From: a virus
IMG/VR virus record: IMGVR_UViG_3300044699_000062
Span: 1-41,951 of that record
Reading direction: 5' to 3' (one strand)
Length of the DNA stretch: 41,951 nt
Shown piece after piece: positions 1-41,951 of this stretch (positions are counted from its first letter, which is position 1; every line of letters starts with the position of its first letter). Below the pieces are notes generated by a model. The model made no database searches and was not told where the DNA came from. It was given only the letters and a program-made list of their open reading frames with translations. Both the position numbers and the translations under genes were made by a program.

Positions 1-228
1 CTCAAGTCTTCCCGTGCGCCGCCGTCCGGCGTTGGGCCGCCGCCTGATATCGGCCCGCCGCAGCCACCGGGACCTCCGTCCGGTGGATGGCCGCCGGGAC
101 TGCCGCCCGAGGCGCAGCAGTCACTCGACTATCTGCTGGCACAGCAGCAGGAGCTGTACACGCAAGTATACGAGCTGGCCAGCAGCGTAACCGAAATGCT
201 GCAGGCGCAGGCAGAAGAGTCGAGGTGA
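1..228 (+). CDS. C-terminal part of a proline-rich phage protein (5' end outside window)
   Basis: Frame 1 is open from the window edge to a TGA at 226-228, giving 75 residues. The first half is dominated by Pro-Gly runs (PPSGVGPPPD, PPQPPGPPSGG). The second half is a helix-like, Gln-rich tail (QQSLDYLLAQQQELYTQVYE). The stop lies 3 nt before the next start, so it is in the same operon as the Gly-Met-Pro repeat gene. Composition resembles the low-complexity virion proteins at the other end of the window (35-40 kb), which suggests a structural or ejection-associated protein. The function is not recognised. Confidence 0.6.
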   Translation, partial: LKSSRAPPSGVGPPPDIGPPQPPGPPSGGWPPGLPPEAQQSLDYLLAQQQELYTQVYELASSVTEMLQAQAEESR

Positions 229-231
229 CCC

Positions 232-606
232 ATGCCGCCGCTTAACCCTAATATCAATGCCGGGCGCGATGCGCTGACCCAGTCGCTGATGGGCAACCAA
301 GGCCAGGGCCTCGGTCAGATGGGCGCCGGAACGGTCCTATCTTCGGTGGCGCAGCTGGGCGCTGGGCTGCCGCCCGGACTCGGAGGCATGCCGCCGTCTA
401 ATCCCGCGATGGGTGGCATGCCGCCCGGGCTTGGAGGCATGCCGACCGGGCTCGGAGGCATGCCGCCCGGCCTTGGAGGCATGCCGACCGGGCTCGGAGG
501 CATGCCGCCGGTCGGACAAGGCCTTGGCCGCAACCCGGGCATGCTGCCTCCAGTCGGTGGTAGAAATCCGATGGCTGCCATGGGCGGCATGTTCGGCCGA
601 CGGTGA
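232..606 (+). CDS. Gly-Met-Pro repeat protein, putative virion-associated
   Basis: This 124-residue protein starts at ATG 232, directly after the preceding stop. The N-terminus carries NINAGRDALTQSLMGNQG (residues 6-23), a motif that recurs in the proteins at 35192 and 38432. The central part (about residues 50-95) is made of GGMPPGL/GGMPTGL heptads encoded by 21-bp tandem repeats. The C-terminus is short and ends in Arg-Arg. There are no cysteines and no membrane segment. The shared N-terminal motif and the composition suggest a structural or ejection-associated role, which is inference. The stop overlaps the next ATG (TGATG). Confidence 0.6.
   Translation: MPPLNPNINAGRDALTQSLMGNQGQGLGQMGAGTVLSSVAQLGAGLPPGLGGMPPSNPAMGGMPPGLGGMPTGLGGMPPGLGGMPTGLGGMPPVGQGLGRNPGMLPPVGGRNPMAAMGGMFGRR
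412..510 (+). repeat. 21-bp tandem coding repeat (about 4.5 units)
   Basis: Units begin at 412, 433, 454, 475 and 496. They encode alternating GGMPPGL and GGMPTGL, so the higher-order period is 42 bp. The unit length is a multiple of three, so the other frames are also open and repetitive; those are shadows of the repeat, not genes. The array is a candidate for copy-number variation between related phages. Confidence 0.85.
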
Positions 607-794
607 TGAACGTTCCGACCGGTGTGGTGCGACAGGCGATCGAATCGCTGCGCGGCACACCGTTCGTCCTGGCACTAGTGATTCTGAATATCGTCAGTCT
701 GCTCGGATTTTGGATGGTTCTGCATTCCGTTTCGGAAGCAATGGAACGGCGCGAGCCGTTGCTCAGGGCCTGCATCGAGAGGAATAATCGATGA
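606..794 (+). CDS. small single-span inner membrane protein (possible holin or spanin partner)
   Basis: Start chosen at ATG 606, which overlaps the preceding TGA; an in-frame GTG lies at 603. The 62-residue product has a short polar N-terminus ([17 protein letters not shown]), one strong membrane segment (about residues 19-40, [17 protein letters not shown]) and a charged C-terminal helix. It overlaps the next gene, a lipoprotein, by 4 nt. One-span membrane protein plus overlapping lipoprotein is the arrangement of many two-component spanins, but the soluble domain is very short. A small holin or accessory membrane protein is equally possible. Confidence 0.6.
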
Positions 795-982
795 AAGGTA
801 CAACGCTCCTGCTGATATGCCTGTTGCTCATCGGTTGTCAGCAAGGACGTTGGGTGTGGCAGGAAAACTTAGCCGCGACAGCGTGTCCGGGCGGCAGAGT
901 GAATCAAGTGAAGCGGACGACGGACACGCATCTGGGTCGCGTCCGGCAAACAGTCGTCAACACCGACGCATGTCTGGAGTAA
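791..982 (+). CDS. small outer-membrane-type lipoprotein
   Basis: ATG 791 overlaps the stop of the preceding gene (ATGA). The 63-residue product begins [16 protein letters not shown], a type II signal peptide with lipobox LIGC. The predicted mature lipoprotein is about 48 residues with two further cysteines (TACPGG and DACLE), which could form a disulfide. It may be the outer-membrane half of a spanin pair with the preceding gene. It overlaps the next gene by 13 nt. The lipoprotein call is secure from the sequence; the lysis role is inference. Confidence 0.6.
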
Positions 983-1134
983 ATCAAATGCCGCCTGTCA
1001 GCGAAGCGCAAAGAAAGGCGATGTACGCCGCCGCCAAGGGCAAGTCGACGCTCGGGATACCGAAGAAAGTCGGCAAGGAGTTCGTCAAGTCCGACAAACC
1101 CGGCAAGCTGCCGAAGCGCAAGAAGCAGCGCTGA
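970..1134 (+). CDS. small basic phage protein with [14 protein letters not shown] motif
   Basis: ATG 970 ([14 protein letters not shown]) is chosen; a second ATG at 988 gives a 48-residue form. The longer in-frame extension back to 817 overlaps the lipoprotein gene in another frame and looks non-coding. The body [20 protein letters not shown] followed by [12 protein letters not shown] is a pattern I recall from many tailed phages as a short conserved protein of unknown role. The C-terminus is Lys-rich (KLPKRKKQR). The stop at 1134 is one base from the end of the convergent gene on the other strand. Confidence 0.6.
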
Positions 1135-1135
1135 G

Positions 1136-1420
1136 CTATTCCCGCGGCACTGACGGCAGGTCGGGAATATTGATGACGTTGCCGCTCGGGTCGTAGGTCG
1201 TGCGCGTGCCGTCGGCGTTGAACACGACCGTGGCATAGTGCCTGCCGTTCTTGTCGCGGAAGTAGGCCTTGCCGTCCCAGATCGTCGCCGTGGCGACAAT
1301 CTCCTTGGTCGCGTTGTCGACAAAGTTGATCGTCCTGGGCAACGGCGCATGCTGCGCCGCTGCGGTCGTCGACATGGCAAGAGCGAGCAACGCCAGGAAA
1401 AATGACGGGCGCAATGTCAT
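1136..1420 (-). CDS. small exported protein, unknown function
   Basis: Start at ATG 1420 gives 94 residues beginning MTLRPSFFLALLALAMST, a classical Sec signal peptide with likely cleavage after TTAAAQ. An upstream in-frame extension lacks protein-like composition. The mature part has beta-strand character (ATIWDGKAYFRDKNGRHYAT, then YDPSGNVINIPDLP) with no cysteines and resembles a small periplasmic beta-rich domain. It is the last gene of the leftward operon and ends tail-to-tail with the gene at 970. An exported protein in this position may modify the host envelope, but no family is recognised. Confidence 0.55.
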   Translation of the reverse strand: MTLRPSFFLALLALAMSTTAAAQHAPLPRTINFVDNATKEIVATATIWDGKAYFRDKNGRHYATVVFNADGTRTTYDPSGNVINIPDLPSVPRE

Positions 1421-1516
1421 GTGGATGATCCCATCACGCCCGTCCGGGCGCGGTGTTGAAAGGGTGAACCCCACCACGCCCGGTCGCGCAACGCCGGAAA
1501 TCCACCAAAGCGAACG

Positions 1517-2272
1517 TTACGCAACGGCCTCCTTTTGCTTGCGACGGCGCGCCAGCGCAAGCATGAACCCGCAGGCCGCGATCAGGCCGGGGATGCCGGC
1601 TCCGGCGATTGGCCCCGGTACCTGCTGCGGCACCAGGAAGAACGAGTCAGGACCATCGTTCGCGCCCGAGATGCGAGCGTAAAAGACGAGCTGGTCGCCC
1701 GCTTGGATGTCGGAGCCGAGCGCGATGTTGAAGCCGGACAGCGTGTAGTCGGGGAACCCGGTCCCATTGTTTTGCGACGGGATCAGTGCCCCACCCGGCT
1801 GCAGCAGCGAGTACTGGGCGAGCACAGTGTGCTGCGTCAGGTTGAGCAGCGCGAAGGCCTCCAAGGTCTGCGCCTGCCCGGTGTCGTTGACGTCGATACC
1901 GACACTGAAGGTCGTCGACAGGTTGCCGCCGGCCGCCAGGAACGCCCGCAGGAACGACCCGTCGTAGGGAACACCGACGGTGTCGATGCCGGGGTTGGCG
2001 CCGCCTGACACGTTGGTCGAGAAGAAGATCGCGTCGCTCAAGTTGCCGCTGTTGTGGAAGTTGGTGTAGCCGAAGGTCGAATCCTGCTGCGGCTGGTTGT
2101 CGCCGCAGATGATGCACTGAATATTCAGTGGTTGGTTGCCGCTCGGCACCGTCGGGGACAGCGTCAGCGTGGTTCCGGTTCCGGTCCAGGTCTGGCCGCC
2201 GACGACGACCTGCGCATGGGCGGGACAAGCGAGCGCGCCGAGCATGGCGGCGGTCAGCAACAGCTTCTTCAT
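1517..2272 (-). CDS. secreted protein with PEP-CTERM-like (exosortase) C-terminal sorting signal
   Basis: Start at ATG 2272, preceded on the minus strand by an AAGGGA ribosome-binding site. The 251-residue protein begins MKKLLLTAAMLGALACPAHA (signal peptide, cleavage after AHA). The mature part is Gly/Asn/Thr-rich and beta-rich with one CIICGD pair (about residue 52). The C-terminus is tripartite: a VPGPIAGAGIPG motif, a hydrophobic span (LIAACGFMLALA) and a basic tail RRRKQKEAVA. That is the layout of PEP-CTERM/exosortase substrates, in the Pro-Gly-Pro variant seen in rhizobia. It is probably surface-anchored or matrix-associated, and looks like a cargo gene rather than a virion gene. Confidence 0.65.
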   Translation of the reverse strand: MKKLLLTAAMLGALACPAHAQVVVGGQTWTGTGTTLTLSPTVPSGNQPLNIQCIICGDNQPQQDSTFGYTNFHNSGNLSDAIFFSTNVSGGANPGIDTVGVPYDGSFLRAFLAAGGNLSTTFSVGIDVNDTGQAQTLEAFALLNLTQHTVLAQYSLLQPGGALIPSQNNGTGFPDYTLSGFNIALGSDIQAGDQLVFYARISGANDGPDSFFLVPQQVPGPIAGAGIPGLIAACGFMLALARRRKQKEAVA

Positions 2273-2297
2273 TGGGTGATTCCCTTCTGTGAGATGG

Positions 2298-2708
2298 TCA
2301 AATCCATTTCGCTTTGCCCTTCCACGGCCAACGATGGTTGCAGACCGGGCATTCCAACTCAACTCCTTTCGCCATACGGTGAACAGTCTTGGCAGTGTGA
2401 CTGCCGCAGCTCGGGCAGGTGCGGCCGCTCGGTTCGCCCGGGGTCGGCGGCACGCCGGGATCGACGAACGCACCAGGACTGACGAACGCGTCGGCTGGCC
2501 ACGTGGTCGAGGCTTTGATCGGCAGCGGTGGGATGATCTCCATCGGCTTTGGCGGCGGGTTCAGCTTCTCCAGCGCCGATGCAGCTTCGACCAGCAGACT
2601 GCGCGCGTCGATGATTGCTTCCATCTGCTCGTCGGTAAGCATCTGGCTAATCTCGATTGTGGCGAGAAACGTCGCGCAAGTGAGCATGCGGGCGGGAAGG
2701 TCGCTCAT
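2298..2708 (-). CDS. small protein with C-terminal zinc ribbon
   Basis: ATG 2708 is chosen; an in-frame TTG at 2729 would overlap the upstream gene and has no ribosome-binding site. The product is 136 residues. The N-terminal half is helical (CATFLATIEISQMLTDEQ onward), followed by a Pro-rich linker. The C-terminus has two zinc-binding knuckles, CPSCG and CPVC, about 25 residues apart, then a basic WPWKGKAKWI tail. This suggests a small zinc-ribbon nucleic-acid- or protein-binding protein. It is part of the leftward operon; the specific target is unknown. Confidence 0.55.
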   Translation of the reverse strand: MSDLPARMLTCATFLATIEISQMLTDEQMEAIIDARSLLVEAASALEKLNPPPKPMEIIPPLPIKASTTWPADAFVSPGAFVDPGVPPTPGEPSGRTCPSCGSHTAKTVHRMAKGVELECPVCNHRWPWKGKAKWI

Positions 2709-2721
2709 CAGTTCACCGTCT

Positions 2722-3432
2722 TCAGTCAATGCGGCAAAGACCGAAGACTACATCGGCGGCGTTAGCGCCCGCTGCGGTGTCACCGCGCGAATATCGCGCG
2801 AACACGATCCCATCACGCCACGATGTGAGCGTGCCAGCCTCAGCCCGGACGCGGTCGCGGTAGATCACGGTTCGGCCGATATCGGCGGGAGAGAGAGCAT
2901 CAAAATCAAGAGGCGCAATCTCCCAAGAACCGATCAGACCGACGCGACCATCACGTACATTGTTAACGAAGTCATTCTTCATGCTTCGACCTTCCTGGTC
3001 GAGCGCCTGCCCGATCAGGTCACGCAGCGCGTTCAGATGATCGCTCAGCGCCTGCAGCCTCACGCGATCTTCCTGGTCGCTGATGGGTCCGCCATACCCG
3101 GATGTCCATTGATCGATTTCATTCTCGATCAATTCGACAAGCGAGAATTGCCATTGCGGGCCTTCCTCATCGCTTTCGCCCAGCGGCAGTTCGACAGTGA
3201 CAGTGTCGACACCCTTCGAATCCATGAACGCAAGACACAAGTATTCACGAGTCGCGATGTCGAGACACTCCGTGATCATCTCGTCGACGGTCATGCCGAT
3301 CGCCGTATTCAACGCCGCGGCAAAGTGGGCCCCGAAGTCTTCCTTGGATTCGGTATTCCATTTGTCGAAACCAACGCGCGGCGACGGGCTGACCTTCTTG
3401 CCTTTGAGCTTCTTTACTTTCTGCAGCGCCAT
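2722..3432 (-). CDS. unknown phage protein, two-part
   Basis: The 236-residue product starts at ATG 3432 (MALQKVKKLKGKKVSPSP). It has a basic N-terminus, a central acidic helical region (about residues 30-150) and a C-terminal beta-rich domain (about 165-236) with GSWEIAPLDFDALSPADIGR and SWRDGIVFARYS. That last domain resembles small SH3-like barrels, a weak impression only. The start lies inside the 3' end of the upstream gene (19-nt overlap), so translation is probably coupled. No catalytic motif is visible. Confidence 0.5.
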   Translation of the reverse strand: MALQKVKKLKGKKVSPSPRVGFDKWNTESKEDFGAHFAAALNTAIGMTVDEMITECLDIATREYLCLAFMDSKGVDTVTVELPLGESDEEGPQWQFSLVELIENEIDQWTSGYGGPISDQEDRVRLQALSDHLNALRDLIGQALDQEGRSMKNDFVNNVRDGRVGLIGSWEIAPLDFDALSPADIGRTVIYRDRVRAEAGTLTSWRDGIVFARYSRGDTAAGANAADVVFGLCRID

Positions 3433-3959
3433 GACTTGCCTCCGCGGGTGATTTCCTTGTGCATGCCGTGGCGGCTACAGATGTCGCCTGGGTGTTTACG
3501 GATCGACGCGACCCGGACGCGACTTGTTGCTTGACTTGGCCGAAGCGCCGGCAGCGGCACGCTTTCCGGTGCAGCCGCTTCCCGTTGCATCATGGACGGG
3601 GCTGCGGGCTTCGGATTGAACAAGAAGGCCGGAACGGGCTTGTGCTCGACCCGTACCCGGATAATTCTAATCGGGGCGTTCGGCAGAGCATCGGCTTCCT
3701 CTTGTGTCAGGATCGGCTGCGGAGAAAACAATGAGCTGTCGAGCTGCGCGGTGCGGTCTTCCGGTGGTGGCGGCGGCATAGCGGAAACATCCAGCATCTG
3801 CGGCAGCTGACGCACCGGCTCCCAGCGCTCCTCGAAAGTCAGCTCACGCTCCTTCGGGATCTGCGTCACCGGCTGCCAGCGCTGCTCGAAGGTCAACGGC
3901 GCAACTGGCACCGGCTGAGAGGCGAGGTAGATCATCACCAGGATCATTCCGAGCGGCAT
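3414..3959 (-). CDS. membrane-anchored Pro-rich protein with internal repeat and Cys/His tail
   Basis: Start at ATG 3959, overlapping the upstream TGA; an in-frame GTG lies one codon upstream. The 181-residue product opens with a short hydrophobic segment (MPLGMILVMIYLASQ), a possible membrane anchor. Next come two near-copies of a 16-residue unit, LTFEQRWQPVTQIPKE and LTFEERWEPVRQLPQM. A Pro/Ala linker follows, then a C-terminal mini-domain DICSRHGMHKEITRGGKSWR with a final Cys. That tail recalls small C-x2-H...C knuckles in phage proteins. Its role is unknown. Confidence 0.5.
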   Translation of the reverse strand: MPLGMILVMIYLASQPVPVAPLTFEQRWQPVTQIPKERELTFEERWEPVRQLPQMLDVSAMPPPPPEDRTAQLDSSLFSPQPILTQEEADALPNAPIRIIRVRVEHKPVPAFLFNPKPAAPSMMQREAAAPESVPLPALRPSQATSRVRVASIRKHPGDICSRHGMHKEITRGGKSWRCRK

Positions 3960-4286
3960 CACGCGTCCCCCCTGCTGCCGTTCACGATCAGATCGGCTAC
4001 CTGCCGGATGATGCTTTGCAGGCGCTCGCGCGCCTCGCGCTCGGTGGCGAGCTGCGCCTTCAGCTGGCTGATCTCGTTACGTAGATTCGCATCGTGGCCC
4101 ATGATCTGATTGAGCAACGGCTCCAGCGCCAGCCTATTCCCCTGGGCGGACTCCATGGTCCCGTCAGGTCCTGCCGCCAACGATGCCAGAGAGCCGACCT
4201 GCCTGCCCCAATGCCTTGGCGGCGAAGTCCATCTGCGCGGCATTGCGGTCTTGAATACGATTGAGAAGATCAGGATCATCAGTCAT
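3959..4286 (-). CDS. coiled-coil protein (reading frame broken once)
   Basis: ATG 4286 overlaps the TGA of the winged-helix gene (ATGA). It reads MTDDPDLLNRIQDRNAAQ for 40 residues, then hits TGA near 4165. One extra G in the GGCGGCAGG stretch near 4170 explains this: removing it joins the frame to SAQGNRLALEPLLNQIMGHD and a long heptad helix (EISQLKAQLATEREARERLQ), ending at 3959. The repaired product is about 108 residues. It is either one frameshifted gene (preferred, because the start is coupled and the junction is clean) or two small genes, the second starting at ATG 4156. Confidence 0.5.
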
Positions 4287-4543
4287 CAGAACCTCTTTTT
4301 CATGCTGTAGGTAGCCTTGTTGCCGGCACCGCGCCCGCCGTCGATCATCGTGATGATCCAGCCGTCCTGGCTCACCTTCATGGTCAGATTCTTCACCACG
4401 CTGACCAGACTGTGGGTTGCACGTTGCGCCAGCAAGCCAACACCTTGGTCATCCAGATGCTTCAATATCTCGTCGCCACCGATGATCTCGTGCCGCTTCA
4501 GCAGTTCGAAGATCAGCCGCTCGCGCGTGGTCAATTTCAACAT
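4286..4543 (-). CDS. small winged-helix DNA-binding protein, first gene of the leftward operon
   Basis: ATG 4543 gives 85 residues starting MLKLTTRERLIFELLKRHEI. Pattern: helix 1 (TTRERLIFELLKRH), helix 2 (GGDEILKHLDDQGV), a third helix (RATHSLVSVVKNLTMKV) and a beta-hairpin wing (GWIITMIDGG...NKATYSM). This matches the C-terminal winged-helix domain of response regulators, without a receiver domain. A TTGTCA-17-TACAGT promoter lies 8-36 nt upstream, so the transcript would be leaderless. It probably regulates the shared promoter region; an overlapping ATGA couples it to the next gene. Confidence 0.6.
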   Translation of the reverse strand: MLKLTTRERLIFELLKRHEIIGGDEILKHLDDQGVGLLAQRATHSLVSVVKNLTMKVSQDGWIITMIDGGRGAGNKATYSMKKRF

Positions 4544-4550
4544 GCGGCGT

Positions 4551-4579
4551 ACTGTAGGCAGATCCGCGATAATTGACAA
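4551..4579 (-). promoter_or_regulatory. predicted leftward promoter of the 4543-1136 operon
   Basis: On the minus strand, TTGTCA (4574-4579) and TACAGT (4551-4556) are separated by 17 nt, close to sigma-70 consensus. The expected start of transcription falls at or next to the ATG at 4543, implying a leaderless or near-leaderless mRNA. Its -35 box overlaps the -35 box of the rightward promoter in the palindromic TTGACAA. Confidence 0.45.
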
Positions 4580-4600
4580 TGAGCAATTCCGCGTTATTTT
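4573..4600 (+). promoter_or_regulatory. predicted rightward promoter of the small HTH gene, with operator-like repeat
   Basis: TTGACA (4573-4578), a 16-nt spacer and TATTTT (4595-4600) lie just upstream of ATG 4610, so the transcript would have almost no leader. An inverted repeat AATTG (4571-4575) / CAATT (4584-4588) covers the -35 element and is a candidate operator. The -35 box is shared with the leftward promoter, so one bound protein could control both directions. Confidence 0.5.
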
Positions 4601-4609
4601 CGACAAGCC

Positions 4610-4816
4610 ATGAAACGACACCCCGACATCGACACCCTGCTGAACGAGATCGCGCGCTATCGGCTCGCCACCAAAATCGGCCGCACCCAGTTCGGCCTGA
4701 CCTTCGCCGGCGACGGACATTTCATCGCCCGGCTGGAAAAGGGGCGTGAGCCGCGGCGGCGAACCGTCGAGCGCATCCGTCGCCAAATGGCGCGCCGCAC
4801 TACGCGGGCTCCGTGA
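4610..4816 (+). CDS. small HTH-type regulator on the opposite strand to its neighbours
   Basis: This 68-residue basic protein (MKRHPDIDTLLNEIARYRLA...) has the layout of short phage HTH proteins in which T-x-FG is followed by FIARLEKGREPRRRTVERIR, i.e. a recognition-type helix and an R-x-TVERI helix. It is divergent from the winged-helix gene at 4543 and convergent with the helicase gene, whose likely stop (4800-4802) lies within its last codons. Start at ATG 4610, 10 nt after a TATTTT -10 box. Position and size suggest a Cro/CI-like switch protein; this is inference. Confidence 0.55.
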   Translation: MKRHPDIDTLLNEIARYRLATKIGRTQFGLTFAGDGHFIARLEKGREPRRRTVERIRRQMARRTTRAP

Positions 4817-6203
4817 CGCGAAGCGCGGCCCAGATAGGCCTCGAACGCCGCCTGCGCGCTCATCTTGGCATGGACCCGGTTGAGCTTCAGCTCGTCGACC
4901 GTGTCGTTGGCGACGCAAACCCGCACCACGACCGGATGCTGCTGGCCAGGGCGTAACAGCCGCGCGATGGTCTGCTCCCACAACTCCGGCGACCACGTCG
5001 GCGCAATCCAGGCCATGTCGCAGCCGCCGAACTGCAAGTTCAGACCATGGCCCACCGGACGCGGGATGCAGCGCCATGGACCGTATCCAGCCGTCGTTCC
5101 AGTCATGAATGTTCTGCTGCGCCTTTACGTCGCTGACACCAGCGCCGAGATAGGGCACGTCGTCGCCGAGCAAGCTGCGGATCGTCGCAAGATCCTCGCG
5201 GTACTCGTAGATCAGCAGCATCGGCGCGACTGCCTGCTCGATCAGGTCGCGCAGCCATTCGCGCTTCTCGTCGTGAATCGCATGGGTCACCGTCGGATCA
5301 TTGTCATCGTAGAGAAACCCATTTGCCATCTGCGCCAGCTTGCCGGTCGCCACCGCAGCCGACGCGGCGAGCACCGGCTTGTCAGCCGACTTCCGGCCAG
5401 CAACTGCTTGCTGCATCCGGAGGTACTCGGCGCGCGCACCCGACGGTCAGGTCGATGCGGTCGAGCACGACGATCGGCTCCTGGCGCGGCAGCTCGTCCT
5501 CGCTGACCGCGACGATGCAAGGTGCAATCTCGGCATTAATCCGCTCTTCTGCACCGGGCAGCGGCTGCCAGTCGTAGCCGTGGTAATCCACTGGATAGAA
5601 ATGCTGCTTGCGCCACTGGTAGAAGCTGCGGCCCCCACAGCTTGCCGCGGGTCACGACGCGCGCCGGCATGAACAGGTCCTGCGCGGATGATGGACGTAA
5701 AGTGCCGCTCATGCCCCATACCATCTGCCAACGATGCGCGTTCTTCGCCAGCGCCGCGGCGCGCTTGCCGGTCGGGTTGCGCAAGCGCGATACCTCGTCG
5801 ATCACCAGCAAGTCGAACAGCGGATGGTCGGGCGGAAATGTCGACAGTTGCTCCAGCAGCCATTGCGTGATGTCGAGCCCGGCGAGCGTGATGCTGCGAT
5901 CGGCCGCTGTCGCTAAGATGGCCTGCCGCTCGGCCGGAGTGCCGGCCAGGACGGCATGGCGCAGACCGCGCGTGTGCGCCCATTCGGCGATCTCGTCTGG
6001 CCACACCACGCAGGCGACGCGCTTGGGCGCGAGGAACAAGTGCGTGGCGGATGATGCCGTCGTGCTGCAGCTCGCCGATCGCGGTCAGCGCCGCCGGCGG
6101 TTTTTCCAGACCCCATGCGCGCCACGCAGAGCATTTCATTATGCTCGTAGAGCGCGGTCGCGATTCGCTGTTGATAAGGCCGCAAATCCGCTTGCTGCCT
6201 CAT
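4800..6203 (-). CDS. SNF2-family DNA helicase/ATPase (frame broken several times)
   Basis: Reading from ATG 6203 (overlapping the polymerase TGA) and correcting at least five single-base shifts (near 6097, 6042, 5640, 5440, 5060) gives about 465 residues. Motifs occur in order: LRPYQQRIATALYEHNEM (Q-like region), MGSGKTA (Walker A, about residue 32), LLVIDEVSRLRNP (motif II DEVS), GMSGTLRPSSAQDL (motif III), and near the end QTIARLLRPGQQHPV (motif VI). This is the compact SNF2/DEAD helicase common in phages with a family A polymerase. A last shift near 4825 would give a TAG at 4800-4802. All motifs survive, so the breaks look like sequence errors. Confidence 0.7.
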
Positions 6204-8389
6204 AGCCCGTGGCTCCTTTCGCTCTTGCTATAGAAATATCCGACCGTCTCCTCGCTCCGGATCGGCAGGCCATCGCTCCACGCGAAACCACGGCACATGA
6301 TCTCGCGCAGCTGCGCCGCAGTTGCCTGCGCGTGCGAATGCGGCGTCTCAAGCAAACACTCATCGTGCGTGTGCGCGCGCACGCAATGGCCGGCATCCTC
6401 AAGCCGGCGCAACGTGCCGCGCAGGATGTCGGCCGCGACCGCCTGCACGACGTTCTCGCAGAGCTGGCCGGCCCAGGTCTTGATCCGGACATGACCGCGC
6501 GCGAAGCGCAGCTGCGTCGAGTAGCCAATAACCTTGTCATCGTCGTCGAGGTCGGCGACGCGCTCGTAGCGGATATCGCGATAAGTCAGGCAGCGCCCGG
6601 ACGGCAGCACGGCGAGCAACGAGCCGCCGAGGTAGCTGCGCAGGTAAACATAGTGGATGCGGCCGGCCTGCTGCAGCGTGCCGGGCAATTCGAGCGCGCG
6701 GTTCGCCGCGCTCCATAGCGCGTCCCAGAAGTCGACACACCACGGGTTGGCCTCGCGCCAGTGATCGACGATCGTCCGCGCCTCGCCATCGCCGAAGTGC
6801 AATCCGTAGCTTGCGCCCATCGCCTGCAGGGCGCCGACGCCACCGCCGAAGCCGAGCGCCAGTTCGGCCACCTTGCCGCGCTGGCGGATCGGCTTGGTCA
6901 CTTCCGTGATTGCGACGCGCGAGATAGCGGCTGCACTGTGCGTGTAGAGGTCGGGCAGGCTCGGATCGGCGTCGACATCACGAAAGATCTGCAGACGCCG
7001 CTCGGACCCGGCGAGCCAGGGCAGCACGCGCGCCTCGATCTGGCTCCAGTCCGACCAGACGAACACGTTCTCCGGATCAACAGGAACGAACGAGGGCCGA
7101 ATCAGCAATGAGAGCTTGCGCGATACCGGCGTGGCATCGCCGCAAGCGGCGAATTCGTCGTAACTCGCCCCGGCCAGCAGCAAGTCGATCGCGGCGAACT
7201 CGTCCGGCACGGTGTCGCGCGCCAGATTGTGGATCTGGACGCCCTTGGACGAAGCGCGGCCGGTTTGCGCTGCACCATTGAACACGTATTGGCCGAACAG
7301 GACGCCGTCGACGTGGCTCGCGAGCATCTTGGTAAACTTGGCGGGGGTCTTGGAGCCGCCATAGAGCCGGATCTGCAGTACGCGCAGCACGGGCGTCAAT
7401 TCTGCGATATTTGCCGCCCGTCCTTCCGTACAATTAGGACCATCCGTTCGCGGCTCTATTTGTACGGCGCTGGAACAGAACGCGATCAGCCGCTCGACCC
7501 GGCCGCGGGTCAACTGGTGCTTGGCCGGCCGCACCACGTCGCCGTTCTCGTCGACCTCCTCGTCGCGCTTGGTTAGGATCGCACGCCCTTCCGGCGGCAG
7601 CCGATCGAGTAGCCAACGGGTCATGCGGGCGACCTGATTGACCCGGGTAACCGCGCCGCCGGTCAGTTGCGCCAGGGCGTCAGCGGAACGGATATTGTCC
7701 TCGTCGGCCAGCACCGCGGCATGGCGGGCCATGGCAAGATCGATGCCGATGCCGCGCTCGTTGATCGCTTCCATGGTCCAGTATTCGCGCCATTCGGCGA
7801 GCGGCAGCTGGCGCGTGGCAAGAAATACCGAGCGCATCGACTTGACGTCGTCGCCGGCATAGTCGGTGAACTGCTGCCACTCGTTCGGATGCGACTGTGG
7901 CGTCGCGGTCGACGTCGGCAGGCAGAATAGCTTGATCAGCGCACTGCCCGCCTTGTCCTTGAGCAGCGATCCGGATTGCTTGGCGGCGGCGTCCAGGTCG
8001 GGCGGGAGGCCGGACGCCGTCGCCTGCGCCATCACGTCGATGACGTGATGTGGCTCCATGAACGGGAAATCGAGCGTCGCATAGTTCCAGATCACGCGGT
8101 CGAAGCCGGCATTCCAGGCCGCCCATACCGCGGTTCCGGCCTCTACCCGCCTATGAAAATCCCGTATTTCGATGGGCATGTCGGCCCAGGCCAGCGGCTG
8201 GTCGAAGTTGGGCACGACTTCGACGCGCACGTCGCCGCCGCCGATCGCCCAGGCGAGCATGATCGCGTGCGCCTCGCTCGCGTAGCGGTAGGTTCCGTCC
8301 TTGATGCCGACCGGGCCGCGTGTTTCAAAGTCAAACCAGCCGATGTCGGCGAGCGCGAAGGTCGGCCCCGGCGCGCGCTCGTCCGACAT
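6200..8389 (-). CDS. family A DNA polymerase with 3'-5' exonuclease domain
   Basis: Start chosen at ATG 8389, preceded by a strong GGAAGGGGGT ribosome-binding site; an alternative GTG at 8437 overlaps the upstream stop (GTGA). The 729-residue product is intact. N-terminal DEDD exonuclease: WFDFETRGP (Asp20, Glu22) and IDVMAQATASGLPPDLDAAA. Polymerase: motif A SDWSQIEARVLPWLA (about residue 445), O-helix IRQRGKVAELALGFGGG (about 500, with Arg, Lys and the FG pair) and motif C AHTHDECLLE (about 675, His-Asp-Glu). It replicates the phage genome and lies between the ssDNA-binding-like gene and the helicase, coupled to the latter by ATGA. Confidence 0.92.
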   Translation of the reverse strand: MSDERAPGPTFALADIGWFDFETRGPVGIKDGTYRYASEAHAIMLAWAIGGGDVRVEVVPNFDQPLAWADMPIEIRDFHRRVEAGTAVWAAWNAGFDRVIWNYATLDFPFMEPHHVIDVMAQATASGLPPDLDAAAKQSGSLLKDKAGSALIKLFCLPTSTATPQSHPNEWQQFTDYAGDDVKSMRSVFLATRQLPLAEWREYWTMEAINERGIGIDLAMARHAAVLADEDNIRSADALAQLTGGAVTRVNQVARMTRWLLDRLPPEGRAILTKRDEEVDENGDVVRPAKHQLTRGRVERLIAFCSSAVQIEPRTDGPNCTEGRAANIAELTPVLRVLQIRLYGGSKTPAKFTKMLASHVDGVLFGQYVFNGAAQTGRASSKGVQIHNLARDTVPDEFAAIDLLLAGASYDEFAACGDATPVSRKLSLLIRPSFVPVDPENVFVWSDWSQIEARVLPWLAGSERRLQIFRDVDADPSLPDLYTHSAAAISRVAITEVTKPIRQRGKVAELALGFGGGVGALQAMGASYGLHFGDGEARTIVDHWREANPWCVDFWDALWSAANRALELPGTLQQAGRIHYVYLRSYLGGSLLAVLPSGRCLTYRDIRYERVADLDDDDKVIGYSTQLRFARGHVRIKTWAGQLCENVVQAVAADILRGTLRRLEDAGHCVRAHTHDECLLETPHSHAQATAAQLREIMCRGFAWSDGLPIRSEETVGYFYSKSERSHGL

Positions 8390-8433
8390 GGAGGGACCCC
8401 CTTCCGGAGGCCCCGCCACGGCTCTCAGATGGC

Positions 8434-9174
8434 TCACCGTGCGGCAGGACGACGACGCTGCCCGGTATGAGCCTGCTGGGTCGAGATTGGCTCCACGGGC
8501 TTTAGAACGGGCTTCGCCGGCTTATCGACGGCGGTAGCCGGAGGCGGTGCCACGGGCGCTGCCGGCGCTGCCGGCGTCGCGTCGGCGAGGTTGCCGTCCA
8601 TGTCGGACCAGCCGACCAGATTGTAGATCGGCGTCGTCGTCCGGCCGTGCTTGGGATGGTCGTACCAGGAACTACCGAAGATGATGACCGGACAGGGGTG
8701 CAGCCGCCCTTCCGGCGTCGCCAATTGGCGCTGGATCTGCGCCAGCAGGCCGTCGATGGCGCGAATGCCACTGAGCGAGTTGCACTTATAGAGCACCTCA
8801 GTACCGGCATCGTCGCCGTCGAGGCATTTCAGCTCGAACGAGCGCTTTTCCTTGTAGGCGACATCGTCGATCGGGGGCGGGCAGTCGGGCTTCGGGTCGG
8901 CCATCGACGCCATCACCTCGCCCCGCATCTCCGAATCGATCCAGCAATCCCAGCCATGCGCGAGCGAGATGATATTGATCACCCAGCGCGAGCCGGGCTG
9001 CATTTCCTCGTTACTTGGGCCCCACACCCACTGCTCGTTCTTGAGCAGGCGCAGGTACGGCTTGCCGCCGCCGGGCAGTATGGTCTTGGCGCGGCTCTCG
9101 GCGATGCCGGACGCCAGCTTGTCGATGAAGTTCGCCGGCAGCGTGGTGCCGGTGCGGTTGATCATTTCATTCAT
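8434..9174 (-). CDS. putative phage single-stranded-DNA-binding protein
   Basis: ATG 9174 (MNEMINRTGTTLPANFIDKL) has AGGAGA at a good distance. The 246-residue product has a compact, aromatic-rich core (PYLRLLKNEQWVWGPSNEEM, SRWVINIISLAHGWDCWIDS, VIIFGSSWYDHPKHGRTTTP) and a low-complexity Ala/Pro tail from about residue 195. Lying between the nuclease and the polymerase, with a globular domain plus disordered tail, it fits the place of a recombination or ssDNA-binding protein. The assignment rests on context and composition; I do not see a diagnostic OB-fold motif. The stop overlaps the alternative GTG start of the polymerase. Confidence 0.5.
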   Translation of the reverse strand: MNEMINRTGTTLPANFIDKLASGIAESRAKTILPGGGKPYLRLLKNEQWVWGPSNEEMQPGSRWVINIISLAHGWDCWIDSEMRGEVMASMADPKPDCPPPIDDVAYKEKRSFELKCLDGDDAGTEVLYKCNSLSGIRAIDGLLAQIQRQLATPEGRLHPCPVIIFGSSWYDHPKHGRTTTPIYNLVGWSDMDGNLADATPAAPAAPVAPPPATAVDKPAKPVLKPVEPISTQQAHTGQRRRPAAR

Positions 9175-9283
9175 AGTCCATTCTCCTGTTTCCAATTTCT
9201 GATTTACCGGGGGTGAACGCGGGCACGCGCTCACCCCCACTTGGCATAAACTCTTCTTCTAGGTCGGCATCCGACCGTTTCAT
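9167..9283 (-). CDS. small acidic ORF upstream of the ssDNA-binding-like gene
   Basis: ATG 9283 begins a 38-residue product (MKRSDADLEEEFMPSGGERV...) and is preceded by AAAGGGGGTG at about 9 nt, one of the best ribosome-binding sites in the block. Its TGA lies 5-7 nt inside the next gene, giving translational coupling. The DNA includes an inverted repeat GGGGGTGA (9209-9216) / TCACCCCC (9231-9238), which could fold in the mRNA. No family is recognised. Confidence 0.45.
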   Translation of the reverse strand: MKRSDADLEEEFMPSGGERVPAFTPGKSEIGNRRMDYE

Positions 9284-9363
9284 GCGGCATCACCCCCTTT
9301 CAGATGTTCATGGCGCCGGGGTTGGCCTTACGGGCTCAGCTGGAACCGTCAAGGATACGACCC

Positions 9364-10668
9364 CTACCCTTCCGAGCCTCGCCATGTCGTACCCTTGTTT
9401 CCGATTTGTCGCGGTGACAACGGTGACAAATCTCCTTTCGTTCTCAGTTGCTGCAGTGCAGCACTGAACTGCTCGATCAGCGGCTGACGCTCGACCACCG
9501 GAGCCGGGTCGTCGGTGGCGGCGATCGTCGTCTCGTCGGTCGGCGGCGCGACGCGCAAGTCGTCCGGGATCTCGACGCCGAGCCGCTTGGCGGTGGCTTC
9601 GGCAGCAGTGAACGTGACCAATTTACGCTGCCAGATTTCGTCCTGGCCGAAGCCAAGCTCGGTCAGCTCGTTGTTGACGATGTCTTCGTCGACCCACTGG
9701 CGCTGCTTGGCCTTGGCCTTGAGCCGCCAGCCAGGGACGAGGCCGCCGTTTTCCAGGAAGGCGTGCAGCTGCTCGTCGACTTCCTTTTTCATGAGCGCGA
9801 CGCTGTCGAGTAGCGCCTTGGCGCGCGCCAGATACATGCCGTAAGGGGTCACTTCACGCGCCGCGCTGTCGGCAGTCGAACGAGTGACATGGCCGAGCAC
9901 GGACAAGTCGAGCAACGGTCCGGTCCACAGCGGGCAGGCGACCTTGCACGGCGCGAAGCGGCAGTGTTCGCCGCGCAGCCGCGGCGGGTCGCGTCCAAGT
10001 GCGGTGGTGACCGCATCCTGCACGTCCTCGACGAAGCGGGTGATGTCGGTCGGCGTGATCTCGGTCCAGCTCAGCGCCGGGTCGAGGCGCGGCTGGATGA
10101 TGGCGCCGACCCACTTGAGCCGGCGCAGGCTCACGCCGTCGATACGACGGCGCACCGCACCGGCGACGTAGAACAGCAATTGCGGATTGACCAGATCACC
10201 GCGCGGATCGGGATAGATGGCATGCACGCCGACGCCGCCGCCGAACTTCCAGTCGACGAACAGCGCGTGAGTATCGCTCGCCATGATCAGATCGACGGTG
10301 CCGAAGGCGCCGGGAACACGGGGAAACTTTATCGCATGCTCGACCGCGAGCACATCGAAGTTAGCGCCATGTTCGCGCTCCAACGCGTCGAGCGCGTCAA
10401 GCGCGGGCACGATCAGGTTGTCCCAATCGGTCTGCCGCAGCACGCGATCGCCGAAGGTCCTACCGACATAGCGTTCCGGATGAGGATGGATACCGCCGCC
10501 GCAGTCGCGCATCACATCCGCCATGACCTCGTGCATGGCAGTGCCTTCGAGCGCATATTCGGAAGGGATCTCGGCGGAAGGGGGCAGCGCGAGAATCGCT
10601 TGGTAAGATCCTGGACAGGCCAGAAGTCGGCCCGCGGTGGAGCCGCCGACGATACTGCTATGTGCCAT
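9364..10668 (-). CDS. Cas4/RecB-like (DUF2800-type) nuclease with probable iron-sulfur cluster
   Basis: ATG 10668 (MAHSSIVGGSTAGRLLACPG) gives 434 residues and no lesion; a 16-residue upstream extension is non-protein-like. PD-(D/E)XK features in order: EYALEGTAMHEVMAD (motif I His, about residue 50), FGTVDLIMASDT and ALFVDWKFGGG (Asp and D-x-K, about 122-139), then NPQLLFYVAGAV (motif with Gln). One N-terminal Cys (LLACPGS) and three later ones (HCRFAPCKVACP, about 236) match the 4Fe-4S arrangement of Cas4/AddB. It is a likely 5'-end-processing or recombination exonuclease. It is divergent from the VRR-NUC gene by 29 nt. Confidence 0.8.
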   Translation of the reverse strand: MAHSSIVGGSTAGRLLACPGSYQAILALPPSAEIPSEYALEGTAMHEVMADVMRDCGGGIHPHPERYVGRTFGDRVLRQTDWDNLIVPALDALDALEREHGANFDVLAVEHAIKFPRVPGAFGTVDLIMASDTHALFVDWKFGGGVGVHAIYPDPRGDLVNPQLLFYVAGAVRRRIDGVSLRRLKWVGAIIQPRLDPALSWTEITPTDITRFVEDVQDAVTTALGRDPPRLRGEHCRFAPCKVACPLWTGPLLDLSVLGHVTRSTADSAAREVTPYGMYLARAKALLDSVALMKKEVDEQLHAFLENGGLVPGWRLKAKAKQRQWVDEDIVNNELTELGFGQDEIWQRKLVTFTAAEATAKRLGVEIPDDLRVAPPTDETTIAATDDPAPVVERQPLIEQFSAALQQLRTKGDLSPLSPRQIGNKGTTWRGSEG

Positions 10669-10697
10669 GATCCAAATCCAATTTGCTGTGGTCGAAC

Positions 10698-10997
10698 ATG
10701 CGGGTGAAATTGGCAAACGTCAAGCCGGTGCGTGAGAGCGCGGTCGAGGCCGAGCTGCGGACGCGCGTGCTGGCGCGTGGCGGAATGTGCGAGAAGATCA
10801 TGGTGATCGGGCAGCGCGGGTTTCCCGATCGACTGGTGATTCTTCCCGGGCCCAGGGTGATCTTCGTCGAGTTGAAGCGTCCGCGCGGCAGCCGGCTCAG
10901 CCCGCACCAGCACGGGTATATTGCGCGGCTAGAAGCCCTAGGTGTAGCTGTTGCGGTGGTACGGAATAGCGCGGATATTGACCGGCTCCTGACCTGA
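10698..10997 (+). CDS. VRR-NUC domain nuclease
   Basis: ATG 10698 gives 99 residues; an in-frame TTG at 10683 is less likely. The protein is one complete VRR-NUC domain: an N-terminal helix with Glu (ESAVEAELRTRVLARGG), GQRGFPDRLVIL (catalytic Asp), VIFVELKRP (E-x-K) and a C-terminal QHGYIARLEALGVAVAVVRN. Such standalone phage VRR-NUC proteins are Holliday-junction or flap-type endonucleases. It opens the rightward transcription unit, back to back with the Cas4-like nuclease. Confidence 0.85.
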   Translation: MRVKLANVKPVRESAVEAELRTRVLARGGMCEKIMVIGQRGFPDRLVILPGPRVIFVELKRPRGSRLSPHQHGYIARLEALGVAVAVVRNSADIDRLLT

Positions 10998-11008
10998 AAA
11001 ACGAAAAA

Positions 11009-11036
11009 GGGCCGAGGCGCTGTCACGCCGCGGCCC
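11009..11036 (-). terminator. GC-rich hairpin with T-tract on the minus strand
   Basis: GGGCCGaGGCG (11009-11019) and CGCCgCGGCCC (11026-11036) pair with one mismatch around a 6-nt loop. On the minus strand the stem is followed by TTTTTCGTTTTT (from 11008 down), the shape of an intrinsic terminator. On the plus strand no T-run follows. It sits in the 75-nt gap between the VRR-NUC and primase genes, both rightward, so it would stop antisense transcription. Confidence 0.45.
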
Positions 11037-11072
11037 GATCTGAACCCTTGTCGTAGAAGGATAACAGACCTA

Positions 11073-13388
11073 ATGGCCAATACATATCCGATTGAGCGCG
11101 CGATGCAACTGCTCGCGCTGGGCTATAACATCACGCCGAACCGCGGCAAGGCCTGCCATATCCCGGGCTGGAATACGCCGGCCTACGTGGCCGACGTGCT
11201 GACGGCCGGGCCGAAGGGCACGCCGGCCGAGCGTTGGAAAGCGCGTTTCTCGGAATATCCCACCATCGGCGTGCGCATCGATCGTGGCCGGGCGATGCTC
11301 GACATCGATGTCGACGATCCGCTGATCGAGCAATTGCTCGAGCGCATCGCCGTGATCGCGCCGGAGGTCCACGCCCGCGCCCCGACGCGCTATGGCGGCG
11401 GCACGCACAAGGTCGCGCTGATCGCGCAGACCGATATCGGGCCGGGCGAGGTCGGCAAGCTGCGCAGTCATCGCTATCGGCGGCCGGACGACGGGGTGGA
11501 GCAGCATCACTGCGTGGAGATCTTCCTCAGCTCGGCCGGCAGCGATGTCTGCAAGGCGCAGTTCGGCGCCTACGGCGCGCACACGATCGGCGTGCGCGAC
11601 TACGCATGGTCCGAGCATCCGGCGCCGCTGCATGAGGTCGCGCCGCAAGATTTGCCGCTGCTGACCAAGGCGGCGGCGAATCAGATCCTCGCCGCGTTCG
11701 AGCAGCTCGCCGACGCGGCCGGGTGGGTGCGGCTCGGCACTGATGCCGGCGCGGCGGACGCGGCGTTCATCCACAGCATCAACGAAGAGACGCGGTTCGA
11801 GCTGGCTGACGGCAGCGAGGTGAACTACGCCGAGTTGTGCGACCGCTACACGCCGGGCGACGATCTGCGTTGTTCATCATCGTTCCACGGCAATGCGGGC
11901 AGCAACCGCAGCAAGTGCCAGGTCGGCGAGATCCGGGCGCTCGGCGGTGTCGTCGGTGTGTGGGACAACGAGGAGGCTGCTTGGTACGCGCCCAAGCTGG
12001 TCGACACCGAGGTGCTGGGGCAGGAGCTGAAGGCATGGGCCGCCGAGAATTATACCGGCGAAAGCATGTTCGTAACGACTTTCAGCTACCAGGATTTCTA
12101 CGCCTACCTGCCCGAGCACAAGTACATCTACGCGCCGTTGGGCACGCTGTGGCCGCAGGCGAGCGTCAATGCACGGCTCGCCAAGGTCGGTCCGCTGAAG
12201 GCCAGCATGTGGCTCGACCAGAACCGGCACGTCGAGCAGATGACGTGGGTGCCGGGCGAGCCGGTCGAGATCGCGGATCGGCTATTCGCCGATGGCGGGT
12301 GGATCAGGCGGCCCGGGTCGCGCGGCTTCAACCTGTATCGGCCGCCGGCCCCGCCGAAGACGGGCACGGGCGATGCGAAGCTCTGGCGCAGGCATGTGGA
12401 GCGCATCTATCCCGACGAGGCGGAGCACGTCGAGCAATGGTGCGCGCAGCGCGTGCAGCGGCCGGCCGAGAAGATCAACCACGCGCTGGTGCTGGGCGGC
12501 AACCAGGGCACCGGCAAGGACACGCTGCTGGCACCCTTGAAGCACGCGGTCGGGCCATGGAACTTCAGCGAGGTCGGGCCACAGCAGCTGCTCGAACGGT
12601 TCAACGGGTTTCTCAAGTCGGTGGTGCTGCGCATCTCGGAGGCGCGCGATCTGGGCGAATACAATCGGTACGCCTTCTACAATCATACCAAGTCGATCAT
12701 CGCGGCACCGCCGGACGCGCTGCTGGTCGACGAGAAGAACCGGCATGCGTACTACATCCCCAATGTCTGCGGCGTGGTCATCACGCTGAACGAGAAGGAC
12801 AGCCTCTATCTGCCGCCGGACGATCGACGGCATTTCGTGGCGTGGTCGAACGCCACCAAGGAGGATACCGACCTCGATACCGAGTACTGGGACCGGCTCT
12901 GGCACTGGTACGCGAACGGCGGCCTGGACGCGGTCGCATGCCACCTCGCCGGCCTGGACCTGTCCACCTTCCACGCCCAGAAGCCGCCGCGCCAGACCGA
13001 AGGCTTCCGCACCATGATGAACCTGTCACGGATGCCGGAAGACGCCGAGATGGCGGACGTGCTCGACGCGCTGAGACGGCCGGATGCCGTCACGCTGGAG
13101 GACGTCGCGGGGTGTGCCTTCGACACCAAGCGCGCTGATTTTGGACGCTATTTGACGGATCGGCGCAACGCGCGGAAGTTCATTTTCCGCTTCGCGGCGT
13201 GCGGCTACTCCCCGGTCGACAACCCCGACGCCAAGGACGGGCTCTGGGCAATTGCGGGAAAACGCCAAGTTATCTATGCGCGGGACGAGGGGCTCGGAGG
13301 TAGTGGGATAAAGGCGGCGCAGATGCGGGCCGCCGAGGCGGACGAGGTGTCGGCGACGCCGCGCTGGTATCCGGGTGTAGTGAAATAG
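11073..13388 (+). CDS. primase-polymerase/helicase (NrS-1/DUF5906-like)
   Basis: The 771-residue ORF is intact. The N-terminal half resembles a PrimPol domain: IGVRIDRGRAMLDIDVDDP (acidic Asp-x-Asp pair about residues 75-80), RYGGGTHKVALIAQ, and VEIFLSSAGSDVCKAQF then YGAH. The C-terminal half is an SF3-like helicase: LVLGGNQGTGKDTLLAPL (Walker A about 475), VVLRISEARDLGEYNRY (Walker B region), VDEKNRHAYYIPN, and CGVVITLNEKDSLYLPPDDR (sensor 1/arginine finger region). It probably primes and unwinds DNA for the family A polymerase. The stop is followed at once by the large inverted repeat. Confidence 0.85.
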   Translation: MANTYPIERAMQLLALGYNITPNRGKACHIPGWNTPAYVADVLTAGPKGTPAERWKARFSEYPTIGVRIDRGRAMLDIDVDDPLIEQLLERIAVIAPEVHARAPTRYGGGTHKVALIAQTDIGPGEVGKLRSHRYRRPDDGVEQHHCVEIFLSSAGSDVCKAQFGAYGAHTIGVRDYAWSEHPAPLHEVAPQDLPLLTKAAANQILAAFEQLADAAGWVRLGTDAGAADAAFIHSINEETRFELADGSEVNYAELCDRYTPGDDLRCSSSFHGNAGSNRSKCQVGEIRALGGVVGVWDNEEAAWYAPKLVDTEVLGQELKAWAAENYTGESMFVTTFSYQDFYAYLPEHKYIYAPLGTLWPQASVNARLAKVGPLKASMWLDQNRHVEQMTWVPGEPVEIADRLFADGGWIRRPGSRGFNLYRPPAPPKTGTGDAKLWRRHVERIYPDEAEHVEQWCAQRVQRPAEKINHALVLGGNQGTGKDTLLAPLKHAVGPWNFSEVGPQQLLERFNGFLKSVVLRISEARDLGEYNRYAFYNHTKSIIAAPPDALLVDEKNRHAYYIPNVCGVVITLNEKDSLYLPPDDRRHFVAWSNATKEDTDLDTEYWDRLWHWYANGGLDAVACHLAGLDLSTFHAQKPPRQTEGFRTMMNLSRMPEDAEMADVLDALRRPDAVTLEDVAGCAFDTKRADFGRYLTDRRNARKFIFRFAACGYSPVDNPDAKDGLWAIAGKRQVIYARDEGLGGSGIKAAQMRAAEADEVSATPRWYPGVVK

Positions 13389-13399
13389 GTCGAATCGGC

Positions 13400-13544
13400 T
13401 AAGTCAGTGATCGATCTTCTCCAATAAATCGCACAACCGTATTCGGTCTTCTTGATCTTCAAAAGGTAAAATAATATAGGATGAAACAGCTAAAGGTTGC
13501 ATAACGGTTGTGCGATTTATTGGAGAAGATTGATCACTGATTTG
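13400..13544. repeat. 37-41 bp near-perfect inverted repeat with AT-rich 63-nt centre (candidate origin or structured RNA)
   Basis: The left arm (13404-13440) and right arm (13504-13540) pair over 37 bp, with one G/T pair (13413/13531) that would still be a wobble in RNA. Pairing can extend outward to 13400/13544. The spacer 13441-13503 is AT-rich (AAAAGGTAAAATAATATAGG), unlike the GC-rich flanks. It lies 12 nt after the primase-helicase stop and no supported gene crosses it. The position fits a replication origin or a regulatory hairpin; a mobile-element remnant is possible, but no target duplication is visible. The remaining 13545-13636 holds only very short open frames. Confidence 0.8.
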
Positions 13545-13636
13545 ACCTACCAGACCGACGACGACGGCGTCGTAGTTATGCGAAAATTGCATGGCTAAGA
13601 GAGAGGTCCGGTGAAGAAAAACAGGGTGACGACAAT

Positions 13637-13716
13637 AAAAGGCCTTGCCTTTAATTCTTAGGTGTGCGACAAAGAACTGAGCCGGTTGGTGCCGGCGCCA
13701 ACCAAGGGGTTCCCTG
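13637..13716 (+). promoter_or_regulatory. upstream element, copy 1 (AAAAGGCCTTGCCT ... CCAACCAAGG ... ATG)
   Basis: The core AAAAGGCCTTGCCT (13637-13650) recurs exactly at 14565-14578. Downstream the two copies share TTA, GTGC, ACTGA and CCAACCAAGG-G, in the same order, before the ATG. TTGCCT (13645-13650) could be a -35 box, but the -10 position (GACAAA) is poor. This copy also has GGTTGG...CCAACC, a small hairpin abutting the ribosome-binding site AAGGGG. Likely a shared promoter plus 5' leader. Confidence 0.45.
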
Positions 13717-14022
13717 ATGCTGAGCCAGCTCGAACTGATGCAGAAGGCCAATGAGATCGCTGCGGCCGTGGACTGCGGCCGGATTTCCGCCGCCAAGCGC
13801 GGCCGCAACCCGAAGTTCCCCTACGTGCCGGTGATTGATTTCGGCACGCGCACCGAGCAGGTGCGCTGTCTCGCCTACGTCACTCGTGAGGAGGCTCTTG
13901 CCGCCGCTGCCGCCACCATCCAGGCGCGGCGCAACGATCTGCGGCAGAAGCTGATGGACCCGCGCTACCGCGCGCTGCGCGAGCAGTACGGCTTGCCGCG
14001 CGACATCAAGGTGGAGGGCTGA
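13717..14022 (+). CDS. small phage protein, unknown function
   Basis: The product is 101 residues from ATG 13717, which has AAGGGG upstream. It has an N-terminal helix (MLSQLELMQKANEIAAAVDC), a basic central segment (SAAKRGRNPKFPYVPVIDFG), then strand and helix (VRCLAYVTREEALAAAAATI) and a charged C-terminal helix. There is no recognisable domain. It is the first gene of the small-gene block and follows the conserved upstream element, so it is probably early or middle expressed. Confidence 0.6.
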   Translation: MLSQLELMQKANEIAAAVDCGRISAAKRGRNPKFPYVPVIDFGTRTEQVRCLAYVTREEALAAAAATIQARRNDLRQKLMDPRYRALREQYGLPRDIKVEG

Positions 14023-14025
14023 ACC

Positions 14026-14274
14026 ATGACCGGCAAAATCACCGTCGAGCTGACCGCCGAGCAGGCTGAGGACATCTTCGACTGCATCAATGTCGCGAGC
14101 TTGCACTACGCCGCTAAGGCGGAAGCCGCCAAGCGCGAGTTGGGCGCCTATGACTGGCGTATTTCGAGCGCCGACAAGCTGAAGGCCTACGAGGACCGGC
14201 GCGACCTGTTCAACAAGCGCTGGGTCGAGTTTTATCAGGTGATCAAGCAGCAGCGGAAAGTGGAGGCGGCGTGA
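14026..14274 (+). CDS. small helical phage protein, unknown function
   Basis: The 82-residue product (MTGKITVELTAEQAEDIFDC...) starts 3 nt after the preceding stop. It is almost wholly helical, with an acidic first helix and charged second and third helices (AEAAKRELGAYDWRI, EDRRDLFNKRWVEFYQVI). It has one Cys and no membrane segment. Its stop overlaps the next ATG (TGATG), so the three genes 13717-14564 form one coupled unit. No function is assigned. Confidence 0.6.
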   Translation: MTGKITVELTAEQAEDIFDCINVASLHYAAKAEAAKRELGAYDWRISSADKLKAYEDRRDLFNKRWVEFYQVIKQQRKVEAA

Positions 14275-14564
14275 TGCAGACGAAGCCGACCTGCCCTCAC
14301 TGCGGCGCTCCGCTGCGGCGCAAGCGCTTCGGCGTCCCGATGTCGCCGCTCAAGACGAAGCTGGTCGACATGCTCAAGGCGGCCGGCAAGGAAGGCCTGC
14401 TGCTCGACGCCATCCTGGAGCGGCTGCCGCTCGGCGGTGATCCGGATCCGACCAAGCGTAAGCGCGCGCTCAACGTCCACGTCAACCAGATCAACAATAA
14501 GCTGGAGGATACCGGCTGGCGCATCTACGGGCGGTCGGGCCGAAAATTTATGGTTCACTATTAA
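14274..14564 (+). CDS. zinc-knuckle plus winged-helix DNA-binding protein
   Basis: ATG 14274 overlaps the preceding stop; a GTG lies one codon upstream. The 96-residue protein starts with CPHCGAPLRRKRFGV, a half zinc ribbon. A compact winged helix follows: helix MSPLKTKLVDMLKAAGKEG, helix LDAILERLPLGG, recognition-type helix KRKRALNVHVNQINNKLEDT, and wing GWRIYGRSGRKFMVHY. The end of the wing resembles the regulator at 4286-4543 (D-GWIITM...). It is a probable transcription regulator of middle genes. Confidence 0.6.
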   Translation: MQTKPTCPHCGAPLRRKRFGVPMSPLKTKLVDMLKAAGKEGLLLDAILERLPLGGDPDPTKRKRALNVHVNQINNKLEDTGWRIYGRSGRKFMVHY

Positions 14565-14628
14565 AAAAGGCCTTGCCTATAAAGTTAAGACGTGCTTTAA
14601 CTGATGACACCAACCAAGGAGCTGCCCG
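14565..14628 (+). promoter_or_regulatory. upstream element, copy 2
   Basis: This is the second copy of the AAAAGGCCTTGCCT core (14565-14578), followed by TTAAG, GTGC, ACTGA and ACCAACCAAGGAG (ribosome-binding site) before ATG 14629. TTGCCT (14573-14578), a 17-nt spacer and TTTAAC (14596-14601) form a plausible promoter. The core-to-ATG distance is 64 nt here against 80 nt in copy 1; this copy lacks the GGTTGG hairpin arm. It lies directly after the stop of the winged-helix gene. Confidence 0.5.
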
Positions 14629-14853
14629 ATGACCCGCTACCACACCCTTTCCTGCCCGACCTGCAGCCGCCAGAAAATGGTGGCGGTTCCGTCGACCACG
14701 TACTTCTCCTGCTGCGACGCCTTCGACGTCGAGGTCGAGCTGGTGCGCGACGGCATGCTGGTCAACATCGTTGCCACCTGGGAGCCGGCGCGCGAGGAGC
14801 CCGCTAACTGCGTGTGGCGCGATGCCGAAACCCCCTTCGCCGCCAACCATTGA
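14629..14853 (+). CDS. small Cys-rich (zinc-ribbon-like) protein
   Basis: The 74-residue product starts at ATG 14629 with AAGGAG upstream. CPTC (residues 9-12) and SCC (about 27-29) suggest one structural zinc site in a small beta-rich domain, followed by an acidic strand (DVEVELVRDGMLVNIVATW) and a short tail. No catalytic motif is present. It is the first gene behind copy 2 of the upstream element. A small adaptor or nucleic-acid-binding protein is likely. Confidence 0.55.
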   Translation: MTRYHTLSCPTCSRQKMVAVPSTTYFSCCDAFDVEVELVRDGMLVNIVATWEPAREEPANCVWRDAETPFAANH

Positions 14854-14861
14854 GGACCGCC

Positions 14862-15020
14862 ATGACTGAAGCCCAAGCCCGCAAGCTCGCTGATTTCGAT
14901 CGCAACTATCGCCCGATGCGGTTGCGCAGTGGTCGCTGGATCGTGTGGGACGACAGGTCCGAGCACGAGGTCGAGTTCAACGAGCACGAGTTCAACGGTC
15001 CACTGACTGAAACCGATTAA
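14862..15020 (+). CDS. small acidic phage protein, unknown function
   Basis: ATG 14862 is chosen; the in-frame extension back to 14814 overlaps the previous gene and is Arg-rich and non-protein-like. The product is 52 residues, MTEAQARKLADFDRNYRPMR then SGRWIVWDDRSEHEVEFNEH. It has a basic amphipathic first half and a very acidic second half. No family is recognised. Confidence 0.5.
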   Translation: MTEAQARKLADFDRNYRPMRLRSGRWIVWDDRSEHEVEFNEHEFNGPLTETD

Positions 15021-15032
15021 CGGAGAACGAAC

Positions 15033-15302
15033 ATGCAGATTCAGACCAACAACCCGATCGACGCGCTCGGCGCCATTAAGGCGCAGATTGCCGACCTCGA
15101 GGCGCAGGAAGCGATCCTGCGCGCTGCCGTGCTGGCGCTTGGTGACGGCAAGCACGAGGGCGAGCTGTTCCGGGTGACGGTGACTACGGTCGACCGTGCG
15201 ACGCTCGATATGTCTGCGGTACGCGCGAAGTTAAGCCCGCAGTTCATCACGGCGCATACCACCGTGAAGCAGGTCACCAGCGTGAAGGTGGCAGCGCGAT
15301 GA
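15033..15302 (+). CDS. small phage protein with N-terminal coiled coil
   Basis: The 89-residue product starts at ATG 15033, preceded by CGGAG. Residues 8-38 form a helix (IDALGAIKAQIADLEAQEAI...), followed by a beta-rich half: GELFRVTVTTVDRATLDMSA and TAHTTVKQVTSVKVAAR. Small proteins of this layout are frequent in phages next to recombination or host-takeover genes, but their function is not established. The stop overlaps the next ATG (ATGA). Confidence 0.6.
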   Translation: MQIQTNNPIDALGAIKAQIADLEAQEAILRAAVLALGDGKHEGELFRVTVTTVDRATLDMSAVRAKLSPQFITAHTTVKQVTSVKVAAR

Positions 15303-15418
15303 GCGGTTTCAACTTTCTTTGCACCATCGTCGCGCTGCTGATCGCAGCCCCCTTTATCGTTTATGGGGCGTTGATGCTGATCGTCATGGCGATGGCATTG
15401 CTGCAGATGGTGTTCTAA
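15299..15418 (+). CDS. 39-residue membrane protein
   Basis: ATG 15299 overlaps the preceding TGA, and the stop TAA (15416-15418) overlaps the next ATG. Nearly the whole product is hydrophobic: CTIVALLIAAPFIVYGALML followed by IVMAMALLQMVF, giving one long or two short membrane segments. It could be a small holin-like or superinfection-exclusion protein, but only the membrane location is supported. Coupled starts on both sides argue that it is real despite its size. Confidence 0.55.
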   Translation: MSGFNFLCTIVALLIAAPFIVYGALMLIVMAMALLQMVF

Positions 15419-15552
15419 TGAACAAGCTTTCCGATACTGCCAGGGCCGCGCTCGCGGGTGCCTATGTGACGCGCGGCAAGCACCGCGGGCAGTTGCTGGT
15501 GCCTGCCCACGTTCCAACACGCTGGCGGCAGCGGCATGGCAAGGCGCCATGA
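15418..15552 (+). CDS. small basic protein, unknown function
   Basis: The 44-residue product starts at ATG 15418, sharing its A with the upstream TAA, and its TGA overlaps the next ATG. MNKLSDTARAALAGAYVTRG then KHRGQLLVPAHVPTRWRQRH gives an amphipathic helix followed by a basic, Arg/His-rich tail. It may bind nucleic acid. The tight overlaps support it; the family is unknown. Confidence 0.5.
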   Translation: MNKLSDTARAALAGAYVTRGKHRGQLLVPAHVPTRWRQRHGKAP

Positions 15553-15719
15553 TGTCTTGCAACGTCTATCAGGCTTCCGTTGCGGCCGTGTTGTTCATGA
15601 GTGCAGAGCAGAAGGAAATCTATCGCGAGGTGATGGCGCATTTCGATGCGCTGCCGCGCGAGTATCGCATCATGGCGCAGCGCGATCGCGAAACGCTCGA
15701 AGCGCTCGGGGTGTGGTGA
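15549..15719 (+). CDS. small helical protein, unknown function
   Basis: ATG 15549 overlaps the preceding stop; a second ATG follows directly at 15552. The 56-residue product (MMSCNVYQASVAAVLFMSAE...) ends with helices EIYREVMAHFDALPREYR and RDRETLEALGVW. The stop TGA (15717-15719) overlaps the next ATG. Nothing diagnostic is visible apart from an acidic and basic helical pattern. Confidence 0.5.
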   Translation: MMSCNVYQASVAAVLFMSAEQKEIYREVMAHFDALPREYRIMAQRDRETLEALGVW

Positions 15720-16236
15720 TGGCGCAGCGCATGCACTGTCAGATCTGCGGTCGGGCGATCCTTGCCAGTATGGGCAGGATCGCGCATCACGGCTTCGAGC
15801 GTGTCGGCTACGGCAATACGCCGAGTTGCTTCGGCGCGCGCAAGCTGCCGTTCGAGGTGGCGCGTGATGCGCTTGGCTGGTACATCGATGCCTTGCACAA
15901 TACGATCGCTGCGATGCGCAAGGCGCGTACTGAGGTGGATACCGAGCATACCCGGTCACACTCGTTTACACCAAGCGTGCCGGTTCCTGGTCGAATAAGA
16001 CTGTTAGGCTCGCGCTGACGCGTGAGAACTTCGAGCGCGAGATCGCGCAGCATCGTGGCTCGTTTTACCTCAACGGCGCGACTTTCGACGATTGCAAGGC
16101 ACGCGACTTGCGCGATCGCGATGGCCGGATACGCATGCAGACCGAGTTCCTGGCCGAGCTGGAAGCGCGCCATGCTGGCTGGCAGCAGACCCATAAGCGC
16201 GTGGGGCGGCGATTGGGTGAAATTGTAAGTTATTGA
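15719..16236 (+). CDS. zinc-knuckle protein with long helical tail (one frameshift)
   Basis: ATG 15719 overlaps the preceding TGA. The first part reads MHCQICGRAILASMGRIAHH and SCFGARKLPFEVARDALGWY, a treble-clef-like CxxC...H...C knuckle seen in small phage proteins. Near 15950 one extra G (ACCCGGTCAC) shifts the frame to an early stop at 16018. Removing it joins VTLVYTKRAGSWSNKTVRLA, TRENFEREIAQHRGSFYLNG and a charged helix up to TGA 16234-16236. The repaired length is about 171 residues. Role unknown. Confidence 0.6.
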
Positions 16237-16258
16237 AAATACTTGACAAAATTGAAAT

Positions 16259-16297
16259 GGGCGAGAACCCCTTGTTGCTGGCATGGGGTTCTCGCCC
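16259..16297. terminator. 13-bp perfect hairpin between small-gene block and terminase genes
   Basis: GGGCGAGAACCCC (16259-16271) and GGGGTTCTCGCCC (16285-16297) are perfect inverted repeats with a 13-nt loop. On the plus strand the stem is followed by GCACGTTGTTGTTG, not a clean T-run. On the minus strand it is followed by the T-rich ATTTCAATTTTG. A CTTGACA lies 11 nt upstream without a good -10. It may end transcripts at the boundary or structure the leader of the terminase operon. Confidence 0.45.
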
Positions 16298-16321
16298 GCA
16301 CGTTGTTGTTGTGCTAAAGCG

Positions 16322-16348
16322 CTCTGCTCAGATCAATGGTGAGCAGAG
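16322..16348 (+). promoter_or_regulatory. hairpin enclosing the start codon of the terminase small-subunit-like gene
   Basis: CTCTGCTCA (16322-16330) and TGAGCAGAG (16340-16348) pair perfectly over 9 bp. The 9-nt loop GATCAATGG contains the proposed ATG (16336-16338). No Shine-Dalgarno sequence is visible upstream. This suggests translation control, or that the true start is the GTG at 16348. Confidence 0.45.
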
Positions 16349-16677
16349 TGGCACGATCAGGCGGTACCTGGAAAAAGGGCGGCCCGTCGCCTAATCCGAA
16401 AGGGCGTGCGCCTGGACCGACCATGCCGACTCTCCTGCTGAAGGAAGCGTTCTTGCGCGCAGCGAATACCGCGGGCGGCGGCGGTGATGATGGCTTGCAC
16501 GATTATCTTGTCGGCGTGGCGAAGACGCATCCGCAGGTGTTCGTGCCTGCGCTTTCCAAGATCATTCCGTTTCAGGTTGACGTGAATGCAGCCAAGATCA
16601 CCGTCGAGGTGATCCGCTCGCTTCGAGCCGTTGCCGTTGACGATCGAAGCACAAGAAGCCGAACGGCCATGCGATAA
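16336..16677 (+). CDS. terminase small-subunit-like protein
   Basis: The 113-residue protein starts at ATG 16336 inside a hairpin loop; GTG 16348 is an alternative start. The N-terminus TWKKGGPSPNPKGRAPG is the basic G-x-PNP-x-GR-P signature of DUF5681-type and small-terminase-like phage proteins, followed by helices (TLLLKEAFLRAANTAG, LHDYLVGVAKTHPQVFVPAL). The last 20 residues are Arg/Ser-rich and may be out of frame (an alternative frame reads EPLPLTIEAQEAERP). It lies 6 nt before the large subunit gene, and the context supports DNA recognition in packaging. Confidence 0.6.
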   Translation: MVSRVARSGGTWKKGGPSPNPKGRAPGPTMPTLLLKEAFLRAANTAGGGGDDGLHDYLVGVAKTHPQVFVPALSKIIPFQVDVNAAKITVEVIRSLRAVAVDDRSTRSRTAMR

Positions 16678-16683
16678 ACGGCA

Positions 16684-18059
16684 ATGGCAAACCTCCAGCT
16701 TCCGAATAACTGGCGACCGCGGTCGTATCAGGAGCCGCTGTTCTATCATCTCATCGACGGCGGCAAGCGCGCGCTGGCGGTGTGGCATCGCCGTGCCGGC
16801 AAGGACGACGTCGCGCTGCACTTCGCAGCGTGCGCCTGCGCAGGAGCGCATCGGAAATTATTGGCACTGCCTTGCCGGAATACGAGCAAGGGCCGCAAGG
16901 CGATCTGGACCGCGGTCAACGCACATAGCGGCGTGCGTCGCATCGATGAAGCGTTTCCGCGCGAGCTGCGCGCCAGCACCGACGACAATTCCATGTTCAT
17001 TCGTTTTCAAAACGGATCGACATGGCAGGTGATCGGCAGCGATCAGGTACGACACGACGGTCGGCTCCGCGGTCGCGGGCATCACCTACAGCGAGTGGGC
17101 GCTCGCGCATCCTGGTGCGTGGGGCTATCACCGCCCGATCCTCGAAGAGAACAACGGCTACGCGCTGTTCATCACGACGCCGCGTGGACGCAACCACGCG
17201 AAAACTTTGTACGACATGGCGCTGAAGAACGATCGCTGGTTCGTCTCGCTGCTCACCGCGCACGACACCGGCGCGCTGAGCGACGAGCAGCTCGACGAAG
17301 GCGCTCACGGAGTATCATGCGCTATTCGGTCGCGACGTTGGACAGGCGCAGTTCGAGAGCGAGTACCTCTGCAATTTCTCGGCGGCAATTCTCGGCGCCT
17401 ACTTCGCGCTCGAGATGATCGACGTGCGACGTGAGAAGCGCATCATCGACGTCGAGCACGATCCCGATCTTCCGGTGCACCGTGGTTGGGATATTGGTGT
17501 GCGTGACGACACGGCTATATGGTTTTTCCAAATGCGGGGGGCACAAATTATGTTTCTTGATGTCTACGGTGCGAGCACGGTCGGCGTCGAGCACTATGCC
17601 GAGGTGGTCGAGCGCAAGCGCGCGCTGCACGGCTGGCGCGACGGCATCGACTACGTGCCGCACGATGCCAAGGTGAAGGAGTGGGGTTCGGGGCGAACGC
17701 GTGTCGAGAGCATGAGCGCGCTCGGGCTCAATCCGCAGCTGGTGCCCAACCTGGGCAAGCTCGACGGCATCGAGGCGGCGCGGCGCACGCTGCCGCTGGC
17801 GATTTTCCACCCGCGCTGCGAGGAGGTCGGCATCGCGGCGCTGGAGCAGTATTGCCGCGAATGGGACGCCGAGTTGAAGGCGTTCAAGCAGGAGGAAAAA
17901 CGCAACTGGGCGACGCACTACGCCGACGCATTCAGGTACAGCGCCTAGCGTGGAAGCTGCTTCCGGTGGTAAGGGTGCAGGAGCGATTCCCGTCAGGATG
18001 GTTCATCCCGACCGCCCGACGAGCCGAACATCCGCCGCCCCGGGAGGATCGAGTTGTGA
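16684..18059 (+). CDS. terL: terminase large subunit (frame broken about four times)
   Basis: From ATG 16684 (MANLQLPNNWRPRSYQEPLF) the ATPase part carries LAVWHRRAGKDDVALHF (Walker A-like, R-x-GKD, about residue 38). It continues after an extra G at 17046/17047 with SAVAGITYSEWALAHPGAWG and LFITTPRGRNHAKT (motif III/coupling). A second extra G (17300/17301) leads to QFESEYLCNFSAAILGAYFA. The nuclease domain follows: GWDIGVRDDTAIWFFQ (Asp), YVPHDAKVKEWGSGRT (Asp), ATHYADAFRY (Asp). A missing C near 17940 and another shift near 17990 lead to PPDEPNIRRPGRIEL and TGA 18057-18059. All catalytic residues are present, so this is an intact enzyme in a flawed sequence. Confidence 0.85.
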
Positions 18060-18326
18060 TGAAGAGCGCGCCCGACGAGCGCATGTCGCTTCTCGCCAGC
18101 GGTATCCACAACGCGCTCACCGGCCTGTACGAGGGCGCCACGTTCGAGTTCGTGCTCGTGGTTGCGCTGCCGGCCAACCAGGACGAGGTCACGCTCAGCA
18201 CGATAACCGGCATCACTAACGCCGATCATCTGCGCACCATCGCGATCCATCTCAACGCCATGGCCGACGCACAGGACCCCTTCCGCTCGACGCGCTCGAC
18301 GACAACGACGTGAAGGGGCACGCATG
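18059..18326 (+). CDS. small phage protein downstream of terminase (one frameshift)
   Basis: ATG 18059 overlaps the terminase stop (TGATG). MKSAPDERMSLLASGIHNAL and FEFVLVVALPANQDEVTLST then GITNADHLRTIAIHLNAMAD look like an alpha/beta domain of about 70 residues. The frame runs to 18313 as a low-complexity Thr/Ser tail. Restoring one C in the CCCC run near 18280 gives DPLPLDALDDNDVKGHA and a TGA overlapping the next ATG (ATGA), which is clearly better. No known family. Confidence 0.55.
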
Positions 18327-18569
18327 ACGCAGCTGCACGAGGATACGTTCTGGGACGCCAAGCCGAACGACGAGCAGCTCGCCAGCATGCAGGTGTGTCG
18401 CGAGGCCTGCGAGCAGTACGCGCGCACGCTCGCCGAGATCGTGCCGGACGGCGCCGACAAGACCTACCTGCTGCGCAAGCTGCGCGAGCTTGCGATGTGG
18501 GCGGATGTGGCGATCACACGCAATGCGGACGGGAGCCCGCGCGGAGATGACGAACCGGCAGCCGCATGA
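18324..18569 (+). CDS. Acb2/Tad1-like small helical protein (putative cyclic-nucleotide sponge)
   Basis: The product is 81 residues. The core REACEQYARTLAEIVPDGAD followed by KTYLLRKLRELAMWADVAIT matches the helical-hairpin pattern of Acb2/Tad1 proteins: a helix, P-x-G-x-(D/E)(K/R)-T/S, then L-x-KL-x-E-x-MWA-x-A-I. Characterised members bind the signal nucleotides of CBASS or Thoeris and block those defences; Acb2 is a hexameric sponge. The assignment is by motif recall. It sits between small genes after the terminase, a usual cargo site. Whether it binds cyclic di/trinucleotides or gcADPR cannot be told from the sequence. Confidence 0.65.
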   Translation: MTQLHEDTFWDAKPNDEQLASMQVCREACEQYARTLAEIVPDGADKTYLLRKLRELAMWADVAITRNADGSPRGDDEPAAA

Positions 18570-18578
18570 GGCCAAGTA

Positions 18579-18875
18579 ATGGCGATTTCGCCGCAGCTGA
18601 TACGCGCGGCCGGCCGGCTTGCGGCGGCGCGCTCGGCGCGACGTAATGTCGGTGGGCCGAGGCGCTCGGCGAGCACAGCCAGTCGGTCAACTCAAGTGCG
18701 ATCAGCCGCGTCGGCTATAACGAGCAGGACCAGACGCTATCGATCACGTTCCTGCAGAGCGGGCGCACCTACACTTATTACGACGTGCCGATCACGATCT
18801 ATCAGGGCTGGTGCGGCAAGCTCGCCCGGGCGCTATTTCAACTTCACCGTCAAGAATCGCTACAGCTTCAGCTGA
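18579..18875 (+). CDS. KTSC-domain protein (two frameshifts)
   Basis: ATG 18579 opens MAISPQLIRAAGRLAAARSA. After correcting a shift near 18665 and one near 18825 the rest reads SSAISRVGYNEQDQTLSITF, QSGRTYTYYDVPITIYQGWC, then SSPGRYFNFTVKNRYSFS to the TGA at 18875. This is the KTSC domain: S-x-I-x-x-x-GY, F-x-G-x-x-Y-x-Y-x-DVP, S-x-G-x-(Y/F)-x-N and a final Y. KTSC proteins are short, also fused to lysyl-tRNA synthetase, and common in phages; their exact role is not established. Confidence 0.7.
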   Translation: MAISPQLIRAAGRLAAARSARRNVGGPRRSASTASRSTQVRSAASAITSRTRRYRSRSCRAGAPTLITTCRSRSIRAGAASSPGRYFNFTVKNRYSFS

Positions 18876-18890
18876 TGAGGAGGGCGCGTC

Positions 18891-19097
18891 ATGATCGGTA
18901 CTCTGATCGGCATCATCTTCGCATTGATCGTGCTCGGCGTGCTGTGGTGGGGCATCCAGCAGTTGATGGCCTTGATCCCGATCGCCGAGCCGTTTCGTAC
19001 CATCATCTATGTGGTGTCTGTGATCATCCTGGTACTGGTCGTGCTGTGGATCATTACGGTGTTGCTGGGCATGGCTGGTGTTCATGTTCCAGGATGA
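18891..19097 (+). CDS. two-span membrane protein, holin-like candidate
   Basis: ATG 18891 has an excellent GGAGG. The 68-residue product has two hydrophobic spans, MIGTLIGIIFALIVLGVLWW and about residues 39-62 (IIYVVSVIILVLVVLWIITV), with a short polar loop. Small two-span proteins are a class of holins, and the gene lies upstream of the portal and lysozyme genes. Related small phage membrane proteins occur widely without a proven function. The membrane topology is secure; the lysis role is inference. Confidence 0.6.
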   Translation: MIGTLIGIIFALIVLGVLWWGIQQLMALIPIAEPFRTIIYVVSVIILVLVVLWIITVLLGMAGVHVPG

Positions 19098-19103
19098 TCT
19101 GAC

Positions 19104-21532
19104 ATGAAAGTTTCCGATCCGCGCACCAAGCTCAGCGATGAAGTCAACGTCTTCACTGAGCCGAAGAACGCTGAGGCGTGGCTTGAGCTGATCCGCGAGA
19201 GCGAGCGCGCGTTCGAGGAATGGAACGAGGCGTGCGACAACATCGATAAGATGTACGCCAACCTCGAACGGCTGCGCGCGCAGCGTGACAGCCAGTTTCA
19301 GATGTTCTGGTCGAACGTCCAGGTGCTCGGCCCGGTAATCTATGCGCGCCCGCCGATCCCGGTGGTGGTGCCGAAGTTCAAGGACCGCCGGCCGATCCCG
19401 CAGGCCGCGAGCGAGATGGCCGAGCGCTGTGCCAACGTCGCGTTCGATCTCTCCTACATCCATTCCGCGTTGAAGCTGGTGCGCGACGGCGTCTCGCTGC
19501 ACGGCCGCGGCGTGCTGTGGTGCCGCCACGAGCTGGGCAAGAACCGTCGTCCCGAGAAGGTCTGCATCGAGCACAAGGACCGGCGCGATTTCCTCCACTC
19601 GATCTGCCGCAACTGGGCCGAGGTCGAATGGGTCGCGGCGGCGAGCTATCTGACGCGGCGTGAGGCGAAGAAGCGCTTCGCCAAATATTCCAAGGACGCC
19701 TGGGACAAGCTCGACTACAAGGTGCAGCGCGACGAGCGCGACGTCGGTGGCATGGACGACCGCGAGCGCGCCAAGATCTGGGAGATGTGGCACCGCACTG
19801 CCGGCAAGGTGGTGTGGGTGGCCGAGGGCTCGGAGGTGCTGCTCGACAGTGCCGAGCCGCATCTCGATCTGGACGGCTACTTTCCCTGCCCGCAGCCGGC
19901 CTACGCGACGGTGCAGCCGGGCTCGCTCATCCCGGTGCCTGACGTCGAGTTCTACCGCGATCAGATGGAAGAGCTGAACTCGCTGACCGGGCGCATTCAC
20001 GCGCTCGCCGATGCCATCGAGGTGAAGGGATTCTATCCCTCCGGCAGCAACGAGATCGCCGATGCGATCGAAAAGGCCATGAAATTGAAATCACCGAGCC
20101 GCATCCTGGTGCCGATCAGCAACTGGGCGGCGTTCGGCGGCAGCAAGGAGATCATCGTCTGGCTGCCGATCGAGGAAATCGCCAACACCGTCCTGTCGCT
20201 GGTCGGCATCCGCAAGCAGGTGATCGACGACATCTACCAAATCGTCGGCCTGTCCGACATCATGCGCGGCTCGACCGATCCCGACGAGACGCTCGGCGCG
20301 CAGAAGATGAAGATGCAGTCCGGCGCCGTACGCATCCGCGACAAGCAGGGTGAGATGGCGCGCATCGCTCGGGATTGCGTGCAGATCACCATCGAGATCA
20401 TCACCGAGAAGTTCGAGGACGAGACGATCATTGCGATGTCGCAGCAGCAATTGCCGCGCAAGGCCGACATCATGATGCAGGTACAGCAGATCACCCAGGC
20501 CGTGCAGCAGCAGTTGATGCAGATGTCGATGCAGCAGCCGCCGATGCAGCCGCCGATGCAGTTGCCGATGCAACCACCGATGCAACAGCAACCACGGCAG
20601 CCGCAGCAACCGCCGATGCAGCCGCCACCGAACCCGCAGACGCAACAGCAACAGGTGATCCAACAGGCGCAGGCCGAGATCAAGAAACTGACCGACCAAG
20701 CGACGGTCGAGGACGTGCTGGCATTCCTGCGCGACAACCGCGCGCGCTCGTTCACGCTCGACATCGAAACCGATTCTACGATCATGATCGACGAGCAGCA
20801 GGAGAAGGAGCAGCGCGGCGAGTTCGTCGCCGTGCTTGCCGGCCTGATCCAGCAGGTCGGCGGCATGATCATGCAGATGCCGCTAACCGCGAAGTTTGGT
20901 GGCGACATCCTCAAGTTTGCGATCGCGCCCTATCGCGCCGGGCGTGCGCTCGACAGCTCGATCGACGAGATGGTCGACCAGCTCAATCAGATGGCCGCGT
21001 CCGGTCAGATGCCGCAAGGCGCTCAGCAGCAGACCGGCGAAGACCCGCAGATAAAAATGCAGATCGAGCAGATGAAGCTGCAGCACGCCGCGCAGGAGAA
21101 CGACAAGGATCGTCAGCTGCAGATCGCCGAGATCACCGCCAAGATGCGCACCGAGCAGGAAAAGAACCGCAACGAACGCGATGCCGCGATGATCGAGTTT
21201 CAAGGCGCCGAGAAGGAGCGGCAGGCCAAGATCATTCAGATCCAGGCGCAGATGGAACGCGACCGCCAGAAGCACGCCGCTGACCTGCAGAAGATGCAAG
21301 GCGACTTCGTCCTGAATACTCAGAAGCAGCAGATCGCGCAGCGCGGGCAAGGCGGAGAAGAAACGCCGCAGTGCGCCAGGGCATGGCGATGAAGGCGCAA
21401 GACAACGCCGTTGCACGCCAGCAGAAGGCGCAGCAATTCAATCAGGCCGCGCGCCAGAAAGACCAGCAGTTCAATCAGGCGACCCAGCTGAAGGAACGTC
21501 AGATGCTGATGCCGAAGCCGGGAGGTCCGTGA
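19104..21532 (+). CDS. portal protein with Pro/Gln/Met-rich insert (one frameshift near 3' end)
   Basis: ATG 19104 gives 762 residues in one frame and about 809 when a shift near 21350 is corrected; the TGA at 21530-21532 then overlaps the lysozyme ATG. The body has the podovirus portal pattern: FQMFWSNVQVLGPVIYARPP, EEWNEACDNIDKMYANLERL, QMEELNSLTGRIHALADAIE, and IYQIVGLSDIMRGSTDPDET followed by AQKMKMQSGA. Residues about 470-525 are a low-complexity insert (repeated PPMQ and Gln runs). The C-terminal third is a long charged coiled coil (barrel-like). It forms the dodecameric DNA gate of the head. Confidence 0.85.
20530..20655 (+). repeat. PPMQ/Gln-rich repeat tract inside the portal gene
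   Basis: The tract encodes repeated (Q)PPMQ units (QQPPMQPPMQLPMQPPMQQQ and so on) using ccgatgcag-type units, plus Gln runs. It interrupts the region between the portal core and its C-terminal helix. It is in frame and probably disordered. Confidence 0.75.
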
Positions 21533-22368
21533 TGCCGGTCGACGCAAACTTCCTGATGCAACGGCTGATGGCCGGCGGCATGTCGCAGATGCAGGCGGCG
21601 GCCGTGGTCGGCAACCTGCAGCGCGAGAGCAGCCTCAACCGCTGCGGTCAACAAAGACGAAGGCGCTTACGGGCTGATGCAATGGCGCGGCCCGCGCTTT
21701 ACCGCGTTGCAACAATTCGCTGCGGAGAAGGGCAAGCCATGGACCGATCCTGGCGTGCAGGCCGACTTCATCGGGCACGAACTGCGCACCACCGAGCGCG
21801 GCAACGCGGCCGACTTCAATAAAGCGTCTGACATCGACGCCGCCACCAAGGCGTTCGGCAATAATGTGGTTCGCTTCGGCGACAAGTCGCTCTCCGAGCG
21901 GCAGGGCAACGCGCGCGCCCTCTACGGCGGCGCCGACCGGCAGGCGGGCGGCCCGGCGCTGCCGACGATGCCGCGCGCGCAACGGCCGCGCCGGCGAGCC
22001 GCGACGACATCGCCCAGCGGCTGTACCAGCAACAGTTGATGAATACGCCGAACCCGCGCGGGATCCGCGGCGGCCTTCAATCCGTTGGTAGAAGTCTTGC
22101 CATGGCAATCAAACCCCGCTCCCCGGTGGCAATGACGCAATCCTCCGGGCTGACGTGCCAACTAGGCCAACCGGAGGAGGGGCAGCTGCGGGTGGTCAAA
22201 CCCTTTCCACTCCGCAGCTGCTACGCCGGCCTTTCCGGGCGGGGCTCCCCCGCTTCCCGCCCCTCGCCGGCGACGGCGCCGGGCCCCCTGACCCCGGGCC
22301 CGGATGCTGCCAGTGCGCTGCCCGGCGCCAGGATGGGCGCGCTCGCCGACCTTTCCGCCTACCAGTGA
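21532..22368 (+). CDS. tail-lysozyme-like protein with Pro-rich tail (frame broken)
   Basis: ATG 21532 overlaps the portal stop. MPVDANFLMQRLMAGGMSQM, AAVVGNLQRESSLN and (after removing an extra C near 21640) NKDEGAYGLMQWRGPRFTAL match the phage tail lysozyme family (PF18013-like), with the Glu of LQRES and the GLMQWRG loop. QADFIGHELRTTERGNAADF and NNVVRFGDKSLSERQGNARA complete the domain (about 145 residues). Further shifts after 21940 and 22080 lead to a low-complexity tail ending ALPGARMGALADLSAYQ at 22368. It would degrade peptidoglycan during DNA entry or at lysis. Confidence 0.7.
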
Positions 22369-22379
22369 CGGGGATTGGT

Positions 22380-22472
22380 ATGGCTAACGAGCGCACCATG
22401 GTGCTGGTGATCATCGCGTTCGCGATCGTCTGCGCCGTTGTGCTGTTCGCATTCTCAACCGGGACGGGCTGA
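22380..22472 (+). CDS. 30-residue single-span membrane protein
   Basis: ATG 22380 starts MANERTMVLVIIAFAIVCAV then VLFAFSTGTG, ending TGA 22470-22472, one base before the next ATG. It is a lone hydrophobic helix with N-terminal charges and a tiny polar tail. Comparable mini-membrane proteins accompany phage structural genes without known function. Confidence 0.5.
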   Translation: MANERTMVLVIIAFAIVCAVVLFAFSTGTG

Positions 22473-22473
22473 G

Positions 22474-24720
22474 ATGGCTGATCCGTATGACGAGCTGACC
22501 GAGCTGGAGCTGATGCAGCGTGGCGTTCCGCGCATCACGGTGCGGCCGCTCGGCGTCGAGGCGCCGCCGCCCAACGACATGGCCTGGGGCCGCCCTGCCG
22601 CAGAGGGGGGCCGGCCCCGCGGGGCGGCTGTTCGAGCCGGACCTGACGCCGGCCCGAACAGCCGTCACTTCCTCCGATGGGCGCGCTCGCTGCCACCAGC
22701 GACATATGATCCGACCTTTCGCGAGCGCTACACGACGACGACGGTGCAGGAGCCCGGCCAGCCAGATGCGGCAGGTGTTCGAGCTGCCGGTCGCGCAGGC
22801 AGCACCGCGAGCGCTACGAGCGCCCTGGACTGGCAGGTCAGTCTGTTCGGCGGTGCGCGCGCCGTGGAACCGCCGCAAGCGGTGGGATCCCGACCGCCCC
22901 CGGCCCGATTTGGCTCCACCTGCGCAACCATCACGGTTCGACAAGCGCTCGATTACGGCGCCGCCCCGGCCAGGATGATTGCGGACGGTTACGCCGCCGG
23001 TCGACGAGCGTTCCATCCTGCGACCGCTATCCCGACCTGAATGAGCCCGCTCACGCCGCCAGCGTGTGGGACGCGAGATGCAGCGCCAGCAAGGCGCTCG
23101 ACAAAGTTCGGCGTACGGACACGGCGCCCCTCAACATGATCGGCGCCGGGCAGGCCTGCCCGGTGCGGCGCCTACCTGGGCGGTTTCGCTCTTTTTCTCT
23201 AGGCGCGGGTGGCGGGCAGGTAGCTACCACGGCAGCACTGCCGAGAGACTCACGACTGCTGCGCCGCGCTCTGAATGCGTCCGGGCCCGGCTAATGTCTA
23301 TGCATAACGACGAGCGCGAGAAATGGTCGCATGGAACATTGCCGACAGCGGCCAACTAAAGAACGTTCATAATCCGCACGAATTCGCCGTCCCGAGTCTT
23401 GGCCGAGATGGCGCGTCGTGAGCGGCGAGACACTACTTCACACCTTCGGCCGGAAACCTCATAGTGGCCAGTTCGCCGCCAGAGGAGGGTCGACTGTTTC
23501 TGCTGGCCACTGGTCAGGGTACTCTATCCGATTTACGGGCGAGGAGTACTGGGACCTGCTTTCACCAGCCGGTCCCGGACGTATGCTGCTTGTATATCTC
23601 GGCACTGCGTAATCAGTGGCTTCCTCGTCTTAGCCTGAGTGGGTTGATCCTGCGAATCTACGATGCTCGGTGCCGGTGCCAATGATCCGCGCAGCGTCGC
23701 GCTCGGTGTGGGCGCCGGGGCAGCACGTGATCCGCGCATGGGTAGCATCCTCAGTCCGATCCGTGCCTTATCATTCATCTCCGCACGACTTCGAGCGCTT
23801 CGACGTCTCCAAGATCGGTACGGGCGAGGGTGCGCAGACCTACGGCCCTGGCCTCTACTGTCCGCCGAGAACCCGAAGGTGAGCGCCAGGGCGGACAATA
23901 CTGGCAGCAGTTCAAGCATCGCTTCGCTTATCAACCAGCTGAGATGGAAGCTGTCAGTGTCCTGGAGAACCATGATTTTAATCGTGCTAAGGCGATCGAG
24001 GAGCTGGAAGATTCGAAGAAGTATGACGCCGGCTACATCGGCGGCGCCACCACGCGATGACCGCGCCAATCGCGAGCGTATCGTAGCCGAAGAACCATGA
24101 GGCGCTGGAAATCCTGAAGAGTGGTCGCCCTGTTCGGCCCGCGCACTTATGAGGTAGAACATCAAGCGCGGCCAGAACAGATGCTCGATTGGGACAAGCG
24201 GCTAGCAGCAATCGCCGGAAGTACAGAAGTGCTGTCGCCGGTTTTGCTCCGCGCTACAAGCTTTTGAATCGTTCAGTCCGGGCAACATCGTTTATGCGCG
24301 GAGATGTCTGCGTTCACTAGTCTATAACCACCATTGCCAGCCAAGCGGCGCCGCGCATGTAAAACCGTTGCGTAGCGTTGGAATAGACAAGCCGCTTGCC
24401 ACTCAAGCTTTGCGCGAAGCCGGCATCCCCCGGTAATCCAGCTATCTCGATCAGGGATCGCGGCACTGTGATTTCACACGACTGAAGGACAGCGCGATAA
24501 GTTTATGGCCGCATAGAGGTGGCGAGTAAGAGCAGAACAGCGCCGATGACGTTTTTGAGCCGCAAATGCAAGCGCTGGTCAATCTAGAAGAGGCACGCGG
24601 CCGACCAGCAACTACGTTGTGTTCGATCCCGGCATCATCGACATCGTGAAGAAGTACGGCATGGCCGGCGCGGCCCCGGCCGGCATGGGTGCGCTCGCCG
24701 CACAAGATCGATATAACCCG
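22474..24720 (+). pseudogene. disrupted large gene with ADP-ribosyltransferase-like polyvalent domain
   Basis: ATG 22474 begins MADPYDELTELELMQRGVPR, then the frame changes many times. Recognisable islands appear in changing frames: GRLFEPDLTPARTA (about 22625), a small-residue-rich region with MIGAGQA (about 23140), AYHGSTAERLTTAA-like text (about 23230), SPHDFERFDVSKIGTGEGAQ (about 23780-23840), YWQQFKHRFAYQPAEMEAVS (about 23910), RPEQMLDWDKRLAA (about 24175), PLATQALREAGIP (about 24393) and YVVFDPGIIDIVKKYG (about 24615). The SPHDF...GEGAQ-x-YG-x-GLY and YVVFD parts match a small ART-like domain found in phage polyvalent proteins. No single frame is open; the gene is either heavily mis-sequenced or truly decayed. 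Confidence 0.55.
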
Positions 24721-24738
24721 CGCAATGAGGAGGCGACA

Positions 24739-25251
24739 ATGGCGAAGAAGGCGAAGAGCGATGATTGGACCGAAGTAGACGACGACAGTCAACAAGCCAG
24801 GGAAAACCCGCAGGCTGCCGAGCACGAGAAGGCCGCTTCCGCGCAGCAAACCGAGCTGCAGTGGACGAGCTGCCGCCCGAGAACGTCGATGTGATGCCGG
24901 ACCGCTGCCGTCAACGTGGCGCTGAACAATCGCGAGGGACGCGATGACAAGCCCGTCGACGCCGAGAAGCTCGCCGAGCAGGACCGCAAGGCCGATGCCG
25001 AGCGCAGCGAGAAGCTCGCCAAGGAAGAAGAGGCCGAGGCCAAGAAGGCCGGGCGCGAGCCAACCAAGCCCGCCGGAAGCAGCTACGCTGCTCCGAGCGC
25101 GAGCCGCTTCCCTCGACCGAGGAGTTGCAGGGCATGAGGCGCAGCGAGACTGGATGAACTGGCAGAGGCGCGCGGTGTCGATATCAGCGACGCCAGCAAC
25201 AAGGACGACGTCATCGAATTGCTGCGCAAGGACGCGCGCAGGCGCAAATAG
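24739..25251 (+). CDS. acidic/Lys-rich head-associated protein with SAP/HeH-like C-terminus (frame broken)
   Basis: ATG 24739 follows a strong GAGGAGG. It reads MAKKAKSDDWTEVDDDSQQA, then after a shift near 24895 a long charged helix (VDAEKLAEQDRKADAERSEK, LAKEEEAEAKKAGREPTKP). After two more near 25075 and 25145 it ends EELQGMRRSELDELAEARGV, SNKDDVIELLRKDARRRK and TAG 25249-25251. The last 40 residues form a two-helix SAP/HeH-like module that may touch DNA or capsid. The protein at 31876 ends in a similar module. Confidence 0.5.
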
Positions 25252-25262
25252 GAGGATTGACC

Positions 25263-25844
25263 ATGGCTGCCCCGACCACTGCACTTGATCGAACCACCAC
25301 GGCAACGCCGGCCAACCCGACGCCACCGACCAACGTGGCCGCCCTCCTGGCAGGGCACGCCACCGACGCCGGCCGGCAAGGTGCCGGATCAGGCGCTCGC
25401 GCCTGACGAGGCGAGCAAGGGGGTCTTCCTGACCCCGCTCGATGCCGCGACCGCAATCGGCCGCGCGGAGGGCTCCGGCACCGAGGTGCATGACACCACC
25501 AACCCGCGCGCCGTCATGCACAGTACCAACGGCTCCTATACCGAGGTGCCGAACAAGACACATCCATCGTCGATGTCGCCTTTGACGGTTCCGGCGCTTG
25601 CCTCGATCTCGCCGACCACCACGACGGCTGGCGCGGGCACGATTGCGGTGACGCCTGACCGGAACGACCTTCACGCCGCAGACCAAGGTCACGGTGGACG
25701 ACGTCGTGATCGACTCGACCTACGTGTCGGCGACTTCGATTACCGCCAACGTGCCGAAAGCGTGCGCTGGCGGGAACGCGCAACATCGGCATCAGCCTTG
25801 CTGATGTTCCGCTGCTTACGCCGCGCACGCTAACGTTCACTTAA
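25263..25844 (+). CDS. Ig-like (IPT/TIG) domain virion protein (frame broken)
   Basis: ATG 25263 follows AGGAGGATTGACC. MAAPTTALDRTTTATPANPT opens a Thr/Pro-rich arm; one extra G in GGG near 25358 moves the frame. KGVFLTPLDAATAIGRAEGS and YTEVPNKTHPSS follow, then an Ig-like domain: PLTVPALASISPTTTTAGAG, TIAVT, and after further shifts near 25655 and 25770 TKVTVDDVVIDSTYVSATSI, ITANVPKA, NIGISLADVPLLTPRTLTFT and TAA 25842-25844. TIG domains decorate capsids or adhesins, and this is probably a decoration or fibre-base protein. Confidence 0.55.
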
Positions 25845-25858
25845 ACTGCGAGGAAGCC

Positions 25859-27454
25859 ATGGCCTTGCCGGTCGTAATCAAGGCGTCGGGTGGTTTGCCA
25901 GTCATCGTCTCGACCACCGGCTATGGCTTGCCCATGACGGTGGCGACCAACGGCTTTGGCATCGCCGTCACGCAATCGACCACCGGCTTCGGCCTGCCGG
26001 TGGTCGGCATTACGTTCGGACCGGACGTCACGGCTCCCATCATCACGTCGAGCGCCAGCGTCAGCAATGTCGAAAACACGGTGCTGGCGCATACGCTGGG
26101 CGCCAATGAACCAGTGACGTGGTCGATCATCGGCGGCGCCGACATGGCGCGGTTCGAATTGTCGGGCAGCACGCTGCGCTGGCTCTCCAACGGCGTGAAG
26201 GACTTCGAGGCGCCGAACGATGCCGACGCCAACAATGTATATCTGGTGCAGGTTCGTGCAGTCGACGCCGCCAGCAACGGAACCAATCAGACCATCTCGG
26301 TTACGGTGACCAATGTCACGGGCGTCGCTCCGGCAGCTCCGGTGCTCGATCTCGTGACGGATGAAACCGACAACACGCCGGACTTCACGCTAACCGGGGA
26401 TCTCGTGCTGGGCGATACGGTTCGCTTCCAGTATTCGACTTCCGCGACGTTCGCCGGCACGAGCGAATTGACCAACACGATCGATGCCGGCGAGGACGCA
26501 GCGAACTCAATTATCTTCACGACTGGCGCGCTGTCGGGCGGTCCTTGGTACTTCCGCGCACGCATTGAGCGTCCGGACCCCGAAGGGGCATTGATCCAGT
26601 GGCTGGAGCAATACCGAAACGATCACCTATCCTTCGCTGTATAACAGGCCCTGGCGATCTTGTTTCCGGTGCGCTTGGGTGGTGGGTTTACGTGCGTATA
26701 ACGCCGCGTATTGTACGGGGAGCAACCCGGCAATCGACATTGTTGATCAAGCCGGCGCCAATCCGCTGACTGTCAATATCCGGTCTAACGGGGAACTTGA
26801 TGTTGCAGCAATTACCGCGTGGGTGACTTCACACTCTGTTACCGCAATTCAGATTACCAAGCTATATGGATCAGACCGGCGGCAGTGTTGGTGATTTGCC
26901 AGGGGTGCCGGGTATTTGCCTAGATTGGAACTTAACGCTGCCGGACTGGGTTCTGGCAAGGCCGCAATGAGGTTTTTACCAAGCTTCCCCGGAATATTTC
27001 GCGGCTTTTGAAAACAGCGGGTAACGCAACTTTCAACCAACCATTTTCTACTTCTGGCGTTGCGTGTGTTGACGCAAGTTCCGCATCGACATATCTTTGG
27101 GGAGGTAATCCCAGTAATAATTTCTATACCAGATATAACGCTGGTGCGTTTGCATTTCAGGCCGGCGGTGGTGAAGTTGTTGGTGGTGCATCTGCTACCG
27201 GAGTTTTCCGTACCATACAGACTACGGCGAACGGTGATAATACCGGAAATATCTGCACCGACGGGGCAGACGTTGCTGGGTCTGGTGTCGGTTCGGGAAA
27301 CTTTACAGGCGTGCCATTCCGGCTGGGTGGTGGGCCATCGGCTGTCATGGAAGGACGCATCTGTGAATTCGGCAGATGGCCGGGTGTATTTCGTCAGGAA
27401 ACAAGAGCGCACTTAATACCAACCAGCATGCTGCGTGGGGGTTCTAGTGACTAA
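25859..27454 (+). CDS. multi-domain adhesin: GLPV repeats, Ig/cadherin-like and LamG-like domains (frame broken)
   Basis: ATG 25859 opens MALPVVIKASGGLPVIVSTT and three further copies of a TxGxGxPVxV unit (residues 10-55). A cadherin/Ig-like domain follows (PIITSSASVSNVENTVLAHT to VRAVDAASNGTNQTISVTVT), then an FN3-like domain (PVLDLVTDETDNTPDFTLTG). After a shift near 26595 a LamG/arabinofuranosidase-like domain appears: GLRAYNAAYCTGSNPAIDIV, SNGELDVAAITAWVTSHSVT, TKLYDQTGG (after a shift near 26870), and the typical end RICEFGRWPGVF. The stop at 27452-27454 overlaps the tailspike start. Likely role: glycan binding on the virion surface. Confidence 0.6.
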
Positions 27455-29083
27455 TGTCTCGGCGTTAAGTGTTACTGCGACAGGCACCACGCAGACTCGT
27501 ACGCTCGGGGCACGTCTCAGTGACGAGCTTAACGTTTTGGACTTCGGGGCCGACCCCACCGGGGTAGCAGACAGCACGACCGCCATTCAAAATTGCTTCA
27601 ACGCCGCTTTCGGTTCCTATACCAGTCCTCATGGCGGCCTTAACGGCATCCTTAATAAGCCTGTATATTTTCCAAACGGCAACTTTAAAGTCTCCCCTCC
27701 GATAAGCGCAAGAGCGATCACCGGGACGACGAATGCAAGCGGCAAAATCCGGGATCGTCACCTCGAGCACGTCTTCCACTCGTAAATGGGAGATATGGTT
27801 TATGTTCGCGGCGTCGGGGGCACACCGTTCGCGAACGCTCCTTTGAGGTCGCCAATGTCACCGCGACGACCTTCGATCTGGTGGGGCACCAATTACCAAC
27901 AGTGCCTACACCAGCGGCGGCACTTGGTGCCCACCGTGCCTGAAAGTCCGTAGTGTTTCCGGTGGGCGGATTATCGGCACCGGGATGGGTTTCTACTGGG
28001 TTATATACTGACACAGATTATTGCGCGCTGATCTCGAACCAACGGTAATGCAATACAGTCTTATCGAGGGCATATCCTTCGCCTGCAGCACCGGAGGGAT
28101 TGCCTTCGATCTTAACTTGGGCACCGCTACTAACTGTAAACCTCCAAAGCAATACGTTTACCAAGTGTTGTTTGCCGGTGGCTCTCACCGGCCGGATTAT
28201 GGCTGCGCGGTTGGGTTCGGAAACGTGATGGGGTCCGAGAATACTTGGTCTTGGTGCAACTTCTCTGGCTGGACGTTGCCGGTCTTTATATCCACGGCCA
28301 GAACTCTGTTGACAATACCATCTTTGGCGGCAATCAGGCATCAAACAAAATCGGCATTTTTATCAACGGTGGGTCGTGCCCGTGGATTCATGGCATCAGC
28401 TTTCAGAACTATCAGGCGGAAATTCCTGGAACCGGCCGAGCCGCTTGGGATATCCATATCGGCAACAGTCAAGGTGATGCTTTACTCGGTCGACGGATGT
28501 CGCAGTGAGAGCTATAGGTTTTCTTTACGCCCCGGTGGGCTGGGATCAGCTGACCATAGCTATTGATGGTTGCTCTCATCTGGCCGGAATTGATGCGAGT
28601 TCTGCGTTCTATGTCGGTAATGCAGATACGACAATTACTGGTTGTCGGTCTGTTGGCGGATATGTCGGCGGCGAAGGCAAGCTGACCATTTTCAACTCCG
28701 GGGCTTCGGAAACGCTAATTACATCACTGATTACGCGACGAACCATAATTTATGTTTATCTTGAGGTGCATCCGCAGCGGATCGTGGCTTTAACTGCATC
28801 CAGATCGATGAAATCGGAGGATGGCAGCGCCAAATTACAGTGCAACAGTGCCAGTCCGATAATCTACACGATAGTGAAGAATTCGGACGGATCATGCAGG
28901 CTCGGCGCCGGTACGTATATCGACCTGCAGCGAATGGGAGCTGGTGCAGTGACAGTCGCGGCAGCGGTGGGCGTTACTGTTAAGAGCAGAAACAGTTTAT
29001 TATCAGTGAACGGGGTGAATGCAGTCGCGAGATTGGTCTGTGACGGGACCGACACGTGGACGCTCAGCGGGGACCTCGTGTGA
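27447..29083 (+). CDS. beta-helix (pectate-lyase-like) tailspike (frame broken)
   Basis: GTG 27447 (VTNVSALSVTATGTTQTRTL) is chosen because it overlaps the preceding stop. LNVLDFGADPTGVADSTTAI is the classical N-terminal strand of right-handed beta-helix pectate-lyase-3 spikes. After shifts near 27745, 27835 and later, the helix repeats continue: RSVSGGRIIGTGMG, LEGISFACSTGGIAFDLNLG, LYIHGQNSVDNTIFGGNQAS, SFQNYQAEIPGTG, CSHLAGIDASSAFYVGNADT, ITGCRSVGGYVGGEGKL. The C-terminal cap reads RLGAGTYIDLQRMGAGAVTV and LVCDGTDTWTLSGDLV to TGA 29081-29083. It probably binds or cleaves surface polysaccharide. Base composition here is more AT-rich than in its neighbours. Confidence 0.65.
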
Positions 29084-29211
29084 TGTTGGTCGATGACAAT
29101 GGAATATCGAACTTTATCGACGATCTCGGGGTGACGAGCTGGGTTGACGATATCGGGCAGGTGCTCGGTGGTGGCACTTCTGTACGAACTTTTACCATCA
29201 ATCTGGTATGA
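29083..29211 (+). CDS. 42-residue protein after the tailspike
   Basis: ATG 29083 shares its A with the tailspike TGA; the TGA at 29209-29211 is 2 nt from the next ATG. MLVDDNGISNFIDDLGVTSW then VDDIGQVLGGGTSVRTFTIN is acidic and repetitive (IDDLG / VDDIG). Double overlap and spacing support it. Function unknown; a spike-associated or assembly peptide is conceivable. Confidence 0.45.
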   Translation: MLVDDNGISNFIDDLGVTSWVDDIGQVLGGGTSVRTFTINLV

Positions 29212-29213
29212 CC

Positions 29214-29526
29214 ATGGACGTGCGATTGATCGAATATACACCGGGAAAATGGCGCGTCGATCGGAGCGAGATCCCGGTTGCGCGCTCGGACCTGCCGCTA
29301 CCTTATGTCATCAGTGATACGATGCCGCCGACCGAGCAGGTCGATGGGAAATTCTACACCTCAAAAGCGGCATTCCGAGCGGTCGGCCGCGCGCTCGGAT
29401 TGACCGAGGTTGGCAAACGAGAAACCGCGGCCGGAAACAACGATCGGCGACAGCACACGAGCAGCGCGTCGTGCGCCGGCGCGTGGTCAAGGACGCGATC
29501 GAGAAAGTTCGGGCAGGTCATTATGA
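29214..29526 (+). CDS. conserved small head-region protein (frame broken)
   Basis: ATG 29214 (MDVRLIEYTPGKWRVDRSEI) is used; ATG 29208 overlaps the previous gene. The core PLPYVISDTMPPTEQVDGKF followed by YTSKAAFRAVGRALGLTEVG is a pattern I recall upstream of scaffold genes in rhizobial phages. An extra A near 29415 and an extra base near 29475 break the frame; the repaired tail is RRVVKDAIEKVRAGHYE. The stop is uncertain (TGA 29524-29526 overlapping the next ATG, or 29598). It may be a head-assembly or DNA-binding factor. Confidence 0.5.
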
Positions 29527-30775
29527 ACGACACCACCACTCAGACGGCAGACGCCGGCAGCCCGCCGCCGAGCGTTCCGACCGAAGTAACGATACCTGAG
29601 CAGTCGCCGGAGCCGCAGCACGGCAGCACCGGCGTCCAGGCTCCTGACAAGTCGGGCCGAGCAGATCGCGCATGAGCGTACCGCTGGCCGGCGCGAGGCG
29701 ATCGAGCGCGCGTTCGCCAAGTCAGCCGCCGCACAGGAGGGCAAGAAGGCTGCCGAGGAGGACGGGAAAACCCCCGGTGAGGATCGGGGAAAAGGGGAGG
29801 AAAAGTCTGTCGCAGCCGCGCGAAAAAGGTCGTTTTGTTTCGTCCAAGCCGACCGCAGGAGTAACGACGGCCGACGAGGACGGAAGGCAGCCGGCGGAAG
29901 CGCAACCCCCCATCAAGCACGCTCCGCTGGCTGCCGATGCTCCCTATCGCGACGCCCCGCCGCGCTTCAGCGAGGCGGCCAAGGCGGACTGGGACGCGGT
30001 GCCGGAGAGCGTGCGCGGTGCGATGCATCATGCGCTTCATGAGTATAAGAACGGCATCCAGCAATACCGCGCCGGAGCGGAGGCGTTCCACGAGCTGCGC
30101 GAGTTCCACGAGCAAGCGCAGCGGAGCGGCACCACCATCAAGGGACGCGCTCACCAACTATACCGGCATCGAAAAGCAGCTGCGCTCGGACCTGTTCGGC
30201 GGCATCGACCTGATCATCAACAACATGCAGCTGCCCGGCCCGAACGGCGGGCGCTACAGCGTCTACGACTTCGCGCGCGACGTGCTGCGGCTGACCCCGG
30301 AGCAGCACCGACTGGTGCAGCAGCAAAACCATTCACAGGCGCAGAACCTGCAGATCGGCAAGCTTCATCAGCAGATGGAGAGGCTTGCCACTGGCTTTCA
30401 GCACATGCAATATCAGCAGGAGTTCAAGAGCACGCGCTCGGTGATCGACAAGTTCGCCGACACGCATCCCGGCTTCGATGAGCGTCTCGACCTCATCAAG
30501 CAGGAGATGGATCTTGGATGGCCGCTCAATGCTGCGTATGAGCGTGCCATGAGGCTCCGCCCGATGGGCCGACACGACGATCCGGCAACGGATCAACACA
30601 TGCGGCTCAGACCCGCGACACGACGGCTCAGACCCGATCAGACGAGGTCGATCGCTCGATCTCCGGTGCCCCGAACGGCGGCACCCCTGCATCGCAGCCG
30701 CGCGACGCCCGCAAGAAGGTGTCGTCCCGCGACGCGCTCAAGTCTGCATTCCGCAAAGTCAGATCGGGAGTCTAG
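29523..30775 (+). CDS. scaffolding/head-assembly protein (frame broken)
   Basis: ATG 29523 (MNDTTTQTADAGSPPPSVPT) opens a disordered acidic/Pro arm. Correcting shifts near 29660, 30145 and 30565 gives about 415 residues: Lys/Glu-rich text, DAPPRFSEAAKADWDAVPES, VRGAMHHALHEYKNGIQQYR, DALTNYTGIEKQLRSDLFGG, YDFARDVLRLTPEQHRLVQQ, a Gln-rich coiled coil (IGKLHQQMERLATGFQHMQY), DTHPGFDERLDLIKQEMDLG and a basic end SRDALKSAFRKVRSGV (TAG 30773-30775). Disordered N-terminus, coiled coil and basic helix just before the capsid gene fit a scaffold. Confidence 0.65.
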
Positions 30776-30778
30776 CCA

Positions 30779-31820
30779 ATGCCTAACGTCACCACGGACG
30801 TCAATTATCAACAGGTCCTCTCGATGGCGCTCGAAGAGCGCTCATCGTCCTACGAGGATCTTGTTTCCAACAATAACGCTCTGCTTGCGCTGATGCGCAA
30901 GAAGGGACTGTGGCGGACCTACTCCGGCCCGCGCATCCGCCAGACGCTGCAGATCGGCAAGGCCGATGCGCAGTGGTACTCGGGATACGATCAGCTTCTG
31001 AATCCCGCGATCGACATCTTCAATGACGCCTTCTTCTCTCCGAAGATGGTCGTCGTTCCCATCATCCTGTCCATGCAGGAGATTCTCAACAACGAAGGCG
31101 AAAGCCAGATCATGGATACCCTGGAATCGTACATGGACGCCGCCGAGCGTTCACTGGAAGATTCCATGGACGTTGCGATGTACAGCGCGGGGACGGCGAA
31201 CGGTGGCAAGCAGCTCACCGGGCTCGCGACCGCCGTGCCGGTGCTGCCGAACACCGGGGTCTATGGCGGCATCGATCGCGCCGCCAATGCGATCTGGCGC
31301 ACCAAGACCTACGACCCGAGCAGCGGCGCCGGCTCCGAGACGTGGCCGGCAGCGCTCGGCACGCAGGTGTCCTCGACACGATCCGCCCGCAACTCAACTA
31401 CATCATGACCAAGCAGTCGCGCGGCCGCAGCTATGCCGACCTGCTGCTGATGAGCGCCGAACACTATGCGGCCTACGACGCGGCGACAGTTGCGATTCAG
31501 CGGCAGACCAATGAGAGCACGCTCGGCAAGCTCGGCTTCTCGACGCTGAATTACATCGGCGGCGGCAAGCGCGCGGAGATCGTGCTCGACGGCGGCATCG
31601 GATCGAACATGCCGGCCGATACGACATTCGGTCTGAACACCGACAGCTTTCCGCCTGCGCTACAACGCCAATCGCAAACTTCGACAAGCTGTTCAAAGGC
31701 GACGGGCAGATGCCGATTGACAAGGATGCAATCGCCCAGTTCATCGGCTGGATGGGCGAACTTACGGTTGTAAATCCGATGTTCAACTGGCGGTTCCGCG
31801 ACAGCAATCCGGCCGCCTGA
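30779..31820 (+). CDS. major capsid protein (frame broken three times)
   Basis: ATG 30779 lies 3 nt after the scaffold stop. MPNVTTDVNYQQVLSMALEE, KGLWRTYSGPRIRQTLQIGK, SGYDQLLNPAIDIFNDAFFS and MVVVPIILSMQEILNNEGES match phage HK97-fold-like coat proteins with long E-loop and spine helix. A lost C near 31371 and extra T (31651) and A (31688) break the frame. The repaired text continues LDTIRPQLNYIMTKQSRGRS, NESTLGKLGFSTLNYIGGGK, DSFRLRYNANRNFDKLFKGD and MGELTVVNPMFNWRFRDSNP to TGA 31818-31820. Repaired length is about 346 residues. Confidence 0.75.
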
Positions 31821-31875
31821 CGATCAACTACGGAGGCCGGCCGGACCGCCGGCCTCCTCGCTTCAGGAGAACGAC

Positions 31876-32669
31876 ATGGCTAAACAGGATGCCGGCCTCA
31901 CGCCGCTATTCAAAAATATCGCGATGAAGAACCCCGGCAAGAGCACGGCTGCCGGCCGGCCGATCTTCGACGACGTCGAGGTGGTGGAAATCCGCTTCGC
32001 CGGTACGCGCGACTGCTACGTGTTCCCGTCAACCGAGTATTCGCACTTCGAGGACGACGAGGAAACCGGCGAGCGGCGCAGGATCACCTACGCGGAGCGC
32101 TGGCCCAGGCAGTAATCAGCAGTTCAAGGCGAAAACCGCGCAGACCAAGGAAGGCACGCCGCTCGACTATCTGCCGTTCTTGACCGAGGGCAAAACGCGC
32201 GGAGCTGCGCGCGCTCTCGATCTACACCGCCGAAGCACTTGCTGAACTGGACGGGCAGCCGCTGAAGAACCTTGGGATGGGCGGACGCGACCTGAAGAAC
32301 CTTGCCATCGATTATCTCGCGTCGAGTGACCACAATGCCGTGGTCATGCGCATGCAGCAACAGATCGAGGCGCTCTCTGCAAAACTCAGCGTAGCGCAGG
32401 AGGAACGCCAATATCTGGCTGCCCCACCCAAGCCGGAGCCGGAAAAGCCGTTGCCGCCAGATGACGACGAGGAAGACGAGGACGATAACGAGGACGAAGA
32501 CGGCGAGGGCGAGCCGAAGGTCGCGGCGTCGGCCAATGTCAGCGAAGAGTTCGTCGGCATGAACCGCGCCCAGCTGCGCGCCTTCATCGCCGAGACGACG
32601 GGAAAGAAACCGATCGGCAACCCGTCGATCAAGACGCTGTTGCGCATGGCAGAGGACGCGAGGGATTGA
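31876..32669 (+). CDS. head-completion-type protein with acidic linker and SAP-like tail (frame broken twice)
   Basis: ATG 31876 follows CAGGAGAACGAC. MAKQDAGLTPLFKNIAMKNP, AAGRPIFDDVEVVEIRFAGT and TYAERW form domain 1. Two single-base gains (near 32105 in GGCCCAGG and 32193 in AAAACG) break the frame before TPLDYLPFLTEGKRAELRAL and SIYTAEALAELDGQPLKNLG (a helix-hairpin-helix-like LxxLGMGGR). A long acidic linker follows (DDDEEDEDDNEDEDGEGE), then EEFVGMNRAQLRAFIAETTG and NPSIKTLLRMAEDARD, a SAP-like tail. It lies between capsid and adaptor genes. The role is inferred as head-interior or DNA-binding. Confidence 0.55.
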
Positions 32670-32672
32670 TCC

Positions 32673-33402
32673 ATGACGGTCCAGTCGGTGGTGAGAGATG
32701 TCTGCGCCGTCGTCGGCGTGCGGCCGCCGCCTGGATCGATCTTCCTGCTGCCGACGCAGGACCGCACTATGTGGGAGATGGTCCAGCTCGCCAACGAGAT
32801 GGCGCAACGCATCGCATACAACACGCGCGAATGGCAGGCGCTGCGCGAGATTGCAGTTTTTCCCGGTGACGGCAGCACAACCGCGTTCCCCTTACCGGCC
32901 AACTGGCAGCGCATGCTCAAGACGTCGGAGATCTATTCGACCGCGCAACCGACACTGCCGCTGACCTTCATCTCTGATCCGGATGAATGGCTGACCGACG
33001 AGATGAACGGTTGGACCGATCCGGGCGGAGCGTGGACCATCTATGGCGACCAGCTGCATGTTCGCCCGGCTCCCGCTGCCGGCGTGCAGCTGAAATGCTG
33101 GTACTTGCAGAAGAACTGCGTCGTCCTGGCCGGCGGCGGCTTCGGCGACATTTTCGTCAACGACGCCGACACCTTCCGCCTGCCAGAGCGGTTGCTCAAG
33201 CTTGGAATGATCTGGCAATGGAAGTCCAGTAAGGGCGGCACCTACGCGGAGGACATCGCGAACTACGAGGACGCGCTGACGCAGGTCATGGGATCGGACA
33301 AGCCGTCGCCGATCCTGGTCGGGCGGGCAGACCTTAAGCGTTGCGGCAAACGCGAGCTACCCGTATCCGACGCCGAGCGCGCCTGAGACACCGTACCCAT
33401 GA
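32673..33402 (+). CDS. head-tail adaptor (podovirus connector-type) protein
   Basis: ATG 32673 starts MTVQSVVRDVCAVVGVRPPP. NEMAQRIAYNTREWQALREI, FPGDGSTTAFPLPANWQRML, YSTAQPTLPLTFISDPDEWL, DQLHVRPAPAAGVQLKCWYL and FRLPERLLKLGMIWQWKSSK match phage adaptor proteins that join portal and tail. The frame reads to 33386 as it stands, but removing one G near 33325 gives GRQTLSVAANASYPYPTPSA and a TGA at 33400-33402 overlapping the next ATG, which is preferred. The coupled start supports it. Confidence 0.65.
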
Positions 33403-35179
33403 GCAACCGCTCGCTGCCGCACTACCGCGCGTTCCGGCGCTTTGCCGCCCCGGCGCAAGTGCAGATGCAGGTCTTGCCGAAGACCTTGCCGGCACCGCTG
33501 CGCGGCCTGATCCTGAACGAGAACCCGGCCTTCATGCAGCCGGCTGCGGCACTCGAACTTGACAACTGGTTCCCGACCGACAACGCGATCCGGCTGCGCG
33601 GCGGATCACAGAAGTGGACGCGACTCGGCGTTACCGGCACGCCGGACAACCAGCCGATCCGCTCGATGTTCAACTACATTGCCGGTTCCAACAAGAAGAT
33701 GTTCGCCGCCAACGCGACGACGCTGTACGACGTGACGGCTGCCGGCAGCTTCGGCATCCCGGTCGCGCCCGCGGCGCCTAACAATGTCGTCATCACCAAC
33801 GGCAACTTCTCCACCGTCACGATGGCGACGGCGGACGGCTCGACCTACCTGATCGCCGTCAATGACGCCGGGGAATACGCACTGCGCTTCAACGGCAGCA
33901 CATGGCAGCAATTGCGCCCGGGCGCCACGACGCCGCCGTCGCTGATCACCGGGCCGGCCGGTACGCCGGTCGTTGCCGGGCTCGGTCTTACTCAGGTCTG
34001 GAAATACCGCAACCGCCTGTTCTTCATCCAGGGCGGCACGATGAACGCTTGGTATCTGCCGGTCTACGCGGTCGGCGGCGCGCTGGAGCAGATCCCGCTC
34101 TCGGGCGCGTTCACGCTCGGCGGATCGCTGCTGTTTGGCTGCGCGTGGTCGGTTTCGGCGGGCGACGGCATCGACGGACAAGTGCATTTTCGTCACGACC
34201 GAAGGCGAGATCGCGATCTTTACCGGCACCAACCCGGCCGACCCGGCCAACTGGAGCCAGCAGGGGCGCTATCAGATCACCTCGCCGCTGGGAAAGAAAC
34301 GCATGGGTGCGCGCAGGCGGTGACGTCATTATCGCAACGGTGGACGGCCTCGTACCGATCAGTCAGGCGCTGTCGAAGGACGTCGCGCAGCTGGAGTTCT
34401 CCGCCATCACGACGAACGTCCATCCGATGTGGATGCGCGAAGTAATAGCGCGCGGGAACCTGCCCTGGACGATGTGCAAATGGGACGAGTTCGGCGGGCT
34501 CGGCGCCATGTTCGTCACTTTGCCGGGCGGCCTGCCGGGTGATTACCGCTGCATGGTGGTCAACACCCATACCGGAGCATGGTGCCGCATCACTGGATGG
34601 GACGCGCTGTGCTTCACGACGCTGAACGGCGTGATGTACTTCGGCACGCAAAAAGGCCGCATCATGCAGGCGGACATCGGCGGCTACGACACCATCACGG
34701 ACGGCGCCGACGTCGACCAGCGCGTACCCTATACGGCAACCTATGTGGGCGGTTGGGAAGTGTTCGGCTCGCCGCCGAACCAGTTCACCGTGCGCCAAGC
34801 GCGCTGCTCGTTCAACACACGCGCGCTGGAGCCGTTCATTCCGCAGGTCACCTGCGCGATCAACTACGTCTACCTGCCGCTGCCGCCGCCGCCCAATGTC
34901 GGTGGAGATCCAGGGATCGCCGAGGTATGGGATCAGGGCCTGTGGGGCGACGATCACGTGCTGCCGTTCCCGATCCCGGGCGATCCGGCGGACGGCATGA
35001 GATTTGATCAACCCGCGCCACCGGCGCCGAACACGCGCTCGACCTATTGGGTGTCAATCGGCGAAACCGGCTATTCACACGCACCGATCGTGCAGGTGTC
35101 GATCAATCAGGCGGCCAAGCCCGACGTCGAGATGCTCGGCATCTCGTTCATCGCCGAGCAGGTCGGCGTCGCGGTCTAA
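33399..35179 (+). CDS. tail knob/stabilisation protein, beta-propeller-like (frame broken twice)
   Basis: ATG 33399 overlaps the adaptor stop. MSNRSLPHYRAFRRFAAPAQ leads to PLRGLILNENPAFMQPAAAL, ELDNWFPTDNAIRLRGGSQK and repeated blade-like units (SMFNYIAGSNKKMFAANATT, LIAVNDAGEYALRFNGSTWQ, YRNRLFFIQGGTMNAWYLPV). Shifts near 34180 and 34315 are bridged by IFVTTEGEIAIFTGTNPADP; the rest runs GGDVIIATVDGLVPISQALS to EMLGISFIAEQVGVAV at 35179. Repaired length is about 593 residues. Family knowledge places such proteins after the adaptor as the tail nozzle or DNA-stabilisation ring of podoviruses. Confidence 0.65.
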
Positions 35180-35191
35180 GGGAGAAGCCCG

Positions 35192-35701
35192 ATGGCATTC
35201 AACGAAGGACGCGACGCGATCACCCAGGCTTATCTGGCACAGCAGGGCCTGCTGCCGCCTGGAGGGCAATTCCCAACCTTCAGCGACACCGGAGGTGCTA
35301 TCGCCAACTTGTACGGCGGCCCTCTCGGCGATCCGAATTATCAGGGCCATAGCCCGGCATCGTCCCAACAGAGTGACTTCCAGACTGGTTTTGGCGCGTT
35401 CGGCGGAAGGGGCGGCTCGGATCGGGAAGGTTTCGGCACGAACGTCTCCGACCCGGCCCTGGCATCGCCGACCCTTGCCGAGCCGGACGTAGGAGGACCG
35501 ACACCTGTAAGCGGGTTCGGCCGCAGCGGCGACGATACGAGCGCTCAGTCGCAGGCCGCGCAGGCCTCGCAGGCGGCATCCATGGCTGCAGCAGCGATGG
35601 CGGCGCAGACGGGTGGATATGGCTTGCCGACAGGAGGCTTTGCTGCAGGCGGTGGAAAGACGGGAGCGCCGGCCGCGACCGGGTGGGGTGGCTGGAGCTG
35701 A
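35192..35701 (+). CDS. Gly/Ala-rich virion protein carrying the GRD motif
   Basis: ATG 35192 follows AGGGAGAAG. The 169-residue protein opens FNEGRDAITQAYLAQQG, the same N-terminal motif as the protein at 232 and the repeats in 38432. The middle is Gly/Ser/Thr-rich (FGRSGDDTSAQ) and the end is Ala/Gly-rich (AAQASQAASMAAAAMAAQTG, WGGWS). It is mostly disordered, probably an ejected or tail-associated protein. The following gene starts 2 nt after its stop. Confidence 0.55.
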   Translation: MAFNEGRDAITQAYLAQQGLLPPGGQFPTFSDTGGAIANLYGGPLGDPNYQGHSPASSQQSDFQTGFGAFGGRGGSDREGFGTNVSDPALASPTLAEPDVGGPTPVSGFGRSGDDTSAQSQAAQASQAASMAAAAMAAQTGGYGLPTGGFAAGGGKTGAPAATGWGGWS

Positions 35702-35703
35702 TT

Positions 35704-36309
35704 ATGCGACTACACCTACTGGCTGCGCCTAGCACGTATGGCTCCTCGACGTTTGCCCAGCCCGGCGCCACGCCAGTATCAACAACGTCATTTACCGCTC
35801 CGCCGAGTGACGCTCCGATTGACGTGTTCGAGCAGGGGTACAACGACTTCTTTGGTGCTCCTCCTGCGGGCGCGCTTCCGTCTCCCGGTATTTTTGATCC
35901 AAGCGCAACCTTCGCCGCAAATGCTCCGGGTAGTGGTGGTCGTGGTTATGGTGACTTTGCTGCTGCAATGGCTGCGGCAAATGCGGCCGATGCTGCTGTT
36001 GCCAATTCCATGGCCAGCGCCATGGCGTCGCAGGGCGTGCCGGGTAGCGGTGGTCGCGGTGGCGGCGCCGTTGGTGGCTACGGTGACTTTGGTGCCGCAA
36101 TGGCTGCGGCAAATGCTGCTGATGCTGCCGTTGCCAATTCCATGTCCGGAGCCATGGCGTCGCAAGGCTGGGGTGGTTGGGGCGGTGGCTTCGAGGGCGG
36201 GGCAGGAGTTGGTGGTGGCGATGCTGGTGGCGTTGGCGGCGTCGGTGCTGGTGGTGGCGGCGTCGGCGGCAGTGATGCCGGCGGCAGCAGCCCCGGAGGC
36301 GTCGGATGA
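35704..36309 (+). CDS. Ala/Gly-repeat protein, putative virion-associated
   Basis: ATG 35704 with GGAG 8 nt upstream is chosen over an upstream start that overlaps the previous gene. MRLHLLAAPSTYGSSTFAQP gives a short hydrophobic start, then APIDVFEQGYNDFFGAPPAG. Two near-copies follow of YGDFAAAMAAANAADAAVAN + SMASAMASQG, and a poly-Gly tail with many GG(V/A)G units. Its C-terminus resembles the end of the previous protein (GWGGW). The 201 residues are probably disordered. The stop overlaps the GNAT start (ATGA). Confidence 0.55.
   Translation: MRLHLLAAPSTYGSSTFAQPGATPVSTTSFTAPPSDAPIDVFEQGYNDFFGAPPAGALPSPGIFDPSATFAANAPGSGGRGYGDFAAAMAAANAADAAVANSMASAMASQGVPGSGGRGGGAVGGYGDFGAAMAAANAADAAVANSMSGAMASQGWGGWGGGFEGGAGVGGGDAGGVGGVGAGGGGVGGSDAGGSSPGGVG
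35931..36165 (+). repeat. about 115-bp imperfect tandem repeat in coding sequence
   Basis: Two units, each encoding G(S)GGR...YGDF(A/G)AAMAAANAADAAVANSMxxAMASQG, start near 35931 and 36048. Protein identity is high and DNA identity is moderate. The unit is in frame and probably arose by internal duplication. Confidence 0.7.
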
Positions 36310-36802
36310 CGCTCCGCTACATATTCAACCAGGATCAGCTCGTCGCCGACTTCGTGGCGCGGGCCAAGGTCGCGTCCGGGTTCTCCCGTCGCGCCGGCTT
36401 CACTGATGCGAACCTGAAGGCGATCGGCATCGTCAACGCGGACAACGAGCTGATCGCCGGCATCGTCTATTTCAACTACAACCCGGAGGCCGGCACCGAT
36501 CGAGATGAGCATCGAGGCGCTGCCGAAGCAGAACTGGCTGACGCGCACCACGCTGGCGGTCATGTTCCAGTATCCGTTCCTGCATTGCGGCTGCCAGATG
36601 CTGATGACCAGGACGGCGGCGTACAGCGAGCATGTCTGCGGATGCTGGCGGCGATGAACTTCATGCTGATCCGCATCCCGCGCGCAGGCGGGAGACCGAA
36701 GATGGCGTGCTCGGCCTGCTGACCTACGAGGACTGGATCAACGGCAAGTTCTGCAAGCGGTTCAACCACCACATTGCCGTCAAGGCGGACGAAGCGGCGT
36801 AA
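36306..36802 (+). CDS. GNAT-like acetyltransferase of the phage tail region (frame broken)
   Basis: ATG 36306 overlaps the preceding stop. MTLRYIFNQDQLVADFVARA, LKAIGIVNADNELIAGIVYF and NYNPEAG form the N-terminal GNAT strands. After shifts near 36505 and 36640, IEMSIEALPKQNWLTRTTLA, MFQYPFLHCGCQMLMTRTAA and MNFMLIRIPRA match acetyltransferase motif A/B; a further shift near 36700 leads to LLTYEDWINGKFCKRFNHHI and TAA 36800-36802. Phages often carry this single-domain GNAT between structural genes; its target is unknown. Confidence 0.6.
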
Positions 36803-36818
36803 ACAAGGGAGGCGATCG

Positions 36819-38439
36819 ATGGGCTCATGTTGCGGCGGCAGCGCCCCACAGCCACCCAACCCGTATCAGACAGCGGCCGCGCAGACCGGCACCAACGTCT
36901 CGACCGCGCTCGCCAACTCGTATCTCGGCAACAGTCAATCAGGTCACGCCGCAGGGAACCCTGAACTACGACGTCACCAACACCTACAATTACACCGATC
37001 CATCGTCCTGGTCAGACCTACGCCATCCCGCGCTGGACCGCGACGCAGACGCCAACCGCGCAGGGGCAGCAGGCGATCAACAATCAACAGGCCACGCAGG
37101 TGAATCTGTCGGGCATGGCCAACCAGCAATCCGCCATGCTCGGCAATCTGCTTGGAACACCGTTCAATCCTACCCAGGGCAGCCCCGGCAGCCCCGCCCG
37201 TCAGAGCACCAATTTCGACCCGCAAGCCTATCTGGCGGCCTACCCTGACGTTGTTGCGGAAGCCAATCGGCTGGGAAGAAACCCCGCTGAGTATGCCGCT
37301 GCGCACTATCAATATTACGGAGCAAATGAAGGGCGTACCGCCGGGTTTGCCACTATCCCCGGCGTTGCCGCTACCGGCCCTGCCCCGGCCGCGGGCGATA
37401 TCAATCGGTTGTATGGCGTCGCTGGTCCGCAATCGACCTTCGCCGACCAGCCAGCAGCGCAATACGGCTACGGCTCGGGCGGCGACATCACGCGCAGCTA
37501 CGGCCCGCAGGACAATTTCAGCGCCGACCGTTCCCGCGTCGAGCAGGCGATGTTCGAGCGACTCAACCCGCAGCTCGCCATCGAGGAGGACCGGGTCAAC
37601 AGCGTCTCGCCGACCAGGGCCTACGCGCGGGTGGGATGGCATATCGCAATGCCTACGACGTCTATGGGCGACAGGCCAACGACGCACGCCTTGGCGTGAT
37701 CGAGCGCGGCGGCGTCGAGCAGCAGCGCCTCGCCGACATGGCGCGCAATCAGGCGACGTTCCAGAATGCCGCGCAGCAGCAGGCGGAGGCACAGAACGCG
37801 GCGCGCGGCGCGTTCTGGAACGCCGCACAGGCACAGGGATACGGACAAGCGCTTGGACGCGGTCAGTTCTACAACGCGGCGCAGAACCAAGCGCTTAATC
37901 TCGCGAACACAATTTTTGGCGCGGAGAACGTGGGGCGCAACCAATATCTAGCCGAGCAGTATCAGCAGCGCGCGCAGCCGATCAACGAGATCGCCGCGCT
38001 GATGACCGGCTCGCAGGTGCAGCAACCGAATTTCGTCAACGCGCCGCGCAACCAGATCCCGACCACCGACGTGGCCGGGCTGATTAACCAGAACTTCGCG
38101 CAGCAGAACGACATCTACAAGACTCAGCAGCAGAGCTGGAACGACATCATGGGCGGCTTGCTCGGCGCGGGCGGCAATGTCGGCGCCGCCTACCTTCGAT
38201 CCGACCGCGACGCGAAGGAGAACGTCGTGCCGATGGGCACAGTGTTCTCCGACAACGGCAAGAAGCTGCCGATCTACCAGTACAATTATAAAGACGATCC
38301 AGCCGAGCGCCGCCACGTCGGCCCGATGGCGCAGGACGTCGAGAAGATCAAGCCGTCCGCGGTCGCCGAGATCGACGGCGTGAAGCACATCAACCTCGAT
38401 CGCATGGGCTCGGTCTTCGGGAGGGGCGCACATGGCTGA
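36819..38439 (+). CDS. internal virion/tail protein with surface-domain insert and S74-like chaperone end (frame broken)
   Basis: ATG 36819 (MGSCCGGSAPQPPNPYQTAA) opens a common podovirus internal-protein start. Shifts near 36935 and 37010 lead to NNQQATQVNLSGMANQQSAM. Residues around 130-175 carry FDPQAYLAAYPDVVAEANRL and HYQYYGANEGRTAGF, a small domain otherwise seen in bacterial surface proteins. After a shift near 37630, RNAYDVYGRQANDARLGVIE and Gln/Ala-rich helices follow. The end LRSDRDAKENVVPMGTVFSD and RRHVGPMAQDVEKIKPSAVA is a peptidase-S74-type chaperone-like module. The stop overlaps the next ATG. Confidence 0.6.
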
Positions 38440-40219
38440 TGAATTAGTCAGCAACCCGGATGTTTCGAGTTTCTTCTGGGCTGATGCCGCCCAAGGCATG
38501 ACGCTCGACCAGCTGAAGGCACGCCGCGCCGTTGCAGCAGCGCTGGCCTCGCGCGCACGCCCTTATCCGAAGACGATCGGTGAAGGGATATTCTCCGCGT
38601 CCGACAGTCTGGCGCAGGGGTTCTCCGACCGGCAATTGGCGCAGGCTGAAGCCATCCAGCGCGCGCGCGACGAGGCTGCGGAAACGAAGGCACGTGCACC
38701 GGCAGCGCCTGCGGAACCGGCAACGCCTGCAGGTCCGGCGGGCGGCAGTGCGCTGCTCGACCTGCCGCCTGCGACGGCGCCGGCCAACGCGGTTGCTGCC
38801 ACCGATCCGGCCCTGACCACCGCGCCGGCCGCGCTCACCGCCGGGCCGCCGCCCCTTGCGGCCGAACTGCCGCCCGAGATTGACGCTGGCCGATCGGCCC
38901 TGGCGCAAACTGCCATGCGCCGGCCCGGCGGCCTCCAGCTGGCCGCGCTGAATACCGGCACGATGTCGGATGCTGGCCAGCCGGGCGCGACCTATGCGGG
39001 TCCGCAGCCGGCTGGTCCCGGCGCCGCGATGGCGGCCCGCCCCGACACGGAGCCGCCCGATCCGACGATCTCGGCCGGACGCGACAGCCTCGTCCCGACC
39101 ATGATTGCCCAGGCAGGAGGACGGCCCGCCCCGGCTCCCGCAGGGCCATTGCCGCCGCGCGGAACGCCGGTTGCGCCAGCGCCATTGCCAGAACCGGGCG
39201 GGGCACGCATCAACTTGCCTGAGACGGTGCCGGGCCTCCGCCCCGAGCCGAAAAAGACCCCTTCCGCCGAGATGCTGCAGATCCGTTCGGTGCTGGACGC
39301 TCCAGGGGCAAACAAGAGGATAAGTCCAGAAACGATTGATCGGCTGGAAAAGAGGTATCAACGAGCCGATAAGCGAAATGACGATGCCTTCGCGCAAAAT
39401 GTGGAGATCTGGCAGAAGGAACGCGATGACATCCTGGCCCGGCAGAAGGCAGTCAGGGAGCGAACACTCCAGGAGCCGAAGGAGCAACTGGAGCTGGCTG
39501 ACAAGGCCAGGGAAGAATCGATCAACCGGAGGTTTGGTTCTCCGGAGACATACAAGTCCATGGTCGAGGAAACCAGCAAGCGCGGCGAGAAGATAAGGTC
39601 GGTTGCCGAGAATCTGCCGACACTTTACGAAGCCGAAAAGATGCTGAAGGAACGGAGGCTTGTGACCGGGCTTTGGGCGGATCGTGGACCGGGTATTCCG
39701 CTTCCAGGAGGCGGGCACATTGGCCTGCCGAGCACAGTGGATGCCAAGAAGTTTCTGAGCACGCTGCTTCCTGATTCTGCCGGACCCCCTGGCAGCGGGA
39801 CCACCTACAAGCAGCAGGTGATCGATACCGAGGAATTCCGCGCCAAGATGCGCCCGATGGTTGGCGCCATGCTAAGGAAGATTTCTCCGAGTGGCGCGGC
39901 ATCGAACCTGGAGGTCAATGAGGCAATGCAAGCCATGGGCATTGCCGGCAACCTTGAGCAGGGGGCAATGCTCAAGATTATTCAGAACATTCGCAAGGAA
40001 GCGTGGCAAGACATTGCCAACCACAATGCGCAAATGAGAAGGACCTTTGACGATCCGGTACGTGACGCGAAGGTCATCCAGCACAACCGGGTCGAAATCC
40101 CGCCCGATCCGGATGATGTTTCTGCCTTGAAGGCCACGCCGACACCTGAGGGGCGTGCGCGGTTCGATAATATCTATGGCGCGGGTAGCGCAGCTAAACT
40201 TTTAGGGCTCGGGAGATGA
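38432..40219 (+). CDS. large internal virion (ejection-type) protein
   Basis: ATG 38432 overlaps the preceding gene. The intact 595-residue protein has an N-terminal helix (MTLDQLKARRAVAAALASRA), then a long Ala/Pro/Gly-rich linker (about residues 85-265). That linker twice carries the GRD motif (EIDAGRSALAQTAMRRPGG and TISAGRDSLVPTMIAQAGG). A charged coiled coil follows (about 270-400, QKAVRERTLQEPKEQLELAD), and then a globular helical end (RAKMRPMVGAMLRKISPSGA). Size and composition resemble DNA-ejection proteins. No lysozyme motif is seen. Confidence 0.6.
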   Translation: MADELVSNPDVSSFFWADAAQGMTLDQLKARRAVAAALASRARPYPKTIGEGIFSASDSLAQGFSDRQLAQAEAIQRARDEAAETKARAPAAPAEPATPAGPAGGSALLDLPPATAPANAVAATDPALTTAPAALTAGPPPLAAELPPEIDAGRSALAQTAMRRPGGLQLAALNTGTMSDAGQPGATYAGPQPAGPGAAMAARPDTEPPDPTISAGRDSLVPTMIAQAGGRPAPAPAGPLPPRGTPVAPAPLPEPGGARINLPETVPGLRPEPKKTPSAEMLQIRSVLDAPGANKRISPETIDRLEKRYQRADKRNDDAFAQNVEIWQKERDDILARQKAVRERTLQEPKEQLELADKAREESINRRFGSPETYKSMVEETSKRGEKIRSVAENLPTLYEAEKMLKERRLVTGLWADRGPGIPLPGGGHIGLPSTVDAKKFLSTLLPDSAGPPGSGTTYKQQVIDTEEFRAKMRPMVGAMLRKISPSGAASNLEVNEAMQAMGIAGNLEQGAMLKIIQNIRKEAWQDIANHNAQMRRTFDDPVRDAKVIQHNRVEIPPDPDDVSALKATPTPEGRARFDNIYGAGSAAKLLGLGR

Positions 40220-40222
40220 TCG

Positions 40223-41674
40223 ATGGGGCGGCAACCGGACGGCAACTACATCATCCCTGACGGCACCTACGGCGCGCCAGACCAGACGGTCTACAGCGCG
40301 CGCTACAACGGCTGGGTCAACGACGTCGCCGCCACCTTCAATCTGGTACAGCCGGTCAACAAGGGCGGCACCGGGGCAGACAACGCCGAAGCCGCATTGG
40401 TCAATCTATCCGGTGAAAAAGCCACGCAGCTCGTCACCAACTACAATTCACATCTGTTCTATCCCGGCTCGTTTCGTTCCGCGAATACTGCCGGCATCCC
40501 CGGTGCTCCGGTGGACAGCCACGCCTTCGCGGGTGCCTGCTATCTCAACGAGCCGCTGGTCTATCCGCCGACCAACCAGAACCTGATCATCGAGGCGCGC
40601 GACGAAAGCGACACCACAATTCCGGGGCGCACCTACGTGCGCGAGAAGAAAGCAGGTACATGGGGGCCTTGGACCGGCGGCATCTTTGCCGCGCCGTTCG
40701 ATGCGATGGCGTACAGCGGGATGCAGATCAACGGCGACTTCAACATCTCGCAGCAATTAGGCCTTGGAGGCACCAACATAAATAACGCCTACTTTGCGGA
40801 TCAGTGGCGAATGTCGGCGGCCGGGGCCACAATGTTCGCCGGTAGTCGCTCGCCGCTGTTCCCCGGCATCGCTAGCGCGGGCCTGTACTCCGCACAAACC
40901 AGCAAGCCGACGCTGAGTGCGGATGATCTGTTCTCCTTCCAGCAACGCATCGAGGGCTATCGCATATTGCGGTTGATGTGGGGCACGGCATTGGCCATGC
41001 CAGTCACCATCGCCTTCTGGAGCCAACACAATGCGTCGGGCACCTACAGTGTATCGGTGCGGAATTTCGACGGCAGTCGATCCTACGTCACGAGCTACAC
41101 GCAGAGTGCGTCGAACACCGCCGAGTATAAGGTCGTCACTATTCCCGGCTGCGTCGATGGTGTCTGGAAGGCCAATAACGAGATAGGCATCCTGCTGGAT
41201 TTTTGCTTCGGCAGCGGTTCCACCTACACTGCAACAACCGCGAATGTCTGGGTCAACGGCAACAAGACGGCAGCGCCCGGTCAGGTCAATGCAATGGCGG
41301 TCACCGATAATTTTGGGCACATCAGTGGTGTCACCGTCCTCCCCGGCACGCAAGCGCCGACCGCAGCACAATCGCCGCTGATCATGCGGCCGTATGATCA
41401 GGAGTTGGCGACGTGTCAGAGGTATTATTATAAACTCATTGGAGGGCTGCAAACACACGCTGTTAGCGGGACTTACTATTCTGTGCATTGGCTCCATCCT
41501 GTTATGATGCGTGTTGCTCCAACTATGACGCGAATTGCAGACCTAACGCTTGTCAATTTTAGTCCTCCTATTTCCGAATATTCTGGCGCAGACGGAGTGA
41601 GGTTGACGGCACAAGCTACCGGAAACGGACAAGCGGGTTTTTCGACACAATTCCACGCGGATGCGAGGTTGTGA
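40223..41674 (+). CDS. tail fibre / receptor-binding protein
   Basis: ATG 40223 lies 3 nt after the previous stop. The intact 483-residue product has an N-terminal virion-attachment segment ([20 protein letters not shown], with [12 protein letters not shown], a fibre repeat signature). A collar region with WGPWTGG follows, then a C-terminal beta-rich carbohydrate-binding-like domain ([50 protein letters not shown]-like text). The final [20 protein letters not shown] and TMTRIADL resemble receptor-binding tips. It is followed by a fibre-assembly-like gene with an overlapping start. Confidence 0.7.
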
Positions 41675-41880
41675 TGGCAGAATATCAACTCACCGCGACC
41701 GATGTCGTTATCCGCACTGCCGATGGCGCGTGCATCCCGAATGATCCGGCCAACCGGGACCGCATCGAGTACGATGCATGGCTGGCAGATGGCGGCGTGC
41801 CCGATCCATACAAACAATCCATCGGCACCAGCGAGTACAGCTGGGGCCCGCGCTTTCACGAGGTTATTGGGAGGTATTGA
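41674..41880 (+). CDS. small tail-fibre-associated (assembly-like) protein
   Basis: ATG 41674 shares its A with the fibre TGA. The 68-residue product reads [40 protein letters not shown] and [18 protein letters not shown]. The IPxDPANRDxxEYxAWLAxGxxPDP pattern is the C-terminal motif of tail fibre assembly chaperones and short fibre tips. The location directly after the fibre gene agrees. Confidence 0.6.
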
Positions 41881-41882
41881 CC

Positions 41883-41951
41883 ATGTCGGCCGAGGATCTG
41901 ATCCGCGCGGCGCGCGACGACACCTATGCGGGCCGTGTTGCGATGGTTCAG
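41883..41951 (+). CDS. start of a further gene (3' end outside window)
   Basis: ATG 41883 is preceded by GGGAGGTATTGACC, a strong ribosome-binding site. The visible 23 codons (MSAEDLIRAARDDTYAGRVA and MVQ) are open to the window edge. The product is too short to assign; the spacing suggests the same operon. Confidence 0.5.
   Translation, partial: MSAEDLIRAARDDTYAGRVAMVQ

Follow-up and report, generated by a model that had tools for sequence, protein, structure and literature searches.

To our knowledge, the replication origins of most tailed phages are not known. Behind orf904 of the archaeal plasmid pRN1 lies an inverted repeat of ~100 nt (21-nt stem, 58-nt loop) that is essential for replication, restores replication when moved and is kept in fold and place, with poorly conserved sequence (Berkner et al. 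2014, PMC4234260). According to its authors the pRN1 origin is without iterons, and the same origin type has been proposed for Bordetella phage BIP-1 (PMC4234260). SaPI origins (SaPIbov1, SaPI5) have iterons directly behind rep, read by the C-terminal domain of Rep, and in the putative origin of SCCmec Cch2 deletion of the direct repeats abolished binding while deletion of the inverted repeat did not (PMC7581432). By analogy, the Cch2 result is a caution against equating a palindrome with a binding site.

The window (the whole stretch of 41,951 nucleotides analysed here) is a virus record and probably a near-complete, permuted genome, as its two ends adjoin in a relative, G001 (IMGVR_UViG_3300050511_000060), which is ~90.5% identical to it over most aligned blocks. 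On its minus strand the window encodes a DUF2800 exonuclease, a family-A polymerase and a helicase, and on its plus strand the primase; Bordetella phage BPP-1 has the same set of replication genes in a closely similar layout. Window positions 35940–36310 align to G001 in several overlapping pieces, which suggests that a tail-region gene contains internal repeats differing in copy number. Directly behind the primase gene lies an inverted repeat with an AT-rich centre, which, judged from sequence comparison, is very probably a primase-helicase-type replication origin flanked by iterons. The features of this region are as follows.

11073–13388, plus strand: initiator gene, encoding a 771-aa PrimPol (pRN1/NrS-1-like) and SF3 helicase (DUF5906/VapE-like) with a winged-helix-like C-terminal end, assigned from Pfam, PHROG and fold matches
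12999–13286, plus strand: winged-helix-like C-terminal domain (residues ~643–738), likely iteron reader, from the helix/strand order in models
13394–13402, plus strand: left outer iteron, degenerate (ATCGGCTAA), 6/9 to GTCRGTGAW and in 9-bp register with the next
13403–13411, plus strand: left inner iteron (GTCAGTGAT), 9/9 to the consensus of relatives
13404–13440, plus strand: left arm of the inverted repeat; iteron, inner box CGATCTTCTCCAATAAAT at 13412–13429, then 11 nt varying in G001
13441–13503, no strand: AT-rich centre of 63 nt, presumed melting region
13504–13540, minus strand: right arm, mirroring the left; inner box at 13515–13532
13533–13541, minus strand: right inner iteron (ATCAGTGAT), 8/9 to GTCRGTGAW
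13542–13550, minus strand: right outer iteron, degenerate (GTAGGTCAA), 7/9 to the consensus and in 9-bp register

The left arm begins 15 nt past the primase stop codon. On recounting, the arms pair at 36 of 37 positions with G/T as the sole exception, in agreement with the original prediction, and a looser version (13388–13440 and 13504–13556) reaches 53 nt at 85% complementarity. The record holds 16 other inverted repeats, the longest of 30 nt at 70%, and the repeat at 13404–13540 was the only match scoring at least 22 in a scored inverted-repeat search of the window. Its centre is AT-rich in a GC-rich genome, as first described (68% AT against 63% GC), with an AT60 value (0.68) equalled by only 3 of 634 other stretches. 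The statement that no gene crosses this centre also holds, no convincing orf being present there. Candidate reading frames were set aside: a mechanically called minus-strand orf across the repeat (13404–13808) is unsupported, a minus-strand peptide ending in LLEKIDH has no phage homologues and a substitution pattern that is not clearly coding, and a plus-strand frame that continues into a 95-aa frame in G001 has no phage homologues. A 32-aa peptide read from the repeat region likewise matched nothing among phages. That the structure is not a normal terminator is borne out: in place of the short GC-rich stem, small loop and T-run of an intrinsic terminator there is a 63-nt loop, with no T-run past the right arm, and a terminator scan was negative here.

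Arms of ~40 bp around 63 nt would also match the outline of a miniature transposable element, an invertible segment or some other insertion. This origin for the repeat is extremely improbable, given that no second copy was found in the window genome, that searches with the repeat returned nothing meaningful from phage and viral collections except G001 and nothing convincing on plasmids, that place and orientation are identical in G001, and that relatives carry unrelated arm sequences at the same place. Seven further matches to the arm pattern, in low-GC contigs, are attributed to chance.

Since G001 carries the same repeat at the same place and in the same orientation, 15 nt past the primase stop, the repeat is not an assembly chimera, one of the findings that had been named as speaking against it; another, absence from relatives that keep the primase, is not what was seen either, the near twin having the same repeat and more distant relatives repeats of a different sequence at the same place. 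Between window and G001, four of 11 nt differ in the inner left arm and four of the next 22 nt, against one difference in the preceding 42 nt and none in the following 107 nt. The changes in the inner left arm of G001 are uncompensated on the right arm, and the iteron part is unchanged, a pattern that appears to weaken any strict stem requirement for the inner part of the arm. The identical run at 13462–13569 (108 nt) ranks only 14th among the identical runs of this mosaic pair, and conservation was not used as evidence because similarly long runs exist elsewhere in it. At 13430–13440 the match between inner left arm and right arm is exact in the window but not in G001; template switching that corrected a formerly imperfect palindrome in the lineage of the window could explain this difference. 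G001 (locus L003, 2938–3143) has an extra small gene of ~68 aa directly behind the repeat, with a strong ribosome-binding site and no phage homologue found; it is absent from the window near 13600. Cumulative GC skew, proposed as a check on the origin, shows no turn at 13.4 kb and is confounded by gene orientation.

As searches with the repeat itself yielded nothing further, relatives were gathered by protein, initially with the polymerase and then with a primase profile; none were found in bacterial genomes when sought by primase or portal. The polymerase search gave nine relatives besides G001 with a readable 3′ end. Among these, L069 has the closest complete primase outside G001 (44% identical), followed by an inverted repeat of unrelated sequence that begins 14 nt past the stop and has a 64-nt spacer (15 and 63 in the window), its arms consisting of three 9-bp repeats (ACGGGCG core) plus their mirror image. 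Opposed short repeats are present behind the primase in eight of the nine, L069 included, and are weak in L058; the opposed words in the eight are ACGGGCG, AGGGCA, GGAGCA, GAGACC, GTAACA, GTTACA, TGGTACA and AGGTAAC. In eight of the nine, too, the 60 nt with the highest AT content in the locus lie behind the primase, the exception in this case being L069.

The profile set comprised 32 loci retrieved blind, through helicase peptides only and with no regard to the DNA that follows the gene. Dropping near-identical copies and two fragments without a usable 3′ end, and adding the window and G001, left 27 non-redundant loci, 25 of them gathered blind (L113 and L069 being one locus). In the stretch that begins 20 nt before the primase-helicase stop and ends 300 nt past it, 18 of the 27 loci have an inverted repeat scoring at least 20; none of 1412 other stretches taken from these loci has one (Fisher p ~5e-35, only indicative, because stretches overlap and loci are related). 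A strong ungapped repeat is absent from the other nine homologues, some of which have gapped iterons, and the primase stops of L112 and L108 may be misjudged. Arm sequences differ between phages, yet left and right arms mirror each other in each; on this comparison the repeat is a module conserved in position, not in sequence. Such a site was not seen in the Vibrio, Thiohalocapsa and Manatee Spring phages, whose primases are distant. Relatives gathered by the portal gene mostly carry other replication modules, and a search among them for a match to the repeat came back empty, a weak answer in itself. Two of these portal-gene relatives (L029, 5703–5827; L030, 6314–6456) have inverted repeats made of tandem 9-bp GGTCAGAAA or 7-bp GTTCAGA units with 73–85 nt spacers, located between a SprT-like gene and the next gene instead of behind a primase, possibly as origins of a different replication module. 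In Nostoc phage Nsp-JY18 (L016), 12 copies of ACCCGGG near 8439, around the end of the primase/polymerase gene, form the densest repeat of the locus.

Tandem repetition in the profile set is found at lag 9 in 17 of 27 loci, at lag 6 in two and at lag 12 in one. The iterons are GTCAGTGAT-like, and the consensus GTCRGTGAW was taken from loci other than the window. In a typical locus, L091, the left arm (GGTGATGTCGGTGAAGTCGGTGATTCTCTATCTCCATTAT) runs from iterons GTCGGTGAA and GTCGGTGAT through an inner box (CTATCTCCATTAT) to the AT-rich core and is mirrored by the right arm, and the arms of the window have the same order (ATCGGCTAA, GTCAGTGAT, then CGATCTTCTCCAATAAAT). The window's own site does not stand out in simple hexamer counts, and its 9-bp iterons are visible only via relatives; with one good and one degenerate iteron per arm, multiple iterons are weakly represented in the window itself. 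Of the six tandem iteron pairs in the whole window genome (inner at least 8/9, outer at least 6/9), one lies in each arm, the two mirroring each other; as the window was in sight when these cut-offs were set, the count is supportive and no formal test. The observed basis of the origin reading is the anatomy of the site, its place right after the initiator gene in many phages, arm sequences that turn over in mirror symmetry, the 9-bp phasing and an AT-rich core.

Recognition of such an origin by shape, as in the pRN1 model, would have the arms form an extruded DNA hairpin or cruciform, so that the stem-loop and not the iteron sequence recruits the initiator. In pRN1 a stem mutation is tolerated only with a second, symmetry-restoring one, and the stem-loop is kept without sequence conservation (PMC4234260); long near-perfect arms are seen in the window, L100, L105 and L110. 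However, the arms contain 9-bp iterons, the changes in the inner arm of G001 are unmatched, six homologues (L061, L063, L070, L088, L107 and L108) have opposed short repeats with no long continuous stem, and L096, L099 and L103 carry additional direct iteron arrays, all of which makes recognition by shape unlikely. Arrays that lack a long continuous stem, and those with extra direct copies, are more readily explained as protein-binding sites in DNA.

The original prediction had left the choice between a replication origin and a hairpin RNA, and took the preserved wobble position as slightly favouring selection on RNA. The origin half of this has gained strong comparative support, while the RNA half is disfavoured by the mismatches: RNA selection on the primase strand should give more G.T than A.C mismatches, and the arms of 23 repeats contain 9 G.T against 19 A.C (p 0.09, opposite to expectation). 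The predicted RNA fold of the repeat is strong (−85 kcal/mol, z −11.5 on either strand), as expected of any such repeat, and the single exception in the window is indeed G/T. Without an RNA-wobble bias in the arms, with iteron phasing, uncompensated changes in the inner arm of G001, several homologues lacking a continuous stem and zero matches in an Rfam search with the repeat, a long hairpin RNA or RNase III-type processing site at the 3′ end of the primase message is very improbable.

Opposed repeats are also typical of operators, and a promoter-like motif recurs ~95 nt downstream of the repeat, so that the iterons might serve the initiator or another regulator as binding sites for the control of a set of genes. 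Against this, the site goes with the 3′ end of the initiator gene and not with its start across unrelated gene contexts, has an AT-rich core, and lies where published origins (SaPI, pRN1) are located; an operator in place of an origin seems quite improbable. The motif, AAAGGCCTTGCC followed 17–18 nt on by TTTAAC or similar, recurs in intergenic positions, just upstream of genes, at 13637–13670 and 14565–14600 in the window and also in L008, L025, L028, L029, L030 and L048. Its sequence resembles a promoter of phage or host type (−35 CTTGCC, −10 TTTAAC), from which transcription would resume past the origin.

The initiator protein matches Pfam DUF5906 (1.5e-11) and a PHROG DNA primase family (2.4e-27), and its only PDB sequence match is NrS-1. 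A first, full-length AlphaFold2 model was poor (pLDDT 58), although its N-terminal half is mostly >70 and has the pRN1 ORF904 prim/pol domain (1ro0, 1rni) as best PDB matches. The poor full-length model made a second model of the C-terminal half necessary; built with 27 homologues (mean pLDDT 86), it matches the NrS-1 C-terminal region (6k9c, best) and the SaPI5 primase-helicase (7ola, 7pds), 7pds being the SaPI5 entry with double-stranded DNA. The last ~95 structured residues have a winged-helix order of helices and strands, judged by eye in both models. The domain make-up of the protein is established by model, and by analogy with SaPI Rep and Cch2 its C-terminal domain likely reads the iterons.

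For the site as an origin, we infer iteron binding, melting, priming and the direction of replication. Each arm opens with a pair of 9-bp iterons, and the pairs face each other across the AT-rich core; the PrimPol-SF3 helicase product of the neighbouring gene would bind them, perhaps as two rings, melt the core, unwind the DNA and lay the first primers, which the phage's own family-A polymerase would extend. More tentatively, the arms may do double duty: while double-stranded they would be inverted iteron arrays read by the winged helix of the PrimPol-helicase, and once melted they would fold back and expose the AT-rich loop as a single-stranded template for primer-free initiation by the same protein. 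If so, the pRN1 stem-loop and the SaPI iteron origins would be two faces of one design, common to archaeal plasmids, satellites and many tailed phages, in which the iteron word drifts with the winged helix.

The comparison links two origin types that were described separately, and it offers many natural initiator-iteron pairs for studying how proteins read and change a DNA word. It also gives a simple rule, to search for an AT-rich core flanked by short opposed repeats behind a PrimPol-SF3 gene, that yields candidate origins in many uncultured phages and in BPP-1 (NC_005357.1; L118). The strongest inverted repeat of the BPP-1 genome (26607–26628 and 26689–26710) contains two copies of the 9-bp iteron TTGCCTCGT and their mirror copies. 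It spans the 60 nt of highest AT content in that genome and lies ~470 nt behind the stop of the primase gene (bbp29) and beyond bbp28. This segment (26607–26710) is a candidate replication origin and does not coincide with the stem-loop proposed next to 27177 (PMC4234260), the only paper that a literature search for the BPP-1 origin returned.

Compared with pRN1, the window likewise has an inverted repeat behind a gene for prim/pol, SF3 helicase and a winged-helix-like end in one protein, with an N-terminal domain matching the pRN1 prim/pol structure and a stem-loop kept in place and not in sequence. Unlike pRN1, most homologues have arms composed of 9-bp iterons, and the window represents a tailed phage that encodes a polymerase itself, not an archaeal plasmid. 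The helicase and C-terminal part finds its best structural match in phage NrS-1 PrimPol (6k9c); in the part of the NrS-1 literature available here, initiation is at an 8-nt template word (TTTGGTTA) found twice in its genome, and an inverted repeat is not described. As in SaPI origins, iterons (weak in the window itself) and an adjacent AT-rich region are found directly behind the gene of a self-loading-type initiator helicase, here an SF3/D5-type protein with a putative DNA-binding C-terminal domain suggested by the modelled fold match to SaPI5 (7ola, 7pds). In contrast, SaPI and SCCmec elements are satellites or islands that use the host polymerase, Cch2 binds direct and not inverted repeats, and in the window opposed iterons are merged into long near-perfect arms with a shared inner box. 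The basic design is already known; what is new here is this merging of iterons into long near-perfect arms with an inner box, the breadth of the arrangement among tailed phages and the candidate in BPP-1.
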